Shown here piece by piece: positions 1 to 64,000 of a stretch of DNA of 64,000 nucleotides. A model generated the notes under the pieces. The model ran no database searches, was not told where the DNA came from, and was given only the letters and a program-made list of their open reading frames with translations. Source of the DNA: Ignavibacteriota bacterium (GTDB taxonomy: Bacteria; Bacteroidota; Ignavibacteria; SZUA-365); NCBI GenBank assembly GCA_016218045.1, contig JACRFB010000072.1, positions 1 through 64,000 of the forward strand, in the 5' to 3' direction. Made by a program: the position numbers and the translations under genes. How positions within the stretch are numbered: position 1 is the first letter of the stretch; every line of letters begins with the position of its first letter.

Positions 1-136
1 CAGCGGGACAGCGGGACAGCGGGACAGCGGGACAGCGGGACAGCGGGACAGCGGGACAGCGGGACAGCGGGACAGCGGGACAGCGGGACAGCGGGACAGC
101 GGGACAGCGGGACAGCGGGACAGCGGGACAGCGGGA
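1..136. repeat. Perfect 8-bp tandem repeat, 17 copies
   Basis: The unit CAGCGGGA is repeated 17 times without a mismatch. The array starts at the window edge, so its true length is unknown. An 8-bp period would frameshift any reading frame, and no gene covers it. It could be a hypervariable intergenic array, or partly an assembly artefact. Confidence 0.97.
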
Positions 137-150
137 GAGAACTCCCCCTT

Positions 151-171
151 CCCCCTCTTAAAAAGAGGGGG
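151..171. other. Perfect hairpin, 9-bp stem, 3-nt loop
   Basis: CCCCCTCTT, loop AAA, then AAGAGGGGG. It lies about 220 bases beyond the actF stop, between the 8-mer array and the heptamer arrays. It could end transcription leaving the act operon, but no T-tract follows on either strand. Confidence 0.5.
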
Positions 172-250
172 TTGTCCGTTTATGATCTCTTAAAAGAGAC
201 GGGGCTATCCGATAAATTTCGCTCACACGCAGATCCCACCCCTTCAATCC

Positions 251-389
251 CTACCAACTACCATCTACCGTCTACCGTCTACCATCTACCCCTCTCCCCC
301 TCCACAACTCCTGTCTCCTGCATCCTGCCTCCTCACACGAACAGAGCAGATAGATCTACCATCTACCCATCTACCAACTACCAACTACC
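251..389. repeat. Degenerate heptamer arrays (NNCTACC / NNTCCTG)
   Basis: Three adjacent arrays share a 7-bp period: CTACCNN units at 251-292 (six copies), NNTCCTG units at 307-334 (about four, the last imperfect) and ATCTACC/AACTACC units at 354-389 (five, with one inserted base). Together with the 8-mer array they fill the gene-free stretch 1-391 downstream of actF. I see no credible gene here. Confidence 0.8.
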
Positions 390-391
390 CA

Positions 392-1564
392 TCAATGCGC
401 CCCCTCCGCAAGGAACGGATCATTCACCGGAATCGCATTACGGCGACGGAACTGCCAGGCCACAACAAGGAGAAAGAGCCCGCCGATGCCGAGCCAGGGC
501 GCCAGCTCCTGCCAGCCGAAAACGACAGCTTCAGGCGAATGGTTGGGCATGATGAGCCAGTAGACGTCGATAAAATGTGAAAGAAGCAGAATCACCGCGC
601 CGGTGAGAAGCACATTGAGATTCTTCTTCGCCTCCTGTGAAAGCAGAATGATAAACGGCACAAAGAAATGCGCAAAGACAATGGTGTAGGAGACGTATTG
701 CCAGCCGTTTTCGAAACGCGCCTTAAAAAAGACCACTTCCTCCGGAATGTTCGCGTACCAGATGAGCAGGTACTGCGAAAACGCGATATACGCCCAGAAG
801 ACGTTGAAGGCGAAGAGCAGCTTGCCGAGATCGTGGAAGCGCGCGGGTGTGAGCCACTCGGTGAGCAGGCCGGCCCTGCGCAGAGCCACAGCGATGATGC
901 ACAGCATGGCGAGTGTCGCCACCAGCGATCCCGCGAAATAGTACACGCCGTAGATCGTGCTGTACCAATGCGGCGAGAGCGACATGATCACGTCGAAGGC
1001 CGCGAAGGTGATGGTGACGCCGAAGACGATCATGCCCGGGGCGCTGAGCTTCCAGTTGCGCTCGGTGTACTTGAGATCGGTCGTCGTATCCTGACGGTAC
1101 GAGTTGCCCACGATCACATAGTACAACGCGAGCCAGATCAGATAGTACGCGCCGAGACGCGCGAGGAAAAACGGCGTGTTGAGCCAGGCCTTTTTCCCCG
1201 CCATGATGACGTCGCCATGCTCCGGATGCACCCAATGGTGATACAGTGTGCCGACACCCAGAGCCACGGGAACCATCAGCACCAGCAGGAAGGGCACAAA
1301 GGCGCCCATGAACTCGGGTATGCGCCGGATGGAGACGCTCCAGCCCGCGCGGACGAGGTACTGCAGCATGCTGAAAAAGACGCCCGTGATGGCGACACCC
1401 GCGAAAAAGACAAAACCGATGAGGTACCCGAAAAGAAAGCGGTCCCAGTCTCCGAAAGCCGAAAGGACCGAGAGGACGATTCCGAGACCCGCGAGACCAA
1501 GTCCCGCCATCGTCATGCGTTTGACAAATACGGTGTCGGCGAGTTTGACGGTGCCGATGTGCAT
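392..1564 (-). CDS. actF: Alternative complex III subunit ActF (quinol:cytochrome c oxidoreductase membrane subunit)
   Basis: A 390-residue polytopic membrane protein of the NrfD-like ActC/ActF family. In alternative complex III these subunits provide the transmembrane quinol-oxidising part. Hydrophobic segments run through most of the length, ending in a short RRRN-rich tail. I chose the ATG at 1564 because GGGAGG lies just upstream and the actE stop is 2 bases away; the open frame extends 98 codons further into actE without protein-like content. It is the last gene of the act/cox run and is followed only by repeats. Confidence 0.9.
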   Translation of the reverse strand: MHIGTVKLADTVFVKRMTMAGLGLAGLGIVLSVLSAFGDWDRFLFGYLIGFVFFAGVAITGVFFSMLQYLVRAGWSVSIRRIPEFMGAFVPFLLVLMVPVALGVGTLYHHWVHPEHGDVIMAGKKAWLNTPFFLARLGAYYLIWLALYYVIVGNSYRQDTTTDLKYTERNWKLSAPGMIVFGVTITFAAFDVIMSLSPHWYSTIYGVYYFAGSLVATLAMLCIIAVALRRAGLLTEWLTPARFHDLGKLLFAFNVFWAYIAFSQYLLIWYANIPEEVVFFKARFENGWQYVSYTIVFAHFFVPFIILLSQEAKKNLNVLLTGAVILLLSHFIDVYWLIMPNHSPEAVVFGWQELAPWLGIGGLFLLVVAWQFRRRNAIPVNDPFLAEGAH

Positions 1565-1566
1565 GG

Positions 1567-2214
1567 TTACCTCCCTGCCTGAGTCTGTGCCGGAGCCGGG
1601 GCCGCGGGCGGCGCCGCGGCGGGATCCGGATAGCGCAGCTTCTGCTTCTGCAGCGCGCGCACATGTGCGATCACCGCCCAGCGATCGTCGGGCGTGAGTT
1701 TGTCGGCATACCCGGGCATCACGTTCTGCCCCTTGCTCACAACATAAAAGAGTCGCGCATCCGAATATCCTTTGGCGTTCGTCGCGGCGAGATTGGGCGG
1801 CTTCTGCATGCCCTTGCGCACGACCTCGGTCGTGTCCTGCCCGGTCGAGGAATGGCACGGCGCGCAGAAGGCCTCGAAGCGGTTCTTCCCGCGCGCGAGC
1901 ATCGCCGGTGTGGGCGAGGGAAACGGATTCACGAGCCGGGCCTCGGTCTGCTGATAGCTCGTGTCGGTGAACACGTAGCTCTCGCGCGAAACGGTGCCGG
2001 GCACGGGTTCACGCATCGATTTTCTGTCGGCAAAAAATGTGCTTGGCTGCTGCGCGCCGACTTTTTTCTGATACTGCATGTCGAATCGAATTTGGAACGG
2101 CGGCTCGGTGCTGCGCAGCGGCTGGAAATCGTTGCCGGCCCAGAGTCCGACAAACACCGCCAGCGCCGCAAAAACCACGAGGGCCGGGACGACGGGGAGA
2201 CGTTTATTCTTCAT
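1567..2214 (-). CDS. actE: Alternative complex III subunit ActE, membrane-anchored monoheme cytochrome c
   Basis: 215 residues. An N-terminal hydrophobic segment (about residues 8-26) anchors it in the membrane. The single heme c site is CAPCH at 117-121, with a probable distal Met in VMPGY (M166). The C-terminal tail is Ala/Pro-rich. In the complex this cytochrome passes electrons from the Act core towards cytochrome oxidase. Unlike some homologues it shows no clear lipobox. The start overlaps the end of actD by 11 bases and the stop is 2 bases from actF, so the three are translationally linked. Confidence 0.9.
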   Translation of the reverse strand: MKNKRLPVVPALVVFAALAVFVGLWAGNDFQPLRSTEPPFQIRFDMQYQKKVGAQQPSTFFADRKSMREPVPGTVSRESYVFTDTSYQQTEARLVNPFPSPTPAMLARGKNRFEAFCAPCHSSTGQDTTEVVRKGMQKPPNLAATNAKGYSDARLFYVVSKGQNVMPGYADKLTPDDRWAVIAHVRALQKQKLRYPDPAAAPPAAPAPAQTQAGR

Positions 2215-2749
2215 TGTATTCCACCACGCGGATCTGATCGGCGCCGACGGACTGCAGCAGGGCGCGCGTTTTCTCGGAATCGTACAGCGGATCCTCCGCG
2301 TCGATCGTCACCACAAAGGCGTCGTCGGTGGAGCGGAGGAAATGCGGATCTTTCTGCCATTTCGAAAACCAGCGCGGAAGTCCGTTGAGCCCGAACATGC
2401 CCACGACGGTCGCGATGGCGCTGAGCAGCACCGTGAGTTCGAAGGTGATCGGAATCGAGGGTTCGAGCGCGAACAGGGGTTTGCCGCCGATGACAAGCGG
2501 ATAGTCCACCGCGCCGGTGTACCACTGCAGATGCAGCGCGACAAGCGCGCCGGTGACGCCGGCGATGAGCGAGATGTACGGGAGTATCGTTTTTTTGATA
2601 CCCATCGCATCGTCGAGTCCGTGTAACGGATACGGCGTGTGAAAATCGAAGCGGCGGTAGCCGGCCGACCGCAGCGCGGCAGCGGCGGCAAGCACGGTGT
2701 CGGGATCGGTGAAGATGCCGGTGATGCCGGCAAGTTTCGTCGTGTTCAT
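2204..2749 (-). CDS. actD: Alternative complex III subunit ActD (DUF3341)
   Basis: 181 residues with the standard ActD layout: a soluble N-terminal domain beginning TKLAGITGIF, two hydrophobic hairpin segments (about residues 56-75 and 98-118), and a soluble C-terminal part ending in an acidic tail. ActD is a non-cofactor membrane subunit of alternative complex III. It lies between actC (10-base gap) and actE (11-base overlap), as in other act loci. Confidence 0.9.
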   Translation of the reverse strand: MNTTKLAGITGIFTDPDTVLAAAAALRSAGYRRFDFHTPYPLHGLDDAMGIKKTILPYISLIAGVTGALVALHLQWYTGAVDYPLVIGGKPLFALEPSIPITFELTVLLSAIATVVGMFGLNGLPRWFSKWQKDPHFLRSTDDAFVVTIDAEDPLYDSEKTRALLQSVGADQIRVVEYNEE

Positions 2750-2759
2750 GCGCGGGTCC

Positions 2760-4193
2760 TCAATGTTTCCCGTGCGACGGCTGCGCGCCGGGCAGGATGG
2801 CCTTCACTTCCGAAATCGCCAGCACGGGCAGCCATTTCGCGAAGAGCAGGAAGAGGGTCAGGAAAATGCCGATGGTGCCGATAAAGATCGAGGCATCGAT
2901 CCAGGTCGGAATGAAGTATCCCCAACTCGAGGGGAGAAAATCGCGGTGCAGCGATGTGGCGATGATCACGAAGCGCTCGAACCACATGCCGATATTCACG
3001 AAGATCGAGATGACCCATGTGATGGCCAGATTGCGCCTGATGCGCCTGAACCAGAAGAGTTGCGGAATAAACACGTTGCACGATACCATGGTCCAGTACG
3101 CCCATGCGTACGGTCCGAACGCCCTGTTGATGAAGATGAACTTCTCGTAGGGATTGCCGCTGTACCAGGCGATGAAGAACTCGACGCCGTATGCGTAGCC
3201 GACCATCAGGCCCGTGGCCATGAGGATCTTGTTCATGTTTTCGATGTGTTTGAGCGTGAGGAACTGCTCGAGTCCCAGCAGCGTGCGCGCGAGAATCATG
3301 AGCGTCAGCACCATCGCGAATCCGGAAAAGATGGCGCCCGCCACAAAGTAGGGCGGAAAGATCGTGGTGTGCCATCCGGGAATGATGGACACGGCAAAGT
3401 CGAACGACACGATGGTGTGCACCGACAACACGAGCGGTGTCGAGAGTCCGGCAAGGATCAGATACGCCTTTTCGTAGCGGTGCCAGTGGCGGTTTGCGCC
3501 GGTCCATCCCAGACTGAGCAGTGTGAGCACCCACGCGGCGATTTTATTCTTTGCGCGGTTGCGCAGGGTGGCGAGATCGGGCACGAGTCCGACAAACCAG
3601 AACAGCAGCGACACGGTGAAATAGGTGGACACCGCAAAGACGTCCCACAGCAGCGGCGAGCGGAAGTTCACCCACATCTGCATCTGATTCGGCAGAGGCA
3701 GCAGCCAGTACACGGCCACCCACGGGCGGCCGGTGTGGATGATCGGGAAGATCAGGGCGCAGATGACGGCGAAAATCGTCATCGCCTCGGCGGCGCGGTT
3801 GATGGCCGTGCGCCAGTTCTGCCGGAAGAGAAAGAGGATGGCCGAGATCAGCGTGCCCGCGTGGCCGATACCGATCCAGAACACAAAGTTGGTGATGTCC
3901 CACGCCCAGCCCACCGGCTGGTTGTTGCCCCACACGCCGATGCCGGTGAACACGGTGTAGAGAATCGCGAGAATGCCGATGCCCGCCATCGAGCCGGTGA
4001 TGGTGAGCGCCAGGAAGTAGGCCTTCGAGGGTTTCCGCTCGACGATCCCGGCCACGAGGTCGGTGACGTCCGCGGCCTTCGGGGTGCCGTGCACGAGTGG
4101 TTCGCGATGCCGGGAGGCGGTGTCGAGCGACACACTTCCTCCACCGTCGACGTTCCAGGAATCGTGCCGTGTGCGGTCGTGTGTCGGGCTCAT
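2760..4193 (-). CDS. actC: Alternative complex III subunit ActC (NrfD/PsrC-like membrane protein)
   Basis: 477 residues. A roughly 45-residue soluble N-terminus is followed by many transmembrane segments, typical of NrfD-like quinol-interacting subunits, and it is paired with the ActB iron-sulfur domain. The ATG at 4193 overlaps the actB stop as ATGA, which fixes the start; the upstream part of the open frame only shadows actB. ActC and ActF are related membrane subunits of the same complex. Confidence 0.92.
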
Positions 4194-7100
4194 GCCTTTC
4201 CTCCGTTGGTGTTCCGGATCTTCGCGAGATAGGTGATGGAGGGCTGCACGTTTAATTCGCGCAGCACGAGATAGCCGCGCTCGGAACCGCGCGACGCGGA
4301 CACGGCGCTGGCGGGATCGTTGAGATCGCCGAAGACGATGGCGTCGGCCGGACATGCCTGCTGGCATGCGGTGACCACCTCGCCGTCCGCGAGCCGGTCG
4401 CGGCCCTCGTTCTTCGCGTGGAATTTTGCGTCGTTGATGCGCTGCACGCAGAACGTGCACTTCTCCATCACGCCGCGCATACGCACGGTGACATCGGGAT
4501 TAAACACCATGCCCAGGGGATCGCGGTCGTCGCCGTGATAGTCGAGGTAGTTGAAGCGGCGCACCTTGTAGGGGCAGTTGTTCGAACAATAGCGCGTACC
4601 CACGCAGCGGTTGTAGGTCATCTCGTTCAGTCCTTCGGGACTGTGCGTCGTCGCCGCGACGGGACAGACGTTTTCGCAGGGCGCGTTCTCGCAGTGCTGG
4701 CACAGCATCGGCTGCACGAGCGTTTCCGGCGCCGCCTCGTCGCCGCTGTAGTAGCGGTCGATGCGCAGCCAGTGCATCTCGCGGCCCTTCATAACCTGTT
4801 CCTTGCCGACCACGGGGATATTGTTCTCCGACACACACGCGATCATACATGCGCTGCATCCGACGCAGGCCGACGCGTCGATGGTCATGCCCCATCGATG
4901 CCCCTTCGAGTAGTCGTGTGGCTCCATGAGACTGATCGGACGATCGTGCTGCTTCTCGGCTCCGAGCACGGGAAGCTCGCGTGCAAAAAGCACCGACGGA
5001 TTCTTCGTAAAATCGGCGAGTGTCGCCTCCTTCACGATGTCGCTGCGGTCGATGTCGTACAACTCATCACCACCCAGCGAGTGATGGTCCTGTGTGCAGG
5101 CGAGCGGCGCAACGGCACCGGTCTTCTCGACCGAACACGCGGCGAATCCCAGCGACGGACCCTGCGCGGGCAGCAGCCCGGCCGTATCAACTCCCACACC
5201 GGCAAGCACGCGCCCGCCCTCGCTGCGTCCATATCCCGTGCTGACCGCGACGGTATTCTCGGCAACACCCGGCTGCACAAGCACGGGAAGTTCCACCGCG
5301 CCCGAGGCCGTCTTTATTCGGATCACATCATCCTTTTTTACGCCGAGCGCCTTTGCGGTGGCGGGACCCAGCAATGCGGCGTTGCCCCAGGTGACTTTGG
5401 TGACGGGATCGGGCATCTCCTGCAGCCAGCCCAGATTTGCGAAACGTCCGTCGTAGACGGTGTTCGAGGGCGCAATACACACCGTGAACGAGCCGCCCGC
5501 GGATGTTTGCGCGCGTAACAGCGGCAGTGCCTGCGCCATGTTGATCGCGAGCGGGCGCCGGGTGGCGGTGATAGACACGAGCCCCTCGCGGAGAGCGTTC
5601 TGCCAGAAGGCATCGAACCCTCCGGCGGAGGCGCCCGCAGCCGTCTGCACGTCGCGCCGCCAGCGCGCGCGGACGAAGTCGTACCACGTGCTCTCGACCG
5701 GCGCCGCGGCCGCGTTGCTCAACTGCGCGATGCGCAGCAACGTGTCGCCGAGCGACCACTGTCCGTCGTTCAACGGCGCGATGAGCGGCTGCTGCACCAC
5801 CTGTGTGCCGTCGGGAAGCTCCGCGTCGCCCCAGCACTCGAGAGCGTGATTGACGGGCAGAAAGATTGTGCACGCCTTCGACGTCTCGTCCGCGTATTGC
5901 GAGCATGCGAAACGATACAGCACCTTCGAGAGAAGGCCGCGGAACTCCTTCTCGCCCAGAGCGTGCGCGAGGTTGACGTCCGCGAACAGCACGGCGCCGA
6001 CGTCCCCGCGGCGGAGTTCCGCACGCAGGGATTCGACGGCGGTCTTTGCGGATCCGCTGTACGGATACACGTGCGCGGGATCGAGAGGACGGTTCGCGCC
6101 ATACGCGCCTATGGCAAGATTGAGCAGAACGCCGTAGGCCTGGGCCCGCATCGACAGATGCCGTCCGACCATCACCACCGCGGAGCCGCGGAGCAGATCG
6201 TCGGCGATGGCGCCGATCATGGGGAAGGACGCGGGCGCCTTCCTCGAGAGTTCCGCGAGCACCGCGGCATCCAGGGCGCCGCGGCGGCGCACCACGGCCA
6301 CCTCGTGCAGCACCGCGTGCAGAAACGACTCGAATTCGGAAGGGCCCAGCACAAGACGGTGGTCGGCGTTCGAACCCGTGAGTGTCATCACCGATTCGGC
6401 CGCGTAAAAACGGCTCATGGATGCGGCCGCGCGCGTGGGTTTGCGGCGGGATGCAAAGCCGCGGATGTTCCTCACGGCGTCGGGGTCCGCGCCAAGAAAA
6501 TCCGCTTCAATGCCCAGAATGACGTCGGCCTTGGCGAGGTCGACCGCAAATAGGCCGTCGATGCCAAGCAGCGCTTTGTTCGATTCGGCCGCGTTCCAGG
6601 CGCTCATCGCGGGCCAGGTCACCACCTTGCAGTTCGGAATTGCTCGCTCGAGCGCCTCGTACAGCCGGGCCATCGAGGGCGAGGCGTGTTCGTCGACAAG
6701 AATTCGGACCGCCTTGCCTTTTTTTGCCGTATCGGCAAACGCCGCCGCGATACGTGTGACGGCGTTGTGCGGCGTTGAGTCGCTGTTCTGCACGGTCGGC
6801 CGCAATATGCGGTCGGGATCGTAGAGCGCGAGCAGCGACGCCTGGGCGAAATGACTCGAGGCCCCGCCCGTCGTCGTGTCGCGGTCGTTGCCTTCGACTT
6901 TTATCGGACGCCCTTCCCGCGAGCGCACCAGAAGCGGCTGCGCGGCGTACCCGAGTGCAAACACTGTGGCGTAGTGCTGAGAGACACCCGGCACCAGCGA
7001 TTCCGGCTTGCGCACGTAGGGCACGATCTCCTGCTCCGGCTTGCGGCAGCCGGTGGCGGCAAGCGCGACCGAGGCCCCCATCAGGCCGATGAAGGTGCGT

Positions 7101-7243
7101 CGCGTCATGGCCGAGGCCGAACCGAGAGGCGCATCGTAGTCGGCGGGAAACTCGTTATGGAGTTGCTCCATCACCGCGGGGTCGCGGGCGAGTTCCTGGA
7201 AACTTTTCCAGTACGTTTTTCCTGTATCGCGTGTATCGTTCAT
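4190..7243 (-). CDS. actB: Alternative complex III subunit ActB, molybdopterin-like domain fused to four-cluster iron-sulfur domain
   Basis: 1017 residues. The N-terminus carries the extended Tat-type leader known for MoCo/4Fe-4S proteins: YWKSFQELA near residue 11, then TRRTFIGLM at 47-55 and a Cys at 66. The long middle is a molybdopterin-oxidoreductase-like domain, which in known Act complexes binds no molybdenum. The last third has ferredoxin motifs: [11 protein letters not shown] near 791, [13 protein letters not shown] near 845, [11 protein letters not shown] near 879, then CTFC near 927 and CQQAC near 956. This suits three [4Fe-4S] and one [3Fe-4S] cluster. It lies 61 bases after actA and overlaps actC. 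Confidence 0.93.
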
Positions 7244-7304
7244 TCTGCTTCGTCGTTGTTGCCGTGAGGGCTCGTGAAAACGGAATCCGCGCAGCGCCGC
7301 GCGA

Positions 7305-7922
7305 TCAATGGTGGCAGGCCGAGCAGTTCTCGGGTCCACGGTTCAGGGGCCGCGCGAGCACTTCCGGCCGCACGTCGGCACCCGTGATCTCACGCGTCCG
7401 CACGCTGTACGCGTTCGGGTCGCGATGGCAGTCGAGACACCAGCCCATGGTCAGCGGTTTCTTCTGCACGATCACGCCCTGCTTCTCGACTTCACCGTGG
7501 CACGACGCGCAATCGACGCCCGCCTTGATATGCCTGCTGTGATTGAAGAAGGCGTAGTCCGGAAGCTTGTGTATGCGTATCCACGGGATGGGCATGTTCT
7601 TCTCCCAGCTCTCATGCACGAGCTTCAGCTTCGGGCTGTCGCGCTTCACGATCACATGGCAATTCATGCAGGTCTGTGTCGGGGGAACGGTGCTGTGCGC
7701 CGAGGTCTCCACACTGGTGTGGCAGTACACGCAGGCGATTTTGAGATTGCCGGCATGCACACTGTGATCGAAGGGCACGGGTTGCTGGGGCCGGTATCCG
7801 ACATCCATCCACTGTGGATGCCTGCCGAAGTAGAAGACGACGGCGCCGACGCCGAGCAGGGTCAGTCCGGCGAGCACGGTTCGTTTGATCTGTCTATCGA
7901 GTTTCGCGCTGAACATGGGCAT
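7305..7922 (-). CDS. actA: Alternative complex III subunit ActA, pentaheme cytochrome c
   Basis: 205 residues. One N-terminal membrane anchor (about residues 14-34) is followed by five CxxCH heme sites in order: CVYCH, CMNCH, CASCH, CLDCH and CSACH, the last at the C-terminus. This is the pentaheme ActA that passes electrons between the iron-sulfur and cytochrome subunits. The start at 7922 forms a TGATG overlap with the preceding gene; an internal ATG at 7916 is the alternative. Confidence 0.92.
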   Translation of the reverse strand: MPMFSAKLDRQIKRTVLAGLTLLGVGAVVFYFGRHPQWMDVGYRPQQPVPFDHSVHAGNLKIACVYCHTSVETSAHSTVPPTQTCMNCHVIVKRDSPKLKLVHESWEKNMPIPWIRIHKLPDYAFFNHSRHIKAGVDCASCHGEVEKQGVIVQKKPLTMGWCLDCHRDPNAYSVRTREITGADVRPEVLARPLNRGPENCSACHH

Positions 7923-8188
7923 CAGGCTGAGGTGTGTGAATCGAGGTCGGCGGCCGCCTCCGCGAGGCGCTGCCTGCGCGCGGCGTGCCAGATGCGGTAG
8001 CCGAATCCTCCAAGCAGAAGAAACGGCACCACCATCATGAGGTAGATGCTGGTACTGAAGCCCGATGACACGGGCTCGCCGCCCGGCATCACGGCTTCCT
8101 TGCAGTTCGGACAGGCGTGGGCCGCAACGCCGGCAAGCGTCAGCATCGCGGCAACGGCTGCGAAACGGAGGAGGTGTGTTCTGATCAT
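7922..8188 (-). CDS. Small exported membrane protein with ACPNCK motif
   Basis: 88 residues. A cleavable signal peptide ends near AHA, followed immediately by CPNCKEAV, a spacer rich in Gly/Ser/Pro, one transmembrane helix (about residues 47-66) and a basic, then acidic, cytoplasmic tail. I do not recognise the family. The CxxC exposed outside the membrane, between the DUF420 assembly gene and actA, suggests redox or copper handling during assembly of the respiratory complexes; that is inference. It is linked by ATGA to the upstream gene and TGATG to actA. Confidence 0.75.
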   Translation of the reverse strand: MIRTHLLRFAAVAAMLTLAGVAAHACPNCKEAVMPGGEPVSSGFSTSIYLMMVVPFLLLGGFGYRIWHAARRQRLAEAAADLDSHTSA

Positions 8189-8616
8189 GCGGACGGAGCG
8201 TAGATGTGATACAGCATGACGTAGACGACAACACCCGTCACCGACACGTAGAGCCACAGGGGAAAAGTCCAGCGTGCGATGCGGCGGTGCAGATCGAACT
8301 TCTCGCGCAACGCGCGGAGCAGCGACATGATTGCAAGCACGGGCACTGCGGGCGCAAGCACCGAATGTGAAATGAGCACGGTAAAATACACGATGCGTGC
8401 GATGCCGTCTCCCTGGAAACGGGTCAGCAGGTGCGAGGACAGGTGGTACGCGATATACGAGGCGAGGAACAGGCCCGATGTGACAAAGGCCGCGATCATC
8501 ATGGCGCGGTGTGCATCGCGGCGCTGATGGCGGATAAAGCGGTATCCGAGCAGGAGGAAGATGCTCGCAACTGTGTTCAGCGAGGCGTTCAGGGCGGGCA
8601 GCCAGTCGGTGATCAT
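8185..8616 (-). CDS. DUF420 membrane protein, probable cytochrome oxidase assembly factor (CtaM-like)
   Basis: 143 residues with four predicted transmembrane segments and conserved His residues (FIRHQRRDAH, SYIAYHLSSH, LISHSVLAP, LHRRIARWT), the pattern of DUF420. The Staphylococcus member CtaM is needed for heme-copper oxidase assembly, and here the gene lies between sco1 and the act genes. It overlaps both neighbours by ATGA. Confidence 0.82.
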   Translation of the reverse strand: MITDWLPALNASLNTVASIFLLLGYRFIRHQRRDAHRAMMIAAFVTSGLFLASYIAYHLSSHLLTRFQGDGIARIVYFTVLISHSVLAPAVPVLAIMSLLRALREKFDLHRRIARWTFPLWLYVSVTGVVVYVMLYHIYAPSA

Positions 8617-9194
8617 GCCGGACCTCCCGCGAGCAATGCACGAATCGCCTGGCGCAGTGCGTCCATGGCCGCCGGATCAAGCGCGTCGTAATATCCGCGG
8701 ATGGAACCGCGCGCATCGACTAATGCAAACCGCGTGCTGTGTAATGCCGGCGTGCGCGCGTCGCCCATCAGGAAACCCTTTGCGGCCAGCTTTGCGACCT
8801 CGTCTTTTGACGTGCGGAGGAAAAACCAGCGTCCGGGTTTTGCAGCGTAGCGGCGCGCGTACTTGGTCAGCCGCTCCTGTGTGTCGGTGTCGGGATCGAC
8901 CGTGAATCCGACAAGACGGAAGTGCGCCTCGTCCGCGAACTCGGCCTGCAGCACGTTTGCGGTGGAATTGATGACGGGGCATGGTCCGCCGCAACTCGTG
9001 AAGAAAAAGTACACGAGGTACACGTTGCCCGCCAGTGTCTCGGTGCTGACCTCTGTGCCGTCGTAGTTGGGCACGGTGAACGACGGGGCGTCCTTTATCA
9101 GTGGCAGGGCGGCGGCATCGATGCCGGGTGCTTCGTTCCCGCCGCAGCCGGCACTCGCGAGCAGCAGCGCCGTTGCAAGTATTGTTCGCAGCAT
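8613..9194 (-). CDS. sco1: SCO1/SenC-type copper chaperone lipoprotein
   Basis: 193 residues. An N-terminal lipoprotein-like signal ends at C17, followed by a thioredoxin-fold SCO domain. The copper-binding cysteines are C68 and C72 in TSCGGPCP, and the conserved His is H152 in ALHSTRF. Most family members have CPxxCP; here the residue after the first Cys is Gly. Sco proteins deliver copper to the CuA site of CoxB. I chose ATG 9194 (GGGGA just upstream) over a GTG at 9332 that would add 46 unlikely residues before the signal. This leaves 141 bases after coxD in which I see nothing else. Confidence 0.88.
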   Translation of the reverse strand: MLRTILATALLLASAGCGGNEAPGIDAAALPLIKDAPSFTVPNYDGTEVSTETLAGNVYLVYFFFTSCGGPCPVINSTANVLQAEFADEAHFRLVGFTVDPDTDTQERLTKYARRYAAKPGRWFFLRTSKDEVAKLAAKGFLMGDARTPALHSTRFALVDARGSIRGYYDALDPAAMDALRQAIRALLAGGPA

Positions 9195-9335
9195 TTTCCC
9201 CGCGTTCTGTATTCTCGCGGCTGCACGGGACGTCACAGCGGTCGCACGAAACACTCCGCGGGCGGCGGAAACGTGCGGCACCATGCCTGTGTCCGGCCGG
9301 AGCACTTCGATATTTGACGCGGTGTAGGACACGAG

Positions 9336-9614
9336 TTACAGTCCCAGCTTCGTCAAGGTGAAAACGAGGATGAGGAAAAACGCGACGGGCACGGTCACAA
9401 AATACCGCAGCCGGGGATTGTCGAACTTGAGATGCATGAAGATCGCCACCACCAGCGCGGCCTTGAGCGCCGCAATCACGACGCCTACCACGATATTCAT
9501 CGTGTCGCCGAAATGCAGCGTCGTGACAGCCACGGTAAGGGCCGTCAGGACGAGCAGCGCAAGGAACACCTTGAAGTAGCTCTTTTTTATCGCGTCGAAA
9601 TTTTCTGCGGACAT
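9336..9614 (-). CDS. coxD: Cytochrome c oxidase subunit IV (prokaryotic COX4 family)
   Basis: 92 residues with three transmembrane segments, including the family signature IFMHLKFDNPRLR near residues 58-70. It is the small structural subunit of caa3-type oxidases. It follows coxC by 19 bases. Confidence 0.88.
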   Translation of the reverse strand: MSAENFDAIKKSYFKVFLALLVLTALTVAVTTLHFGDTMNIVVGVVIAALKAALVVAIFMHLKFDNPRLRYFVTVPVAFFLILVFTLTKLGL

Positions 9615-9633
9615 GGTCGCGGCTCCTCGGGTG

Positions 9634-10224
9634 TCAGAAAATCAGATACAGGGTCGGGAACAGGAAAATCCAGACGAGATCCACAAAGTGCCAGTACAGG
9701 CCCAGCGCCTCCACGCGATGGTGCTGCGACTGCGGATAGCCGCGCAGCAGCGACTTGCCGAGCATCCATGCCATGGGAATCATGCCGCCGATCACGTGCG
9801 CAGCATGGAAGCCTGTCATCGTGAAGTAGGTGGCGAAAAAGGTGTTGGTCCACGGATAGATGTGGTGCCCGAACTTCGCGGTGTATTCGATGGTCTTGAT
9901 GATCAGGAAGCCGAAGCCGCAGAGCAGCGTCAGGAACAGGAATAGGCGGAACTGCTTCTGGTCGCCCTTCTCGAGCGCCAGATGCGACAGTGCCATCGTG
10001 AGACTGCTGCTGATGAGCACGGCGGTATTGATGGTCGCAAGCACCTTGTTCAACTCGTGCGCGCTCTCCGTGAACACGTCGATGTGAAGGTTTCGAAGGA
10101 CGAGGAAGGCGCCGAAAAATCCCGTGAAGAACATGATTTCCGACGCGATAAAAATCCACATGCCGAGTTTGGCGTGGACGATGCCCGTGCGTGTGGACGG
10201 AGCCGCTGCGAGTTCGTGGGACAT
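9634..10224 (-). CDS. coxC: Cytochrome c oxidase subunit III
   Basis: 196 residues with five transmembrane segments, the short prokaryotic form of subunit III. It contains the conserved EIMFFTGFFGAF segment, TGFHAAHVIGG and the final YWHFVDLVWIFLF. It lies 9 bases after ctaB and upstream of coxD. Confidence 0.93.
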   Translation of the reverse strand: MSHELAAAPSTRTGIVHAKLGMWIFIASEIMFFTGFFGAFLVLRNLHIDVFTESAHELNKVLATINTAVLISSSLTMALSHLALEKGDQKQFRLFLFLTLLCGFGFLIIKTIEYTAKFGHHIYPWTNTFFATYFTMTGFHAAHVIGGMIPMAWMLGKSLLRGYPQSQHHRVEALGLYWHFVDLVWIFLFPTLYLIF

Positions 10225-10233
10225 GGAGGGACT

Positions 10234-11163
10234 CTACACTTTATCGATGAACATCATGGTCAGAACAGCGAGAAGATACATGTACGACGAAAGCAGCACG
10301 GTCCGCGCGCGTGTATTCGACCGTTCCGCGAGGAAACGCGCCGAGGCGACGAGGAAGGCCGCGCCGAGCACAAATGTGACCGCGAAATACCAGGGCCCGG
10401 TCTCGCCCATCGGCGTGAGGGAAAGACTGAACACCACAAGCGCCGCGGTGTAGGCCAGGACGTGCAACCCGACACGCACGCCGCGCTCGTCCTGTACCGT
10501 CAGCATCTGGAACCCGCCCCGCTCGTAATCCTTGCGGTACATCCATGCAAGCGAAAGGAAGTGCGGCATTTGCCAGACGAAGAGGACGAGGAACAGCACG
10601 AGTCCACCCGCCTCTATGGATCCGCTGCCCATTACCCAGCCGCCGAGCGGCGGAAGAGCGCCCGGAATGCCGCCGACAAGCGTGGCGAGTGACGTGCGTC
10701 GTTTCAGCGGGGTGTACACACCGAGATACAGGAACCACGTTGCGGCCGCGAGCGCCGCCGCGAGAACCGAATGCGCCGCGAGCAGACCGAGTCCGACGGC
10801 GCTGAGCACCATGCCGAAGAAGGCCGCGTGCGCGGGTGCGATGCGGCCCGACGGGATGGGCCGGTCCATCGTGCGTTTCATGCGCAGATCGTAACCGCGC
10901 TCGAGCACGTGGTTCAGCGTGCAGCTTCCCGCGGAGACCAGTGCCGTTCCGGCGAGAGTCACGAGGAAACGCATCGCATAATCCATGGTCAAAACAAGTT
11001 CCGTGTTGCGCGGCAGCGCGAGCCAGAAGCCCGCGGCGGCGCTCACGACAACCATCAGCGTGATGCCGGGTTTTGTCAGCTCGTGATACGCGGCAAAAGT
11101 CTCGCGCCAGCTCAGTCCGCCGACCGCAACCGCGGGCCGTGTTCCGCCGATATCCTGTATCAT
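10234..11163 (-). CDS. ctaB: Protoheme IX farnesyltransferase (heme O synthase)
   Basis: 309 residues, UbiA-family polytopic membrane enzyme that farnesylates heme B to heme O, feeding CtaA. The first prenyl-diphosphate motif reads NHVLERGYDLRMKRT followed by RPIPSG, with Glu replacing the usual first Asp. The second polar loop is RKDYERGGFQML. The ATG at 11163 overlaps the ctaA stop as ATGA; the long upstream open frame shadows ctaA. Confidence 0.93.
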   Translation of the reverse strand: MIQDIGGTRPAVAVGGLSWRETFAAYHELTKPGITLMVVVSAAAGFWLALPRNTELVLTMDYAMRFLVTLAGTALVSAGSCTLNHVLERGYDLRMKRTMDRPIPSGRIAPAHAAFFGMVLSAVGLGLLAAHSVLAAALAAATWFLYLGVYTPLKRRTSLATLVGGIPGALPPLGGWVMGSGSIEAGGLVLFLVLFVWQMPHFLSLAWMYRKDYERGGFQMLTVQDERGVRVGLHVLAYTAALVVFSLSLTPMGETGPWYFAVTFVLGAAFLVASARFLAERSNTRARTVLLSSYMYLLAVLTMMFIDKV

Positions 11164-12146
11164 GCGCGCGCTCCTTCCACGCCCGCAACGCCGGACGGCT
11201 GCGTCTCGCTGAACCGATACCAGCGCGCCGCGCGGAGCCAAGCGAGAAAAATGGTGGCGAAGGTCAAAGCTCCGAAGGCGACATGCAGGGTGTTCGGCAG
11301 TATCGCCTGACGCGTCCAAATCACTGTGGCGCCGAGCGTCGCCTGCACAAGCACGAGCAGCATGGCCGTAATAACTGCGGTGCGAAGTCGCGCGAGTTCG
11401 CGCGCGCGCAGCACCACGATGCCGGCCCAGAATATCGCGATCGTGACAACAAGCGCGCCGACGCGGTGGGCAAAATGTATCACCACGTGCGAGTCGGTAA
11501 AGACCGGTATGATGCGGCCGTTCGAGAGCGGGAAGTCGGGAATGAACGGCGCGCTGTATGTATGCCGCGTGAGCGCGCCCAGGAAGATCTGTACGAAGGT
11601 GAGTAGGACGGCGGCCAGCAGCAGACGCTGTACCGACGCGCCGGCATTCACGCGCTGCGCCGCGCTGCCCGTCATCCATGCGCGTGATGTGGCCGCGGCC
11701 ATGGCGACGGTCATGAGCAGAAAACTCTGCGCCAGCATGGCATGACTGATGGATACCGCCGCGGGCAGTTGCATGAGCACGGTAAGTCCGCCCAGCACGC
11801 CTTGCACAATCACCGACAGCAGCGCCACACCTGCGAGTACTTTCATCCAGCGACGCTTGTCCACAAACCACACCATCACGGCGACGATGATGGTGATGAA
11901 TCCTATTCCTGACGCTATGAGACGGTGGCCATGTTCAAATACGATTCCGCCCGTCCATTTTTCAATCGGGTAGGTGAACATGTTCTCGCCGTAAGTGGTC
12001 GGCCAATCGGGCACGGAAAGTCCCGCGCCGGCGCTGTGGACGAGTCCGCCCTTCGCGATGAGCAACACGGTGCCCACGGCGAGGATTACCGCGATGCGGT
12101 GCAGCCAGCGCTGTGATGTGGTAAAGGTGATGCGTTCGATGCTCAT
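11160..12146 (-). CDS. ctaA: Heme A synthase (COX15/CtaA family)
   Basis: 328 residues with about eight transmembrane helices in two similar halves. Heme-ligand His motifs are visible: EHGHRLIAS and SHAMLAQ in the first half, HFAHRVGAL and NTLHVAFGAL in the second. It oxidises the heme O methyl group to make heme A for subunit I. It starts 7 bases after coxA and overlaps ctaB. Confidence 0.93.
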   Translation of the reverse strand: MSIERITFTTSQRWLHRIAVILAVGTVLLIAKGGLVHSAGAGLSVPDWPTTYGENMFTYPIEKWTGGIVFEHGHRLIASGIGFITIIVAVMVWFVDKRRWMKVLAGVALLSVIVQGVLGGLTVLMQLPAAVSISHAMLAQSFLLMTVAMAAATSRAWMTGSAAQRVNAGASVQRLLLAAVLLTFVQIFLGALTRHTYSAPFIPDFPLSNGRIIPVFTDSHVVIHFAHRVGALVVTIAIFWAGIVVLRARELARLRTAVITAMLLVLVQATLGATVIWTRQAILPNTLHVAFGALTFATIFLAWLRAARWYRFSETQPSGVAGVEGARA

Positions 12147-12153
12147 GGCTGCC

Positions 12154-13977
12154 TCACCCGTTTTCGCTTCCGGACTGCTTCTCGCGTGCCAGGTGCTCGG
12201 CCATGCGGCGCGTCACTTCGTCAGGCGGGAGCGTCTGCGGCAGATAGTCCTGCACGGATTCTGGCGAACTGTACTCGTAGGGGCCGCGGTACACGCGCAG
12301 CGGCTTGTCGAAGTTGCCGTGCGGCGGCGGTGACGGCGCCTCCCATTCGAGCGTGTTCGCGCGCCAGGGATTGCGGCGCGCAGCGCGGCCCTTCACAAGA
12401 CTGTGGATCAGCGCGGCGACGAGAATGAACTGCGCGAAGCCCAGTATGATCGCGTTCACCGTGATGAATTCGTTCATCGGTTGAAACGGTTTGAGGAAAT
12501 CGTACACGGTCGGATCATAGATGCGCCGCATCATTCCTCCCACACCCAGAATGTGCATCGGGAAAAACGTGAAGTTGAAGCTCACGAAGGTGATCCAGAA
12601 ATGCAGCTTGCCGAGTCCTTCGTGCATCATGCGCCCTGTCATCTTGGGCCACCAGTAAGTGAGTCCGGCGAACACCGCAAACAGGCTTCCGCCGAAGAGC
12701 ACGTAGTGGATGTGACCGACGATGAAGTATGTGTCGTGTATGTACACGTCGACCGGCGTCGAGGCCATGAATATGCCCGAGAGCCCGCCGATGACAAACA
12801 TCGACACAAAGGCCACGGCGTTGAGCATCGGCGTGGTGAATTCCATCTGGCCACGCCACATCGTACCGAGCCAGTTGAAGGTTTTAATCGCCGAAGGGAC
12901 AGCGATGACCATGGTGCTGATCATGAATGTTGTGCCGAGCAGCGGATTCATTCCCGACTGGAACATGTGGTGTCCCCACACGATGATGCCGAGGAAAGCG
13001 ATCGCGATGATGGCGAACACCATGGCCTTGTATCCGAACAACGGCTTTCGCGAGAACACGGCCAGCACGTCCGACACCACACCCATCCCGGGAAGGATCA
13101 TGATGTACACGGCCGGATGCGAATAGAACCAGAACAGATGCTGCCACAGAAGCGGCTGACCGCCGCCCGCGGTGCGCGCAAGGTCCTTGCCGGGCGCCAC
13201 AAGATTTGCGGGCAGGAAGAAACTCGTGTGCAGGAAATTGTCCATGAACAACATGGCCAGCGCCGAGGCGAGGACGGGTGTGCCGATGATGATGATGATG
13301 GCCGTGATAAAAATCGCCCAGACGGTCATCGGCATCTGGAACAGCCCCATGCCCGGCGCGCGCATATTGAGCACGGTGGTGATGTAGTTCAGTGCGCCGA
13401 GTATCGATGAGAAACCGACGATAAACAGCGCCACGATCCAGAGAGTCTGGCCTGTGCTTGCCAGGGCGCTCAAGGGCGGATATCCGGTCCACCCTGCCGC
13501 GGCGGATCCGCCTTCAACCCAAAATCCCGCCATCATGAGCGCTCCCGCCACGGGGAACATCCAGAACGAGATCATGTTGATCGTTGGAAAGGCCATATCG
13601 TCGGCCCCGATCATCAGGGGTACGCAGAAGTTTCCGATCATGCCGACAAGCAGTGGAATGATCACGGCAAAAATCATGACGCTGCCATGCATGGTCAGAA
13701 GCTGCGCGTAGAAATCGGCGGTGACCGCGCCTTCGGGACTGACCCAGGTCGAAGGCAACAGCGTGCCGATGACGGGAATGGGTTTGCCGGGATAAGCGAG
13801 CTGCCAGCGGATGAACAGTGCAAACGCGCCGCCGATGAAGAGGAACAGCAGCGCGGTGACCATGAACTGCTTCGCGATCATCTTGTGATCGGTCGAAAAT
13901 ATGTACGTGCGGAGGAACGAGGCGTGATGCGTGTGGTCCGTGGTCTCGTGCGCGTGCGCGGTGAGTGTGGCGTCCAT
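12154..13977 (-). CDS. coxA: Cytochrome c oxidase subunit I, A2-type
   Basis: 607 residues, twelve core transmembrane helices plus a C-terminal extension. The heme a and a3/CuB ligands are visible: MHGSVMIFAV, the CuB site FYSHPAVYIM, WGHHMF, and HDTYFIVGHIHYV. The usual Glu of HPEVY is Ala and the preceding residues are Tyr-Ser, which defines A2-type heme-copper oxidases such as those of Rhodothermus and Thermus caa3. The proton-gating Glu is therefore replaced by the YS motif. It lies between coxB and ctaA. Confidence 0.96.
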   Translation of the reverse strand: MDATLTAHAHETTDHTHHASFLRTYIFSTDHKMIAKQFMVTALLFLFIGGAFALFIRWQLAYPGKPIPVIGTLLPSTWVSPEGAVTADFYAQLLTMHGSVMIFAVIIPLLVGMIGNFCVPLMIGADDMAFPTINMISFWMFPVAGALMMAGFWVEGGSAAAGWTGYPPLSALASTGQTLWIVALFIVGFSSILGALNYITTVLNMRAPGMGLFQMPMTVWAIFITAIIIIIGTPVLASALAMLFMDNFLHTSFFLPANLVAPGKDLARTAGGGQPLLWQHLFWFYSHPAVYIMILPGMGVVSDVLAVFSRKPLFGYKAMVFAIIAIAFLGIIVWGHHMFQSGMNPLLGTTFMISTMVIAVPSAIKTFNWLGTMWRGQMEFTTPMLNAVAFVSMFVIGGLSGIFMASTPVDVYIHDTYFIVGHIHYVLFGGSLFAVFAGLTYWWPKMTGRMMHEGLGKLHFWITFVSFNFTFFPMHILGVGGMMRRIYDPTVYDFLKPFQPMNEFITVNAIILGFAQFILVAALIHSLVKGRAARRNPWRANTLEWEAPSPPPHGNFDKPLRVYRGPYEYSSPESVQDYLPQTLPPDEVTRRMAEHLAREKQSGSENG

Positions 13978-13983
13978 GTTCTG

Positions 13984-14784
13984 CTACCTGCTGGAAGATT
14001 GTACGGGTGTGGGCGCCTCGTCGAGCACCGAGGGCTTCGGGGCATTGGCGGCAGCGAGGCGCGCGTTCTCGCCGTCCATCCACGTGTCGAATGCGCTCTG
14101 CGCCTTGATGTCGAGTACGCCGCGCATGAGGTAATGGCCGCTGCCGCAGAGTTCGGCGCAGGCTATTTCGTACTCGCCGGTCTTCGCGCCGTTGAACCAC
14201 ACATTCACCCACTGACCGGGAATCGCGTCTTGTTTGACACGCATGTTGGGCAGGAAAAAGCTGTGGATGACGTCCATCGACGAGAGATGCACGAGCACGG
14301 TCTTGTTCACGGGAATGGTGAGCCGGTTGATGGCCACGATGTCGTCCTTGCCGTTCGGATCCGCGGCATCGATGCCGAAGGGATTCGTGGCGCTGATGAA
14401 CTTCTGCTCGCGATGACCGAAGATGCCGTCGGACCCGGGATAGCGGAAATGCCACATGTACGTCTGCCCCATCACTTCCACTTCGAGGTCGGGATTCGGC
14501 GTGTGCGACGCGTACTTGATGTCGCGCCAGATGCCGTCGCTGTAGAACGCCAGGAAAAGAAAGAGTCCGAAGGGCAGCGCCGTCCATGCAAACTCGAGCA
14601 GGTTGTTCCCGTGGTGATGGTACGCGCGGTCGGTCTTGCGCCGACGGCGGTACTTCACGATGAACACCACGTACACAATGTTGACGAGCACGAAGATGCC
14701 GACGGTGATGTAGTAGATCAGGGCGAAGAGGTGATCAACGCCTTCCCCGAATGTGGAGATATTTTCAGGCAACCAATCGAGCAT
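13984..14784 (-). CDS. coxB: Cytochrome c oxidase subunit II
   Basis: 266 residues from the ATG at 14784. Two transmembrane helices precede the cupredoxin domain. CuA ligands are visible: DVIHSFFLPNM supplies the first His, and CAELCGSGHYLM gives C209, C213, H217 and M220. There is no fused cytochrome c domain; a separate lipoprotein cytochrome c precedes the gene. I chose this ATG because AGGA lies 9 bases upstream; an in-frame TTG at 14823 would add 13 residues. The 158-base gap before it holds no other feature I can name. Confidence 0.93.
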   Translation of the reverse strand: MLDWLPENISTFGEGVDHLFALIYYITVGIFVLVNIVYVVFIVKYRRRRKTDRAYHHHGNNLLEFAWTALPFGLFLFLAFYSDGIWRDIKYASHTPNPDLEVEVMGQTYMWHFRYPGSDGIFGHREQKFISATNPFGIDAADPNGKDDIVAINRLTIPVNKTVLVHLSSMDVIHSFFLPNMRVKQDAIPGQWVNVWFNGAKTGEYEIACAELCGSGHYLMRGVLDIKAQSAFDTWMDGENARLAAANAPKPSVLDEAPTPVQSSSR

Positions 14785-14942
14785 GGACAGGGATCCTGTG
14801 AATGAGCGATACGTCTCGGACAATCCGCCCTGGACCTGCCGGTCAGGGTGGTGCGCGTTTGGTGACTCGTCATGTCCCGTATGCGGCGGAAATCCGGCCG
14901 CGCAACGGGAGAGAGGTGCTGTCTATCGTATGGAAGAGGTGA

Positions 14943-15515
14943 TTATTTCGTCTTGAGTAACTCTGGCTCGGTATAGGCGCCGACCTTGCCCTTTGTGGCG
15001 TCGCGGACGGTTTTCACCGCGGCCGCATCCACAGCAGGTGCGCTGTTGCCCCAGCTTGAACGGACGTATGTCAACACATCGGCAATCTGCTGATCACTCA
15101 GCTCGTTTTGCCACGGCTGCATCACACCGTTATAGCTCTGCCCGCCTCGCGAGATGGGCCCCTGGAAGCCATGGAGCACAATCTGAATGGGCAGGGTAGG
15201 GTCGCCCGTCGCCAGCTCCGAACCCGCGAGGGACGGATACACGGCGGGTATACCTTTGCCTGTCATCTGATGGCACACGGCGCATTTTTGGTTGAAAATG
15301 GCCGCGCCCGGTCCGCCGCTGCCGCCCGCTCCCGGCTGCGCGCTTTGTTGCGCGACATCCTTCGGATCGGGCGTCCATTCCGGCGGCTCCCCGTCGCCAG
15401 TGAAGGCGTAACAGCCCACCAAAATCAGCGCGGGAAGCGCCGACACGAGCACCGTGTATACGATGCGGAGATGGGCGTGGCGGAGAAGTGTATGTATGTA
15501 TGGACGATTCGTCAT
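14943..15515 (-). CDS. Lipoprotein monoheme cytochrome c
   Basis: 190 residues. The signal peptide ends in the lipobox LVGC (C35), so it should be lipid-anchored outside the membrane. A Gly/Pro/Gln-rich linker leads to one class I heme domain: CAVCH at 78-82 and the likely axial Met M132 in NGVMQPW. As the first gene of the cox/act run it is a good candidate for the electron carrier between the Act complex and the CuA site. The ATG at 15515 was chosen because upstream codons do not form a signal sequence. Confidence 0.88.
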   Translation of the reverse strand: MTNRPYIHTLLRHAHLRIVYTVLVSALPALILVGCYAFTGDGEPPEWTPDPKDVAQQSAQPGAGGSGGPGAAIFNQKCAVCHQMTGKGIPAVYPSLAGSELATGDPTLPIQIVLHGFQGPISRGGQSYNGVMQPWQNELSDQQIADVLTYVRSSWGNSAPAVDAAAVKTVRDATKGKVGAYTEPELLKTK

Positions 15516-15643
15516 GTGGCAATAACGGATAATGACCAAGCCTGTTCCGCCGTTTTGCAACAACGGTGAGGCGGTTTCGGATGCGCTTCGACCTGATCGT
15601 CCGATGAGGTCTCCGCGGTGATGTCACCCGTGAATGGATCTAA

Positions 15644-15671
15644 TTTATATGTGCCGTATCCGAAAAAGCAA
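15644..15671 (-). promoter_or_regulatory. Probable sigma-70-like promoter of the cox/act operon
   Basis: On the minus strand TTGCTT (-35, 15671-15666) and TATAAA (-10, 15649-15644) are separated by 16 bases. The -10 box is about 130 bases before the cytochrome c start at 15515. It is the only strong promoter-like match upstream of the run. Confidence 0.5.
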
Positions 15672-15758
15672 ATTATTTTTTCCGGCGTCCTTCCACGGTA
15701 CACAAAGTTCCCGCATTCGACACAAATTCACGACTAACACGCGAGGCGCTGCGACGGC

Positions 15759-17357
15759 TCACTGGGCTGTTGCGGTCAGCACGTCGGCGACGGCGCCGGT
15801 CAGTTCTTCGAGCCGTATGGGTTTCGGCAACACGCGGCGGATGTTCAGCGTATTCCATCGGTCACGATCAGCCGACAAGTCATACGCGCTCATGAGAATC
15901 ACGGGAATGCCGCTTCCGAGCGAGAGGATGCGTCGGGCCAGTTCGGCGCCGCTCATTTCACTCATCGAAAAATCGGTGATCACCAGACGCGCATCACAAT
16001 CCGGATTCTCAAGCATCGTGATGGCCTCAAAGGGATCGCCAAAGGACGAGACGCGGTACCCCGCGATTTCGAGCAGTTCGTGCATACCTTCGCGTATGAC
16101 CGGATGGTCGTCCACAACCAGCACATGTTCACCCTTTCCACCGGCTCGTTCGAAGCTGTCCCCCGCCGCCTCATTCTTTACGGCACATTCCGGGAAAGCG
16201 ACTTCGAACAGGGTACCGTTGCCGGGCGCGCTCTGCACGTTCACACGCGCGCCGTGCTCCTGCACGATTTTTTGTACCACGGCGAGTCCCAATCCCGTGC
16301 CTTCGGCGGCCGGCTTCGTCGTAAAAAACGGTTCAAAGATGCGCACGCGTGTGGACTCCTCCATGCCAGGACCGTCGTCGGCGATGCGCAGAAGTATCTG
16401 CCGTGTGTGGCCGTTTCCTGCCGCGCGTGATGCGGCCGTCTGCTGTTCCGACACGCTCACGCTGATGCCGATATGCCCCGGCCTGCCGCCCATCGCCTGC
16501 CAGGCGTTGGTGACAAGATTCATGACGAGCTGCTGGACTTGAACGGCGTTATACGACGCCATGTGTCCCGCATCGTGTGCCTCGAGCTCGATCTGCACAT
16601 TGTGGGGTTTCACTGTCTCAAGCAGGCGTACGGCATCACGCACAGGATCCGACAACACACCCTCTGTGCGTGTAATCTCGCCCGAGCGGCTGAACACCAG
16701 GACCTGTCGCAGCGTGTCGGAGGCCTGCTGCGCCGCTTCAATGATCCTGTCGAGATGCTCGGCCACAAGTGGAGAATCGGATGAACGCCGGGCCGATCTG
16801 CCGTCAATGCCGATGACGGTCAACATTGTGTTGACGTCGTGCACAACGCCGCTCGCGAGCTGTCCAATGGTCTCAAGCCGCTGCGCGTGTCGTAGCTGCG
16901 CTTCGAGTTTGCGTTGGGCGTCCTCGGCCCGCGCGCGTTCGCGTGTTTCGGCCGCTTCCCGCAAGGCACGATCGACGGCCGGACCGAGACGCGTCAGACG
17001 ATCCTTGAGAAGATAATCCGATGCGCCGGCGCGTATCGAATCGACGGCGGTCTCCTCGTCGATGGCGCCGGAAATGATGATGAAGGGCAGATCGGGCCTT
17101 TCACGCTTGACGAAGCTCAGAGCGGCCGAGCTGTTGAAGCGCGGCATCGAGTGGTCGGAGAACACGATATCCCATTCGCGCGATGACAGGCAGCGCGCAA
17201 CACCCTCTCTCGTGTCGACTCGTTCCCACTCAGGGACATATCCGTACCGCGTAAGTTCACGCAGGATAAGGATGGCGTCCGATTCCATGTCCTCAATCAA
17301 CAGAACGCGGACCGGGATGCCGCTCCCTTGTGCTGCTGCGTCGTGTACCGTGTCCAT
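15759..17357 (-). CDS. Hybrid sensor histidine kinase, REC-HisKA-HATPase-REC
   Basis: 532 residues, no membrane segment, so cytoplasmic. An N-terminal receiver (phospho-Asp D68, Lys K118) leads to a short coiled coil, then a HisKA-like helix with H173 in VVHDVNTML. The ATPase domain has an N-box (N280/N284), DDGPGM near 327 and GTGLGLAV near 353. A second receiver follows (acidic pair DD 416-417, phospho-Asp D462, Lys K512). It probably takes phosphate from or passes it to partners in the same cluster. It lies 11 bases after the receiver-only gene. Confidence 0.9.
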   Translation of the reverse strand: MDTVHDAAAQGSGIPVRVLLIEDMESDAILILRELTRYGYVPEWERVDTREGVARCLSSREWDIVFSDHSMPRFNSSAALSFVKRERPDLPFIIISGAIDEETAVDSIRAGASDYLLKDRLTRLGPAVDRALREAAETRERARAEDAQRKLEAQLRHAQRLETIGQLASGVVHDVNTMLTVIGIDGRSARRSSDSPLVAEHLDRIIEAAQQASDTLRQVLVFSRSGEITRTEGVLSDPVRDAVRLLETVKPHNVQIELEAHDAGHMASYNAVQVQQLVMNLVTNAWQAMGGRPGHIGISVSVSEQQTAASRAAGNGHTRQILLRIADDGPGMEESTRVRIFEPFFTTKPAAEGTGLGLAVVQKIVQEHGARVNVQSAPGNGTLFEVAFPECAVKNEAAGDSFERAGGKGEHVLVVDDHPVIREGMHELLEIAGYRVSSFGDPFEAITMLENPDCDARLVITDFSMSEMSGAELARRILSLGSGIPVILMSAYDLSADRDRWNTLNIRRVLPKPIRLEELTGAVADVLTATAQ

Positions 17358-17368
17358 CTGATGCTCTC

Positions 17369-17854
17369 CTAGTTGTCTGGTTGACCGGATGGAGCTTCGT
17401 CCAAAAGTAACCAGTATAAACCAAGATCACGAATGGCGGAAAATAAATTCTTGAATTCGACCGGCTTGATGATATGGCCGTCGGCGTCGTTCCCGAGGCG
17501 CCGGAATTGCTCCACTTCTTCACGCGAGGACGCAAGCATCAGAACGGGTATCGACCGCAACACCGGATCCATCTTGAGCCGCCGTAAAACTTCCTGTCCA
17601 TCCACCTTCGGGAGCTTCATGTTCAGCAACACAAGCTTCGGATGTATGGTGACCCCGGCCGCCGCACCGGTGGTTTTTCCGAAAAGAACTTTCAACGCCT
17701 CATCGCCGTCTTTCACCCACACGACCGCGTTCGTGAGGCGGTACTGTCGCAGGGAATGGAACAGCAGTTCTGCGTCGTGGGGATTTTCCTCGACGAGAAG
17801 AATGTCGACGCTCTCGCCGCGGATGCCGGCATCCATGATCATCGCTTCATCCAT
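17369..17854 (-). CDS. Single-domain receiver with Asn at the phosphorylation site
   Basis: 161 residues, a stand-alone receiver resembling the Rcp1 type found beside phytochrome-like kinases. The acidic pair is E22-E23, the Ser switch is S109/S110 and the Lys is K130. The expected phospho-Asp is Asn78 (LVLLNMKLPKVDG); the codon reads AAC on the coding strand. It should not be phosphorylated in the normal way, so it may work as a constitutive or purely binding pseudo-receiver. It sits between two kinases on the same strand. Confidence 0.88.
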   Translation of the reverse strand: MDEAMIMDAGIRGESVDILLVEENPHDAELLFHSLRQYRLTNAVVWVKDGDEALKVLFGKTTGAAAGVTIHPKLVLLNMKLPKVDGQEVLRRLKMDPVLRSIPVLMLASSREEVEQFRRLGNDADGHIIKPVEFKNLFSAIRDLGLYWLLLDEAPSGQPDN

Positions 17855-17962
17855 CCGATGGGGAGTGCTTCACACGCGGCGGACACGTGCCGACCTGTGG
17901 CCTGCAGGCCCTGAATACACATCGCGGGCGGCGTGGTGTTATTGCCTGGTCGCATTCGCATG

Positions 17963-20155
17963 TCACACGTGCGGTGTGTGTGTGTCGGGTGTATGGAGCG
18001 GCATCAGTAGCGTAAACGTCGCCCCGCGGCCCTCCTCGGCGTACACACTGATAATCCCGCCGTGCCGCTGCACGATGCGGCGGACTATGGCCAGGCCCAC
18101 CCCGGTCCCTTGATACTCATGAAACGAATGCAGTCGTTGAAACACGCCGAACAATCGATCGGCGTAATTCATGTCGAACCCGACGCCATTGTCGCTGATT
18201 GTGTACCGTGCCCAGCCGTCCTCAACCACGCCGTTGATCTCGACGCGCGCCACTTCCCTCTCCTGCGTGAACTTCAGCGCATTGCCTAGCAGATTCACCC
18301 ATACCTGCCGGAACAACGTCGCGTCGACAGGCGCAGGTGGCAGGGGCGCGCATGATATTTCCACGGTGCGCGAGCCGATGTCGCGCAACAAGTCGTCACA
18401 CACCGACTGCACCAATGCGTGCACATCGGTGCTTTTGCAACGCAACCCCTGTTTTCCCAACCGGGAAAAAGCCAGGAGGTCATCGATGAGCTGCCCCATA
18501 CGAATCGCTTCATTGCGCACCACGGACAATAGACGACGGCCTTCGACATCGAGGCGATCCGAGTGTTCCTCCTCGATGATGCGGGCGAATCCGTCGATGG
18601 CGCGCAGTGGCGCCCGCAGATCGTGCGATACGCTGTATGTGAACGATTCGAGATCGCGGTTCGCTTCCATGAGTTCCTGCGTGCGTTCCATGACACGCTG
18701 CTCCAATGAATCGTTCAGATTGTTCACCTCCTGCACGGCGCGACGCAGGTGGTCCTCCGATTCGCGCAGTTGCTGCTCACTGCGCACGCGGTCGGTGATG
18801 TCGCGAAAACTCGCCGCGAATCGGCCCGGGGAAGTGCGGAACGCGTGCACTTCGAAGTACTTGTCGAGAGGCGCGGCAAAGTCGATGAATTCGAGCTCCT
18901 CGCCCAGCAGAGCGACACGTGCGTATCTCTCGATCCACGCCGGATCGAGTCCAACAAGCGTCTCGGAAACCCGCTTCCCGATGATCTGTTCGCTCTGTAA
19001 TCCGGTCTGTTTTTCAAACGCGGGATTGATGGAAAGAAAGATGTAATCGACGGCATTCCCCTTTTCGTCAAGTACCATCTCATGCAGCGCAAACGCGTCC
19101 AGCATATTGCTGAACAGTGCGCGGTAGCGTTCCTCGCTTTCGACAAGCTTCATCTGCGAGAAATACAGATTTTCGTAGTGCTTCCTTTGTGAACGCTGCG
19201 TCAGAAATCCGAACGCGATGATACCGATGGCGATGATCGAGACCATAACCAGAAGCAGGAAATGAACCGGTGTTCCCAGCGAGGCCATGGCCTCTTCCTC
19301 GTCTATTTCCACGGCAAGATACCACGGTGTACCCGAGACGGGACGCACCATGCTCAGCACGTCGTGGTTCCTGTAATCCTTGCCGGTTTGCAGCCCGTAT
19401 TTCCCGTACACTGCCCGGACTGCGATCATGTCACGACGCGAGACGGGTACACGGAGTCGCATCGCCCCCGAGTTGAGAATACGCGAGTTGTTCAAGTACA
19501 GAATGTCGTTGCCGTCGCGGCGGAAGAGCAGGCATTCCCCGGTGCGAGTTGGAATGGGATACGCGTCCAGTATCGGATAGAGCGACCTCTCCGCTCCGAC
19601 ACTAAGTAAAAGCGCCGCCATGTGCCGCGGTCCGTTTTCTCCCGGCCACACGAGAGGGGTGACGACATCGAGATGCGGCGGCAGCAACGTGTCGATCACA
19701 TGGAGATCCGTAATAACGGGGACGCCTCGTTGCAGGGCGGCGGAAAGAGAATCACGCGCATCCGCCCGGATAGCTGCCTCTGTGCCGGCGTTCAGATTCA
19801 GAAGAATTCTGCCCGTCGTATCCACGATGCGGATGTTTCTGTAGTGATACCGCTCCTGCAATGCAACCAAACGCGACATCATCGCTTGTTTCAACGCGGG
19901 ATCCCGCCGCTCCAGCCAGCGCGCGAGATCCTCACGGAAATGCAGTCCTTTCATCCATTCCCTGGCCTCGCCAAGCTGATTCTCGCGCCAGGTATGGAGC
20001 TGGGCCAGAATACTTTCATGGATCGCCAGCAATTTCTGCTGTTCCTGATGCATCACGGAATCGCGCTGCCATCGATAGAACAGATATGCAGAGCCCGCAG
20101 CCGCACATGCGAACAGGACGAGGAGAAGAATTTGCCGACGAGGTGGAGCTTTCAT
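17963..20155 (-). CDS. Membrane sensor histidine kinase with extracytoplasmic sensor and PAS domain
   Basis: 730 residues. Transmembrane helix 1 (about 8-27) and helix 2 (about 297-318) bracket a roughly 270-residue external sensor domain of Cache-like organisation. Then come a PAS/PAC domain (about 338-460), a coiled coil, HisKA with H511 in SVSHDLRAPLRAI, and HATPase with N621/N625 (NLLGNALKF), DNGVGFD near 655 and GTGVGLAI near 683. This is the phytochrome/bacteriophytochrome-like kinase architecture without a chromophore domain. The signal it senses is unknown. Confidence 0.9.
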   Translation of the reverse strand: MKAPPRRQILLLVLFACAAAGSAYLFYRWQRDSVMHQEQQKLLAIHESILAQLHTWRENQLGEAREWMKGLHFREDLARWLERRDPALKQAMMSRLVALQERYHYRNIRIVDTTGRILLNLNAGTEAAIRADARDSLSAALQRGVPVITDLHVIDTLLPPHLDVVTPLVWPGENGPRHMAALLLSVGAERSLYPILDAYPIPTRTGECLLFRRDGNDILYLNNSRILNSGAMRLRVPVSRRDMIAVRAVYGKYGLQTGKDYRNHDVLSMVRPVSGTPWYLAVEIDEEEAMASLGTPVHFLLLVMVSIIAIGIIAFGFLTQRSQRKHYENLYFSQMKLVESEERYRALFSNMLDAFALHEMVLDEKGNAVDYIFLSINPAFEKQTGLQSEQIIGKRVSETLVGLDPAWIERYARVALLGEELEFIDFAAPLDKYFEVHAFRTSPGRFAASFRDITDRVRSEQQLRESEDHLRRAVQEVNNLNDSLEQRVMERTQELMEANRDLESFTYSVSHDLRAPLRAIDGFARIIEEEHSDRLDVEGRRLLSVVRNEAIRMGQLIDDLLAFSRLGKQGLRCKSTDVHALVQSVCDDLLRDIGSRTVEISCAPLPPAPVDATLFRQVWVNLLGNALKFTQEREVARVEINGVVEDGWARYTISDNGVGFDMNYADRLFGVFQRLHSFHEYQGTGVGLAIVRRIVQRHGGIISVYAEEGRGATFTLLMPLHTPDTHTPHV

Positions 20156-20326
20156 CCGTATGCCGTTCCCCAGCAGAAATACCGTATATCAGGTTTCGAG
20201 TACAACGCATGAATACAAAATACCCGCACTCTGCATCCTGGCTCTCGCTCCCACGAGACCGGATATTGAGTAACATACGAGGGCTGCAAACGCGTCGTCC
20301 CTCAGGTGCAGATGTGCTGTGTAGCA

Positions 20327-20359
20327 ATTATAAGCTGTATTTATCCTATTTTTTTTCAA
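20327..20359 (-). promoter_or_regulatory. AT-rich promoter candidate upstream of the sensor kinase
   Basis: The 343-base gap 20156-20498 is much more AT-rich than its surroundings and includes two T-runs. On the minus strand TTGAAA and a perfect TATAAT occur 21 bases apart, longer than ideal. TATAAT lies about 170 bases upstream of the kinase start at 20155. Apart from this and the terminator at 20448-20472 I see nothing in the gap. Confidence 0.35.
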
Positions 20360-20447
20360 GAATCAAGAACAAAGTATCGGGTAAGGTCTTTTTTTTTTGG
20401 CCACACGGCAGCAAGTGGCACGTTCTAGGAAGGGCACAAATACAAAC

Positions 20448-20472
20448 GGCGGGAGGGTTGAGCCCGCCCGCC
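20448..20472 (-). terminator. Probable terminator of thioredoxin gene
   Basis: A 10-bp stem with one mismatch (GGCGGGCGGG against CCCTCCCGCC on the minus strand, loop CTCAA) lies 27 bases after the trxA stop. It is followed by the T-rich GTTTGTATTTG. Confidence 0.65.
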
Positions 20473-20498
20473 GCATGAAGAGAGGATTGTGCGACCGA

Positions 20499-20837
20499 TC
20501 AGTTCACCAGGATCACATCCGCGTGTTTGTCGACAGTCGCCTGCAGCATGCGTTTCGGAACTGCTCCGACAACTGTATCCACAAGCTGTCCGCCCTTGAA
20601 AAATCCGATTGTCGGGATACCGCGGATGCCATAACGGGTGGCCGATTCGAAGTTGTCGTCGGTGTTCAGTTTCACAAACTTAACCCGGCCGGCATACTCG
20701 CCCGCGAGTTCTTCGATGACGGGAGCGATCATGCGGCAGGGACCGCACCAGGGCGCCCAGAAATCGACCACGGTCAATGTTGCGGCGTCAAGAACTTCGG
20801 TTTTGAATGTTGCGTCTGTTACATCGATGGGATGCAT
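20499..20837 (-). CDS. trxA: Thioredoxin
   Basis: 112 residues, the normal length, with active site [11 protein letters not shown] near residues 29-39, the cis-Pro in [10 protein letters not shown], and the conserved Asp/Lys pattern. It is a cytoplasmic general disulfide reductase. The ATG at 20837 has GGAG 6 bases upstream; the longer open frame upstream is non-coding in appearance. It has its own promoter candidate and terminator, so it is probably monocistronic. Confidence 0.95.
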
Positions 20838-20883
20838 TGTGTCTCCGTGTAGGACTAGGGTATCGTGTGATCGAAAATGATAT

Positions 20884-20913
20884 ATCGTAAACGTGGTATG
20901 TTGAATACTACAA
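20884..20913 (-). promoter_or_regulatory. Probable thioredoxin promoter
   Basis: On the minus strand TTGTAG (20913-20908) and TACGAT (20889-20884) are separated by 18 bases in an AT-rich gap. The -10 box is about 50 bases before the trxA start. Confidence 0.4.
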
Positions 20914-21020
20914 AAATCTCTTGTGGTGTATTGTACGAATCGTGTGCCGAACCGGATTCCGCGTATGGTTTGTGTGAATCCGCGGCGCGGTCGGTCGATC
21001 CGCACGCATGACGATCAGGA

Positions 21021-21416
21021 TCACGTTTGGGGCTGTGTGACCTCGTCAACAACCGCCTTCAGAAGTGCTTCAACATCGGCGGGAACACTGCCGAAGTCGA
21101 TTCCCGGCATCATGTCGGCTATAAGCGTGGGATTCATGAGCGTGACCGTTGTCGCACCGGCGTCCGCATACACAACAATGCGGCAGGGCAGCATCATTCC
21201 CACGGGCTTGTGAATACCGAGGACGGTGTGCGCGAAGCCGGCATTACACACCTCGACGATGCTGTATTGGTCGATCGTGAAGCCCTTTTCCGCCAGAGTC
21301 TGCTGCACATCGTGCACATGCAGAGTGCGGAAATTCCGCGCCGCGGCGGCGGCGCGCACCGCCTCAACAACCTCGGGCTGCGGACGGGTGGTTGTTTTTG
21401 TATAATCGAGCTGCAT
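21021..21416 (-). CDS. DUF302 family protein
   Basis: 131 residues matching the DUF302 pattern: an early region ending RNFRTLHVHDVQ, a central FTIDQYSIVEVCNAGFAHTVL, then a strand containing PCRIVVYADAGATTVTLMNP. The biochemical role of DUF302 is not established. The ATG at 21416 has GGAG about 9 bases upstream. It may be transcribed after the anti-sigma gene (gap 111 bases). Confidence 0.8.
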   Translation of the reverse strand: MQLDYTKTTTRPQPEVVEAVRAAAAARNFRTLHVHDVQQTLAEKGFTIDQYSIVEVCNAGFAHTVLGIHKPVGMMLPCRIVVYADAGATTVTLMNPTLIADMMPGIDFGSVPADVEALLKAVVDEVTQPQT

Positions 21417-21527
21417 GAGGGTGTGCTCCGAATGGCTGGTGTGTCGTTCCCGTAATACGATGCACGATTCGCGCATTCGGATTCAGGCGTTCGGACCAAC
21501 GTCCGGAGCGGCACCGCCGACGGGTGT

Positions 21528-21779
21528 TTACTGCCCCTTGATGCCCAGGGACGAGAGCAGGAGCTGCCGGGCGTGTTCGGGAAACGTCGGAGCGGCGGCC
21601 CTGTACAGGCCGATCATCTTTTCCATCGAATCACAATACGTCGTGCAGTCGGGGCACTGTTCCAGATGGGCTTTGACCGCGCGACAGCGTTCGGAGTTGT
21701 CGTCTTCGCCGAACTGCTCACAGATAAAATCGAGGACGTTGCGGCAGGTCACGGGATCGCCGGTATGAGAGTCAGTCAT
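21528..21779 (-). CDS. Zinc-finger anti-sigma factor-like protein
   Basis: 83 residues, soluble, with the HxxxCxxC zinc-anti-sigma motif (HLEQCPDC) preceded by another Cys pair region. No transmembrane helix is present, so it is a cytoplasmic short ZAS-type regulator. Its start at 21779 has AGGAG at optimal distance and overlaps the end of the sigma gene by 8 bases, the usual sigma/anti-sigma coupling. An ATG at 21785 is too close to the ribosome site. Confidence 0.82.
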   Translation of the reverse strand: MTDSHTGDPVTCRNVLDFICEQFGEDDNSERCRAVKAHLEQCPDCTTYCDSMEKMIGLYRAAAPTFPEHARQLLLSSLGIKGQ

Positions 21780-22353
21780 GGTCATGCTCCTGAAACAGTG
21801 GCGCCAGTTCGTTGCGGAGAAACGCGCGCGCGCGGTGAAGCCGCGATTTGACGGCGGGCACGCTGAGGTCGAGAATTTCCGCGACCTCCTCGGTGCTGAG
21901 CCCCTCGATGTCGCGCAACGTAAACACGACGCGGTATTCCTGCGCGAGTTTGCCGATCGCCTCGTCGAGGTAGCGCCGAAGATCCGACTGTTCCGCTATC
22001 ACATGCGGATCGGCCTCGCTTACTCCCAACGCGGACTCCGGCAACTCGTTGTCCTCGTCGTCGATCGAGACGTGGCGGTCGGCCTTCGAACCGCGCGCCA
22101 GCATCAGGCAGTGATTGGACACGATCGTGTACAGCCACGTCGAGAATTTCGATCGGTTGTCGAACTGATCGAGCTTCCGCAGAAGACTGACGAAGGTCTC
22201 CTGAGTGGTGTGCTCTGCCCTGTCCTGATTCCGGCATACGTTGAAGGCGAATCGGTAAATGGTGTTTGCGTACTCGTTCACAAGAAGCGTGATCGCGTCG
22301 GGATCGCCGCGTTTTGCGCGGTCGATGACCTCGGGTTCGTTTTCGATGCTCAT
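21772..22353 (-). CDS. ECF-type RNA polymerase sigma factor
   Basis: 193 residues. Region 2 runs through TIYRFAFNVCRNQDRAEHTTQETF to FSTWLYTIVSNHCL (about 30-84). A linker with DDEDNELPE follows. Region 4 contains YRVVFTLRDIEGLSTEEVAEIL and VPAVKSRLHRARAFLR (about 137-182), the DNA-binding helix-turn-helix. It probably directs its own transcription together with the coupled zinc-finger partner. The stimulus is unknown. Confidence 0.92.
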   Translation of the reverse strand: MSIENEPEVIDRAKRGDPDAITLLVNEYANTIYRFAFNVCRNQDRAEHTTQETFVSLLRKLDQFDNRSKFSTWLYTIVSNHCLMLARGSKADRHVSIDDEDNELPESALGVSEADPHVIAEQSDLRRYLDEAIGKLAQEYRVVFTLRDIEGLSTEEVAEILDLSVPAVKSRLHRARAFLRNELAPLFQEHDHD

Positions 22354-22424
22354 GGATGTGATGCGCCTTGCAGGGCTTCGGATTCCGGGCGGGTCGGCCC
22401 GGCACTACCGGCCCCTTCCTCAGT

Positions 22425-23150
22425 TCAAAGATCCAGGTAGTGGATGTGTTCCTTCAACCAGGCCTGGTGTTTTGCTCGCTCCGGGCAGTACCGGTCGACG
22501 ATGGCCCAGAAGCGTGACGAGTGGTTCAATTCCGAGAGGTGGGCCAGCTCGTGGACGATCACGTAGTCGAGCACCGCGAGCGGGGCCATGACGAGCATCT
22601 GGTTCAGATTCACATTGCCCTTCGCCGAACAACTTCCCCACCGCGTGTTCTGCCGCCGGATGCTGATGCGCGAGGGCGACACACGCATCTGCCGCGCGTA
22701 ATGCTCCACGCGCGGAAGCACGATGCGCTGCGCCTGCAGTTTCAGCCAGGCCAGCAGCACGTCGCGCAGCATGTTCTCTCGCCGGGCCGCGGGCACTCCC
22801 GCGGGCAGCGTGATGTGTATGGTGTTTTCGCGCACACGCACATGCACGGCGCCGTTCGAGGCCTGCGCGATGCACAGGTGGTGCCGCCGTCCGAGAAACA
22901 TGATCGGCGCGCCGTCAGTGAAACGCTGGCGCGGAATCGCGCGCTCGAGTTTCGCGAATTCGTCGAGCTTCTCCAGAACCCATGCCGCGCGTTCGTGAAT
23001 GATGCGCGGAATTTCGCGCTCGGGAAAACGAGGCGGTGCGGATACGCGCAAACCCTTCCCGACTGTGATCGTCAATCGGACAAAACGGTTGCGTCGCGTC
23101 CGCAATAGACGGTATTCAACCGAGCGACCGTGCAGCGTTATCGTGGGCAT
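22425..23150 (-). CDS. YgjP/M48-like zinc metallopeptidase domain protein
   Basis: 241 residues from ATG 23150. The family pattern is clear: RRNRFVRLTI near the start, RRQNTRWGSCS, and the zinc-binding HELAHLSELNHSSRFW, with a further His in the segment. This family (DUF45, YgjP) is often linked to restriction or stress loci but has no settled substrate. A GTG at 23192 could add 14 residues. The following 271 bases to the next gene hold no recognisable feature. Confidence 0.88.
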   Translation of the reverse strand: MPTITLHGRSVEYRLLRTRRNRFVRLTITVGKGLRVSAPPRFPEREIPRIIHERAAWVLEKLDEFAKLERAIPRQRFTDGAPIMFLGRRHHLCIAQASNGAVHVRVRENTIHITLPAGVPAARRENMLRDVLLAWLKLQAQRIVLPRVEHYARQMRVSPSRISIRRQNTRWGSCSAKGNVNLNQMLVMAPLAVLDYVIVHELAHLSELNHSSRFWAIVDRYCPERAKHQAWLKEHIHYLDL

Positions 23151-23421
23151 GGGGAGAAGGAAAAATCGATGCGCAATGTAACCTTGCCGCACACACGGGA
23201 AAAGAGGCCGCGGCGCAATTTGTGTCCCGCCGCGAAGATTTTCCTTTTCCGCCCTGAATCATCATGCCCGCTCCCTGTCCGCGGTGGCCATGCCGACCCG
23301 AAAATATACGACGCTCCCGCGGGGCTGGCCGGTCTCCGTTCCCCCCTGCAAGTAGCGAGGTTGGTATAATCGGCCGTGATTGGGTGCCCCTGCGGGAGCG
23401 TGCGGGAGGAACGGAGAAATT

Positions 23422-26400
23422 CTATCGTGACAAACTCATCGGTCTGACGTGTACCTGGTCGCCCACCGCGAGACGCGCAAAATACACGCCGCTTGGGAGT
23501 CCCGTGGCATCAAAATAGGCTGCATGTTCCCCCGCGGCGAAAGGACCGTCCAGCACACGCCGCACGAGACGACCAAACGAGTCGAACACCTCGAGCCGCA
23601 CGTGTGCGCCCGCCATGCCGGGTGCGAGGGCAAAAGGAATCCAGGTGCCCGGATTGAACGGATTCGGTCGGTTCGGTCGCAGTGCAAAGCGTTCGGAGCC
23701 CGCGAGCGGGATGAGGCAGTCGCCGGTTGTCACCACGTCGCCGTGTTCAAGCTCGACCCGGATACCGTCGGCGACAAGCGGATCGGTCAGGGTCAGATCC
23801 GACAGTTTGACGCCGAAGGGATTCTCGGTGCCGTCGCCCGACAAGGCCCGCAGGCGCAACAACACCAAGGCCCCGGCGCCGGCAAGCGGCTGCGTCCCGC
23901 TCCCGCCTATCGTGACGTGGCCGGACGTGTCGAGCGTGAACTGCAGCGCGGGCCATGCCGCCGTGAGTGTGCCTGCCTGCAGTATCCCCTCGATCTGCAC
24001 TGTGGCAGGATCATAGACGACGGATGTCTGGAAATACGCAACCGTGGCCTGCGTGGGATTCGTGAAGTTCAAGGGGATGGTGATCGCCTGTCCGCTGCGC
24101 ACAACATTGCCCCGAGGTATGGACAGACGTATCTCGCGGTACACCCGCTCGATCACCGTGACAGGTTCGCAGGTCTGCGCGGCCGCTCCCTGTGTTTCGA
24201 CACGCACGATGAAACGCGCGCTGCGGGTTTCTTCCGACAGCGACGGAACGCAGGACCATGTGAGCGTCGCCCGCTGCGAGGGTGGCAGCGGCGCCCCGAG
24301 CGATTTAGTCTGATTCTCGCCCGGACTCAACGTCGCACCGGCCGGCATACTGATCGTCGCCTGCACATTGAGCAGCGGCATCGTGCCGGTATTGGCAATC
24401 TCGACGGACACGCTGAACGGCGAGGGCTGCAATCCAATTTGCGCGTTCACGAATCGTATGGAATCGGGTGCGGTGCATGCGACGCGGAATGCGGTCGTGT
24501 CGAACGACGGAGGCGGCGGCAGCACGAGTATGTCGCGGTCGCAGTATCGCACGCCGTCGCTGCTCGAGAACTGCACACGCACGCGGCGCAGCTTCTCCAC
24601 GGTCGACGTGTCCCGCACGACATCGACCAGCCACTGCACGGTCTCGCGCGCCGCGGGCGCGATATTCAGGAGCCGTTTGTCCGCCGTTTCTCCCGCCGCA
24701 AGCTGCAGGCCCGCGGGCAACACAAGCAACGCATGCACCGAGTCGATCGCGCGTGGTGTGGGATTGTGCACTTCGGCGGTGACGAGAATCGGATTCGGAT
24801 ATCCGTTATTCTGGATGCTGAACGCCACGGTGTCGGGCGCGGCGCAGGCGACGAGTATCCCGCCGCCGGGCAGCGGCGGCAGCCAGATCTTGGTGCAGCA
24901 CGACTGTTCGCCTCCGCGACGCGACACGAGCCGCAGGCACACCTCCACCGAATCGCCCGTGGCGCCGGGGGTGGCGTGGAAATTCCACAGGAATTCGGTC
25001 TGCGCACCCTTGGCGAGAGTCCCGCGGAGTTTCACCGCGCTGTCGCCTCCGCGCTGCAGCCGGCCGTGGCTCAACACCGACGCGGCAAGCTCGAAGGCCT
25101 CGCCGTCGCCGTCGTTGCGCACAACAAGACGTATCGCAAATGGATCGGGTGTGTACACGGCGCCGTTCACCGCAAGTTCGGACACGGGTGCGCACGAGAG
25201 TGTCAGTCGCGGAGCGCGCGTCGCGGGCACAGACACGGGCGTGAAACAGGGCTGCGTGATGGCGAGTACGCGGCCGCGAGAGCGGACCTGCGCGCGGAGC
25301 GTGTCTATGCGCCCGACCGTTCGCGGCACGGCGACAACGCGCCATTCGGCAAAGCCGCTCTGCCCCTCGGTGAGCCGCGACGGCGTAAGAAGTTTCACCG
25401 GCTGCTCGCCTGCATCAAGTGTGATGTCGGGGGGCGGCAGGAATTCGGCGGTGACGGAGTCCGCGGGAGCAGTGCCTACATTGCGCGCGGTGAGACGCAG
25501 GATGAAGGGAGTGGGCACGTAGGCGCCGAGCGAATCGACGTAGAACAGCGAATCGGGGGCCGTACACGTGAGTTCCAGCAGCGGTGCGCGCACACCCTCG
25601 ATCCAGATGATCTTCTCGCAGACGATGGCGCCGCCGTTGGCAGCGTATACCGTGACCCTGATGGTGTCGTGGCGTGAGACGGTCCGGTCGAGCACGTCGA
25701 TCAGGAAACGACCCTGCACCGACGCGCCGCCCGGCAGTGAATCGACGAGCTGCTTCAGCGCGCGGTCCGCCGCGTTAATCGACAGATCCGCTCCCTGCAG
25801 GAGAGCCGCGAAGACGGTGCGCGCCGGCGATGTGCCGACATTCTGCACCGAGAGATCGAGCGTTATCGGATTCGGCACGTACGAGCCGTCGACCGATCGC
25901 ACAGTGTCGGGACCGGACAGCGAGCAGGCGAGCACGGGCGCCGCGAGGTCGGTCTGCACCCGCACGGGTGTGCAGCAGCGGCCGCCGGGGTAGTTGGATG
26001 CAAACACGTCGATGCACACCTGGGCCCCATCGACGGGCGGCGCGCTCGCCACGACAACCCAGGCGATGGTCACGCTGTCGCCGGCCTGCACCACCGCGCC
26101 GTTTGGCGCGTCCTTCACCTGGCGCTCACCCGGGGCGAGAGTCAGAAACGACGGAAGTGTGATCGATGCCCGCGCCTGTGCCATGTCGATGCCGGAGATG
26201 TTGCGCACCGAGGTGGTGACCAGGAATTGCGGGGGATCGTACACGCCCTTCTCCTCGTCGTACTTGAGAAAGACGGGATTGCCACAGACGAGAGCCGCCC
26301 GCACGGGCGAGGATGTGACGAAGAATTTCTCGCAGCATATCGTCGTGTCACCACCGGCGGCAGCCCGCACACAAATGGTCACGGTGTCGGATGTCATGCG

Positions 26401-28347
26401 GTCGTTCACACGCAACAGCCAGGTCACACGACCGGTGTCGGACTGCGCCAACGCGGATGGTGTCAGAACCGTCTCGCGCGGCGTTGCTGCATCGAGTGTG
26501 AAACCGTCGGGCACGTCGATCCACGCGGCGGCGGGACGCGCGGTGATCGGACTCACATTCCGCACGGTGAGGGTCACCGGCAGCACCGCCGGGATGTACG
26601 ACTGCGCGCTGTCGCTCCACCGCGCCTCGCGCGGCATCACAAGCGCACAACGCAGCGCGGGACGCGCGGCCTCGGTCACTATCCTCGTGCAGCACTCCGT
26701 CGCTGCGCCGCTGTCGGGCTTGACGGTCACACACACGACGTACTCGCGCGCGGTGTCTGTCGGAACAATCTGCGCCCGGAACGTGACGGTCTCGAACGCG
26801 TTTTGTCCCAGATCACCGAAGAGGCGCACGGTATCGCTGGGCGAGGTCAGGACCATGCCGGGCGGTAGCGTTATCCATGCGCGTGTATTGCGCGCCACAA
26901 TGTCGGAACTGTTGCGCACCCCGGTGCTGAACACGAGTTCGTTCGGCGCGTAGATTGCCGCGTTGGGGTCCCACGCAACCTGAAGGGTGTCGATACATGT
27001 GATGCCGAGCACGGGTCGGCGGTACACGCGGTAATCCGACGAGGAGACACGGAGCAGCATGCACTGCTGGGTGTTTTTATCGACGTAGAACAGCATCAGC
27101 GGCATGGTGCTGTCTTTCGCGAAGGAACGCGTTTTGAAATGCAACACCATCAGCGTGTCCTCGCCCATGAGCGAGGCCGAGCCGTCGAGATGAAAGAGCA
27201 GTGTATCGACGCTGCGGCTGGTGCTGACGGTGAAGTTCTTCGCGAAGTAGGGATCCGTGATCGCGCGGTGAAAATCCACCGAATCCTGATGCAGTATCTT
27301 AAAATCGAGCCGGGAGATGTCGGCGCGCGATCCGATGGCGGAGATCATCACCGGTATGTACAGGTCGCCGTTCTCGTAGGCCTCGGCTGTTTCGAAACGG
27401 ATGTTCACAGAAGGCAGCGTCTGATCGATGGGCGCCCTGTAGCGCGCTGTGGCTGTGACGGTCTTGCCGCAGGCCTGCGCGGTCACCACCGCCGTGCGCA
27501 TCGATCCGTCGGCACATTCCACCTTGTACTCGATCACGCAGTCGTTCACACCTCCGGTGATCAGCGTCTGTATTGCGCGGAAGGCCGGAACGATATCGTC
27601 GGGGTGATACATCGGGAAAAAGAGACCGCCGGTCGAATCGGCCAGCATGCGCATATTTGCGACGGCCGTCGGCGTGGTGTGATACATCAGGCACATCGTG
27701 TACACGGGGATGCCGTGCTGGCGCGCGAACCGGATGGCGTCGGGCAGATCCGCGGTACTCTGGTTGTCGTCGCCGTCGCTCAGCACGACCACAGCCTTGA
27801 TCGGATTGGTGCCGTTCACCGCCACTTCGTTGATGCCGAACATCACGCCGTCCCACAGGGCCGTGTTCCCCCACGGGAAAATCTTCGAGATGGCTGAATA
27901 GAGGAGCATCTGGTCCGATGTCATCGACTGGTCGACGGTGACATCCTCCGAGAAGCTGATGATTGCGCCCTCGTCGGTGCCGGTCGGATGCTGCTGGAAA
28001 AGACTGACAAACTGCGCCGCGCCCTGCTGTATGCGGTATATGGTGGTTCCGGCGACGGATCCGCTGCGGTCGAGCACCAGCGCCACCGACATGGGTACGG
28101 TTTGTGACGGACAGTTGACCTTGAACGTGCGCGCCACGCCGTCCACCACCTCGATGTCGACCTGGTTCAATCCGCTGTACTGCACGCCCTTGCAGTACGC
28201 GCGCACGTGCACACGGATCGTGGGATACCCGCTTGTATCGATGCGGACGATGCGCAGCGTGTCGTCATCGGCCCGCATCCGCTGTGACGGAAGCAGGAGC
28301 ATGATTCCGGCCAGCAGGAGCAGCAGCAGGGAGCGCGGTGTATGCAT
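23422..28347 (-). CDS. Giant T9SS-secreted surface protein with VWA domain and eight CARDB/DUF11-like repeats
   Basis: 1641 residues. The signal peptide spans residues 1-26. A von Willebrand A domain (about 80-270) has MIDAS residues DRSGS, TALWDG and LSDGDD. A cohesin-like beta domain follows. Then come eight roughly 110-130-residue modules, each opening with a Cys-Ile/Ala-hydrophobic start, a Y-x-P-x turn and a VRN[VSDI]G-type strand. A second cohesin-like domain and a C-terminal T9SS type A sorting domain (PNRPNPFNPGTW ... LPSGVYFARL ... MSLSR) end the protein. It should be surface-attached or released and may bind metal-dependent ligands. An upstream GTG at 28356 would give a GTGA overlap with the next gene. 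Confidence 0.88.
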   Translation of the reverse strand: MHTPRSLLLLLLAGIMLLLPSQRMRADDDTLRIVRIDTSGYPTIRVHVRAYCKGVQYSGLNQVDIEVVDGVARTFKVNCPSQTVPMSVALVLDRSGSVAGTTIYRIQQGAAQFVSLFQQHPTGTDEGAIISFSEDVTVDQSMTSDQMLLYSAISKIFPWGNTALWDGVMFGINEVAVNGTNPIKAVVVLSDGDDNQSTADLPDAIRFARQHGIPVYTMCLMYHTTPTAVANMRMLADSTGGLFFPMYHPDDIVPAFRAIQTLITGGVNDCVIEYKVECADGSMRTAVVTAQACGKTVTATARYRAPIDQTLPSVNIRFETAEAYENGDLYIPVMISAIGSRADISRLDFKILHQDSVDFHRAITDPYFAKNFTVSTSRSVDTLLFHLDGSASLMGEDTLMVLHFKTRSFAKDSTMPLMLFYVDKNTQQCMLLRVSSSDYRVYRRPVLGITCIDTLQVAWDPNAAIYAPNELVFSTGVRNSSDIVARNTRAWITLPPGMVLTSPSDTVRLFGDLGQNAFETVTFRAQIVPTDTAREYVVCVTVKPDSGAATECCTRIVTEAARPALRCALVMPREARWSDSAQSYIPAVLPVTLTVRNVSPITARPAAAWIDVPDGFTLDAATPRETVLTPSALAQSDTGRVTWLLRVNDRMTSDTVTICVRAAAGGDTTICCEKFFVTSSPVRAALVCGNPVFLKYDEEKGVYDPPQFLVTTSVRNISGIDMAQARASITLPSFLTLAPGERQVKDAPNGAVVQAGDSVTIAWVVVASAPPVDGAQVCIDVFASNYPGGRCCTPVRVQTDLAAPVLACSLSGPDTVRSVDGSYVPNPITLDLSVQNVGTSPARTVFAALLQGADLSINAADRALKQLVDSLPGGASVQGRFLIDVLDRTVSRHDTIRVTVYAANGGAIVCEKIIWIEGVRAPLLELTCTAPDSLFYVDSLGAYVPTPFILRLTARNVGTAPADSVTAEFLPPPDITLDAGEQPVKLLTPSRLTEGQSGFAEWRVVAVPRTVGRIDTLRAQVRSRGRVLAITQPCFTPVSVPATRAPRLTLSCAPVSELAVNGAVYTPDPFAIRLVVRNDGDGEAFELAASVLSHGRLQRGGDSAVKLRGTLAKGAQTEFLWNFHATPGATGDSVEVCLRLVSRRGGEQSCCTKIWLPPLPGGGILVACAAPDTVAFSIQNNGYPNPILVTAEVHNPTPRAIDSVHALLVLPAGLQLAAGETADKRLLNIAPAARETVQWLVDVVRDTSTVEKLRRVRVQFSSSDGVRYCDRDILVLPPPPSFDTTAFRVACTAPDSIRFVNAQIGLQPSPFSVSVEIANTGTMPLLNVQATISMPAGATLSPGENQTKSLGAPLPPSQRATLTWSCVPSLSEETRSARFIVRVETQGAAAQTCEPVTVIERVYREIRLSIPRGNVVRSGQAITIPLNFTNPTQATVAYFQTSVVYDPATVQIEGILQAGTLTAAWPALQFTLDTSGHVTIGGSGTQPLAGAGALVLLRLRALSGDGTENPFGVKLSDLTLTDPLVADGIRVELEHGDVVTTGDCLIPLAGSERFALRPNRPNPFNPGTWIPFALAPGMAGAHVRLEVFDSFGRLVRRVLDGPFAAGEHAAYFDATGLPSGVYFARLAVGDQVHVRPMSLSR

Positions 28348-28352
28348 GTGAC

Positions 28353-29699
28353 TCACAATGGGTGCGCGTTTGTCGCGGTATGTGTCACACCCGATGCGTC
28401 GAACGACGACAACACACGCTGCACCGGCGGCGGCGCGGAGGGGGTGAGTGTGAAGGCCGCCGCGGCGGTATCGCGGAAAGGCGCAAGTGTCGTTTGAGCG
28501 GAGGAATAGAGCCGGCAGAGTCGGTCGCCCGCATGGACGGCGTCCCCGCGTTGTGCATCGAGCACGATGCCCGCCGTGGGATCGATGACGTCGTCGGTAT
28601 GGCGGCGGCCCGCGCCGATCTCCACGGCAACAAGCCCGAGGGTCCGCGCGTCAATGTCCGCAACGTAGCCGTCACGTTCGGCCAGCACGTCGATGCCGCA
28701 CTTGGGCACGGGGAACAGCAGCGGTTCGTCGATATACGCTGGATCACCGCCCTGCGCTTCGACGATGTCGAGTAGTTTTCTGAAGGCGAGGCCGCTGCGT
28801 ATCATTTCACGCGCGATGACACTCCCCTCCTCCGCATCGGCCGCCTTGCGGCCCTCCGCGATCATCATGCCCGCGAGACGCAGTGTGACATCGAGCAGAT
28901 CGGCACGGTCCTCCCCGCGCAGGCATTCGATGGTCTCTATCATTTCGAGATGGTTTCCGATCGCGCGTCCCAGCGGTTCATCCATGCGCGTGACTAGACC
29001 CGTTACGCGGAGGCCAAAATGTTCTCCCACGCGGCAGAGCAGCGCCGCGAGATGCACCGCCTCGTCGTGTGATGTCATAAAGGCGCCGCGGCCGCATTTG
29101 ACATCGAGCACCAGCGCCTGCGCGCCACCCGCGATCTTTTTGCTCATGATGCTCGCGGCGATGAGTGGATGGCTGTCGACCGTGGCAGTGATGTCGCGCA
29201 GGGCGTAGATGCGGCGGTCGAGCGGCACGAGCGTCTCGCTCTGTCCCGCAAACACGGCGCCGCATCGCTGCAGGACATCCGTGAACTCCGCCTCCGACAG
29301 CCGCGTGCGGAAGCCGGGAATACTCTCCAGTTTGTCGAGCGTGCCGCCGGTGTGACCCAGTCCTCGTCCGGATATCATCGGCACCGGCACGCCCGCTGCG
29401 GCCACTATGGGCGCGAGCAGCAACGACACCTTGTCGCCCACGCCGCCCGTCGAATGTTTGTCGACCGTGACGCCGGGTATCGTCGAGAGATCGAGCCGGG
29501 CACCCGAATCGAGATAGGCGCCCGTCAGCGCGATCGTCTCGTCAAAGGTCATCCCGCGGAAGTACACGGCCATGAGCATCGCCGACATCTGCGCGTCGGA
29601 AACGTCGCCCTGCACATATCCGCGGAGGAATCCGCGCAATTCTTCTTCGCGCAGTGCGGCGCCGTTGCGCTTGTTCCGGATGATTTCCTGTGCGAGCAT
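28353..29699 (-). CDS. deoA: Pyrimidine-nucleoside/thymidine phosphorylase
   Basis: 448 residues. The N-terminal helical domain (AQEIIRNKRNG ... SAMLMAVYFRGM) leads to the phosphate-binding signature VDKHSTGGVGDK near 79-90, SGRGLGHTGGTLDKLESI, and the C-terminal DVDI-type barrel. It cleaves pyrimidine nucleosides with phosphate for salvage. I cannot separate thymidine-specific from broad-specificity forms by reading alone. The stop nearly touches the next gene, the T9SS protein, an odd pairing. Confidence 0.93.
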   Translation of the reverse strand: MLAQEIIRNKRNGAALREEELRGFLRGYVQGDVSDAQMSAMLMAVYFRGMTFDETIALTGAYLDSGARLDLSTIPGVTVDKHSTGGVGDKVSLLLAPIVAAAGVPVPMISGRGLGHTGGTLDKLESIPGFRTRLSEAEFTDVLQRCGAVFAGQSETLVPLDRRIYALRDITATVDSHPLIAASIMSKKIAGGAQALVLDVKCGRGAFMTSHDEAVHLAALLCRVGEHFGLRVTGLVTRMDEPLGRAIGNHLEMIETIECLRGEDRADLLDVTLRLAGMMIAEGRKAADAEEGSVIAREMIRSGLAFRKLLDIVEAQGGDPAYIDEPLLFPVPKCGIDVLAERDGYVADIDARTLGLVAVEIGAGRRHTDDVIDPTAGIVLDAQRGDAVHAGDRLCRLYSSAQTTLAPFRDTAAAAFTLTPSAPPPVQRVLSSFDASGVTHTATNAHPL

Positions 29700-29802
29700 G
29701 TGTGACCGTGGCTGAAAGCGTTATGGTACTAAATGCGGCACGCAAATACAATGTCGAAAGCGCGATCCGGTTTCCGCGCACCGGCGTGATGGAGGCGGAA
29801 GA

Positions 29803-29824
29803 GGGGCGCCGCATCCGGCGCCCC
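29803..29824 (-). terminator. Probable terminator after DUF1579 gene
   Basis: Perfect 8-bp stem GGGGCGCC/GGCGCCCC with a 6-base loop, 19 bases beyond the stop of the DUF1579 gene. The tail on the minus strand is only pyrimidine-rich (TCTTCC). Confidence 0.55.
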
Positions 29825-29843
29825 TGCCAACCGCGAACCGACG

Positions 29844-30455
29844 CTATTTTGCGCGTGTGTACTTCACCTGCATGACCGGCTGTTTCTCGCCGTATGTCTG
29901 CACATCGTAGATCTCGAAGTAATGTGTATCGTCGTTCTCGATGCGTACGATGTATTTCACCTTCTTGTCCTTTTCCCCGGTCATGGGCTCGTCCATTTTC
30001 CCCCAGAACACTATGGAGCGAGACTTCTCGTCGTACGATCCTTCCATCACTGAAATGGCGGTGCTCATGTCGTCGATCCAGAAACCGGTGTATTTCTTCT
30101 TGAAGTTGTCGTATCCGAAGACGCCGAAGCCATGATACGGCATCTGCATCATGGTGGCGTTCATCTCCTGTTTCAGATACCTGCCGCCGAGGTATTCGGA
30201 ATACACGGCGGTTCCGGTGGACGTCTGTGCTTCGCTCCCGGGCCCGCCCATCCATATCTTGTTCTCGACATTCCAGGTTCCGGCCATCTTCATCAGGCGG
30301 GCATGCGCGTCGGCGGGTGTCATGAACACCTGCCAGCGTTTCATCATCTCCTCCTGACTCGGCGCCTTCGCGCCTTTTTCCTTCTGGGCGACAGCGTCGA
30401 ATGACGCGGCGCAGAGATACAGCGCTACGAGTGCAACAGATATCGAACGCAACAT
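29844..30455 (-). CDS. Exported DUF1579 protein
   Basis: 203 residues. A signal peptide (about 1-22) ends at VAQ. The mature part has the DUF1579 hallmarks: LMKMAGTWNVENKIWMGGPG, the GTAVYSEYLGGRYLKQEM strand, YHGFGVFGYDNFKKKYTGFWIDD, and a C-terminal beta section. The function is unknown; the family has a lipocalin-like beta fold. ATG 30455 has GGAGG in good position. It appears to be a single-gene unit with its own terminator. Confidence 0.85.
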   Translation of the reverse strand: MLRSISVALVALYLCAASFDAVAQKEKGAKAPSQEEMMKRWQVFMTPADAHARLMKMAGTWNVENKIWMGGPGSEAQTSTGTAVYSEYLGGRYLKQEMNATMMQMPYHGFGVFGYDNFKKKYTGFWIDDMSTAISVMEGSYDEKSRSIVFWGKMDEPMTGEKDKKVKYIVRIENDDTHYFEIYDVQTYGEKQPVMQVKYTRAK

Positions 30456-30577
30456 GGATACCTCCGTGATGTATGGAAACGATGCGGCGAGACTCGCGGC
30501 ACTGCTGCCGCGCGCCATCCGTGTGATTGGTGGTGACCTCGGAAACTACAGTCTCCGCGGACGTCAGGCAAGACCCG

Positions 30578-30934
30578 TCATCCGCCCATGAGTTTCTTGC
30601 GAAAAATGAAGAACGCCGCAGCGAGCAGACAAAGCCCCGCCCACAGGTAATCCCAACTCGGCCGTTCCTTCAGATACATGAGCGAGAATGGGATGAAGAC
30701 GGTCAACGCGATCACCTCCTGAAGAATCTTGAGCTGCCCGACGTTCATTGCCTGATTGCCGATACGATTCGCGGGCACTTGCAGAAGGTACTCAAAGAGC
30801 GCAATGCCCCACGAGACAAGCGCCGCGACCACCCACGGCTTGTGCGACATGTTCTTCAGATGCCCATACCAGGCGAAAGTCATGAAAACGTTGCTGCAGC
30901 ATAACAACGCGGTCGTGATGATGTAGTGTTTCAT
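30578..30934 (-). CDS. DMT superfamily small membrane protein (DUF486)
   Basis: 118 residues with four transmembrane segments and the family pattern MTFAWYGHLK near the start, FEYLLQVPANRIG and KILQEVIALTVFIPFS. The family belongs to the drug/metabolite transporter superfamily but no substrate is established. The start overlaps the thioesterase stop as ATGA. Confidence 0.88.
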   Translation of the reverse strand: MKHYIITTALLCCSNVFMTFAWYGHLKNMSHKPWVVAALVSWGIALFEYLLQVPANRIGNQAMNVGQLKILQEVIALTVFIPFSLMYLKERPSWDYLWAGLCLLAAAFFIFRKKLMGG

Positions 30935-31389
30935 CGACCCGTCGCTGCCGCAGGCGAAACTTCGTCGAGCATCCCGACCGAAAACAGCGCGCGTACTTCC
31001 GGACGGACGTCCACGGGTTTGTTGGTCGCGCGGCTCATCGGGCACCACAGTGTAAGCGCCTTCACGAGCAGCTTGCCGTCGCTCGCGCGCAGAATCTCGG
31101 TGTGCCGCTCGAAGGCAAAGCGTGATGCCTTGCCTATCCAGGTTCTTGCGCGGATGGTATCCCCCGGCATGGCGGAACGTTTGTAGTCGATCTCGTGGCG
31201 TGTCACAACCCAGTACAGCGCGTCCTGATCTTCCCGTGGCGCGCGCGCGCCCCAGTGGGCTATCGCGATGTCCTGCACCCATCGCAGATACACGATGTTG
31301 TTCACGTGCCCGAGCATGTCGATGTCGCCGGGCTGGACGGTGAAGTGTAATTCGTACGTTTCAGGTGCGGCGGTCTCTTCCAAACTCAT
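30931..31389 (-). CDS. Acyl-CoA thioesterase, 4HBT/YbgC-like hotdog fold
   Basis: 152 residues. The hotdog active-site motif DIDMLGHVNNIVYLRWVQD (Asp, then HVNN) occupies about residues 24-42, followed by VTRHEIDYKRSAMPGDTI. It probably hydrolyses acyl-CoA or aryl-CoA; the substrate is not predictable. The ATG at 31389 was chosen because the upstream 50 codons look non-coding. The 289-base gap to the next gene holds nothing I can name. Confidence 0.9.
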   Translation of the reverse strand: MSLEETAAPETYELHFTVQPGDIDMLGHVNNIVYLRWVQDIAIAHWGARAPREDQDALYWVVTRHEIDYKRSAMPGDTIRARTWIGKASRFAFERHTEILRASDGKLLVKALTLWCPMSRATNKPVDVRPEVRALFSVGMLDEVSPAAATGR

Positions 31390-31678
31390 GTGGGGTATGT
31401 TCCTCTTCAGGCCGGGAGCGGAGCGTGCTGTCGCCTTGCTCCCGCGTATGAAAGGCGGGGAGGAGGCGGCTTCCGTGTCCGCTCCGTCGGTGATGGTGGG
31501 ATTGACGGACGGTGTGCAGCGGGTGTCCGGATTGGACAACGAAGGTCTTCACAAAATAGCCGGATTCACGACAACCTTCCACTGCGGGGAGTGCCGGTAT
31601 CACGCCACGAATGACTATCCGGAAGCACCACACTGCACACGATCCGTTCAGAAGCGATTGAGACGTACGTTATCCGGC

Positions 31679-34087
31679 CTACAGCGACAACCGTATCGCG
31701 CCGATATAATTTCTTCCCGGGGCGGAAATACCCGAGGAGTAGGTCCGGTATCGAATGTCGCCGATGTTCTCGATTCCTGCAGTGATCTGCAGGAAATCTG
31801 TCGGCATATACCGCAGCTTCAGATTCAGCGTGACCCAGCCGGGTACATAGGGTTTGCCGTTGTCATCGAGCGCGTACAGGTAGTCCTTGCCCTCGAGGCC
31901 GGGGGCCAGATCCTCGGCGCTCACCGTGCCGTTATACACCGCTGAAACATCGGCATCGAAGCGCGACATGGTGAAGGTAAGGCGTGTTGTGCCGTACCAC
32001 GGCGCCACATGCCGCAGTGGTCCTGTGCTCCCGTCGTCGAGTTCCTCATCGCCACTCATCGTGGTGAAATGCGACGTCAGACCAAAACCACCCGGGAGAC
32101 GCAGCTCGAGCCGTGCCTGCACACCCGACACGTGTGCCTCGGCCGCATTCTGTATCGCCTGAACCCGGCTCATGCTGCCGTCGTAGAGGATGCTGTCCTG
32201 CCCGTTCAATGTGAAGTTGCGACGGACCAGCGCATCACGCAGAAGCGTCGAGAACGCCGTGACGTCGATCTTCACCACTTCGTCGATGATCAAACTCGCG
32301 CCGAGTTCTGCATTGTATGCGTACTCGGGCCGTAGATCGGGATTCGGCACCACGACGGCGCCGGGTGCGGAGTCGAACACCTTGCCGACGTCGTCGACAT
32401 TCGGTGCGCGGAATCCGCTCGACAGCACTCCATGCAACGCGAGAGCTTCGATGGGACGGTACACCGCCCCCAGGCTCCCGCTCATTGCACCGTTGTCCAT
32501 TGCCGCGGTTGTGAACGGGAAATGGAAAAACGTGGTGTCGAAATCCGCGCGGAGCGAAATGAACGAATATCGCGCGCCGGCCTGCAACGACAGGGCCGGC
32601 AGCACCGACCATGTGAGGTTGGCGTACAGTGCGGCCGCCTGCCACGTCGCGCCGTCGGGATACCGCGTGGATCCTGGAATTGAAACTCCGGTCCGGACGT
32701 CCTCGTTTTCGCCCGTGGACCCGACGGTGTTGTGGAGCAGTTCCACACCGTACGACACGGTGTATTTCTCCGCCAGGGCCTTGCTTGCATCGAGGTTGAC
32801 CGATATCGCATCCACCGATTCGGTCCGGTGGAATAATGTCGGTTTGCCAAAGTCACGGTCGTGCCGGCTCTCACCAAAGCGCTGATACGCAAGCGTCGCG
32901 CGGAGATTGTCGTACAGAACAGACCCGCCGCTGTTCCCGATCGCAAGGGAATGCAGCATCCACGTCTGCGGACCGTAGTACCACTCGGCCGAACGGAGCC
33001 CGCTGCCTCGCGGCCGCGTCAGACGGTCGTATCGCGCGTAGTCCGACGTCCGGGAGTAATGGAACCCATACGAGAGATCCCAGCCCTCGGCGGGGCGGTG
33101 GCGGATTTTCTGCATGACATTCCACTGGGAATATCCCGAGGGCACCTGCAGTTCCGGATCACCGTTGGTCAGTATGCTGTCCACGCCATTGATACGCTCC
33201 ATGTAGCGCGTGCGCAGAAAATCGTCGGGACCGTGGCTGCCCATGCGTAAATCGCCGTAGTCGCTGTACGTGAAACTCGTGACAAATCCCCAGCGGGGCA
33301 GTTCGTATTCAAGATCCACATGTCCGGTTTTTTCGCCGTTTGCGCTCGAGCCGCGCGTGTAGGCGTTCCCGCTGAAGGTAAGCCCATCGGTAGTGCCGTA
33401 GCGTGCTCCCAGTGTCGAGAAGCTCATCACACCACCGATGGCATCGCTGCCGTACATCACAGCGCCGGGTCCGAACAGAACCTCGGTGCGTTCGATGGCG
33501 AGCGGGTCCAGATTGATCACATTCTGCACGTTGCCCGTGCGGAATATCGCCGTGTTCATTCGCACACCGTCGACAGCGATGAGCACGCGGTTTGTCGCGA
33601 AGCCGCGTATCATCGGACTCCCGCCGCCGAGCTGGCTCTTCTGCACGTACACCTCACCCGACGCGGCAAGCAGATCCGCCGCGGTCTGAGGATTGGCAAG
33701 CAGCACATCCCCCTCGCGGACGGCGATGGTCCGCGACGGCACATCCCGCTGCGGTTGTTTCCAGCGTGTTGCTGAGACGATCACTTCTTCCATGCGAAAG
33801 GGTTTTTCTTCGAGATAGACGATGTAGCCGCGCTCGTGCAATTCGTCGACGCCGACGTCCTGCGACGTGTACCCGATAAGCTCAACTCGCAGCCGTGTGC
33901 CAGGTGCGAGACCGGTAAGATCCGCGCGCCCGTCAGCATCGGTGCTGCGCACCTGTCCGTCGCCGCCGCGCACAATCACATGTTCAAGCCCGCGCCCCGA
34001 GGCGCGGTCGCGCACGGTGAGCTGCTGCGCGTCCGCTGTGATCCAGACGCACATGACTATGAAAAGGAAAATCGAAATTCGTAGCAT
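31679..34087 (-). CDS. TonB-dependent outer-membrane receptor, heme-receptor-like
   Basis: 802 residues. The signal peptide spans 1-20. A carboxypeptidase-regulatory-like domain (about 21-95) leads to a TonB box region (EEVIVSATR) and a plug domain with GGGSPMIRGFATNRVLIAVD and RTEVLFGPGAVMYGSDAIGG. The barrel contains SGFRAPNVDDVGK and the NPDLRPE segment, as in hemoglobin/hemin receptors of the HmuR type, and ends in the outer-membrane C-terminus (IGAIRLSL). It probably imports heme or another iron complex, but I cannot fix the ligand. Confidence 0.88.
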   Translation of the reverse strand: MLRISIFLFIVMCVWITADAQQLTVRDRASGRGLEHVIVRGGDGQVRSTDADGRADLTGLAPGTRLRVELIGYTSQDVGVDELHERGYIVYLEEKPFRMEEVIVSATRWKQPQRDVPSRTIAVREGDVLLANPQTAADLLAASGEVYVQKSQLGGGSPMIRGFATNRVLIAVDGVRMNTAIFRTGNVQNVINLDPLAIERTEVLFGPGAVMYGSDAIGGVMSFSTLGARYGTTDGLTFSGNAYTRGSSANGEKTGHVDLEYELPRWGFVTSFTYSDYGDLRMGSHGPDDFLRTRYMERINGVDSILTNGDPELQVPSGYSQWNVMQKIRHRPAEGWDLSYGFHYSRTSDYARYDRLTRPRGSGLRSAEWYYGPQTWMLHSLAIGNSGGSVLYDNLRATLAYQRFGESRHDRDFGKPTLFHRTESVDAISVNLDASKALAEKYTVSYGVELLHNTVGSTGENEDVRTGVSIPGSTRYPDGATWQAAALYANLTWSVLPALSLQAGARYSFISLRADFDTTFFHFPFTTAAMDNGAMSGSLGAVYRPIEALALHGVLSSGFRAPNVDDVGKVFDSAPGAVVVPNPDLRPEYAYNAELGASLIIDEVVKIDVTAFSTLLRDALVRRNFTLNGQDSILYDGSMSRVQAIQNAAEAHVSGVQARLELRLPGGFGLTSHFTTMSGDEELDDGSTGPLRHVAPWYGTTRLTFTMSRFDADVSAVYNGTVSAEDLAPGLEGKDYLYALDDNGKPYVPGWVTLNLKLRYMPTDFLQITAGIENIGDIRYRTYSSGISAPGRNYIGAIRLSL

Positions 34088-34302
34088 GAATCTTCCTTGT
34101 GTCCAGTATTAGCGTAGGAGTATCGCCGCGGCAGTCCGCGCCGACAGCATCCCCGCGCCGTAAGAATCGGAATCAATGGCCCGCCGTCACGCTCCGCGTA
34201 TAACGGCGCAGCATCCTCCGCATCCGGTGGGTTCAGGATGGAAGATGCCCCGGTCTCTGTCGATGCGTGCGGGCGGGAGATCTGATCAGGTGAATGCCGG
34301 AA

Positions 34303-34842
34303 TCAGACCTTCGGCGGCGGGGCCGCTGGCTGCGGCATCCATTCAGACGGACGCGCAGCATGGTCACTCGTCACAGATCCGAGATATGCAAGATCCGGTA
34401 TATCCCATAGTGCCGATTCGAGGAAGGGCTGCGCCAGCAGGCGTTGCACTCGCGATTCGGCCGCTTTCTGTTTTGTTTCGGAGTTCATGTGGGCGCGGAT
34501 CAGCGCATCCAACCCTGCGAAGAGCCGGGTTTCCATTTCGTCTTCGATGCAGGTGTACACCACGCTGTCGCCGCGCTGCTCAGACCGGACTATGTCGTAC
34601 ATGCGTCCGTCGAGCCGGAACTCGTGATCCTCAATCCAACGGACGCCGAGCCGCTGCTGCACCGCCGGCGCTGTCGGGAAAACGAAAACCCGAAGCATGG
34701 ATGCGGGGGCCTGGACTTTGAGAAGACGCTTCATCTCCTTCTTCGCCAGGTACATGCGTCCTTCAAAAAAGACAAACGGGCCCGCTGACTGCGCGAGGAG
34801 CAGGACGAGAAACAGACACGGTATGGCGCGTCGACCGGGCAC
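34303..34842 (-). CDS. Hypothetical exported protein
   Basis: 179 residues from a GTG start at 34842, 8 bases after the upstream stop. A hydrophobic N-terminus (CLFLVLLLAQSAGPF) looks like a signal sequence or anchor. The rest is soluble, basic then mixed, ending in a Pro-rich tail. I do not recognise the family. It lies between the DUF4287/DUF5655 gene and the TonB receptor, 215 bases from the latter. A TTG start slightly upstream is possible. Confidence 0.55.
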   Translation of the reverse strand: MPGRRAIPCLFLVLLLAQSAGPFVFFEGRMYLAKKEMKRLLKVQAPASMLRVFVFPTAPAVQQRLGVRWIEDHEFRLDGRMYDIVRSEQRGDSVVYTCIEDEMETRLFAGLDALIRAHMNSETKQKAAESRVQRLLAQPFLESALWDIPDLAYLGSVTSDHAARPSEWMPQPAAPPPKV

Positions 34843-34850
34843 GTATGTGG

Positions 34851-35426
34851 TCAACCCGCCGTATCGTAGGCCTGTTTCAACCAGGCGACAACGTCGCCGT
34901 CCACTTCCGCGGCGTCGGTGAGTTTCACCTTGTGCGAGCACATCCCGCCGGCGGGTTGCTCCAGAAGACGCTCCGTCCCCTCTGCGCCCTTCATGTTCAA
35001 TCCGAGTTCCACGCGTGTGTTCGTCGCGGGTCCCAGCATCGCGAATTGTTTCTTCCTGCGCAGACTGATGTAGCCCTTTTTCGGTGCAATCTCGAATTCT
35101 CCGAGTTTCCGCGCGTGCGCCATCACCGCATCATGAATCGGCCGCAGGGCGGCCTTCGGGCCGGTATAGATGGCGTCCACGACATCGTCAGACGAGAGCC
35201 CCTTGTCCAGTGCGGCCGAGCTGCCGTCGGACTTCAGGATCATGTGCACAAGGGTGTTCGCATCGCCGTGGCCGAGCCCGAACTGGGTCTTGAACATGTC
35301 GCGCAGCGCTCCGTGTTTTGTCAGTCCGCTGTTATGGGCGACGGCCGCCAGTTCGTCCAATGTACGACCTGTCTTTTTCTGTATGTTTGCGAGCTGTGTC
35401 TGTACCGCCTGCTCCAGGGTTGCCAT
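34851..35426 (-). CDS. DUF4287/DUF5655 domain protein
   Basis: 191 residues. The N-terminal half (QTQLANIQKKTGRTLDEL ... TKHGALRDMFKTQFGLGHGDAN) matches DUF4287. The C-terminal half (GPKAALRPIHDAVMAHARKLGEFEIAPKKGYISLRRKKQFA) matches DUF5655. Proteins of this type are soluble and widespread in soil bacteria with no known function. ATG 35426 has AGAGGA 7 bases upstream. Confidence 0.85.
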   Translation of the reverse strand: MATLEQAVQTQLANIQKKTGRTLDELAAVAHNSGLTKHGALRDMFKTQFGLGHGDANTLVHMILKSDGSSAALDKGLSSDDVVDAIYTGPKAALRPIHDAVMAHARKLGEFEIAPKKGYISLRRKKQFAMLGPATNTRVELGLNMKGAEGTERLLEQPAGGMCSHKVKLTDAAEVDGDVVAWLKQAYDTAG

Positions 35427-35512
35427 GGCATGGTCCTCTGCTGGTATGACGTGACCCGACGCGTGGTCGTCGGCCGAGCCACGCGCCGCGCGCAATCGCG
35501 CAACGAACTTTC

Positions 35513-35518
35513 ATTATA
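35513..35518 (-). promoter_or_regulatory. Perfect TATAAT -10 box upstream of DUF4287 gene
   Basis: TATAAT lies 87 bases before the start at 35426. At 17 bases upstream the sequence is TCGTTC, a poor -35, so the promoter may depend on an activator or be fortuitous. Confidence 0.35.
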
Positions 35519-35569
35519 AGGGATTTTTTACACCGGAACGAGAGCCGCTGTTGCACGTCACCAGCACTA

Positions 35570-35656
35570 CCCCGTAACGGAGAACCCATGGGTTGACCCT
35601 CAGCCGTGGGAGTGTCGACGTGCGGACCGTGCAAGGGGGCTTCCCGGCGCTCCGGG
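35570..35656. other. Palindrome-rich gene-free segment
   Basis: Within the 253-base gap 35427-35679 lie a 12-base perfect palindrome AACCCATGGGTT (35583-35594), GTCGAC (35614-35619) and a CCCGG-CGCT-CCGGG hairpin (35643-35656). No reading frame here resembles a protein. It could be a structured RNA or a terminator zone of the upstream gene. Confidence 0.3.
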
Positions 35657-35679
35657 CAGCACCGCGGGTGTAACCATAT

Positions 35680-36114
35680 CTAACTCGACGCGGCCACCGG
35701 CAGTTTCTCGAGATACTCCGCGTACACCTTGTTGTACAGCGCCCCCTGGCGTTTCATACGAAGCAGCTCCACGGCCTCCGCACCACTTTTTCCCATGTAG
35801 GTCAGCATCACACCGGCGAGCAGCGCCGACCGGTTGTGTCCCATACCACAATGTGACAGCACGCCGACGCCATCCTTGACCAGTGTTGCGCCAAGGCGCG
35901 CGATGGCATGCAGACGTTCGAGGTCGGGCAGCCCCTTGTCGTCGAATGGAAAATATACGTACAACATCTGGCCGGGTATCTCGGGAATCCCGAGGTCGAG
36001 ATTGCCGTCCAGATCGAAGATCGCATGGATTTCATTCTGTTTTACAGGTTCCCAATCGTCGATGTCGGGAGAGATGTACAGACAGCCGTGATCGTCTATT
36101 TGAAACAGGTCCAT
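35680..36114 (-). CDS. Dual-specificity protein phosphatase-like protein
   Basis: 144 residues. The phosphatase signature HCxxGxxRS is present as HCGMGHNRS, with catalytic C89 and R95. A candidate general acid Asp sits in PFDDKG (D58/D59). It resembles the small bacterial members of the DSP family. I chose ATG 36114 because GAGGA lies at good distance; ATG 36177 would add 21 residues. The substrate is unknown. Confidence 0.82.
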   Translation of the reverse strand: MDLFQIDDHGCLYISPDIDDWEPVKQNEIHAIFDLDGNLDLGIPEIPGQMLYVYFPFDDKGLPDLERLHAIARLGATLVKDGVGVLSHCGMGHNRSALLAGVMLTYMGKSGAEAVELLRMKRQGALYNKVYAEYLEKLPVAASS

Positions 36115-36385
36115 GGGGATGTCCTCAGAGGAAATGAAACCGGCCACCGCGTGGGCGTGTGTTTCGAATGCGGTCATGCGCGTCCGCCCCTCCGCGCCGT
36201 CAAAACGATTTCCGACGCGTGATGGAACCGGGATTATGGAAGTGAAAGTGCAGCGGGGAATTTGGTGTTTGTTTCTCCGAATTCCAAGCGTGCCGCCACG
36301 CATGCCGCGGGGGAATCACACGAGGCGCTGTACGAGGTGAGATGTTTCTCCCGTGCTGCAGCGCTTCGAACACTCCGTCACATGC

Positions 36386-36751
36386 TCACGCCTTCAGGAA
36401 GTCCAGCGCGGCCTCGAGATCGCGGAAAATCGTGACCGGGTGTCCTGAATTGCGCGCCACCGTTTCGACGAAGTCGTGTGAATGATCGTCGACATCCACA
36501 AGCATGGCGACGCGGTTCGCCCTGTCCACGCCGATGCTGGTCAGATCCTCGTTGGCGAAGGCGAAGTTGCCCGAGGGCTGCTCCACGTTCCGTGCCCCTC
36601 GCGCGTCGAAGAGGTAGCGGTGTATGCCCAGCTTTTCGCCGGTCTCGATCGCTTCGAGGTTGAAGCGTACCGCGGATTCACGGGTCACGTCGTCTGTAAT
36701 CGTGACCAGGATTAACGGCGGGTCCCCAACAATCCGAATCGTGTGCGGCAT
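36386..36751 (-). CDS. SpoIIAA/STAS-like small protein
   Basis: 121 residues with an alternating strand-helix pattern (TIRIVGDPPLILVTITDDV, KLGIHRYLFDARGARN, NRVAMLVDVDDHSHDFVETVARNSG, TIFRDLEAALDFL), typical of SpoIIAA-like/STAS folds. It starts 25 bases after nuoF and may be co-transcribed, but no link to complex I is known. The 271-base gap beyond it shows no feature. Confidence 0.6.
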   Translation of the reverse strand: MPHTIRIVGDPPLILVTITDDVTRESAVRFNLEAIETGEKLGIHRYLFDARGARNVEQPSGNFAFANEDLTSIGVDRANRVAMLVDVDDHSHDFVETVARNSGHPVTIFRDLEAALDFLKA

Positions 36752-36776
36752 AACGCCTCACGCACAAGTGAAAAGG

Positions 36777-38042
36777 TCAGTGGCTGCCAGCGGACATCTC
36801 CGCTTCCAATTCCTCACGGAACCTCTGTATGGTGAATTTCACGGGCCAGGCGGCTGCGTCACCGAGCGCGCACACGGTGTTCCCTTCGATGTTTTGAGCC
36901 ACACTCAGGAGCAGGTCGAGGTCGCCCGCCCTACCCTGACTCGATGCCAAACGGTTGAGTACCTTGAGCATCCAACCCGTTCCCTCGCGGCACGGGGTGC
37001 ACTGCCCGCATGATTCGGCCCAGTAAAAATGGGTGATCCGCGCGAGAACGCGCAGCAGATCGGTGTCTTCGTCCATCACGATGATGCCTGCGGTGCCGAT
37101 GGCCGATCCGACCGCCTTTAGTGACTCCGCATCCATGCGAACGCCGTCAAGCTGATCCCCGCGCAGGGGCGGCATCGAGGATCCGCCCGGGATGACCATC
37201 TTGATCTTTTTGCCTCCGGGCACCCCGCCCGCCACATCGTAAATCAGTTCGGTGAGCAGCATGCCTGTCGGCAGCTCGTACACGCCCGGACGGTTCACAT
37301 GCCCCGATATTCCGTAGAGTATCGGACCCGGCTGCTTCTCCGCCCCGATCTTCGAGAACCAGGCCGCGCCGCGGTCGATGATCGCCGGCACGTTGGCAAT
37401 CGTCTCGACATTGTTGATGGTTGTCGGACAGCCCCAGAGGCCCACCTGCGCCGGGAACGGCGGCTTGACGCGCGGGTAGGGACGTTTGCCTTCGATCGAA
37501 TTCATCAGCGACGACTCTTCGCCGCAAATGTACGCGCCCGCTCCGCGATGCACATGGATGTCGATCGCGTAATCGATTCCGAACGTCTCGCGCATTTTCG
37601 GACCGACATATCCTTTGTTGTACGCCTGCGCCAGCGCCTCTTCCATCAGGCGTGCCCACTTCTCGTACTCGCCGCGGATGTAGATGTAGGCGGTCTGTAT
37701 GCCCATGGCCCAGCCGGCGATGAGTATGCCCTCGATGAGCAGATGGGGATTGAATTCGAAGATCTGCCTGTCCTTGAACGACCCGGGCTCGCTCTCGTCG
37801 CCGTTGATGCAGAGGTATTTCGGCTTGTCGGTCTGTTTGGGCATGAACGTCCACTTCAGCCCGGTGGGAAACGCGGCGCCGCCGCGCCCGCGCAGGCCCG
37901 AGGCCTTCACTTCCGCCGTCACGTTCTCCGGCGCCAGCAGAAACGCCTTGCGCGCATGCTGGTATCCGCGGTGCGCCTCGTACACGGCGATGTCGTGCAG
38001 GTTCTCGATCGGCGGCAGAAGGATGGGCTCGTAGGTCGTCAT
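36777..38042 (-). CDS. nuoF: NADH-quinone oxidoreductase subunit F
   Basis: 421 residues. FMN/NADH-binding motifs are visible: GLRGRGGAAFPTGLKW near 50 and ICGEESSLMNSIEGKRPYPRVKPP near 172. The [4Fe-4S] N3 ligands are in SCGQCTPCREGTGW, with the fourth Cys in NTVCALGDAA. This is the NADH-oxidising subunit. It is separated from nuoE by a 104-base gap with repeats. Confidence 0.95.
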   Translation of the reverse strand: MTTYEPILLPPIENLHDIAVYEAHRGYQHARKAFLLAPENVTAEVKASGLRGRGGAAFPTGLKWTFMPKQTDKPKYLCINGDESEPGSFKDRQIFEFNPHLLIEGILIAGWAMGIQTAYIYIRGEYEKWARLMEEALAQAYNKGYVGPKMRETFGIDYAIDIHVHRGAGAYICGEESSLMNSIEGKRPYPRVKPPFPAQVGLWGCPTTINNVETIANVPAIIDRGAAWFSKIGAEKQPGPILYGISGHVNRPGVYELPTGMLLTELIYDVAGGVPGGKKIKMVIPGGSSMPPLRGDQLDGVRMDAESLKAVGSAIGTAGIIVMDEDTDLLRVLARITHFYWAESCGQCTPCREGTGWMLKVLNRLASSQGRAGDLDLLLSVAQNIEGNTVCALGDAAAWPVKFTIQRFREELEAEMSAGSH

Positions 38043-38049
38043 TGTTTCC

Positions 38050-38121
38050 GTGTCTCGTGTCTCACCCGGCCAGAGACGCGGCAGCCGGGCAAATCATCGT
38101 ATTCTGGATTCTGTATTCTGA
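38050..38121. repeat. Heptamer repeats and hairpin between nuoE and nuoF
   Basis: GTGTCTC occurs twice in tandem at 38050-38063 and ATTCTGN three times at 38101-38121, both with 7-bp period. Between them CCCGGC (38065-38070) and GCCGGG (38084-38089) can pair around a 13-base loop. The segment may separate the translation of nuoE and nuoF. Confidence 0.65.
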
Positions 38122-38146
38122 ATTGTCGCTTCCGGTGTCGCGGGCA

Positions 38147-38629
38147 TCAGCCCTTCGCCGCGAGGCGGTCTATGACCTCGACCACGTTTGCAGGCGTGAG
38201 CTTCTCGTAATAATCCTTGTTCACCGACATCATCGGCGCTGTGCCGCAGGAGCCGAGGCATTCCGCCTCGTGAATGGTGAACAGGCCGTCGGCCGTGGTT
38301 TCGCCGGGACCGATGCCGAGCTTGTCCTTCAGGACGGCAAGCACCGTATCGGATCCGCACAGCAGACACGACACGTTCGTGCACACCTGCAGGTTGTACT
38401 TGCCAAGCGGGTGCTGGTGGTACATCTCGTAGAACGAAACAACGCCCAGCACCGATTCGACCGGCACATCCAGCAGCGATGCCACGTACGCGGCGCCTTC
38501 ATCCGAAACCCAGCCGTGCCGATCCTGGTACAAATGCAGCACACCCATCAACGCCGCGAGGCCGGTGGGGTAGTGGGATCGTATCTCTGCGACTTTGGCG
38601 AGGTCTTCCGGAGTGAACATGGCATCCAT
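38147..38629 (-). CDS. nuoE: NADH-quinone oxidoreductase subunit E
   Basis: 160 residues, thioredoxin-like [2Fe-2S] subunit. Ligands are C83 and C88 (CTNVSC) and C124 and C128 (CLGSC). It lies next to NuoF in the NADH dehydrogenase module. I chose ATG 38629, 4 bases after the nuoD stop; an in-frame ATG at 38620 is the alternative. Confidence 0.93.
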   Translation of the reverse strand: MDAMFTPEDLAKVAEIRSHYPTGLAALMGVLHLYQDRHGWVSDEGAAYVASLLDVPVESVLGVVSFYEMYHQHPLGKYNLQVCTNVSCLLCGSDTVLAVLKDKLGIGPGETTADGLFTIHEAECLGSCGTAPMMSVNKDYYEKLTPANVVEVIDRLAAKG

Positions 38630-38633
38630 GTGA

Positions 38634-39929
38634 TTACTTGTCGGCTTCACCCATCACGGGATCGATGCTCCCGACGACGGCGACGATATCGGACAGCAGG
38701 TGCCCCTTTACGAGCCGCGGCACAACGCTGATGTTGTAAAATGACGGGGAGCGGATTTTCAGGCGCCAGGGATGTCCGTCGCCGCGGCTGACGATGTGGA
38801 ATCCGAGCTGCCCCTTCGAGGATTCGACCGCGTGATACACCTCGCCCGCGGGAGGATTTACGCCGAAGTTGACGATCATAAAATCGTGGATCAGCTCTTC
38901 CATGCGGGTGTAAATGCGCTCCTTGCGCGGAAGCACCTTCTTGGGTTCATGCGCGTGCACCGGACCCGCAGGCATCTTGTCGAGGCACTGCCGCACAATC
39001 GAGGCGCTTTCGTACAGCTCGTAGAGGCGCACGTAGTAGCGCGAGAGGGCGTCGCATTCGTCCTCGGTGATCACCTTGAAATCGAGCTGGTCGTATACGA
39101 GGTACGGCGTGTCGCGGCGCAGATCCATCGCAATGCCCGAGCCGCGGAGGTTCGGACCGGTGAATCCTGCGGCGAGTGCGTCGGCGCCGGAAATCACACC
39201 CAGATTGCGGCAACGGTCCACAAAAATCCTGTTGCGATTGAGCAGACGTTCACATTCGCGCACTCGCTCGGGGAACTGATCGAGGAAGACGCGTATCGCG
39301 GCGAGGGCCTCGTCGTCGACGTCCTGGGCGACTCCGCCGATACGTGTGTAACTCGTGGTGAAACGCGCTCCGGCAATGAGGTCGAAAATGTCGTACAACT
39401 TTTCTCGTTCGCGGAAACACCACAGCAGCAGCGTCATCGCGCCCACGTCCATCGCCATGACGCCCAGGGCCACAAGATGCGACGAGATGCGCGCCAGTTC
39501 CGACACCAGCGTGCGTACCCACTGCGCGCGCGGCGGCGCCTCGATGCCGAGAAGTTTTTCGACGGCAAGGATGTACGCCACATTGTTGTGCATCGGCTGC
39601 AGATAGTCGAGCCGGTCGGTGTGCGGAATGAACTCGTGGTACGATTCGTTCTCCGCGATCTTTTCGTACCCGCGGTGCAGGTAACCCAGTTCGGGTACAC
39701 AATGCACGACGGTCTCGCCGTCGAGACGGAGAAGCAGGCGAAGTACCCCGTGTGTGGCGGGATGCGACGGCCCCATGTTCAGCACCATGTCGTTTTCGAG
39801 CGGATCCTCGAACGACAGATTGGGGTCGGCGTCAAGAAGCGCCTGCAGAATTTTCGAGCGCTTCTCGCGCGCGGGCAGCGCCGCGGTGCTTATGGGAGCG
39901 TTGAAGTCGAGATCGGACGCGATGCTCAT
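38634..39929 (-). CDS. nuoD: NADH-quinone oxidoreductase subunit D (49 kDa)
   Basis: 431 residues with family motifs NMGPSHPATHGVLRLLLRLDGE near 52-73, YLQPMHNNVAYI near 108, and the C-terminal FYNISVVPRLVKGHLLSDIVAVVGSIDPVMGEADK. Together with NuoB it forms the quinone-reduction site. There is an N-terminal extension of about 45 residues. It lies 9 bases after nuoC. Confidence 0.96.
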   Translation of the reverse strand: MSIASDLDFNAPISTAALPAREKRSKILQALLDADPNLSFEDPLENDMVLNMGPSHPATHGVLRLLLRLDGETVVHCVPELGYLHRGYEKIAENESYHEFIPHTDRLDYLQPMHNNVAYILAVEKLLGIEAPPRAQWVRTLVSELARISSHLVALGVMAMDVGAMTLLLWCFREREKLYDIFDLIAGARFTTSYTRIGGVAQDVDDEALAAIRVFLDQFPERVRECERLLNRNRIFVDRCRNLGVISGADALAAGFTGPNLRGSGIAMDLRRDTPYLVYDQLDFKVITEDECDALSRYYVRLYELYESASIVRQCLDKMPAGPVHAHEPKKVLPRKERIYTRMEELIHDFMIVNFGVNPPAGEVYHAVESSKGQLGFHIVSRGDGHPWRLKIRSPSFYNISVVPRLVKGHLLSDIVAVVGSIDPVMGEADK

Positions 39930-39938
39930 GTCGGGGTG

Positions 39939-40430
39939 TTAACGTTTCGGCAGAGGAATGGAACCGGGGACGCCCATCAGCGGGAAATCTTTCCGCAGCG
40001 GGTAATACTCGTAGTCCTCCGGCATGTACATGCGGCGAAGATCCGGATGGCCTGTGAACTGCACGCCGATCATGTCGTAGGCCTCGCGTTCGGCGAAATT
40101 GGCCGAGGGAAATATGGGCGTGATGGACGGCAATTGCGCGTCCTTCTCATCCACCGCCGTCTTTACATGAATGCGCACCTTCTCGCGAACCGAAAAGAAG
40201 TGATACTTCACTTCAAAGCGGTTGCGCCGTGTGAAGGCGTCCATCGCGAACATGTCCTCACAGAGCGGGAACGGGCAGGCGCTGTTGTCGCGCAGCCAGA
40301 GGGCCACTTCGGCGATGGCGCTTTTCTCGATGTGCACGGTCACGTCGTCGCGGAATTCACTCACGTCGAGAATGCGCTCACCGAAGCTTTCGCGCAGGCC
40401 CGCGATCACTGTTTCGAGTATGGGTTTCAT
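39939..40430 (-). CDS. nuoC: NADH-quinone oxidoreductase subunit C (30 kDa)
   Basis: 163 residues. The conserved ending FPSANFAEREAYDMIGVQFTGHPDLRRMYMPEDYEYYPLRKDFP is the 30-kDa subunit signature. It is a structural subunit of the peripheral arm next to NuoD. It is a separate gene here, not the CD fusion of enterobacteria. Confidence 0.94.
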   Translation of the reverse strand: MKPILETVIAGLRESFGERILDVSEFRDDVTVHIEKSAIAEVALWLRDNSACPFPLCEDMFAMDAFTRRNRFEVKYHFFSVREKVRIHVKTAVDEKDAQLPSITPIFPSANFAEREAYDMIGVQFTGHPDLRRMYMPEDYEYYPLRKDFPLMGVPGSIPLPKR

Positions 40431-40475
40431 GAGAGACTTGCGGGGCTGTATCGTGCAAGGCGAACAACCGCCCGG

Positions 40476-40979
40476 TCAGGCGGCCTTCGTCTCCTCGCTG
40501 TTCATGTAGTCGAGCACGCTGCTCGCACCCACTTTCTTCTGCAGTTCGATAAGCGCGTGGAAGAGGTTGTCGGGGCGCGGCGGACATCCGGATACAAAAA
40601 CATCGACGGGAAGAAACTGGTCGATGCCCTGCACCACGGAATAAGAACGGAACATGCCGCCCGACGAGGCGCAGGCGCCCATCGCGATCACCCACCGCGG
40701 TTCGGCCATCTGGTCGTAAATCTTTCGCACAACCTTCGCCATCTTGTATGTCACGGTGCCGGCCACAATCATCACGTCGGATTGGCGCGGCGAAAAACGC
40801 ATGACCTCCATGCCGAAACGCGAAATATCGTGGCGCGGATCTCCTGCCGACATGAGTTCGATGGCGCAGCACGAAATTCCCATCGGCATCGGCCACAGCG
40901 AGTTTTTTCGCGCCCATGCTGCCAATGCATCTATTTTTGTGGTGATATATCCCTCACCAAGTGCGGATTCTAGTCCCAT
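40476..40979 (-). CDS. nuoB: NADH-quinone oxidoreductase subunit B
   Basis: 167 residues. Ligands for cluster N2 are visible: the tandem Cys pair in [17 protein letters not shown] and GCPPRPD. This is the last cluster before quinone. It overlaps nuoA by 10 bases. Confidence 0.96.
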
Positions 40980-41326
40980 CTCAGGGCTCCTTTCTTCAGA
41001 ATGTACACGTAGCCAACCATAAGGATGGTTATGAATACAATCATTTCAACGAAACCGAACAGCCCCAGGTTCCGGTACTGCACTGCCCAGGGATACATAA
41101 ACACCACTTCGATATCGAAGAGGATGAACAGTACGGCCACCATGTAATATTTGACGGAAAAGCGCTCGTGCGCCGAACGCACGGGCTCCATGCCGCTTTC
41201 ATACGTGGAGTGTTTCTCGCGGTTCGGGCGTTGCGGTCCGAGCAGCCATGAGAGGTTCGCGGAAACGACGCCGAAAATGACGGCGACTGCGAGGATGAGA
41301 AAGATGGGAATGTACGCTTCGAGCAT
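40970..41326 (-). CDS. nuoA: NADH-quinone oxidoreductase subunit A
   Basis: 118 residues with three transmembrane helices. The conserved TYESGMEPV and [15 protein letters not shown] motifs are present. It is the membrane hinge between the peripheral and membrane arms, and the first gene of the nuo run here, with a good promoter 32 bases upstream. Confidence 0.95.
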
Positions 41327-41357
41327 GAGTCAGTGGATGTGCTGCGGCTATCTTTCG

Positions 41358-41386
41358 AATGTAGGGAAATTCGGACACCGAACCAA
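41358..41386 (-). promoter_or_regulatory. Probable promoter of the nuo operon
   Basis: On the minus strand TTGGTT (41386-41381) and TACATT (41363-41358) are exactly 17 bases apart, and the -10 box ends 31 bases before the nuoA start. It sits in the 72-base gap after the acyl-CoA synthetase stop. Confidence 0.5.
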
Positions 41387-41398
41387 GATGATCGGGGC

Positions 41399-43210
41399 CT
41401 AGGTCTTGTACATGGTCTCGATCACGTCCTTGTACCGGGCCTCGACATCCTTGCGTTTCACCTTCAGCGTGGGTGTCAAACCGCCGTTTTCGATTGTCAG
41501 CGGTTCTTCGAGAAGGGTGAAACGTCGCACACGTTCGAAGCTCGCAAGATCCTTCTGCGCGCCCTGTATCCGCTCCTCGATCAGGCGCTGGATTTCGGGA
41601 TTCTGGGCCAGTTCGCTCTTTTCACCGAAGGCGATGCCGTGTGCACGGGCGTAATCGGCCAGCGCGTCGTAGTCGGGCACTATGAGCGCGCTGAGAAACA
41701 TGCGTTTATCACCGATAAGCACAAACTGCTCGATGAATTCCGTGCCGGAGAAAAGGTTCTCGATCGGCTGCGGGGCGATGTTTTTTCCGCCGGAACTGAC
41801 AAACAGGTGCTTTTTCCGGTCCGTGATGGAGATGTACCCTTCGGAGTCTATCGTCCCGATGTCACCCGTGTGCAGCCAGCCGTCGCTGTCGATCGACTCG
41901 GCCGTTGCTTCGGGATTGTTGTAATACCCCATCATGACATGCGGCCCGCGCGTCAGGATCTCGCCGTCCTCGGCGATGCGCACCTCGACGCCTGGGATCG
42001 GATGACCCACAGTGCCGAAGCGGTAGGCCTCGGGACGATTCGCGGCGATCACGGGCGAACTTTCCGTGAGGCCGTATCCTTCGATGATCAGCACTCCCAC
42101 GGCCTCGAAGAACTCGCCGAGTTCACGCGGCAGCGCCGCGCCGCCCGACACAAAAAACTTGATGCGTCCGCCGACCCGTGCTTTCAGTTTGCTGAAGACG
42201 AGGCGGTCCGCCAGCGCATGACGCGCGCGCAGCCCCGCGGATATGCGGCCCGCGCGGCGCGCCTTGGCATAGGCGCGGCCGACGGATACGGCCCAGGCGA
42301 AAATCTTGCGCCGCGATGCGGGATCCTTCTCCACCTTGCGCAGGATGCGCGTGTGGATACGCTCGAAGAGCCGCGGCACCGCACACACGATGGTCGGATG
42401 CACTTCCAGCAGGTTGTCGGCGACGGTCTCGATCGATTCCGCGTACGCGGTCGCGGCGCCGCAGGCCATCGCGGTGTAGTATCCCGCCATGCGCTCGAAC
42501 ACATGACAGAGCGGGAGAAACGACAGCAGAAGATCGTCAGGAGTGATGGGCAGCACCTGCGATGAGGCCGTGATGTTCGATACAAAATTGCTGTGCGAAA
42601 GCATCACGCCTTTGGGGTTGCCCGTGGTTCCCGAAGTGTAGATGATCGTGCACAGGTCCTCGGGGCGCACGGCACGCGCCGCCTTTGAGAGCATATGCGG
42701 ATCGAACTGCACGGAGGCGGTTCCGAGTTCCATCACCCGTGAGAAATGCAGCACGTCGTCGGGAGCGTTGTCCACCTTCTCGTTCATCACGATCACATGC
42801 CGGAGCGACGGAACGCTCTCCCGGATCTTTAACACCTTTCCAAGCTGGAATTGATTCGATACGATGATCGCGCGCGCACCGCTGTCGTTGAGAATGAATT
42901 CGATCTGTTTGGCGGTCTGCGAAGGGAAAATGGGCACGTCGACACAGCGCAACGCAAGCGACGCGACATCGGCGATGACCCACTCGGGGCGGTTCTCCGA
43001 CAGGATCGCGACACGGTCGTGTTCCTCGATGCCCAGCTCCATCATCCCGAACGCAAATCGCGTCACCATGTCCTGTGCTTCGGAATAGGTTATGCCGACG
43101 TACGCGCCATTTTTTTTGTGCATCAAATACGGTTGCTCGCGGGAGGCGTACTTCGTGAACAGGTGGTGGAACATTTCCACGATCGTCGTGAACTGTACTG
43201 CAAGGCTCAT
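41399..43210 (-). CDS. fadD: Long-chain acyl-CoA synthetase (AMP-forming)
   Basis: 603 residues. The AMP-binding P-loop motif IIYTSGTTGNPKGVMLSHSN lies near 172-191. Further motifs are EGYGLTESSPVIAANR and the adenylate-binding TGDIGTIDSEGYISITDRKKHLFVSSGGKNIAP. It probably activates long-chain fatty acids; the exact chain length cannot be read. The ATG at 43210 precedes MSLAVQFTTI; upstream codons look non-coding. It is transcribed divergently from the next gene across a 252-base gap in which I see no convincing promoter. Confidence 0.9.
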   Translation of the reverse strand: MSLAVQFTTIVEMFHHLFTKYASREQPYLMHKKNGAYVGITYSEAQDMVTRFAFGMMELGIEEHDRVAILSENRPEWVIADVASLALRCVDVPIFPSQTAKQIEFILNDSGARAIIVSNQFQLGKVLKIRESVPSLRHVIVMNEKVDNAPDDVLHFSRVMELGTASVQFDPHMLSKAARAVRPEDLCTIIYTSGTTGNPKGVMLSHSNFVSNITASSQVLPITPDDLLLSFLPLCHVFERMAGYYTAMACGAATAYAESIETVADNLLEVHPTIVCAVPRLFERIHTRILRKVEKDPASRRKIFAWAVSVGRAYAKARRAGRISAGLRARHALADRLVFSKLKARVGGRIKFFVSGGAALPRELGEFFEAVGVLIIEGYGLTESSPVIAANRPEAYRFGTVGHPIPGVEVRIAEDGEILTRGPHVMMGYYNNPEATAESIDSDGWLHTGDIGTIDSEGYISITDRKKHLFVSSGGKNIAPQPIENLFSGTEFIEQFVLIGDKRMFLSALIVPDYDALADYARAHGIAFGEKSELAQNPEIQRLIEERIQGAQKDLASFERVRRFTLLEEPLTIENGGLTPTLKVKRKDVEARYKDVIETMYKT

Positions 43211-43462
43211 GGACCATCCCGCAAGAGTTGCCGAATTCGGAGAATATCGAGAGAAAATATCATCGCGCAGACGGAGATGCAAGCACCCGCGTCCGCGCCC
43301 GCCAGCCCTGATATCGTGAAGAAACTGCAATGAAATTCCAGAAACCTGATGCAATTCAGGATTGAACTTCACTATCTTTCGGCTCTACTACACGGGGCCT
43401 TATTCCTGATCCCGGTGCCAGGGGCACACCACAATCGTACCATCACCAGCGCCGTATTCTCA

Positions 43463-44704
43463 ATGTCCGTCAATGAACCCGGTTCATATTTCGACCTGAA
43501 ACCTTTGCTCGACGAGGTGGTGTCGCAGCACGGGGACGCTGCACGCGCGAGGGAAACCGGTTTGGACATCGAGTCCGATCCGTCTCTTCCGCGCGCATTC
43601 GGCAACCCCGACACACTGCGCCGCATTCTCTCGTGGCTGGGACGGCTCAGTCTCGAAACGGTCCGCAACGGCGAGCGCGTCCGCATCACGGCCCGCGCGC
43701 TTCCAACCGGCACACACGTCGCGTTCAACTTTCCGCCGAGTCCCGCCGTGCATCTGACGTTTCAGACCACGCCGGGAATCATCGAAAAACGACCGACACC
43801 CGCGGGCATACTTTCGATGTCGGACAATATTGTCCTCTACACTCTCGCACAAAAAACGGCGGCCGCGCACGGCATGAAAGTGTGGCTCGACCAGGATCCC
43901 CTCATCGCCCGTCTCAACGTGTACATACACGATTACGGCATGATGGCGCAGGTGGAACGGAAGGTCCCGCTTGTGCTCGTCATCGAGGATGTTGTTCCCA
44001 TCGGCACGCTGCTCGAATACTACTTGAACCACGCCGGCTTCCAGACGCTGCACGCGTACAATGGCGAATCGGGCATCGAGGAGGCACGCACACACGTGCC
44101 CGATCTGATCACACTTGACGTGTGGATGCCCAGCATGGACGGTCTCGAGGTGCTCAACACGCTCAAGGCCGACGAGAGAACGCGGCGCATTCCCGTGGTA
44201 CTCATCACGGTGCTTCCGAACCGTCTTGTGGGATACGAGCGCGGCGCGTCGGATTATCTGCAGAAGCCCGTCATGCGCGAAGACGTGATCGAATGCGCGC
44301 AACGCCTGACACGTCTCGGCCTGCGGGACAGGCCCGTGCCGTCACCATCGTTCGACCGGCTGGCGGCGATTGGACGTTCGCCGGCTTTCGCCGACGAGCT
44401 GCGACGCCGCTTTCCGCACGCGGAGGTGACGTCGTTCGACCTGCAAAACCGCGCCTCGCTTGCGCTCGTCGCCGACGGCAACCCGCCCGGACTCGTATGC
44501 ATCGAACACGACGCCGCATCGACCGATTCGCTCGCAGCGGCCCTGCGTTTCGCCCTGATGGAACAGCTCGCCACCAGTCCGATACTGGGTGTCGCCACCG
44601 ACGGCAATCCCGAATCGCTCCGTGATGAGACATGCGCGTTCCACGGCATACTGCCGCTTTCGGACCTGTCGCACGACGCCGTAACCGCGGCGCTCGCGTA
44701 CTGA
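43463..44704 (+). CDS. Degenerate HATPase-like domain fused to receiver domain
   Basis: 413 residues. Residues 1-165 follow the layout of a histidine-kinase ATPase domain (DLKPLLDEVV, FGNPDTLRRILSWLGRL, ERVRITARA, then a final HGMKVWLDQDPLIARLNV strand). But the N-box Asn, the G1 DxGxG motif and the GLGL motif are all missing, so ATP binding is unlikely. A receiver follows (about 168-290) with an intact acidic pair (E175-D176), phospho-Asp D219 and a Lys in YLQKPV. The last 100 residues look like a second, eroded receiver. It probably acts as a binding or scaffold partner in phosphorelay signalling. Confidence 0.78.
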   Translation: MSVNEPGSYFDLKPLLDEVVSQHGDAARARETGLDIESDPSLPRAFGNPDTLRRILSWLGRLSLETVRNGERVRITARALPTGTHVAFNFPPSPAVHLTFQTTPGIIEKRPTPAGILSMSDNIVLYTLAQKTAAAHGMKVWLDQDPLIARLNVYIHDYGMMAQVERKVPLVLVIEDVVPIGTLLEYYLNHAGFQTLHAYNGESGIEEARTHVPDLITLDVWMPSMDGLEVLNTLKADERTRRIPVVLITVLPNRLVGYERGASDYLQKPVMREDVIECAQRLTRLGLRDRPVPSPSFDRLAAIGRSPAFADELRRRFPHAEVTSFDLQNRASLALVADGNPPGLVCIEHDAASTDSLAAALRFALMEQLATSPILGVATDGNPESLRDETCAFHGILPLSDLSHDAVTAALAY

Positions 44705-44727
44705 AACGCGGCGCCGCAAGCGCGGAT

Positions 44728-45312
44728 TCAGGCGGTCTTGCCCGTGCTCCCCGGCTTGATCGCCGGTGAACCGCCCGCGCAGAGCGGACAGCTCTCGGGC
44801 TGATAGGTCACGACGTCCAATGTGATCAGTGGCGTGGCCGGCACACCAAAATCGGCACGGCCGCCGCTGCGGTCCACAAGATACCCCAGACCGACGATGG
44901 ATGCACCCGTCGCGCGGACCACATCCACCACTTCGAGGATGCTACCGCCAGTCGTCACCACGTCCTCGACCAACAGCACGCGGTCCTGCGCACCGATGCT
45001 GAATCCGCGGCGCAGCAGCATGCGGCCGTCGACACGTTCGGTGAACATCGCGCGGATGCCGAGATGTTTCGCCGTCTCGTGCGCGAGAATGATGCCGCCC
45101 GTTGCGGGGCCTATCACCACGGTCGGCGATGTCTCACGGAAGTTCTCCGCGATCTGCCCGCACAGGCGCGCCGTGATGTCGGGGTGTTCCAACACGCGGA
45201 ATTTTTCGACGTAGTGCGGACTGTGCAGTCCGGACGTCAGAATAAAGTGCCCTTCGAGGAATGCGCCCGCGGCGCGGAAAAGGTCGAGTGCGGTGTCGGG
45301 TGTGAGTGTCAT
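44728..45312 (-). CDS. pyrE: Orotate phosphoribosyltransferase
   Basis: 194 residues. The PRPP-binding motif VLLVEDVVTTGGSI lies near 116-129, with GLHSPHYVEKF near 38 and IGPATGGIILAHE near 74. It makes OMP in pyrimidine synthesis. The C-terminal tail has CPLC, a short Cys pair seen in some relatives. Its ATG overlaps the TPR gene stop as ATGA. It converges on the receiver gene with a 23-base gap. Confidence 0.95.
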   Translation of the reverse strand: MTLTPDTALDLFRAAGAFLEGHFILTSGLHSPHYVEKFRVLEHPDITARLCGQIAENFRETSPTVVIGPATGGIILAHETAKHLGIRAMFTERVDGRMLLRRGFSIGAQDRVLLVEDVVTTGGSILEVVDVVRATGASIVGLGYLVDRSGGRADFGVPATPLITLDVVTYQPESCPLCAGGSPAIKPGSTGKTA

Positions 45313-45632
45313 GATCTGTCTTCCGAAAGTGATTCGAGTTCCTGTGTCATTTCTGATGCGGCATGATTGTCCTTCTGCAGCCGCGCCTCCGCAATGCCTC
45401 GCGTGTAGGCGTCTGCGGCGTCCGCGTCTCGTCCGGTCTCGGCATACAGGCGTCCGAGCTGGTGATACGCGGGCACGTAGTGCGGGTCGCGCGCGATGGT
45501 GTCGTTCAGGCACGTGATGGCGCGACTTGTCTCGCCGGCTGACGCGTATTCCAGTGCGAGGGCGTAGCGGGTGAACGCATCGTCCGGATCCGCGGCGAGG
45601 AAGGCCTCGAGTGCTTCGCGTCGCGTGGGCAT
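45309..45632 (-). CDS. Small TPR-repeat protein
   Basis: 107 residues with two clear tetratricopeptide units (DAFTRYALALEYASAGETSRAITCLNDTIARDP and YVPAYHQLGRLYAETGRDADAADAYTRGIAEA). No signal or membrane segment. It probably mediates protein contacts. It is 5 bases from the pterin dehydratase and overlaps pyrE. Confidence 0.88.
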   Translation of the reverse strand: MPTRREALEAFLAADPDDAFTRYALALEYASAGETSRAITCLNDTIARDPHYVPAYHQLGRLYAETGRDADAADAYTRGIAEARLQKDNHAASEMTQELESLSEDRS

Positions 45633-45637
45633 CGGCG

Positions 45638-45922
45638 TCAACTCCCCGCGGCCGCGTCGAGCGCGTCGGCCAGTGCGAAGTCCTTCCCTGTCACACCGCC
45701 GGCGCTGTGTGTGCAAAGATCGACACGTACACGCGAGTACCTGATCGTCATGTCGGGATGATGATCGGCGACGTCCGCGATCATGCCCGCCTGCACGATA
45801 AATGCGACGGCTCTGTGAAACGTGGGAAATTCGTAGGTGCGCGTAATGCCCGCGCTGTTGCCGGACCATCCTGCGCGCTCTGCGCAGAGGGTGGACACTT
45901 CCTGATCCGTGTATGTCTTCAT
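45638..45922 (-). CDS. phhB: 4a-hydroxytetrahydrobiopterin (pterin carbinolamine) dehydratase
   Basis: 94 residues. The conserved core DHHPDMTIRYSRVRVDLCTH (about 53-72) contains the active-site His-His-Pro-Asp, and GVTGKDFALA completes the family pattern. It recycles or dehydrates 4a-hydroxypterin; no amino-acid hydroxylase is visible in the window. It lies 46 bases after dnaG. Confidence 0.92.
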   Translation of the reverse strand: MKTYTDQEVSTLCAERAGWSGNSAGITRTYEFPTFHRAVAFIVQAGMIADVADHHPDMTIRYSRVRVDLCTHSAGGVTGKDFALADALDAAAGS

Positions 45923-45968
45923 GGTCTTCTCCGTTCTCTCGCGTGTTAAGGTACGCCCGGCGCAATCG

Positions 45969-47891
45969 TCATGAAACTTGACCCGGAGCGGAAGGCCCCG
46001 CCTGCGGTGCGCCCCAGGTGTCGAACAACACCGTCTGAAAACGCGCGATGTCGGAAAAATCCAGCGCCTCGGATTGCATCAACGCGTTCCTGAGTTTCTC
46101 GAGCTGCACCTTGTCGCCAGCCATCGTGATGTCGTCAGGTGTCAAGCGGAAAAGTGTCTCGAGACGTTTCAGTGTGACATCGATGCTGCGCACGAGCACC
46201 GATGCGTACGACTGCACGAGGCCGCGCGCAAAGTCCCGCGGTTTCACAGTCTGTACATCGGTCCATCGTGGACTCGTGTCGGGCGTGAGCAACACATCGG
46301 CCAACGCCGCGTGCAGCGAGAGGTCGTCGCCAAGCCGGGCCTGCACTTCTCCGAGCGACACCGAACCTTCCACCTCCTCCATCTCGATGAGCAGTCCGAC
46401 AAGCGCGCGGCTGCGCGGATCGGTGAAGGCGTCGGGCAGCACACAGTGCAGCGCTTCGCGCTGAACCTCGGACGGAGTCTGGAAAAGCTGCCCGAGGAAT
46501 TCCTTCTCCGCCCGCGGAAGCTCGGCGGCGAGGCCTGTGACATCGGGCACGATGTCCGGACGCCGCGCGGGCCGCTGCGACGAGGACCTGTCGCCCTTGC
46601 GCCGCCGGAGCAGCGTGTCCAGTTCGTCATATAAAACGGATTCGTATATCCGATATTTTTCCGCGAGATGATGCACGTACAATTCGCGACGGATGCGGTC
46701 TTCCATCTTTGCAAGCAATCCCACGACATGTCGCACGGCCTCGGTCTTCCCTTCGGGCGTCTCGAGTTTCCCCTGGCGCTCATAACGCGACGTGATGAAA
46801 TCCACAAAGGACACGGCCTCTGCCAGACGCGCACCGACGCCGTCGGCTCCGTATTTTCGGACGTAGGAGTCCGGATCTTCGCCCTGCGGCAACGTCACGA
46901 TGCGCGGATCGCAGTCCTGTTCCAGCATCAGATCGATACCGCGTTCCATGGCGGCAAACCCGGCGGAATCCGCGTCGTACAGGAAGAAGAAGTTTCGCGT
47001 GTAGCGCGTGAGCATGCGCACCTGTTCGGGCGTCAGCGCCGTGCCGCTGGTTGCGACAACATGGGTGATGCCGGCCTGGCTCATCGACAGCACATCGGCG
47101 TATCCTTCCACGATGACCACCGCGTCCTGCGCGCGGATGGCCGGAATCGCATGCGAGAGACCGTAGAGCACACGGCTCTTGTTGTAAATCGGCGTCTCGG
47201 GCGAATTCAGATACTTCGGCTCTTCGCCCGCGGCGAGAGTGCGCGCGCCGAAACCGATCACCTTGCGCGACGCGGAAAAAATCGGGAAGATCACGCGCCC
47301 GCGGAAGCGGTCGTACACCCGGCCGCCTTCGCGGCGTACGATGAGCCCGGTGGTTTCGAGAATGTCGTCGGACAGGCCGCGCTCGCGCGCGAAGCGCAGG
47401 AAGGCGTCCCAGGAATCCGACGCGTACCCGAGGCCGAATCGCGTCTGTGTTTCCGTCGTCCAACCGCGCCGTTTGAAGTACTCCGCGCCCGGTGCGCCTT
47501 CCGGCTTCAGCAGGGTGTCGTAGAAAAAGCGGGCCGCCTGCCGCGTCGTCTCATACAATACTTCCGTGTCCGCAGCCGCGGTCGATGTGTGCCCAGTTTC
47601 GGGCACGATCGTTATATGATAACGCTCCGCAAGTTCCGTCACGGCCTCGACAAACGAAATCCGCTCGGTCTCCATGAGAAACGAGAACACATTGCCGCCG
47701 CGCCCGCAGCCGAAACACTTGTATATCGCTCGTTCGGGATTGACGTTGAACGAGGGAGTCTTTTCCTGGTGGAAGGGGCAGAGTCCGATAAAATTGCGAC
47801 CCGCCTTTTTTAATCGCACGAAACCACTGATCACATCGACGATGTCCGCCGACGCTCGAACCTCTTCGATCTTGTGTTCCGGAATCCTCAT
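45969..47891 (-). CDS. dnaG: DNA primase
   Basis: 640 residues. The zinc domain is CPFH ... CFGCGRGG (CHC2 form, about 38-65). The TOPRIM catalytic core contains VIVEGYADVLSM (Glu) and FFLYDADSAG (Asp-x-Asp). The C-terminal part is the DnaB-binding region, rich in Glu and Arg. It makes RNA primers. The ATG at 47891 overlaps the stop of a T9SS protein gene as ATGA, an unusual neighbour. Confidence 0.95.
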   Translation of the reverse strand: MRIPEHKIEEVRASADIVDVISGFVRLKKAGRNFIGLCPFHQEKTPSFNVNPERAIYKCFGCGRGGNVFSFLMETERISFVEAVTELAERYHITIVPETGHTSTAAADTEVLYETTRQAARFFYDTLLKPEGAPGAEYFKRRGWTTETQTRFGLGYASDSWDAFLRFARERGLSDDILETTGLIVRREGGRVYDRFRGRVIFPIFSASRKVIGFGARTLAAGEEPKYLNSPETPIYNKSRVLYGLSHAIPAIRAQDAVVIVEGYADVLSMSQAGITHVVATSGTALTPEQVRMLTRYTRNFFFLYDADSAGFAAMERGIDLMLEQDCDPRIVTLPQGEDPDSYVRKYGADGVGARLAEAVSFVDFITSRYERQGKLETPEGKTEAVRHVVGLLAKMEDRIRRELYVHHLAEKYRIYESVLYDELDTLLRRRKGDRSSSQRPARRPDIVPDVTGLAAELPRAEKEFLGQLFQTPSEVQREALHCVLPDAFTDPRSRALVGLLIEMEEVEGSVSLGEVQARLGDDLSLHAALADVLLTPDTSPRWTDVQTVKPRDFARGLVQSYASVLVRSIDVTLKRLETLFRLTPDDITMAGDKVQLEKLRNALMQSEALDFSDIARFQTVLFDTWGAPQAGPSAPGQVS

Positions 47892-48904
47892 CGGGAAACG
47901 ATGATCGGACGCGTCACAACTCCGGCGTCCGAGGAAAGGCGGAGAAAATACAGTCCCGGCACGAGTCCCGCTCCCGCCGCATCGAAACGCGCGTACCGCA
48001 CGTCGTTTTCCGTCCGGCCCTCCGCGAGCAGCGCGGCCTCGCGGCCGAAGATGTCGTACACGGCGAGCCGCACCGCGCTCGATGCGGGCGCGGAAAATGT
48101 AATGGTGCAGACATCACGCACGGGCTCGGGATATGTGCTTCCGATCGAAAGCGCCGCGTGCTCGGGCACGGCGGATGTGCCGGTGAGTTTTGTGTCGGGC
48201 AGCCCCGCATCGTACCGCACTATGGCGCGCAGGCACATGCTGGCGTTGTTCTGACCAGCAAAGGGCAGATTCCGCGCGCCCGCCGGATCGGCGGTGATCA
48301 TCAGGCGGCGGTAACGATCGAACTCCGCGATGTCACGTCGCACGAGCAGGGCAAAACCGTTCCAGAGTCCCGCGTCTATCGCGTAGCGCTGTTTCGACCG
48401 CAGCTTCACTCCAATCAGGAAGTCGCGCTTCGGCGCAAATACGAGAGGCGGATTAAATGGCAGAAAACGCAGCTCGCGCGCTCCCGAGGCGAGGGGATTC
48501 TGCACTGCGATGTTCCCGGCCGGTACGCCCTGGTTGCCGAGATCGAACAGGAACGTCTTCCCCACATTCACGGGCACGGGAGGAACGGCGCTGCTCTCAT
48601 ACACCCACACCACGAGGGTGTCGCTGCCACTCTCGGGTTCAAATTTGACCACGCTGAATCCCAATTCCACACCCTCGAGTATACAGCGTTCGGTCGGTGT
48701 GAAGCGCACGTTGTACACAACGTCGAGTTCGCCCGGAAACGTGGTGAAGGCGAAGAGCTGGCCCTCGGCGGGGAGGGCGATGCCGTCGTAGCGCAGCGTG
48801 TCCTGCTGCGCCGCGAGTTCGCGCGGCACGCAGCACAGCACGGCCGCGCACAAAACCACAAGCAGTGCGGAGTGGACCACGGTCGATCCGATCAGGCGTG
48901 GCAT
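47888..48904 (-). CDS. T9SS-secreted protein of unknown function
   Basis: 338 residues. A signal peptide (about 1-31, ending ELAAQ) is followed by a beta-rich domain with no recognised family. A T9SS type A sorting domain (about 260-338) has PEPVRDVCTITF, VYDIFGREAALLAEG and LVPGLYFLRLSS, ending PIIVSR. It should be exported to the surface. It sits 5 bases after pyrG and overlaps dnaG, inside an otherwise cytoplasmic housekeeping cluster. Confidence 0.85.
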   Translation of the reverse strand: MPRLIGSTVVHSALLVVLCAAVLCCVPRELAAQQDTLRYDGIALPAEGQLFAFTTFPGELDVVYNVRFTPTERCILEGVELGFSVVKFEPESGSDTLVVWVYESSAVPPVPVNVGKTFLFDLGNQGVPAGNIAVQNPLASGARELRFLPFNPPLVFAPKRDFLIGVKLRSKQRYAIDAGLWNGFALLVRRDIAEFDRYRRLMITADPAGARNLPFAGQNNASMCLRAIVRYDAGLPDTKLTGTSAVPEHAALSIGSTYPEPVRDVCTITFSAPASSAVRLAVYDIFGREAALLAEGRTENDVRYARFDAAGAGLVPGLYFLRLSSDAGVVTRPIIVSR

Positions 48905-48909
48905 GGGAT

Positions 48910-50670
<1,761 letters not shown>

Positions 50671-50708
50671 TCACATGCGCGTTTCCGGGCACCGGATGCG
50701 CGGGCGGC

Positions 50709-51641
50709 TTATGCGAAGACGATAAAATCCAGATACAGGAACACCACGGGGGAGACAAAGATCAGACTGTCGAACCGGTCGAAGACTCCGCCGTGTCCGG
50801 GCAGAAGCGCCGACGAATCCTTCACACCCGCATCACGCTTGAACAGTGATTCCACGAGATCGCCGATCTGTCCCACGGAGCCGACAAAGGCGCCGATCAC
50901 GAGCGCATGGTGCAGAGGCAGGTATTCGAGCGCAAGGTATTTTGCGCCGGCCATCGCGCCGAGTGCTCCGAGAAATCCCCAGACCGCACCTTCCCAGGTT
51001 TTATTGGGACTGACACGTTCGAACAATTTGTGTTTTCCCATCGTGCGTCCGCCGAAGTACGCGGCGGTGTCACAAATCCATATCGTGGCGAGCAGTGCGA
51101 TGACGGTGGCGCCGCCCCATGCCGAGAGCTGCGCCGCCTGGGCTGCATTCAGCACGGCAGTACCGAACACACTGCCCACGGGGAATTCCGCGACGGAAAA
51201 GATCTCCCGTATGCCCACCACCGTGGCGAGGCAGAGACCGATGTAGAAAAAGCCGAGAAAACTGAATGCGGTGTTCATGAGCGCTGAACCGCGGTTGCGG
51301 AAGAGTTCGATGAGCGGCGCCACAATGACAAACAGCAGGACGATCCATACTACCGCCTGCCAATGCAGCGGATACGGGAGCGTACCGCCCGACAGTGCCG
51401 CGATATCAGCGCCAAGCCGTTCGTGCATAAAAGCCAGAAGAAGCGCCAGCCCGGCCGCCGTCATTAGCGCGGTCTGTGGCGCCGCACCCTTCGCACGGGC
51501 AAAGTCTGAAAATTCACGCATGGCGGCGACCAGCACAGCGCCGACAAAAAACAACCAGAAATATCCTCCCAGCCAAGCGAGAAGCACGATGACTGGAATG
51601 GCGACTGCTGCGACGAGAAGACGCGCGGAGAGGTTGCTCAC
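50709..51641 (-). CDS. cdsA: Phosphatidate cytidylyltransferase
   Basis: 310 residues with about eight transmembrane segments. The signature SPNKTWEGAVWGFLGALG and the C-terminal KRDAGVKDSSALLPGHGGVFDRFDS are present. It makes CDP-diacylglycerol for phospholipids, using the CTP made by PyrG. The GTG start overlaps the zinc-ribbon gene stop as GTGA. Confidence 0.94.
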   Translation of the reverse strand: MSNLSARLLVAAVAIPVIVLLAWLGGYFWLFFVGAVLVAAMREFSDFARAKGAAPQTALMTAAGLALLLAFMHERLGADIAALSGGTLPYPLHWQAVVWIVLLFVIVAPLIELFRNRGSALMNTAFSFLGFFYIGLCLATVVGIREIFSVAEFPVGSVFGTAVLNAAQAAQLSAWGGATVIALLATIWICDTAAYFGGRTMGKHKLFERVSPNKTWEGAVWGFLGALGAMAGAKYLALEYLPLHHALVIGAFVGSVGQIGDLVESLFKRDAGVKDSSALLPGHGGVFDRFDSLIFVSPVVFLYLDFIVFA

Positions 51642-52216
51642 GCGGGCGCTCCCGTCGGATCCACATCATCTTCCAAGGGCGGGGAATTCAGTATCGCCTG
51701 CACGATCTCTCCGGCCCGCTCGATCTCATCCTTACGCACGTACACGCTCACCAGCGCCATCTCTCCGATATCGACGAAGTAGACGTGGCCGTGCTGATCA
51801 AATAGCTGCGTGTCGATACCGGCGCTCTCGAGATTGGCACGGATCATCTCGGCTTCATATTCCGCGGATGAACGGTACACCACCGCGTAATCCTGATGCA
51901 GGGTATAGTGCGTGTCGTTGTTGCAGAAGTACTTGCCTTCGATTTCGTTCGCGCATTCGGAACACACGGGTTTGCCGCACATGATGCAGCCCGCCATCGC
52001 GGGTGAATCGGGATGTTCGGCGCATTCAGGTGTCTCGTCCGTTTCCGCGTCAAGCAGCAGAACGCCGCAATGATCGCAGAACGTGTCGGTGGCGGGCACC
52101 GGTTCCTCACATTTCTTGCAATGGACGAGGGGGCCGTCTTCAAGAGGCACGTGGCAATCGCTGCACTCGGCAACACCTTCCACGTATTCGGTGAAACACT
52201 GCGGACAGTACGACAT
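51638..52216 (-). CDS. Multi-zinc-ribbon protein with DUF2007-like C-terminus
   Basis: 192 residues. There are two zinc ribbons (CPQC ... CSDC and CKKC ... CDHC) and then a B-box-like finger (CAEH, CIMC, CSEC, FCNN). The C-terminal part (YAVVYRSSAEYEAEMIRANLESAGIDTQLFDQ) resembles DUF2007 putative signal-transducing domains. It is soluble and of unknown role. GAGG is placed well before the ATG. It lies 9 bases after the CPBP protease. Confidence 0.85.
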   Translation of the reverse strand: MSYCPQCFTEYVEGVAECSDCHVPLEDGPLVHCKKCEEPVPATDTFCDHCGVLLLDAETDETPECAEHPDSPAMAGCIMCGKPVCSECANEIEGKYFCNNDTHYTLHQDYAVVYRSSAEYEAEMIRANLESAGIDTQLFDQHGHVYFVDIGEMALVSVYVRKDEIERAGEIVQAILNSPPLEDDVDPTGAPA

Positions 52217-52225
52217 GGTACACCT

Positions 52226-53224
52226 CTATGCGATGGTGAACGGGGGGGAGGTCGTGTCGCGGTGCATGGTGAAACGACGGAACGCGAACAGGGCGGCGAC
52301 CAACACGACGAGTCCGGCTCCCGCCAGATATGCCGTGTCCTGTGCCGCGCCCGCCGCTGCAACTTCCTGTGACGCCGCCTCGTAGCCGAGAAAATACACG
52401 CTGAGCACCGAGATCGTGTTGTTCGTCGCATGTGCTATCATCCCGTAATACAGGGAATTGCCGCGCCAGACGACGTAGCCGAGGAGCAGACCGACGCTCG
52501 TGAGCGCCACAAACTGCGTCGGGTACAGATGGAACATCGCGAAGATCGCCGCGTTGAGGAGTATGGCCCATCGCGCCCGCATGCTCTTTTCGAAGGCACG
52601 CTGTACGACTCCCCGGAACACGAGTTCCTCGCACAGGGCGGGTGTGAACGCGACCACGATCCATACGAAGCCGAGTTCCCAGGGCGACTGCATCAGGAGC
52701 AGACTTTTATATGCGCCCGCAATCAGCTTCTCGATGGCGTCGTACAACTTCTCCAAGGACGGAGTGAGAATGTATGTGCGGAGTATGTGTTCCTGCGCGG
52801 TCATGTACCCCTGCAGTACGAACTGCAACGCCACAACGGCGAGAATCACCGCCAGCGCCGGACGCCACGAGACGGGATGCAGGCGCAGGCCTGCGCGCAC
52901 ATTCCACCGGAAGACCCGCGTGAAGACGAACACGGGGCCGGCCAGAAAGACCACCTGCGCGAACACCGTGGCGATGCGCATGGCGTTGACATTGTCGGGT
53001 GTGATCGATGTCCCGATCAGGAGAACGGTGATGACGCTGCCGATGAGCTGATACGAAATAAAGATCGCGCCCAGAAACAGAATGCCCGCAAGCCACGGCG
53101 CAATCGGGAGCGGTGTGTCTGAACGGGGTTCTTCGGTACGCGGGAGCGTGTCGGAGGAGGCGGTGCCGGGCATTGCCGCGGATGCGCCTTCATCCATGTC
53201 GTCGATATGCTCCGAAGGAATCAT
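52226..53224 (-). CDS. CPBP-family intramembrane glutamic endopeptidase
   Basis: 332 residues, about eight transmembrane segments after a 40-residue acidic N-terminus. Catalytic motifs: E199-E200-x3-R204 (CEELVFRG), H232 in FHLYPTQ, and H265/N269 in HATNNT. It is a Rce1-like membrane protease; its substrate is unknown. The start overlaps the preceding stop as ATGA. Confidence 0.9.
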   Translation of the reverse strand: MIPSEHIDDMDEGASAAMPGTASSDTLPRTEEPRSDTPLPIAPWLAGILFLGAIFISYQLIGSVITVLLIGTSITPDNVNAMRIATVFAQVVFLAGPVFVFTRVFRWNVRAGLRLHPVSWRPALAVILAVVALQFVLQGYMTAQEHILRTYILTPSLEKLYDAIEKLIAGAYKSLLLMQSPWELGFVWIVVAFTPALCEELVFRGVVQRAFEKSMRARWAILLNAAIFAMFHLYPTQFVALTSVGLLLGYVVWRGNSLYYGMIAHATNNTISVLSVYFLGYEAASQEVAAAGAAQDTAYLAGAGLVVLVAALFAFRRFTMHRDTTSPPFTIA

Positions 53225-54177
53225 TGCGCCGCCCTCCCCGCCGCGAGACGTATCATCGCGGCAAGCAACGGGATCATGAGCTCGTGATGTCCGGTGAACG
53301 TGTACCCGCGCCCTCCGCCCTGTGTGGGCCGCGACACAACGTTCACATTGGGCCGGTAATGCTGTATCATGTCAAAATTCGCGGCAATGAAGTTGTGGGC
53401 CGGAAAACCGAGATTGCGGACCACCGTGAGCGCCTTGAGAAACACCTCGGGAAGCAGCACGGCCGATCCGATGTTCAACACGACCGCGCCCTCGCGCAGA
53501 TCCTTAATGGCATGCGCAAGCACACGGAAATCGCGGAACGACATTTCGCCCGTCGCGCCACCGTCCATACCCGGCTGCTGATGTACGATATCGGTGCCGA
53601 TCGCGGCATGAACCGATACGGGAAGGTCCAGGCGCACACCCGCCGCAAGGATAGAGTTGTCGATGTGCGGCGCGCCCTTCTCGTGAAGGGCCGCGCCCAG
53701 GGCCTCGCCATAACCCATCGCCGTTCCGGCCGCGGCTGCATTGAGTGTGCCGTTGATGAAGTCGCCCGTCTCGCGCCACATACCGAAGCTTCCGTCGCGC
53801 AGATTCGAGGCCACATCCTCGGAGGTTGCACCGTATAATGCTGATTCGGAATCGTGGATTGCCGCGGCGCTGTTCATGGCAACGGCGGTGACGAAACCCC
53901 GTTCCATCAAGTCGATAAGCACAGGCGCCAGACCCACCTTCACGACGTGCGCGCCCATCATCCAAATCACGGGCGCACCCGCGCGACGCGCGTTGGCGAC
54001 GGACTCGGCAAGAATCCGAAGATCCCCGGCCTTCAGGATGCGCGGCAGGTTGTCCACAAACTCCTCGAACGAGGCGCCACCGCCGGTTGCGCGCGCAAGC
54101 GACTCCCGCGTGACCTTGTTGCTCCGTTCGGCAACCGAACGCGTCTGTATGCCCGTAAAATCAAGCTGCGGAAACAT
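53221..54177 (-). CDS. Unrecognised conserved protein, possibly Rossmann-like
   Basis: 318 residues, no signal or membrane segment. Noticeable motifs are WMMGAHVVKVGLAPVL near 72, AMNSAAAIHDSE near 98, GSFGMWRETGDFINGTL near 128, and IGTDIVHQQPGMDGGATGE near 193. Later come NIGSAVLLPEVFLKAL and TQGGGRGYTFTGHHEL. The Gly/His-rich loops suggest an enzyme. A deoxyhypusine-synthase-like fold occurred to me but I cannot support it. It is linked to CPBP by ATGA. Confidence 0.7.
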   Translation of the reverse strand: MFPQLDFTGIQTRSVAERSNKVTRESLARATGGGASFEEFVDNLPRILKAGDLRILAESVANARRAGAPVIWMMGAHVVKVGLAPVLIDLMERGFVTAVAMNSAAAIHDSESALYGATSEDVASNLRDGSFGMWRETGDFINGTLNAAAAGTAMGYGEALGAALHEKGAPHIDNSILAAGVRLDLPVSVHAAIGTDIVHQQPGMDGGATGEMSFRDFRVLAHAIKDLREGAVVLNIGSAVLLPEVFLKALTVVRNLGFPAHNFIAANFDMIQHYRPNVNVVSRPTQGGGRGYTFTGHHELMIPLLAAMIRLAAGRAAQ

Positions 54178-54241
54178 GCGCCCCGCCCAGTGTATGGAGA
54201 ATCATACGGGCAAATTGCGCATGCACCGGTTGGAAAGCAAC

Positions 54242-54272
54242 CGCGCCGTTCCCCGCATGGAGGAACGGCGCG
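54242..54272 (-). terminator. Probable terminator after DUF3108 gene
   Basis: Perfect 11-bp stem CGCGCCGTTCC/GGAACGGCGCG with a 9-base loop, 42 bases beyond the stop of the DUF3108 gene. The minus-strand tail is moderately T-rich (GTTGCTTTCC). A second, bulged stem (54282-54310) lies between the stop and this one. Confidence 0.6.
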
Positions 54273-54313
54273 ACACCGTCGGCGTCCGCACCGGCCCGGG
54301 TGCGGGACGCGCG

Positions 54314-55147
54314 TTATTTCACCTTTGATGGAATCGGACCTTTGACTCCTTTATACGACAGCAGCTCGGAGGTGATCGAACCGATCGGGATTTCCGCCTC
54401 GACCTGCACCGGGATTTTCCGGTCGTCGTCCGTAACCCACACGATGATGCGTCCCGACGACTTGAACAGGCCGCCTTCTTTCATGATCGGCTCGAGCAGG
54501 ATGCAGCGAAACTCACCCGCCTCAACCGAGACGGTCTGCTTCCCGAGATATTTAACTGTAAGACCGTAGGTGCTGTCCTTGTAGAAATTGCGGAGCTGCA
54601 CCTTCTGCCCTGGACGGAAGCCCGAATAGTCGTACGTCCGCATGAAATAAAACGCCGAGAGTATGTCCTGCGTGAACGGCTCGACGGGGAATTCGCCGTT
54701 CGGGGTCACGGCCTTCATGCGCCAATAGTCGAAGCCCGCATGATAGTCGCGTTTGTACCCCCCTTCGCGGATCTGCTGAATGAACTTCCATGAATAGAGG
54801 CCGTCGACATCGATGTGGGATTCGTAGCGATCGCGCACCTTGTAGAATGCGTCGAAGAAGGGTTTCGATGTGACGGTGAACTCCACCGCATAACACGGGC
54901 GACCACCCATTGTGCTCATGCGCGGAATCGACATCTTCGCCGTTCCGGCAGTGATAAATCCGTAATTCACGTCGTACACCAATTCCTCGCCCACGGCAAA
55001 GGCGTTGTGTTCGATCTTACGATAGGGAATTTTTGAACCCGGGGATTCCGGTTCGCCTCCCTCGCCCAGTTTCTGCGCGGCGGCAGGGATAAGGACACCG
55101 AGTCCTAAAAGAAGGACGAGTGTTGTGTGCAATGCGCGTGTAAACAT
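54314..55147 (-). CDS. Exported DUF3108 protein
   Basis: 277 residues. A signal peptide spans about 1-24 (AAAQ). The mature protein has the DUF3108 pattern: FAVGEELVYDVNYGFITAGTA near 47, SKPFFDAFYKVRDRYES near 90, and a late SSGRIIVWVTDDDRKIPVQVEAEIPIGSITSEL. Bacteroidota/Proteobacteria members are periplasmic with unclear function. ATG 55147 has AGAGG about 10 bases upstream. It appears to start its own unit. Confidence 0.88.
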   Translation of the reverse strand: MFTRALHTTLVLLLGLGVLIPAAAQKLGEGGEPESPGSKIPYRKIEHNAFAVGEELVYDVNYGFITAGTAKMSIPRMSTMGGRPCYAVEFTVTSKPFFDAFYKVRDRYESHIDVDGLYSWKFIQQIREGGYKRDYHAGFDYWRMKAVTPNGEFPVEPFTQDILSAFYFMRTYDYSGFRPGQKVQLRNFYKDSTYGLTVKYLGKQTVSVEAGEFRCILLEPIMKEGGLFKSSGRIIVWVTDDDRKIPVQVEAEIPIGSITSELLSYKGVKGPIPSKVK

Positions 55148-55217
55148 GGTAATTCTGCCTCTTCTGCCCGAAATGAGTGCGTTCATTCCAATACTACGCC
55201 ATTTCCATGCCAAAAGT

Positions 55218-56246
55218 TCACCCAAGCAGTGACACCGCCGCCTCGATAGCCCGGTCCACGGTGATACGCGCCATGACATCGTGCCGCCCGCAGGATTCAG
55301 CCCTGCAGGCCGCGCACCCGCGCTCCATGTCGGGTGTCAGTACGCGAGCGCGTGTCCCCAACGGGCCCCATCTCCGCGGGTTGCAGACACGCTCGAAGGG
55401 ATAGAGTCCGAGTACCGGCGTGCCGACCGCGGCGGCAAGATGCAGCGGACCGGTGGAATTGGCGGCGAATAAGGACGCCCGCGCATACACTGCCGCCAAT
55501 TCTGGGAGTGTAAGTTGCCGCTGGAAGATGCGGGCATTCCCCGCAGCAGCGGCTGCGCGTGTCATGAGCTGTTTTTCCGACTCGACGCCGCTGACGAGCA
55601 CGACGAGCCGTGGATCCTGTGCTGAGAGCTCGCGAGCCAGAAGCCCGAAGTTTTCGGCGTTCCAGTCCTTGGCCGAACCTCCGCTGCCGGGGTGTACAAC
55701 AACGAATCGGGTTTCAGTGCCTATGCCGTGTTCCTCCAGAAACACCTCGGCCGACGCGGACGCGTCCGGAGGCACCACGAGCTTCGGATCAGGGAGCGGC
55801 CGCACCGGTATGCCGAGCCGCTCCGCTAAAGCGAGCGTGTAATCTCGTTCGTGCCGGGTCGCTTTTTTCCTGTGCTCCCTCACCTTGTGTGTAAACAGCG
55901 GCGAGTACCAACGGTAAGCCGTGCCCACACGGATACGAACGTGCGCACGCGCCACGGCGAAGGCGAGCTTCGGGCGGGGATAGGCGAATAAGGCGATGTC
56001 CGGCTGCAGAGTGCCGAGCACGTCACGAAAATTGCCGTCCGCGGGATCGAGGTCTCGTCCGCCGATCGTTATGGTGCCATCGACGAAGGGCGACATACGC
56101 GCCAGGGCCTCGAGCGGACGCTGGACACAGTACGTGACACGTGCCGCGGGAACCGCGCGTTTTACCGCCTCCGCAAGGGGCAGGCTCAGAATCAGGTCGC
56201 CGATGCGGTCGGTGCGAAAGACGAGTACATGCGGCTCGCTGTTCAC
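55218..56246 (-). CDS. Glycosyltransferase family 9 (heptosyltransferase-like)
   Basis: 342 residues from a GTG start. The N-terminal Rossmann motif VLVFRTDRIGDLILSLPLA is present, and the C-terminal domain has VVHPGSGGSAKDWNAENF near 183 and NSTGPLHLAAAVGTPVLGLY near 280. It would add heptose or a related sugar to lipopolysaccharide core. The acceptor cannot be inferred. It starts 18 bases after the TPR anchor gene. Confidence 0.92.
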   Translation of the reverse strand: MNSEPHVLVFRTDRIGDLILSLPLAEAVKRAVPAARVTYCVQRPLEALARMSPFVDGTITIGGRDLDPADGNFRDVLGTLQPDIALFAYPRPKLAFAVARAHVRIRVGTAYRWYSPLFTHKVREHRKKATRHERDYTLALAERLGIPVRPLPDPKLVVPPDASASAEVFLEEHGIGTETRFVVVHPGSGGSAKDWNAENFGLLARELSAQDPRLVVLVSGVESEKQLMTRAAAAAGNARIFQRQLTLPELAAVYARASLFAANSTGPLHLAAAVGTPVLGLYPFERVCNPRRWGPLGTRARVLTPDMERGCAACRAESCGRHDVMARITVDRAIEAAVSLLG

Positions 56247-56264
56247 CGTGGGAGGTCCGCAGGC

Positions 56265-56867
56265 TCAGAGCTGCTTCGCGCTTTCCTCCGCCCGCTTGGC
56301 ATCTTCGGACCCCGGAGCAATTTTTCTCAGCTTGTCCCACGCGGCGCGAGCTTTGACCTTGTCACCCATCGTCGCGTGAATGGCGCCGATATTGTACAGC
56401 GCCTTTGTGTTCGAGGGTTCCTTCTGGAGGATTTTTTCGGTGATCGCGAACGCCTTCGGGTGCTGGCCCAGATCGTAATATGCCACCGCCAGATCGAACA
56501 TAGCGTCGGTGTTCCCCGGCATGGCCTTGAGATAACGCTCGAAATACTTCACCGCTTCCTCGATGCGATGCGAGAAGTAGAGCATCTGCGCAAGTGTGAG
56601 TACGTCGGTGGTGTCCTTCTCCGGGGCCGCATCCACGCGGGCCTGCATCTGGGCGAGGCGTTCCATGACATCGGCGCGGACGTTGCTTTTGTCGGGCCCG
56701 CCGGGCGCCGCCTGTCCCTGCTCCGTCTCCGATACATTCGGGTGCCCCGGCGGCAATTGCGATGCGAGTTCGTCGGCGGAAGGTTCCGAATCACCCAATA
56801 AAAACACGATGGCCACTCCCGCCACAATAACCGCGGCGATCAGCAGGTAGATTTTCTTGATGTCCAT
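56265..56867 (-). CDS. Membrane-anchored TPR protein
   Basis: 200 residues. One N-terminal transmembrane helix (about 4-22, IYLLIAAVIVAGVAIVFLL) and a Pro/Ser-rich linker are followed by tandem tetratricopeptide repeats (about 88-190, with LAVAYYDLGQHPKAF and YNIGAIHATMGDKVKARAAW). It resembles envelope assembly or NrfG/CcmH-like scaffold proteins. AAAGGAG lies directly upstream of ATG 56867. It is divergent from dnaX. Confidence 0.88.
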   Translation of the reverse strand: MDIKKIYLLIAAVIVAGVAIVFLLGDSEPSADELASQLPPGHPNVSETEQGQAAPGGPDKSNVRADVMERLAQMQARVDAAPEKDTTDVLTLAQMLYFSHRIEEAVKYFERYLKAMPGNTDAMFDLAVAYYDLGQHPKAFAITEKILQKEPSNTKALYNIGAIHATMGDKVKARAAWDKLRKIAPGSEDAKRAEESAKQL

Positions 56868-56991
56868 TTCCAACTCCTTTGAGAATAATTGGGAAATATA
56901 CGAATCCCCGGCGGTTCTGGGAACTCGGACCACCCATTTGATCCCCACATCCCCCGTATCTATCTTGCGGTTTGTTCTTAATCGGAAGTCC

Positions 56992-58491
56992 ATGTCGTTT
57001 CTCGTTACCGCACGTAAATACCGACCATCGTCGTTCAATCAGATCATCGCGCAGGAGCATGTGGTCCAGCCGCTCCTGAATTCGATCCGAATGAACCGAA
57101 TCGCACATGCCTACCTGTTCTGCGGTCCGCGAGGTGTTGGGAAAACGACAATGGCCCGCATTTTTGCCAAGGCGCTCAACTGCCCGAATGCGCAGGACGG
57201 CGAACCGTGCAACACCTGCGATACCTGCGTGGAAATCGCTGAAGGTCGCGACATCGATGTGCAGGAGATCGATGGAGCGTCAAACACGGGTGTGGACCAC
57301 GCCCGTGTGCTGCGCGAATCGGTGCGTTTTATGCCCGCGCGCGACAAGTACAAACTCTACGTGATCGACGAAGTGCACATGTTGACCGACAACGCATTCA
57401 ACGCGTTGCTGAAAACGCTCGAGGAACCGCCGAAACACGCGCTGTTCATCTTCGCGACCACGGAACCGCACAATCTCCTGCCCACAGTGCTTTCACGCTG
57501 CCAGCGCTACGATTTCAAGCGTATCAGCGTCGAAAACATCGTGCGGCAGCTCGCCATGATCTGTTCGCAGGAAGGGATAACGGCCGCCGAGGGAGCGCTC
57601 TACATCATCGCAAAAAAGGGCGACGGCTCCATGCGTGATGCGGAAAGCATCTTCGACCAGGTTGTTGCCTACGGCGGATCGAACCTCACCGCGGAAATGG
57701 TGCGCACCGTCCTGCACACCGTCGATGAGGATGTGTATTTCCATGTGACCGATCTGATCAGCTCGCAAGACACGGCGGGCGGCTTCGCGCTCGTCGAAGA
57801 CGTTGTCGGGCACGGTCACGACATCCAGGATTTTCTCGTGGGCCTGGAAGAACATTTCCGCAACCTGCTTGTCGTGCGGTCGACGGGAGACACGCGCCTG
57901 ATCGAAGCGTCGGACGAATACCGAAAACGGTATGCCGCAACCGCGGAACGTTTCCCGGAGGGCGATCTGCTGCGACTGCTCAAGCTGACTGCCGAAGCGA
58001 TGCAGGCGCTGCGTTTCAGTCCTCAACCCCGAGTGAAGTTCGAAATTGCGCTCATCACCATGATTAAGATGGATTCCACCATCCTGATCAGTTCGCTGCT
58101 GCCGCCCTCCGCACAGGGCGGCAAACCGGAAAAGCCGGCCTCGGCTGTATCGCGTCCCGCCCCTGCCGCGGCACCATCGCAAAGCGTCGGTCGGACCTCC
58201 GCCGCCTCCGCACCCGCGGCACCCGCGCCGGCAGCACCGCAGCACCACAATGCCGCTCCCGCGCGTTCGGCCCAGGGCGACGACGCCTTGCGCGCCCTGC
58301 GCGAGAAGGAGCAGCGGTACGCAGAACTTCTCAAGGGACCATCCTCACCAGTACGCGACGCACACCCGGCTCCTCCGCCGCCGACGCCGCAACACACTCT
58401 CGACGCACCGCAGCCGGCCGCCCCCGTGCACCCGCTCGTGCAAACGCTGATCGATTCGCTCGGCGCCGTCATCATTCCCGATGCCCGCTGA
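56992..58491 (+). CDS. dnaX: DNA polymerase III subunit gamma/tau
   Basis: 499 residues. AAA+ clamp-loader motifs: Walker A GPRGVGKT at 45-52, zinc Cys C64, C73, C76, C79, Walker B D126-E127, and TTEPHNLLPTVLSRCQRYDF for sensor 1. The tail (about 360-499) is Ala/Pro-rich and low-complexity, the flexible region seen in tau. It starts at ATG 56992 with GGAAG upstream. Confidence 0.95.
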   Translation: MSFLVTARKYRPSSFNQIIAQEHVVQPLLNSIRMNRIAHAYLFCGPRGVGKTTMARIFAKALNCPNAQDGEPCNTCDTCVEIAEGRDIDVQEIDGASNTGVDHARVLRESVRFMPARDKYKLYVIDEVHMLTDNAFNALLKTLEEPPKHALFIFATTEPHNLLPTVLSRCQRYDFKRISVENIVRQLAMICSQEGITAAEGALYIIAKKGDGSMRDAESIFDQVVAYGGSNLTAEMVRTVLHTVDEDVYFHVTDLISSQDTAGGFALVEDVVGHGHDIQDFLVGLEEHFRNLLVVRSTGDTRLIEASDEYRKRYAATAERFPEGDLLRLLKLTAEAMQALRFSPQPRVKFEIALITMIKMDSTILISSLLPPSAQGGKPEKPASAVSRPAPAAAPSQSVGRTSAASAPAAPAPAAPQHHNAAPARSAQGDDALRALREKEQRYAELLKGPSSPVRDAHPAPPPPTPQHTLDAPQPAAPVHPLVQTLIDSLGAVIIPDAR

Positions 58492-58563
58492 AGTACGCGT
58501 GACGCGTTCGTTGTATTACAGTCATTGTTTGTCGACATCACCTTCCATACCCGGACGTCTCCC

Positions 58564-61131
58564 ATGTTCGTGACACAAATTACCGGCGCAGTTTCACAAC
58601 TGCTTCCGAATGATCAATCGCTATTCCAATGCGTGATCGACCTCACAGTACCGCTGGAATTTCTCACGGCGATTCAGAGCGGCACGCTCGTCGCCGTTGA
58701 AAACGTTTACTCGGCGCCGAAAAAACAGCGCTACTCCATTTTGCAGATGATCGACGCCTTTCCGGTGGAGGAGGCGAAAAAACCGAAAGGCGGACTGACG
58801 CTTCGATGTACCGCCATGCCGCTTGGTCTCGAGCTTCTCGATCAGGGCGCAAAAAAAGCTCCGATCATCGAGGCCGCCGACACCTTCCCCACCGTGGGCG
58901 CCAACGCCGTCGTGCTCGACGATCAGACCACCACGAGCGTCATTCACCAGATCGCACCTGAAAGCCGCTCCGAAGAAAACGGCTCGCGCATCGACATAGG
59001 CACCTATGCCACGAATCCCACCGTGAAAGTCGGGCTCGACATGTCGACACTAGTGCGCGGCAATATCGCGGTGATCAGCGCCCGCCCGCGCGCGCGCACC
59101 ACGATCACCACATCCCTGCTCAGCGCGCTGCTCAGCAAGGGCACGACACCGATTCACGTCGTGTACTGCGATGTGAACAATCAGGGCACCATGTCGCTGC
59201 TCCCGCTGCTTAACGGAATGGACCAGTCGTCGATCCTCTGCCTGAACGACAAGTTTGTGCCGCAGAGCGTGTACCTGTCGATGAAGAATCCGTCCGACCG
59301 TTCCGCGTACAAACGCGCCACGCTCGACTATCTCGACATGATGGTCCTTCCCTCCATGATCGAATCGCGCCGGCAGGATCTCAGCTTTGCGGTTTCGACG
59401 CTCTTCCGCGCCAACAAGATCGCGATCTACCGCCCGAACGAACAGACCATCGGTCAGTTCCTCAACGATATCCGCATCGACATTCTCGACGGCGTCGAGT
59501 CCGACGTGGAATCCTTCATCTCGGGTGTGATCAACGGCATCGTCGACTCCTATGGCAACGAACGCTTCGGCGAAAAGAACATGCGCGACATCCTCGAGAT
59601 GATCGACGAGTTCAGTGCCGACACAAAGAGCCACGGAATCCGCCGCACACTCTATGATCTGCGCGCGGAGATTCAGGCGGCGAACGAGACCTATTCGAAG
59701 GATGTGCCGTCGAACGCCCGGAAGTCCATCCAGGACGTCGTCTCCGAACTCAACGACGACTCCCGTTCGAGCCTGCTCGTCGTGCAGGGGCAGAAGACCA
59801 CCGACATCCTGCGGTTTATCGGCACGCTTGTGCAGACGCTCGTGGACGAACGTCTCAAGCGACTGAAAATCCGCGTCCCCGTGCTCTTCATCTTCAACAA
59901 TGTCGACGAGTATGTGCCGCGCAACGGCGGCTCCTACCGCGAGTCGGGTGCGGATCGTTTTGTGGACCTTATGCAGGCATTGCTCGCAAACGGGCGTCGG
60001 CACGGACTCGGGTTCTGCCTCTCCCTCGAGAGTGCGGGATCGATCGACCGCGCGCTTGCGAGAAAGATTCATTCCTATTTTATCGGCCCCATCACGTTCA
60101 CCGACGAGCCGCCTCTGGTCGCGCAGCTTCTGAACATGTCGACGGAATTGATACGCCCGGCTGTTGCGTACGAAGACGGGCACTTCCTCTATGCCAGTTC
60201 CGACTCGCCCTATCACCGCCGCGTCCCGCTGCCGGTCACCACGGTCAAAAACACCGTGACCCTGCACACGTATCTCGACTCGGTGCATGACGAGGCGGAG
60301 CGGCGCAAGCAGGAATACTATGCACAGGAAGAGGAACGCCAGCGCCGCCAGGCCCAGGAACGCGAGGAACGCCGCAAGCGCCAGGAGGAAGAAGCTGCTC
60401 GTAAGGCCCAGGCCGCTGCCGCACAGGCGCTGCTCGGCGAAACGGAAGCTCCCGCAGCCGAAGGCGGCGAAACACCTGCGCGCAAGGAACGCGACGACGA
60501 CCGACGCGGCGACAAGAGAAACCGCGACAAACGCGGGAAAGACGGCGGACGGCCGCGCGGTCAGGAAACACCCGAGACTCCCGCCGAAACTGAAACATCC
60601 CCTGAAGCCGCAGCTCCCGCTGAAGCCGAATCGAAGGCCGATCGCGACCGCGGGGGACGGAACCGCGGCAAGGGCGGCAAGGACAACAGACGGAAGGACG
60701 ACCGACGCGAGAAGGATGACCGACGCGAGAAGGACGACCGACGCGAGAAGGATGACCGCCGTGAGAAGGATGACCGCCATGAGAAGGATGACCGCCGTGA
60801 GAAGGCACCTGCCGAAACTCCCGCCGCAAAACATGCCGAGCCCTCCGCGACGAAACACACCGACACGACCGAGGACCGCATGGGTGAGCTGACGATTCAG
60901 ACCACGCGCTACGGCGGCTACGATATGGACGTCTCGGACGACCGCTCCCGCGGAGTCGAGGTAACCGCAGGCGTGCCGGATGCGGAATCCGCAACGACCG
61001 ACATTCCGGCAGCACCCGACGGATCCGCCCCCGAGGCGGGCCAGAAGGAACATGGCTCGGGCAAGAAACGCGGATCGCGCGGCAGTCGCGGCGGCCGCCG
61101 ACGCTCGGGCGGAAAGAAACCGCAGCAATAA
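58564..61131 (+). CDS. HerA-like protein with degenerate P-loop and long charged tail
   Basis: 855 residues. Residues about 1-100 form a HAS-barrel-like domain. A RecA-type fold follows (about 165-560). The place of the usual GxxGxGK[ST] is taken by VISARPRARTTITT near 170-183, so the P-loop Lys and glycines are absent, yet the following strand and CDVNNQG are preserved. The Walker B-like strand is VLFIFNNVDEYVP near 440-452. Residues about 575-855 are disordered and charged (E/R/K/D/P/A), with six KDDRRE repeats and an Arg/Gly-rich end. It lies 72 bases after dnaX. A structural or regulatory role in DNA transactions is inference. Confidence 0.72.
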   Translation: MFVTQITGAVSQLLPNDQSLFQCVIDLTVPLEFLTAIQSGTLVAVENVYSAPKKQRYSILQMIDAFPVEEAKKPKGGLTLRCTAMPLGLELLDQGAKKAPIIEAADTFPTVGANAVVLDDQTTTSVIHQIAPESRSEENGSRIDIGTYATNPTVKVGLDMSTLVRGNIAVISARPRARTTITTSLLSALLSKGTTPIHVVYCDVNNQGTMSLLPLLNGMDQSSILCLNDKFVPQSVYLSMKNPSDRSAYKRATLDYLDMMVLPSMIESRRQDLSFAVSTLFRANKIAIYRPNEQTIGQFLNDIRIDILDGVESDVESFISGVINGIVDSYGNERFGEKNMRDILEMIDEFSADTKSHGIRRTLYDLRAEIQAANETYSKDVPSNARKSIQDVVSELNDDSRSSLLVVQGQKTTDILRFIGTLVQTLVDERLKRLKIRVPVLFIFNNVDEYVPRNGGSYRESGADRFVDLMQALLANGRRHGLGFCLSLESAGSIDRALARKIHSYFIGPITFTDEPPLVAQLLNMSTELIRPAVAYEDGHFLYASSDSPYHRRVPLPVTTVKNTVTLHTYLDSVHDEAERRKQEYYAQEEERQRRQAQEREERRKRQEEEAARKAQAAAAQALLGETEAPAAEGGETPARKERDDDRRGDKRNRDKRGKDGGRPRGQETPETPAETETSPEAAAPAEAESKADRDRGGRNRGKGGKDNRRKDDRREKDDRREKDDRREKDDRREKDDRHEKDDRREKAPAETPAAKHAEPSATKHTDTTEDRMGELTIQTTRYGGYDMDVSDDRSRGVEVTAGVPDAESATTDIPAAPDGSAPEAGQKEHGSGKKRGSRGSRGGRRRSGGKKPQQ
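60694..60801 (+). repeat. Six in-frame 18-bp repeats encoding KDDRRE
   Basis: Six consecutive 18-base units, each KDDRRE (one reads KDDRHE), lie in the tail of the HerA-like gene. Units vary at synonymous third positions, which suggests expansion followed by drift. Confidence 0.92.
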
Positions 61132-61155
61132 TCAGACACACTCATCCGAATATAT

Positions 61156-61183
61156 GCACCGCCTCCTTTTCAGGAGGCGGTGC
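61156..61183 (+). terminator. Strong hairpin between HerA-like gene and xth
   Basis: Perfect 11-bp stem GCACCGCCTCC/GGAGGCGGTGC with loop TTTTCA, 25 bases after the stop. No T-run follows, so it may attenuate or protect mRNA rather than fully terminate; xth starts 37 bases further on. Confidence 0.55.
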
Positions 61184-61219
61184 GGCATTCCCCGCAACCA
61201 GTGAAGGAAAGGACGCGGC

Positions 61220-61990
61220 ATGAAACTCGTCTCGTGGAACGTCAACGGCATCCGCGCCGTGGTCAAAAAAAACGTGTTCTTTGAATACCTCGAGGAACAG
61301 ACGCCCGACGTGCTCTGCCTGCAGGAAACCAAGGCGCACGAAGACCAGCTCGACGAAACCCTCATCACCCCGCCGGGGTACTACACGTACTGGCACGCCG
61401 GCGAAAAGCGCGGGTACAGCGGCGTCGCAACCTTCACCAAAAAGAAGCCACAGCGCGTGCTGCGCGGCACCGAGATCCTGCCGCGCGATACCGAGGGGCG
61501 CATACTCGCGACGGACTATCCGGACTTCCGGCTTTACAACATCTATTTTCCAAACGGAGGACGGGGCGCCGAACGCCTCCGTTACAAGCTCGAATTCTAC
61601 GACGAGATTCTCGAGCACTTCGAACGCGAACGCGCCGAGGGGAGGCCGCTGGTAATCTGCGGCGACGTGAATACCGCGCATCGCGAAATCGATCTCAAGA
61701 ATCCGAAGGAAAACGAGAAGACGTCCGGATTCATGCCCATAGAGCGCGCCTGGCTCGACCGTCTCTTTTCGCTCGGCTACATCGACACGTTCCGGCATTT
61801 CCACCCCGACGAGGTGGACCAGTATTCCTGGTGGGACATGCGCACACGCGCGCGTGAACGCAACGCGGGCTGGCGCATCGATTACTTCATCACCACGCCC
61901 GATCTCGAGAAAAAACTCAAGAGCGCCTCGATCGAAGCCAATGTCGAGGGCTCCGACCACGCGCCCGTCGTGCTCGTCGTCAAAGCGTGA
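61220..61990 (+). CDS. xth: Exodeoxyribonuclease III
   Basis: 256 residues, standard length. Motifs of the AP endonuclease family: LVSWNVNGIRA, LCLQETKAHE (Glu), ICGDVNTAHREID (Asp-Asn), AGWRIDYFI and the final GSDHAPVVL. It repairs abasic sites and trims 3-prime ends. It converges with the ribbon-helix-helix gene; the two stops abut at 61990/61991. Confidence 0.96.
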   Translation: MKLVSWNVNGIRAVVKKNVFFEYLEEQTPDVLCLQETKAHEDQLDETLITPPGYYTYWHAGEKRGYSGVATFTKKKPQRVLRGTEILPRDTEGRILATDYPDFRLYNIYFPNGGRGAERLRYKLEFYDEILEHFERERAEGRPLVICGDVNTAHREIDLKNPKENEKTSGFMPIERAWLDRLFSLGYIDTFRHFHPDEVDQYSWWDMRTRARERNAGWRIDYFITTPDLEKKLKSASIEANVEGSDHAPVVLVVKA

Positions 61991-62173
61991 TCAATCGTCC
62001 GCACGTTTCGACCGCGAGGGCCGGTTCGGCAACCGACCCTCGCGGCGAAGTGTTTCACGAAGCAGGTACTCGATCTGGGCGTTGACGCTGCGGATGTCGT
62101 CGTCGGCCCAGCGGCGCAGACCGTCGTAAATCTCCTTGTCGAGGCGGAGCAATATCTGCTTCTTCTCAGCCAT
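61991..62173 (-). CDS. Ribbon-helix-helix (Arc-like) DNA-binding protein
   Basis: 60 residues. The N-terminal strand KQILLRLDKEIYDGLRRWA and helix pair DDIRSVNAQIEYLLRETLR match the Arc/CopG fold; the last 15 residues are basic. ATG 62173 overlaps the SPFH stop as TGATG; a TTG at 62176 is possible. It probably binds the iterated GATAT sites upstream of the SPFH gene. Its C-terminal codons also form a stable stem-loop. Confidence 0.85.
   Translation of the reverse strand: MAEKKQILLRLDKEIYDGLRRWADDDIRSVNAQIEYLLRETLRREGRLPNRPSRSKRADD
62012..62045. other. Stem-loop inside the RHH gene, possible convergent terminator
   Basis: CCGCGAGGG/CCCTCGCGG and inner CGGTT/AACCG, separated by one mismatch, give a 14-bp stem with a 4-base loop. 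It begins 22 bases after the xth stop. It could end xth transcription on the plus strand while still coding the RHH C-terminus. No T-tract follows. Confidence 0.5.
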
Positions 62174-63027
62174 CAATACACAGTGCCGGTGTTGATGATC
62201 GGTTGTGTCGCCTGTTCCGAAACCAGTGCGACGAGCAGGTTGTTGACCATCGTCGCCTTTTTCTCCTCATCGAGGGCAACGATGTTTTCGGAGCTGAGGC
62301 GGTGCAGCGCCATCTCGACCATGCCCACGGCGCCGTCCACGATTTTCTTCCTCGCGCTGATAACCGCCTGCGCCTGCTGGCGGCGCAGCATCGCCTGCGC
62401 TATTTCCGGCGCATAGGCGAGATGGCTGATGCGGGCCTCCATCACCTCGACACCCGCCTGCGAGAGCCGGACGTGCAGTTCCTTGCGCAGGGAATCCGCC
62501 ACCTCGTCGGGATTGCCGCGCAGTGACACATCACCGGGCTGTTCGTCGCTGTCGTAGAAGTAGTGCATCGCCATAGTTCGAAGGGCGGTTTCGCTCTGTA
62601 TCGCGACGAAGTTTTCGTACTTCTCCACATCAAACAGGGCCTTCGCCGAGTCCGTGACGCGCCACACAACAACGGCGGCGATTTCGATCGGATTACCCGC
62701 GGCGTCGTTCACTTTCAGGCGCTCGCTGTTGAAATTCCGCACGCGCAGTGACACGTGCTTTTTGATGGCGAAGGGATTGGCCCAGTGAAAGCCGTCGTCG
62801 CGTGCCGTGCCGATGTATTTGCCGAAGAACACCAGCACGCGCGCCTCGTTCGGCTGCACGATAAAAAATCCGGGCATGATGAACAATGCCGCCACCCACA
62901 GGATTATCGCGAGCGCCACCGACAGGAAAAGCACACTCACCACTCCCGCACCGATCAGCGCAATGAACAACACGACGAACAAAAAGCCGTTCATGCGAAC
63001 TGCGGCGGTTTCAGTAGACTGTTTCAT
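62173..63027 (-). CDS. SPFH/Band 7 membrane protein (slipin-like)
   Basis: 284 residues. Two N-terminal hydrophobic segments (about 14-52) are followed by an SPFH domain: [53 protein letters not shown], and [35 protein letters not shown]. Such proteins form membrane scaffolds or rafts. GGAG is 8 bases before ATG 63027. It is co-transcribed with the RHH gene. Confidence 0.92.
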
Positions 63028-63039
63028 ACAACTGACTCC

Positions 63040-63067
63040 AGATATGAAAGTGATATTACAATGATAT
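63040..63067. promoter_or_regulatory. Three GATAT repeats at 11-bp spacing, candidate RHH operator
   Basis: GATAT begins at 63041, 63052 and 63063, exactly one helical turn apart and all in the same direction. The last copy overlaps the -10 box of the SPFH promoter, and the others cover the start site and leader. Arc/CopG-type proteins often bind tandem sites this way. Autoregulation by the downstream RHH protein is inference. Confidence 0.5.
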
Positions 63068-63089
63068 CATACGCGGGAATACTACGCAA
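63061..63089 (-). promoter_or_regulatory. Probable promoter of the SPFH-RHH operon
   Basis: On the minus strand TTGCGT (63089-63084) and TATCAT (63066-63061) are separated by exactly 17 bases, 34 bases before the SPFH start. It faces away from polA. Confidence 0.6.
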
Positions 63090-63194
63090 GTTTCATCCGT
63101 CGCGCAGGATGTGATTCCGGCAGAACATCCCGCGTGTACCGGACTGCGTCCTGTCTTCCCATTCCGTATCTTACCGGATTCACAGGACGATGAT

Positions 63195-64000
63195 ATGGAA
63201 CGTTTCTACCTCATAGATGGCATGGCGATCGCGTACCGCGCGTATTTCGCCTTTATTTCCAGGCCTCTCATCAACTCGAAAGGCATGAACACCAGCGCCG
63301 TTTTCGGCTTCGTAAGCACGCTGGAAAAAATCCTCTCCGAGGAAAAACCCGATCACATCGTCGTCGCGTTCGATACGAAGGAGCCCACGTTTCGGCACGA
63401 ACGCTATGTCGAGTACAAGGCCACGCGCGAGAAGATGCCCGACGACATGGTGGAGCAATTGCCCTTCCTCAAGCGCATCGTGGAGGGATACCGCATTCCT
63501 GTAATCGAGATGCCGGGCTGGGAGGCCGACGACATTATCGGCACACTCGCGAAGCGTGGCGAGCGTGAAGGCCTCGAATGTGTGCTGGTCACGCCCGACA
63601 AGGACTACATGCAGCTTGTCAGCGATACGACGCGCATTCTGCGGCCCGGTAAGACCTCGGACGTCTGGGAGAGCGTGGGCCTTGAGGGTGTACGCGAAAA
63701 GTTCGGTGTGCGCCCCGACCAGGTGATCGATGTGCTCGGATTGATCGGTGACGCTTCCGACAATATCCCCGGCGTCAAGGGCATCGGCGAAAAAACCGCC
63801 ATACCGCTGATTCAGGAGTTCGGATCCATTCCCGCCTTGTACGAAAACATCGACGCCGTGCAGAAGGTGAGTGTGCGCACAAAGCTGCTCGAGCAGCGCG
63901 ACATGGCCTATCTATCACGCGAGCTTGTGACCATCGACGTCGACGCGCCGGTGAATGTGGATCCCCACGAGTTGCGCGCGAAGCCGCGCAATGTCGCTTT
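63195..64000 (+). CDS. polA: DNA polymerase I, N-terminal part (cut by window end)
   Basis: 268 codons are visible and the frame stays open at the window end. The 5-prime nuclease domain is clear: MERFYLIDGMAIAYRAYFAF at the start, FDTKEPTFRHE, EADDIIGTLAKRGE, LVTPDKDYMQLV and DASDNIPGVKGIGEKTA. ATG 63195 has AGGA upstream. The polymerase domain is beyond the window. It is transcribed divergently from the SPFH gene. Confidence 0.95.
   Translation, partial: MERFYLIDGMAIAYRAYFAFISRPLINSKGMNTSAVFGFVSTLEKILSEEKPDHIVVAFDTKEPTFRHERYVEYKATREKMPDDMVEQLPFLKRIVEGYRIPVIEMPGWEADDIIGTLAKRGEREGLECVLVTPDKDYMQLVSDTTRILRPGKTSDVWESVGLEGVREKFGVRPDQVIDVLGLIGDASDNIPGVKGIGEKTAIPLIQEFGSIPALYENIDAVQKVSVRTKLLEQRDMAYLSRELVTIDVDAPVNVDPHELRAKPRNVA

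Follow-up and report, generated by a model that had tools for sequence, protein, structure and literature searches.

A BRR/Rcp1-like receiver between two kinases of an Ignavibacteriota bacterium is best read as a pseudo-receiver

What role is left to a single-domain receiver that stands between two kinases and lacks the aspartate found throughout its family? The question is raised by an open reading frame at 17369-17854 on the reverse strand of a 64,000-nucleotide stretch of contig JACRFB010000072.1 from an Ignavibacteriota bacterium (the window, meaning the whole stretch of DNA that was analysed). The gene starts with ATG and encodes 161 amino acids in a frame without internal stops. An earlier note on this DNA had called the product receiver-only, and so it is: Pfam recognizes a single Response_reg domain (PF00072; score 49.7 bits, threshold 30.2) and nothing else. 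By PDB sequence matching, the nearest solved structures are AtBRR (5BRJ, E 4.7e-30) and RtBRR (5IC5, E 4.6e-29), with RcpA, RcpB, DrRR and Rcp1 next, within the first ten matches. An AlphaFold model displays receiver topology (mean pLDDT 67, pTM 0.67), and Foldseek ranks 5brj first and 5ic5 second; built from two sequences and of modest confidence, the model serves fold assignment only. Similarity in sequence and fold, together with the position of the gene beside a kinase of the BRR-partner type, places the protein in the BRR/Rcp1-like family. With its structurally solved members (AtBRR 5BRJ, RtBRR 5IC5, RcpA 1K68, Rcp1 1I3C and DrRR 6XVU), it shares receiver-only architecture, length, a C-terminal GLYWLLL segment and a place next to a kinase of matching type.

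For comparison we collected, from retrieved loci, 118 distinct relatives by their similarity to the protein and aligned them with it. These rows are the matches whose sequence was retrieved, a part of all listed matches; most belong to the class and phylum of this bacterium, four are from the protein's own genome, and seven partial matches were dropped. All 118 relatives carry Asp at the phospho-acceptor position, where this protein has Asn78 (codon AAC, 17621-17623, reverse strand as for every codon given here), just as the earlier note had read it. Asp is likewise present in the seven dropped matches and in a hybrid-kinase match, L049 (8/8). Three further positions have changed. The metal-binding position DD2, Asp in every relative, is Glu23 (GAA, 17786-17788); the Thr/Ser switch position (Thr in 105 relatives, Ser in 13) is Ala108 (GCG, 17531-17533); and the K-3 aromatic of Y-T coupling (Tyr in 100, Phe in 18) is His127 (CAT, 17474-17476). 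Glu23 and His127 were missing from the changes first listed for this protein, and the claim that a Ser switch residue is kept was wrong, since the serine in question is Ser109, at T+1, the position after the switch, where relatives have Ser (106) or Thr (12). The pocket lysine, by contrast, is kept as claimed (Lys130, AAG, 17465-17467; Lys in 118/118). At DD1, relatives have Glu (110) or Asp (8).

Four of the six switch positions are lost in total, leaving Glu22 and Lys130 as survivors. Set against the Asp-Asp-Thr/Ser-Tyr/Phe-Lys of the relatives, the series here is Glu-Asn-Ala-His-Lys, and the canonical BRR phosphorylation site of Asp, acidic pair, Thr/Ser and Lys is absent (E22 E23, N78, A108, K130). 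Because four separate switch codons are altered, a single base-call error cannot explain the pattern, and sequencing error was ruled out as the source of Asn78. Recognition by PF00072, combined with a missing acceptor Asp and missing key phosphotransfer residues, is what characterizes an aspartate-less receiver, or pseudo-receiver. Judged by its residues, the protein appears to be related to BRRs by descent while no longer being a working canonical response regulator. Our best reading is that a BRR-type single-domain receiver has turned into a true pseudo-receiver in this lineage, one whose receiver signature is still there, as are the pocket Lys and the prolines and glycine of the loops, but whose alpha4-beta5 region is remodelled. 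The earlier description of the protein as phosphorylation-independent is well supported by the sequence, with the acceptor Asp, the DD2 Asp, the Thr/Ser and the Tyr/Phe all lost; since most of the phosphate switch is gone, the protein probably works in its pathway without phosphorylation.

Searches for further relatives covered several collections. Identity to the 161-residue protein peaked at 48% in 391 genomes of the class, and the best-scoring new row among 395 genomes of the phylum reached 44%. Scanning named genomes yielded three loci. One, L047 in a Planctomycetota MAG (47%), is canonical; of the others, L048 is a partial match and L049 the hybrid-kinase match, and both keep the acceptor Asp. 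A tblastn search of plasmids matched 417 records, all below 60% identity. In the 391 genomes, a degenerate DNA pattern for Leu-Leu-Asn-x-Lys-x-Pro occurred, by eye and among the matches listed, about as often as its reversed control, and it carries no weight here. The Asn/Ala/His pattern was seen in one genome only.

As the earlier note had stated, a kinase and a REC-kinase-REC hybrid flank the gene on the same strand, the former upstream and the latter downstream; the note's label of PAS kinase is less secure, with the PAS matches just under the Pfam cut-offs. The sensor kinase (17963-20155, reverse strand) has an N-terminal sensor with a weak, likewise sub-threshold dCache match, followed by PAS, HisKA and HATPase regions. 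Its H, N, G1, F and G2 boxes are all present, as in 18 relatives. The H-box, SHDLRAPL, has Asp at H+1 and Ala at H+4, the same residues as in Agp1, which is active as a kinase, and unlike the phosphatase DrBphP (PMC8292422; here and below, papers are cited from excerpts). The 532-residue hybrid (15759-17357, reverse strand) carries HD, N-box, DDGPG and GTGLGL motifs, with a clear HATPase match and a HisKA match below the Pfam cut-off (21.5 versus 26.9 bits). Both of its receivers lie on the reverse strand: REC1 (17001-17306) is canonical (E-D, D, S, Y, K), and REC2 (15789-16124) is canonical at D-D, D, S and K, with Val at K-3. Since the flanking kinases look intact and the hybrid's receivers are canonical, phosphate would have an outlet without the middle protein. 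A gap of 108 bases (17855-17962) separates the sensor kinase from the ATG of the pseudo-receiver; at another locus, L264, about 22 bases lie between the kinase stop and the first BRR ATG. Scanning 15560-20500 returned no promoter-like (sigma-70-like) site and 10 terminator-like sites with short stems (shuffle mean 4.3), to which we give no weight.

The gene order of kinase, BRR and REC1-type protein recurs. Of 23 BRR-like rows, drawn from 21 loci, 14 had both neighbours by the criteria of a script, among them rows from L109, from a genome of the same family, and L039, from the protein's own genome. The closest architecture is that of L264, where the sensor kinase is homologous end to end (32% over 724 columns), the BRR is canonical in a 150-residue open frame, and the REC-kinase-REC third gene runs off the contig end. 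Canonical BRRs also occur at L094, whose 544-residue REC-kinase-REC third gene is 30% identical over residues 15-529, and at L105, with a third gene of the REC-kinase-REC type. When the hybrid was used as the query against 61 genomes, most matches spanned the kinase and second REC only; near-full-length matches were found at G026:C42 (27%) and G054:C25 (30%). Across the homologous trios examined, Asp is the rule, with this lineage as the exception. Asp in orthologues had been expected to mark Asn78 as a private mutation. The homologous trios do have Asp, and among the genomes examined this lineage alone shows the change, the 100 relatives listed including none of the same genus; yet it is not one mutation, with four of six switch positions lost. 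The protein's own genome holds a natural internal control at L039 (G000:C59:140500-160000), a kinase/receiver cluster whose two canonical BRRs include one that is part of a full trio. Counting L039 twice, with L040 and L042, this genome has four canonical BRR rows besides the present gene.

The main rival of the pseudo-receiver reading is a decaying or relaxed remnant, in which the hybrid's receivers made a former phosphate-relay BRR redundant and the gene is drifting without a role. We consider this doubtful. Consistent with it, the gene is known from one genome only, and the four canonical BRR rows of that genome could substitute for it. Its long branch points the same way. Maximum-likelihood trees of 15 trios gave the middle gene a tip of 1.32 (other tips: median 0.35, maximum 0.66), with tips at this locus of 0.73 for the kinase (others: median 0.46, maximum 0.78) and 0.66 for REC1 (others: median 0.52, maximum 0.84). 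Among the three trio genes, only the middle one has an outlying tip at this locus, which we also count in favour of the pseudo-receiver reading. When residues 108-129 are removed along with the remaining switch residues, its ratio to the median falls from 4.0 to 2.9; alpha4-beta5 has therefore changed the most, but other parts share in the excess; relaxed constraint would also give such an excess outside the switch. In the 119-row tree the tip is 1.54, with its placement not resolved, and because two rows with canonical residues have comparable tips (L162, 1.74; L180, 1.53), a long tip alone is no proof of a pseudo-receiver. A regression on pairwise identity did not single out the middle gene, whose mean residual of -0.075 equals that of the canonical BRR trio L039 in the same genome. 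The maximum-likelihood tips of the trios do single it out; we think that pairwise identity saturates at this distance.

How the changes are distributed argues against a remnant. The frame is full-length, with no stop and no shift. Of 24 positions conserved in at least 90% of relatives, 18 are kept, and the six losses all fall in the switch or in alpha4-beta5 (Fisher p 0.0006, for regions defined post hoc and with part of the alpha4 signal possibly stemming from a two-residue alignment shift); as many losses or more are seen in two of the 118 relatives. Mean identity to the relatives is 0.27 in alpha4, compared with 0.54 +/- 0.08 among the relatives themselves, and 0.13 in beta5, compared with 0.61 +/- 0.12, and for neither segment is any of the 118 relatives as low. 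Residues 115-125 are ambiguous, reflecting either substitutions or a two-residue shift plus an insertion, but His127 at K-3 is safe from this ambiguity because it is anchored by Lys130. Beta1, beta3 and the C-terminal segment show ordinary conservation, and that of beta1 and the C-terminal segment counts against a remnant. In alpha1, the putative kinase-docking helix, mean identity is 0.37 versus 0.50 +/- 0.08, and 11 of the 118 relatives are as low; by this measure the helix is not specially conserved, which counts against a kinase-docking reading.

If the protein is a pseudo-receiver, how might it act? By analogy with known systems, we put the chances at about even that it binds some member of its own cascade and acts in this way without being phosphorylated, the partners in such contacts probably being the neighbouring kinases. 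The role of scaffold or decoy in this cascade, proposed in the earlier note, is plausible given the recurrent trio and the intact kinase motifs. Presumably unable to take a phosphoryl group itself, the protein would let kinase phosphate pass instead to the hybrid's canonical receivers, or to other BRRs of the cell. Binding the kinase or the hybrid stoichiometrically, it might tune autophosphorylation or docking in the fashion of FixT and Osp, and the direction of the effect could be to inhibit, to activate or to scaffold. A more specific version, which we offer tentatively, is that the phosphate carrier of the trio became a phosphate-blind docking subunit that may gate the passage of phosphate from the sensor kinase to the receivers of the hybrid or inhibit a kinase, its output face at alpha4-beta5 rebuilt for the new contact.

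FixT and Osp are receiver-only inhibitors of FixL and CckA autophosphorylation whose own phosphorylation was not observed, according to the excerpts (PMC7078487, PMC9430884). Like them, our protein is a single-domain receiver-like protein, and its action would be independent of its own phosphorylation. Inhibition has been demonstrated for FixT and Osp, whereas here it is a prediction. In Osp the Asp is present and the acidic pair and Lys are missing, opposite to the present protein (PMC9430884), and Caulobacter FixT has a four-Cys Fe-S motif (PMC7078487), whereas the 161-residue protein has no Cys. Aspartate-less receivers resemble it in lacking the phospho-Asp, in Ala being a common change at the T position, and in mostly keeping the pocket Lys and the first acidic residue; a receiver-only BRR-family member in a kinase/BRR/REC trio is not described in the excerpts of the same papers (PMC4395418, PMC12632262). 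CmrT, of the Clostridioides difficile CmrRST system, is also an atypical receiver whose operon encodes a kinase and a normal receiver as well (PMC12632262), but it is an OmpR-family regulator (PMC12548384), whereas our protein has no output domain. A search of an open-access full-text library found no paper joining Rcp1, response regulator and pseudo-receiver, which is not proof of absence.

A less likely alternative is that the protein is a constitutively active or inactive output protein, acting on a downstream target or heterodimerising with the cell's canonical BRRs, and controlled by its expression level rather than by the neighbouring kinases. Members of the BRR family dimerise via alpha4-beta5-alpha5 or arm-in-arm (PMC8292422), and it is in alpha4-beta5 that this protein has changed most. 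Expression control of a constitutively active pseudo-receiver has been proposed for CmrT (PMC12632262). Against this, the gene does not stand alone but has a kinase on either side. Deamidation of asparagine is favoured by a following glycine, and Asn78 is followed by Met instead. Residual phosphorylation, at another pocket residue or at Asn78 after deamidation, is highly improbable: the pocket does retain Lys130 and Glu22, plus Glu23 as the second acidic residue, and is less degraded than that of most aspartate-less receivers (the second acidic residue is acidic in only 29%; PMC4395418), but the loss of the Thr/Ser and of the aromatic argues against a retained phospho-switch.

The pseudo-receiver reading adds one more member to a class of degenerate receivers that is already known and fairly common. 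Asp-less receivers make up ~4% of receivers in the survey of Maule et al., cited in PMC12632262, which puts bacterial pseudo-receivers at ~6%; Asn is the second commonest acceptor replacement, at 16% (PMC4395418). In the present genome, 4 of the 60 receiver domains found lack the acceptor Asp. Given this count and the published ~4-6%, a degenerate receiver is expected in a genome of this kind. Less expected is that the pseudo-receiver holds the BRR place in a trio and is not an orphan: characterised atypical bacterial receivers are greatly enriched for orphans, and the on/off control of pseudo-receivers has been called a mystery (excerpts of PMC12632262). Its flanking kinases look intact and the other examined trios carry a normal receiver, which allows a direct comparison of canonical with degenerate trios.

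The other three Asp-less receiver domains of this genome have Glu (G000:C59:141461-141760), Ser (C60:43565-43888) and Met (C63:9287-9532) at the acceptor position, the last being a partial match within a frame of ~1000 residues. Within the window, the trio adjoins what by eye is a cytochrome c oxidase gene group (9634-15563, reverse strand), whose cytochrome c (14943-15563) was the member examined with Pfam. On the other side lies an open reading frame of 1644 residues (23422-28356, reverse strand); inspection by eye suggests a von Willebrand-A-like N-terminus, a series of repeated conserved segments and a sorting-like C-terminal end.
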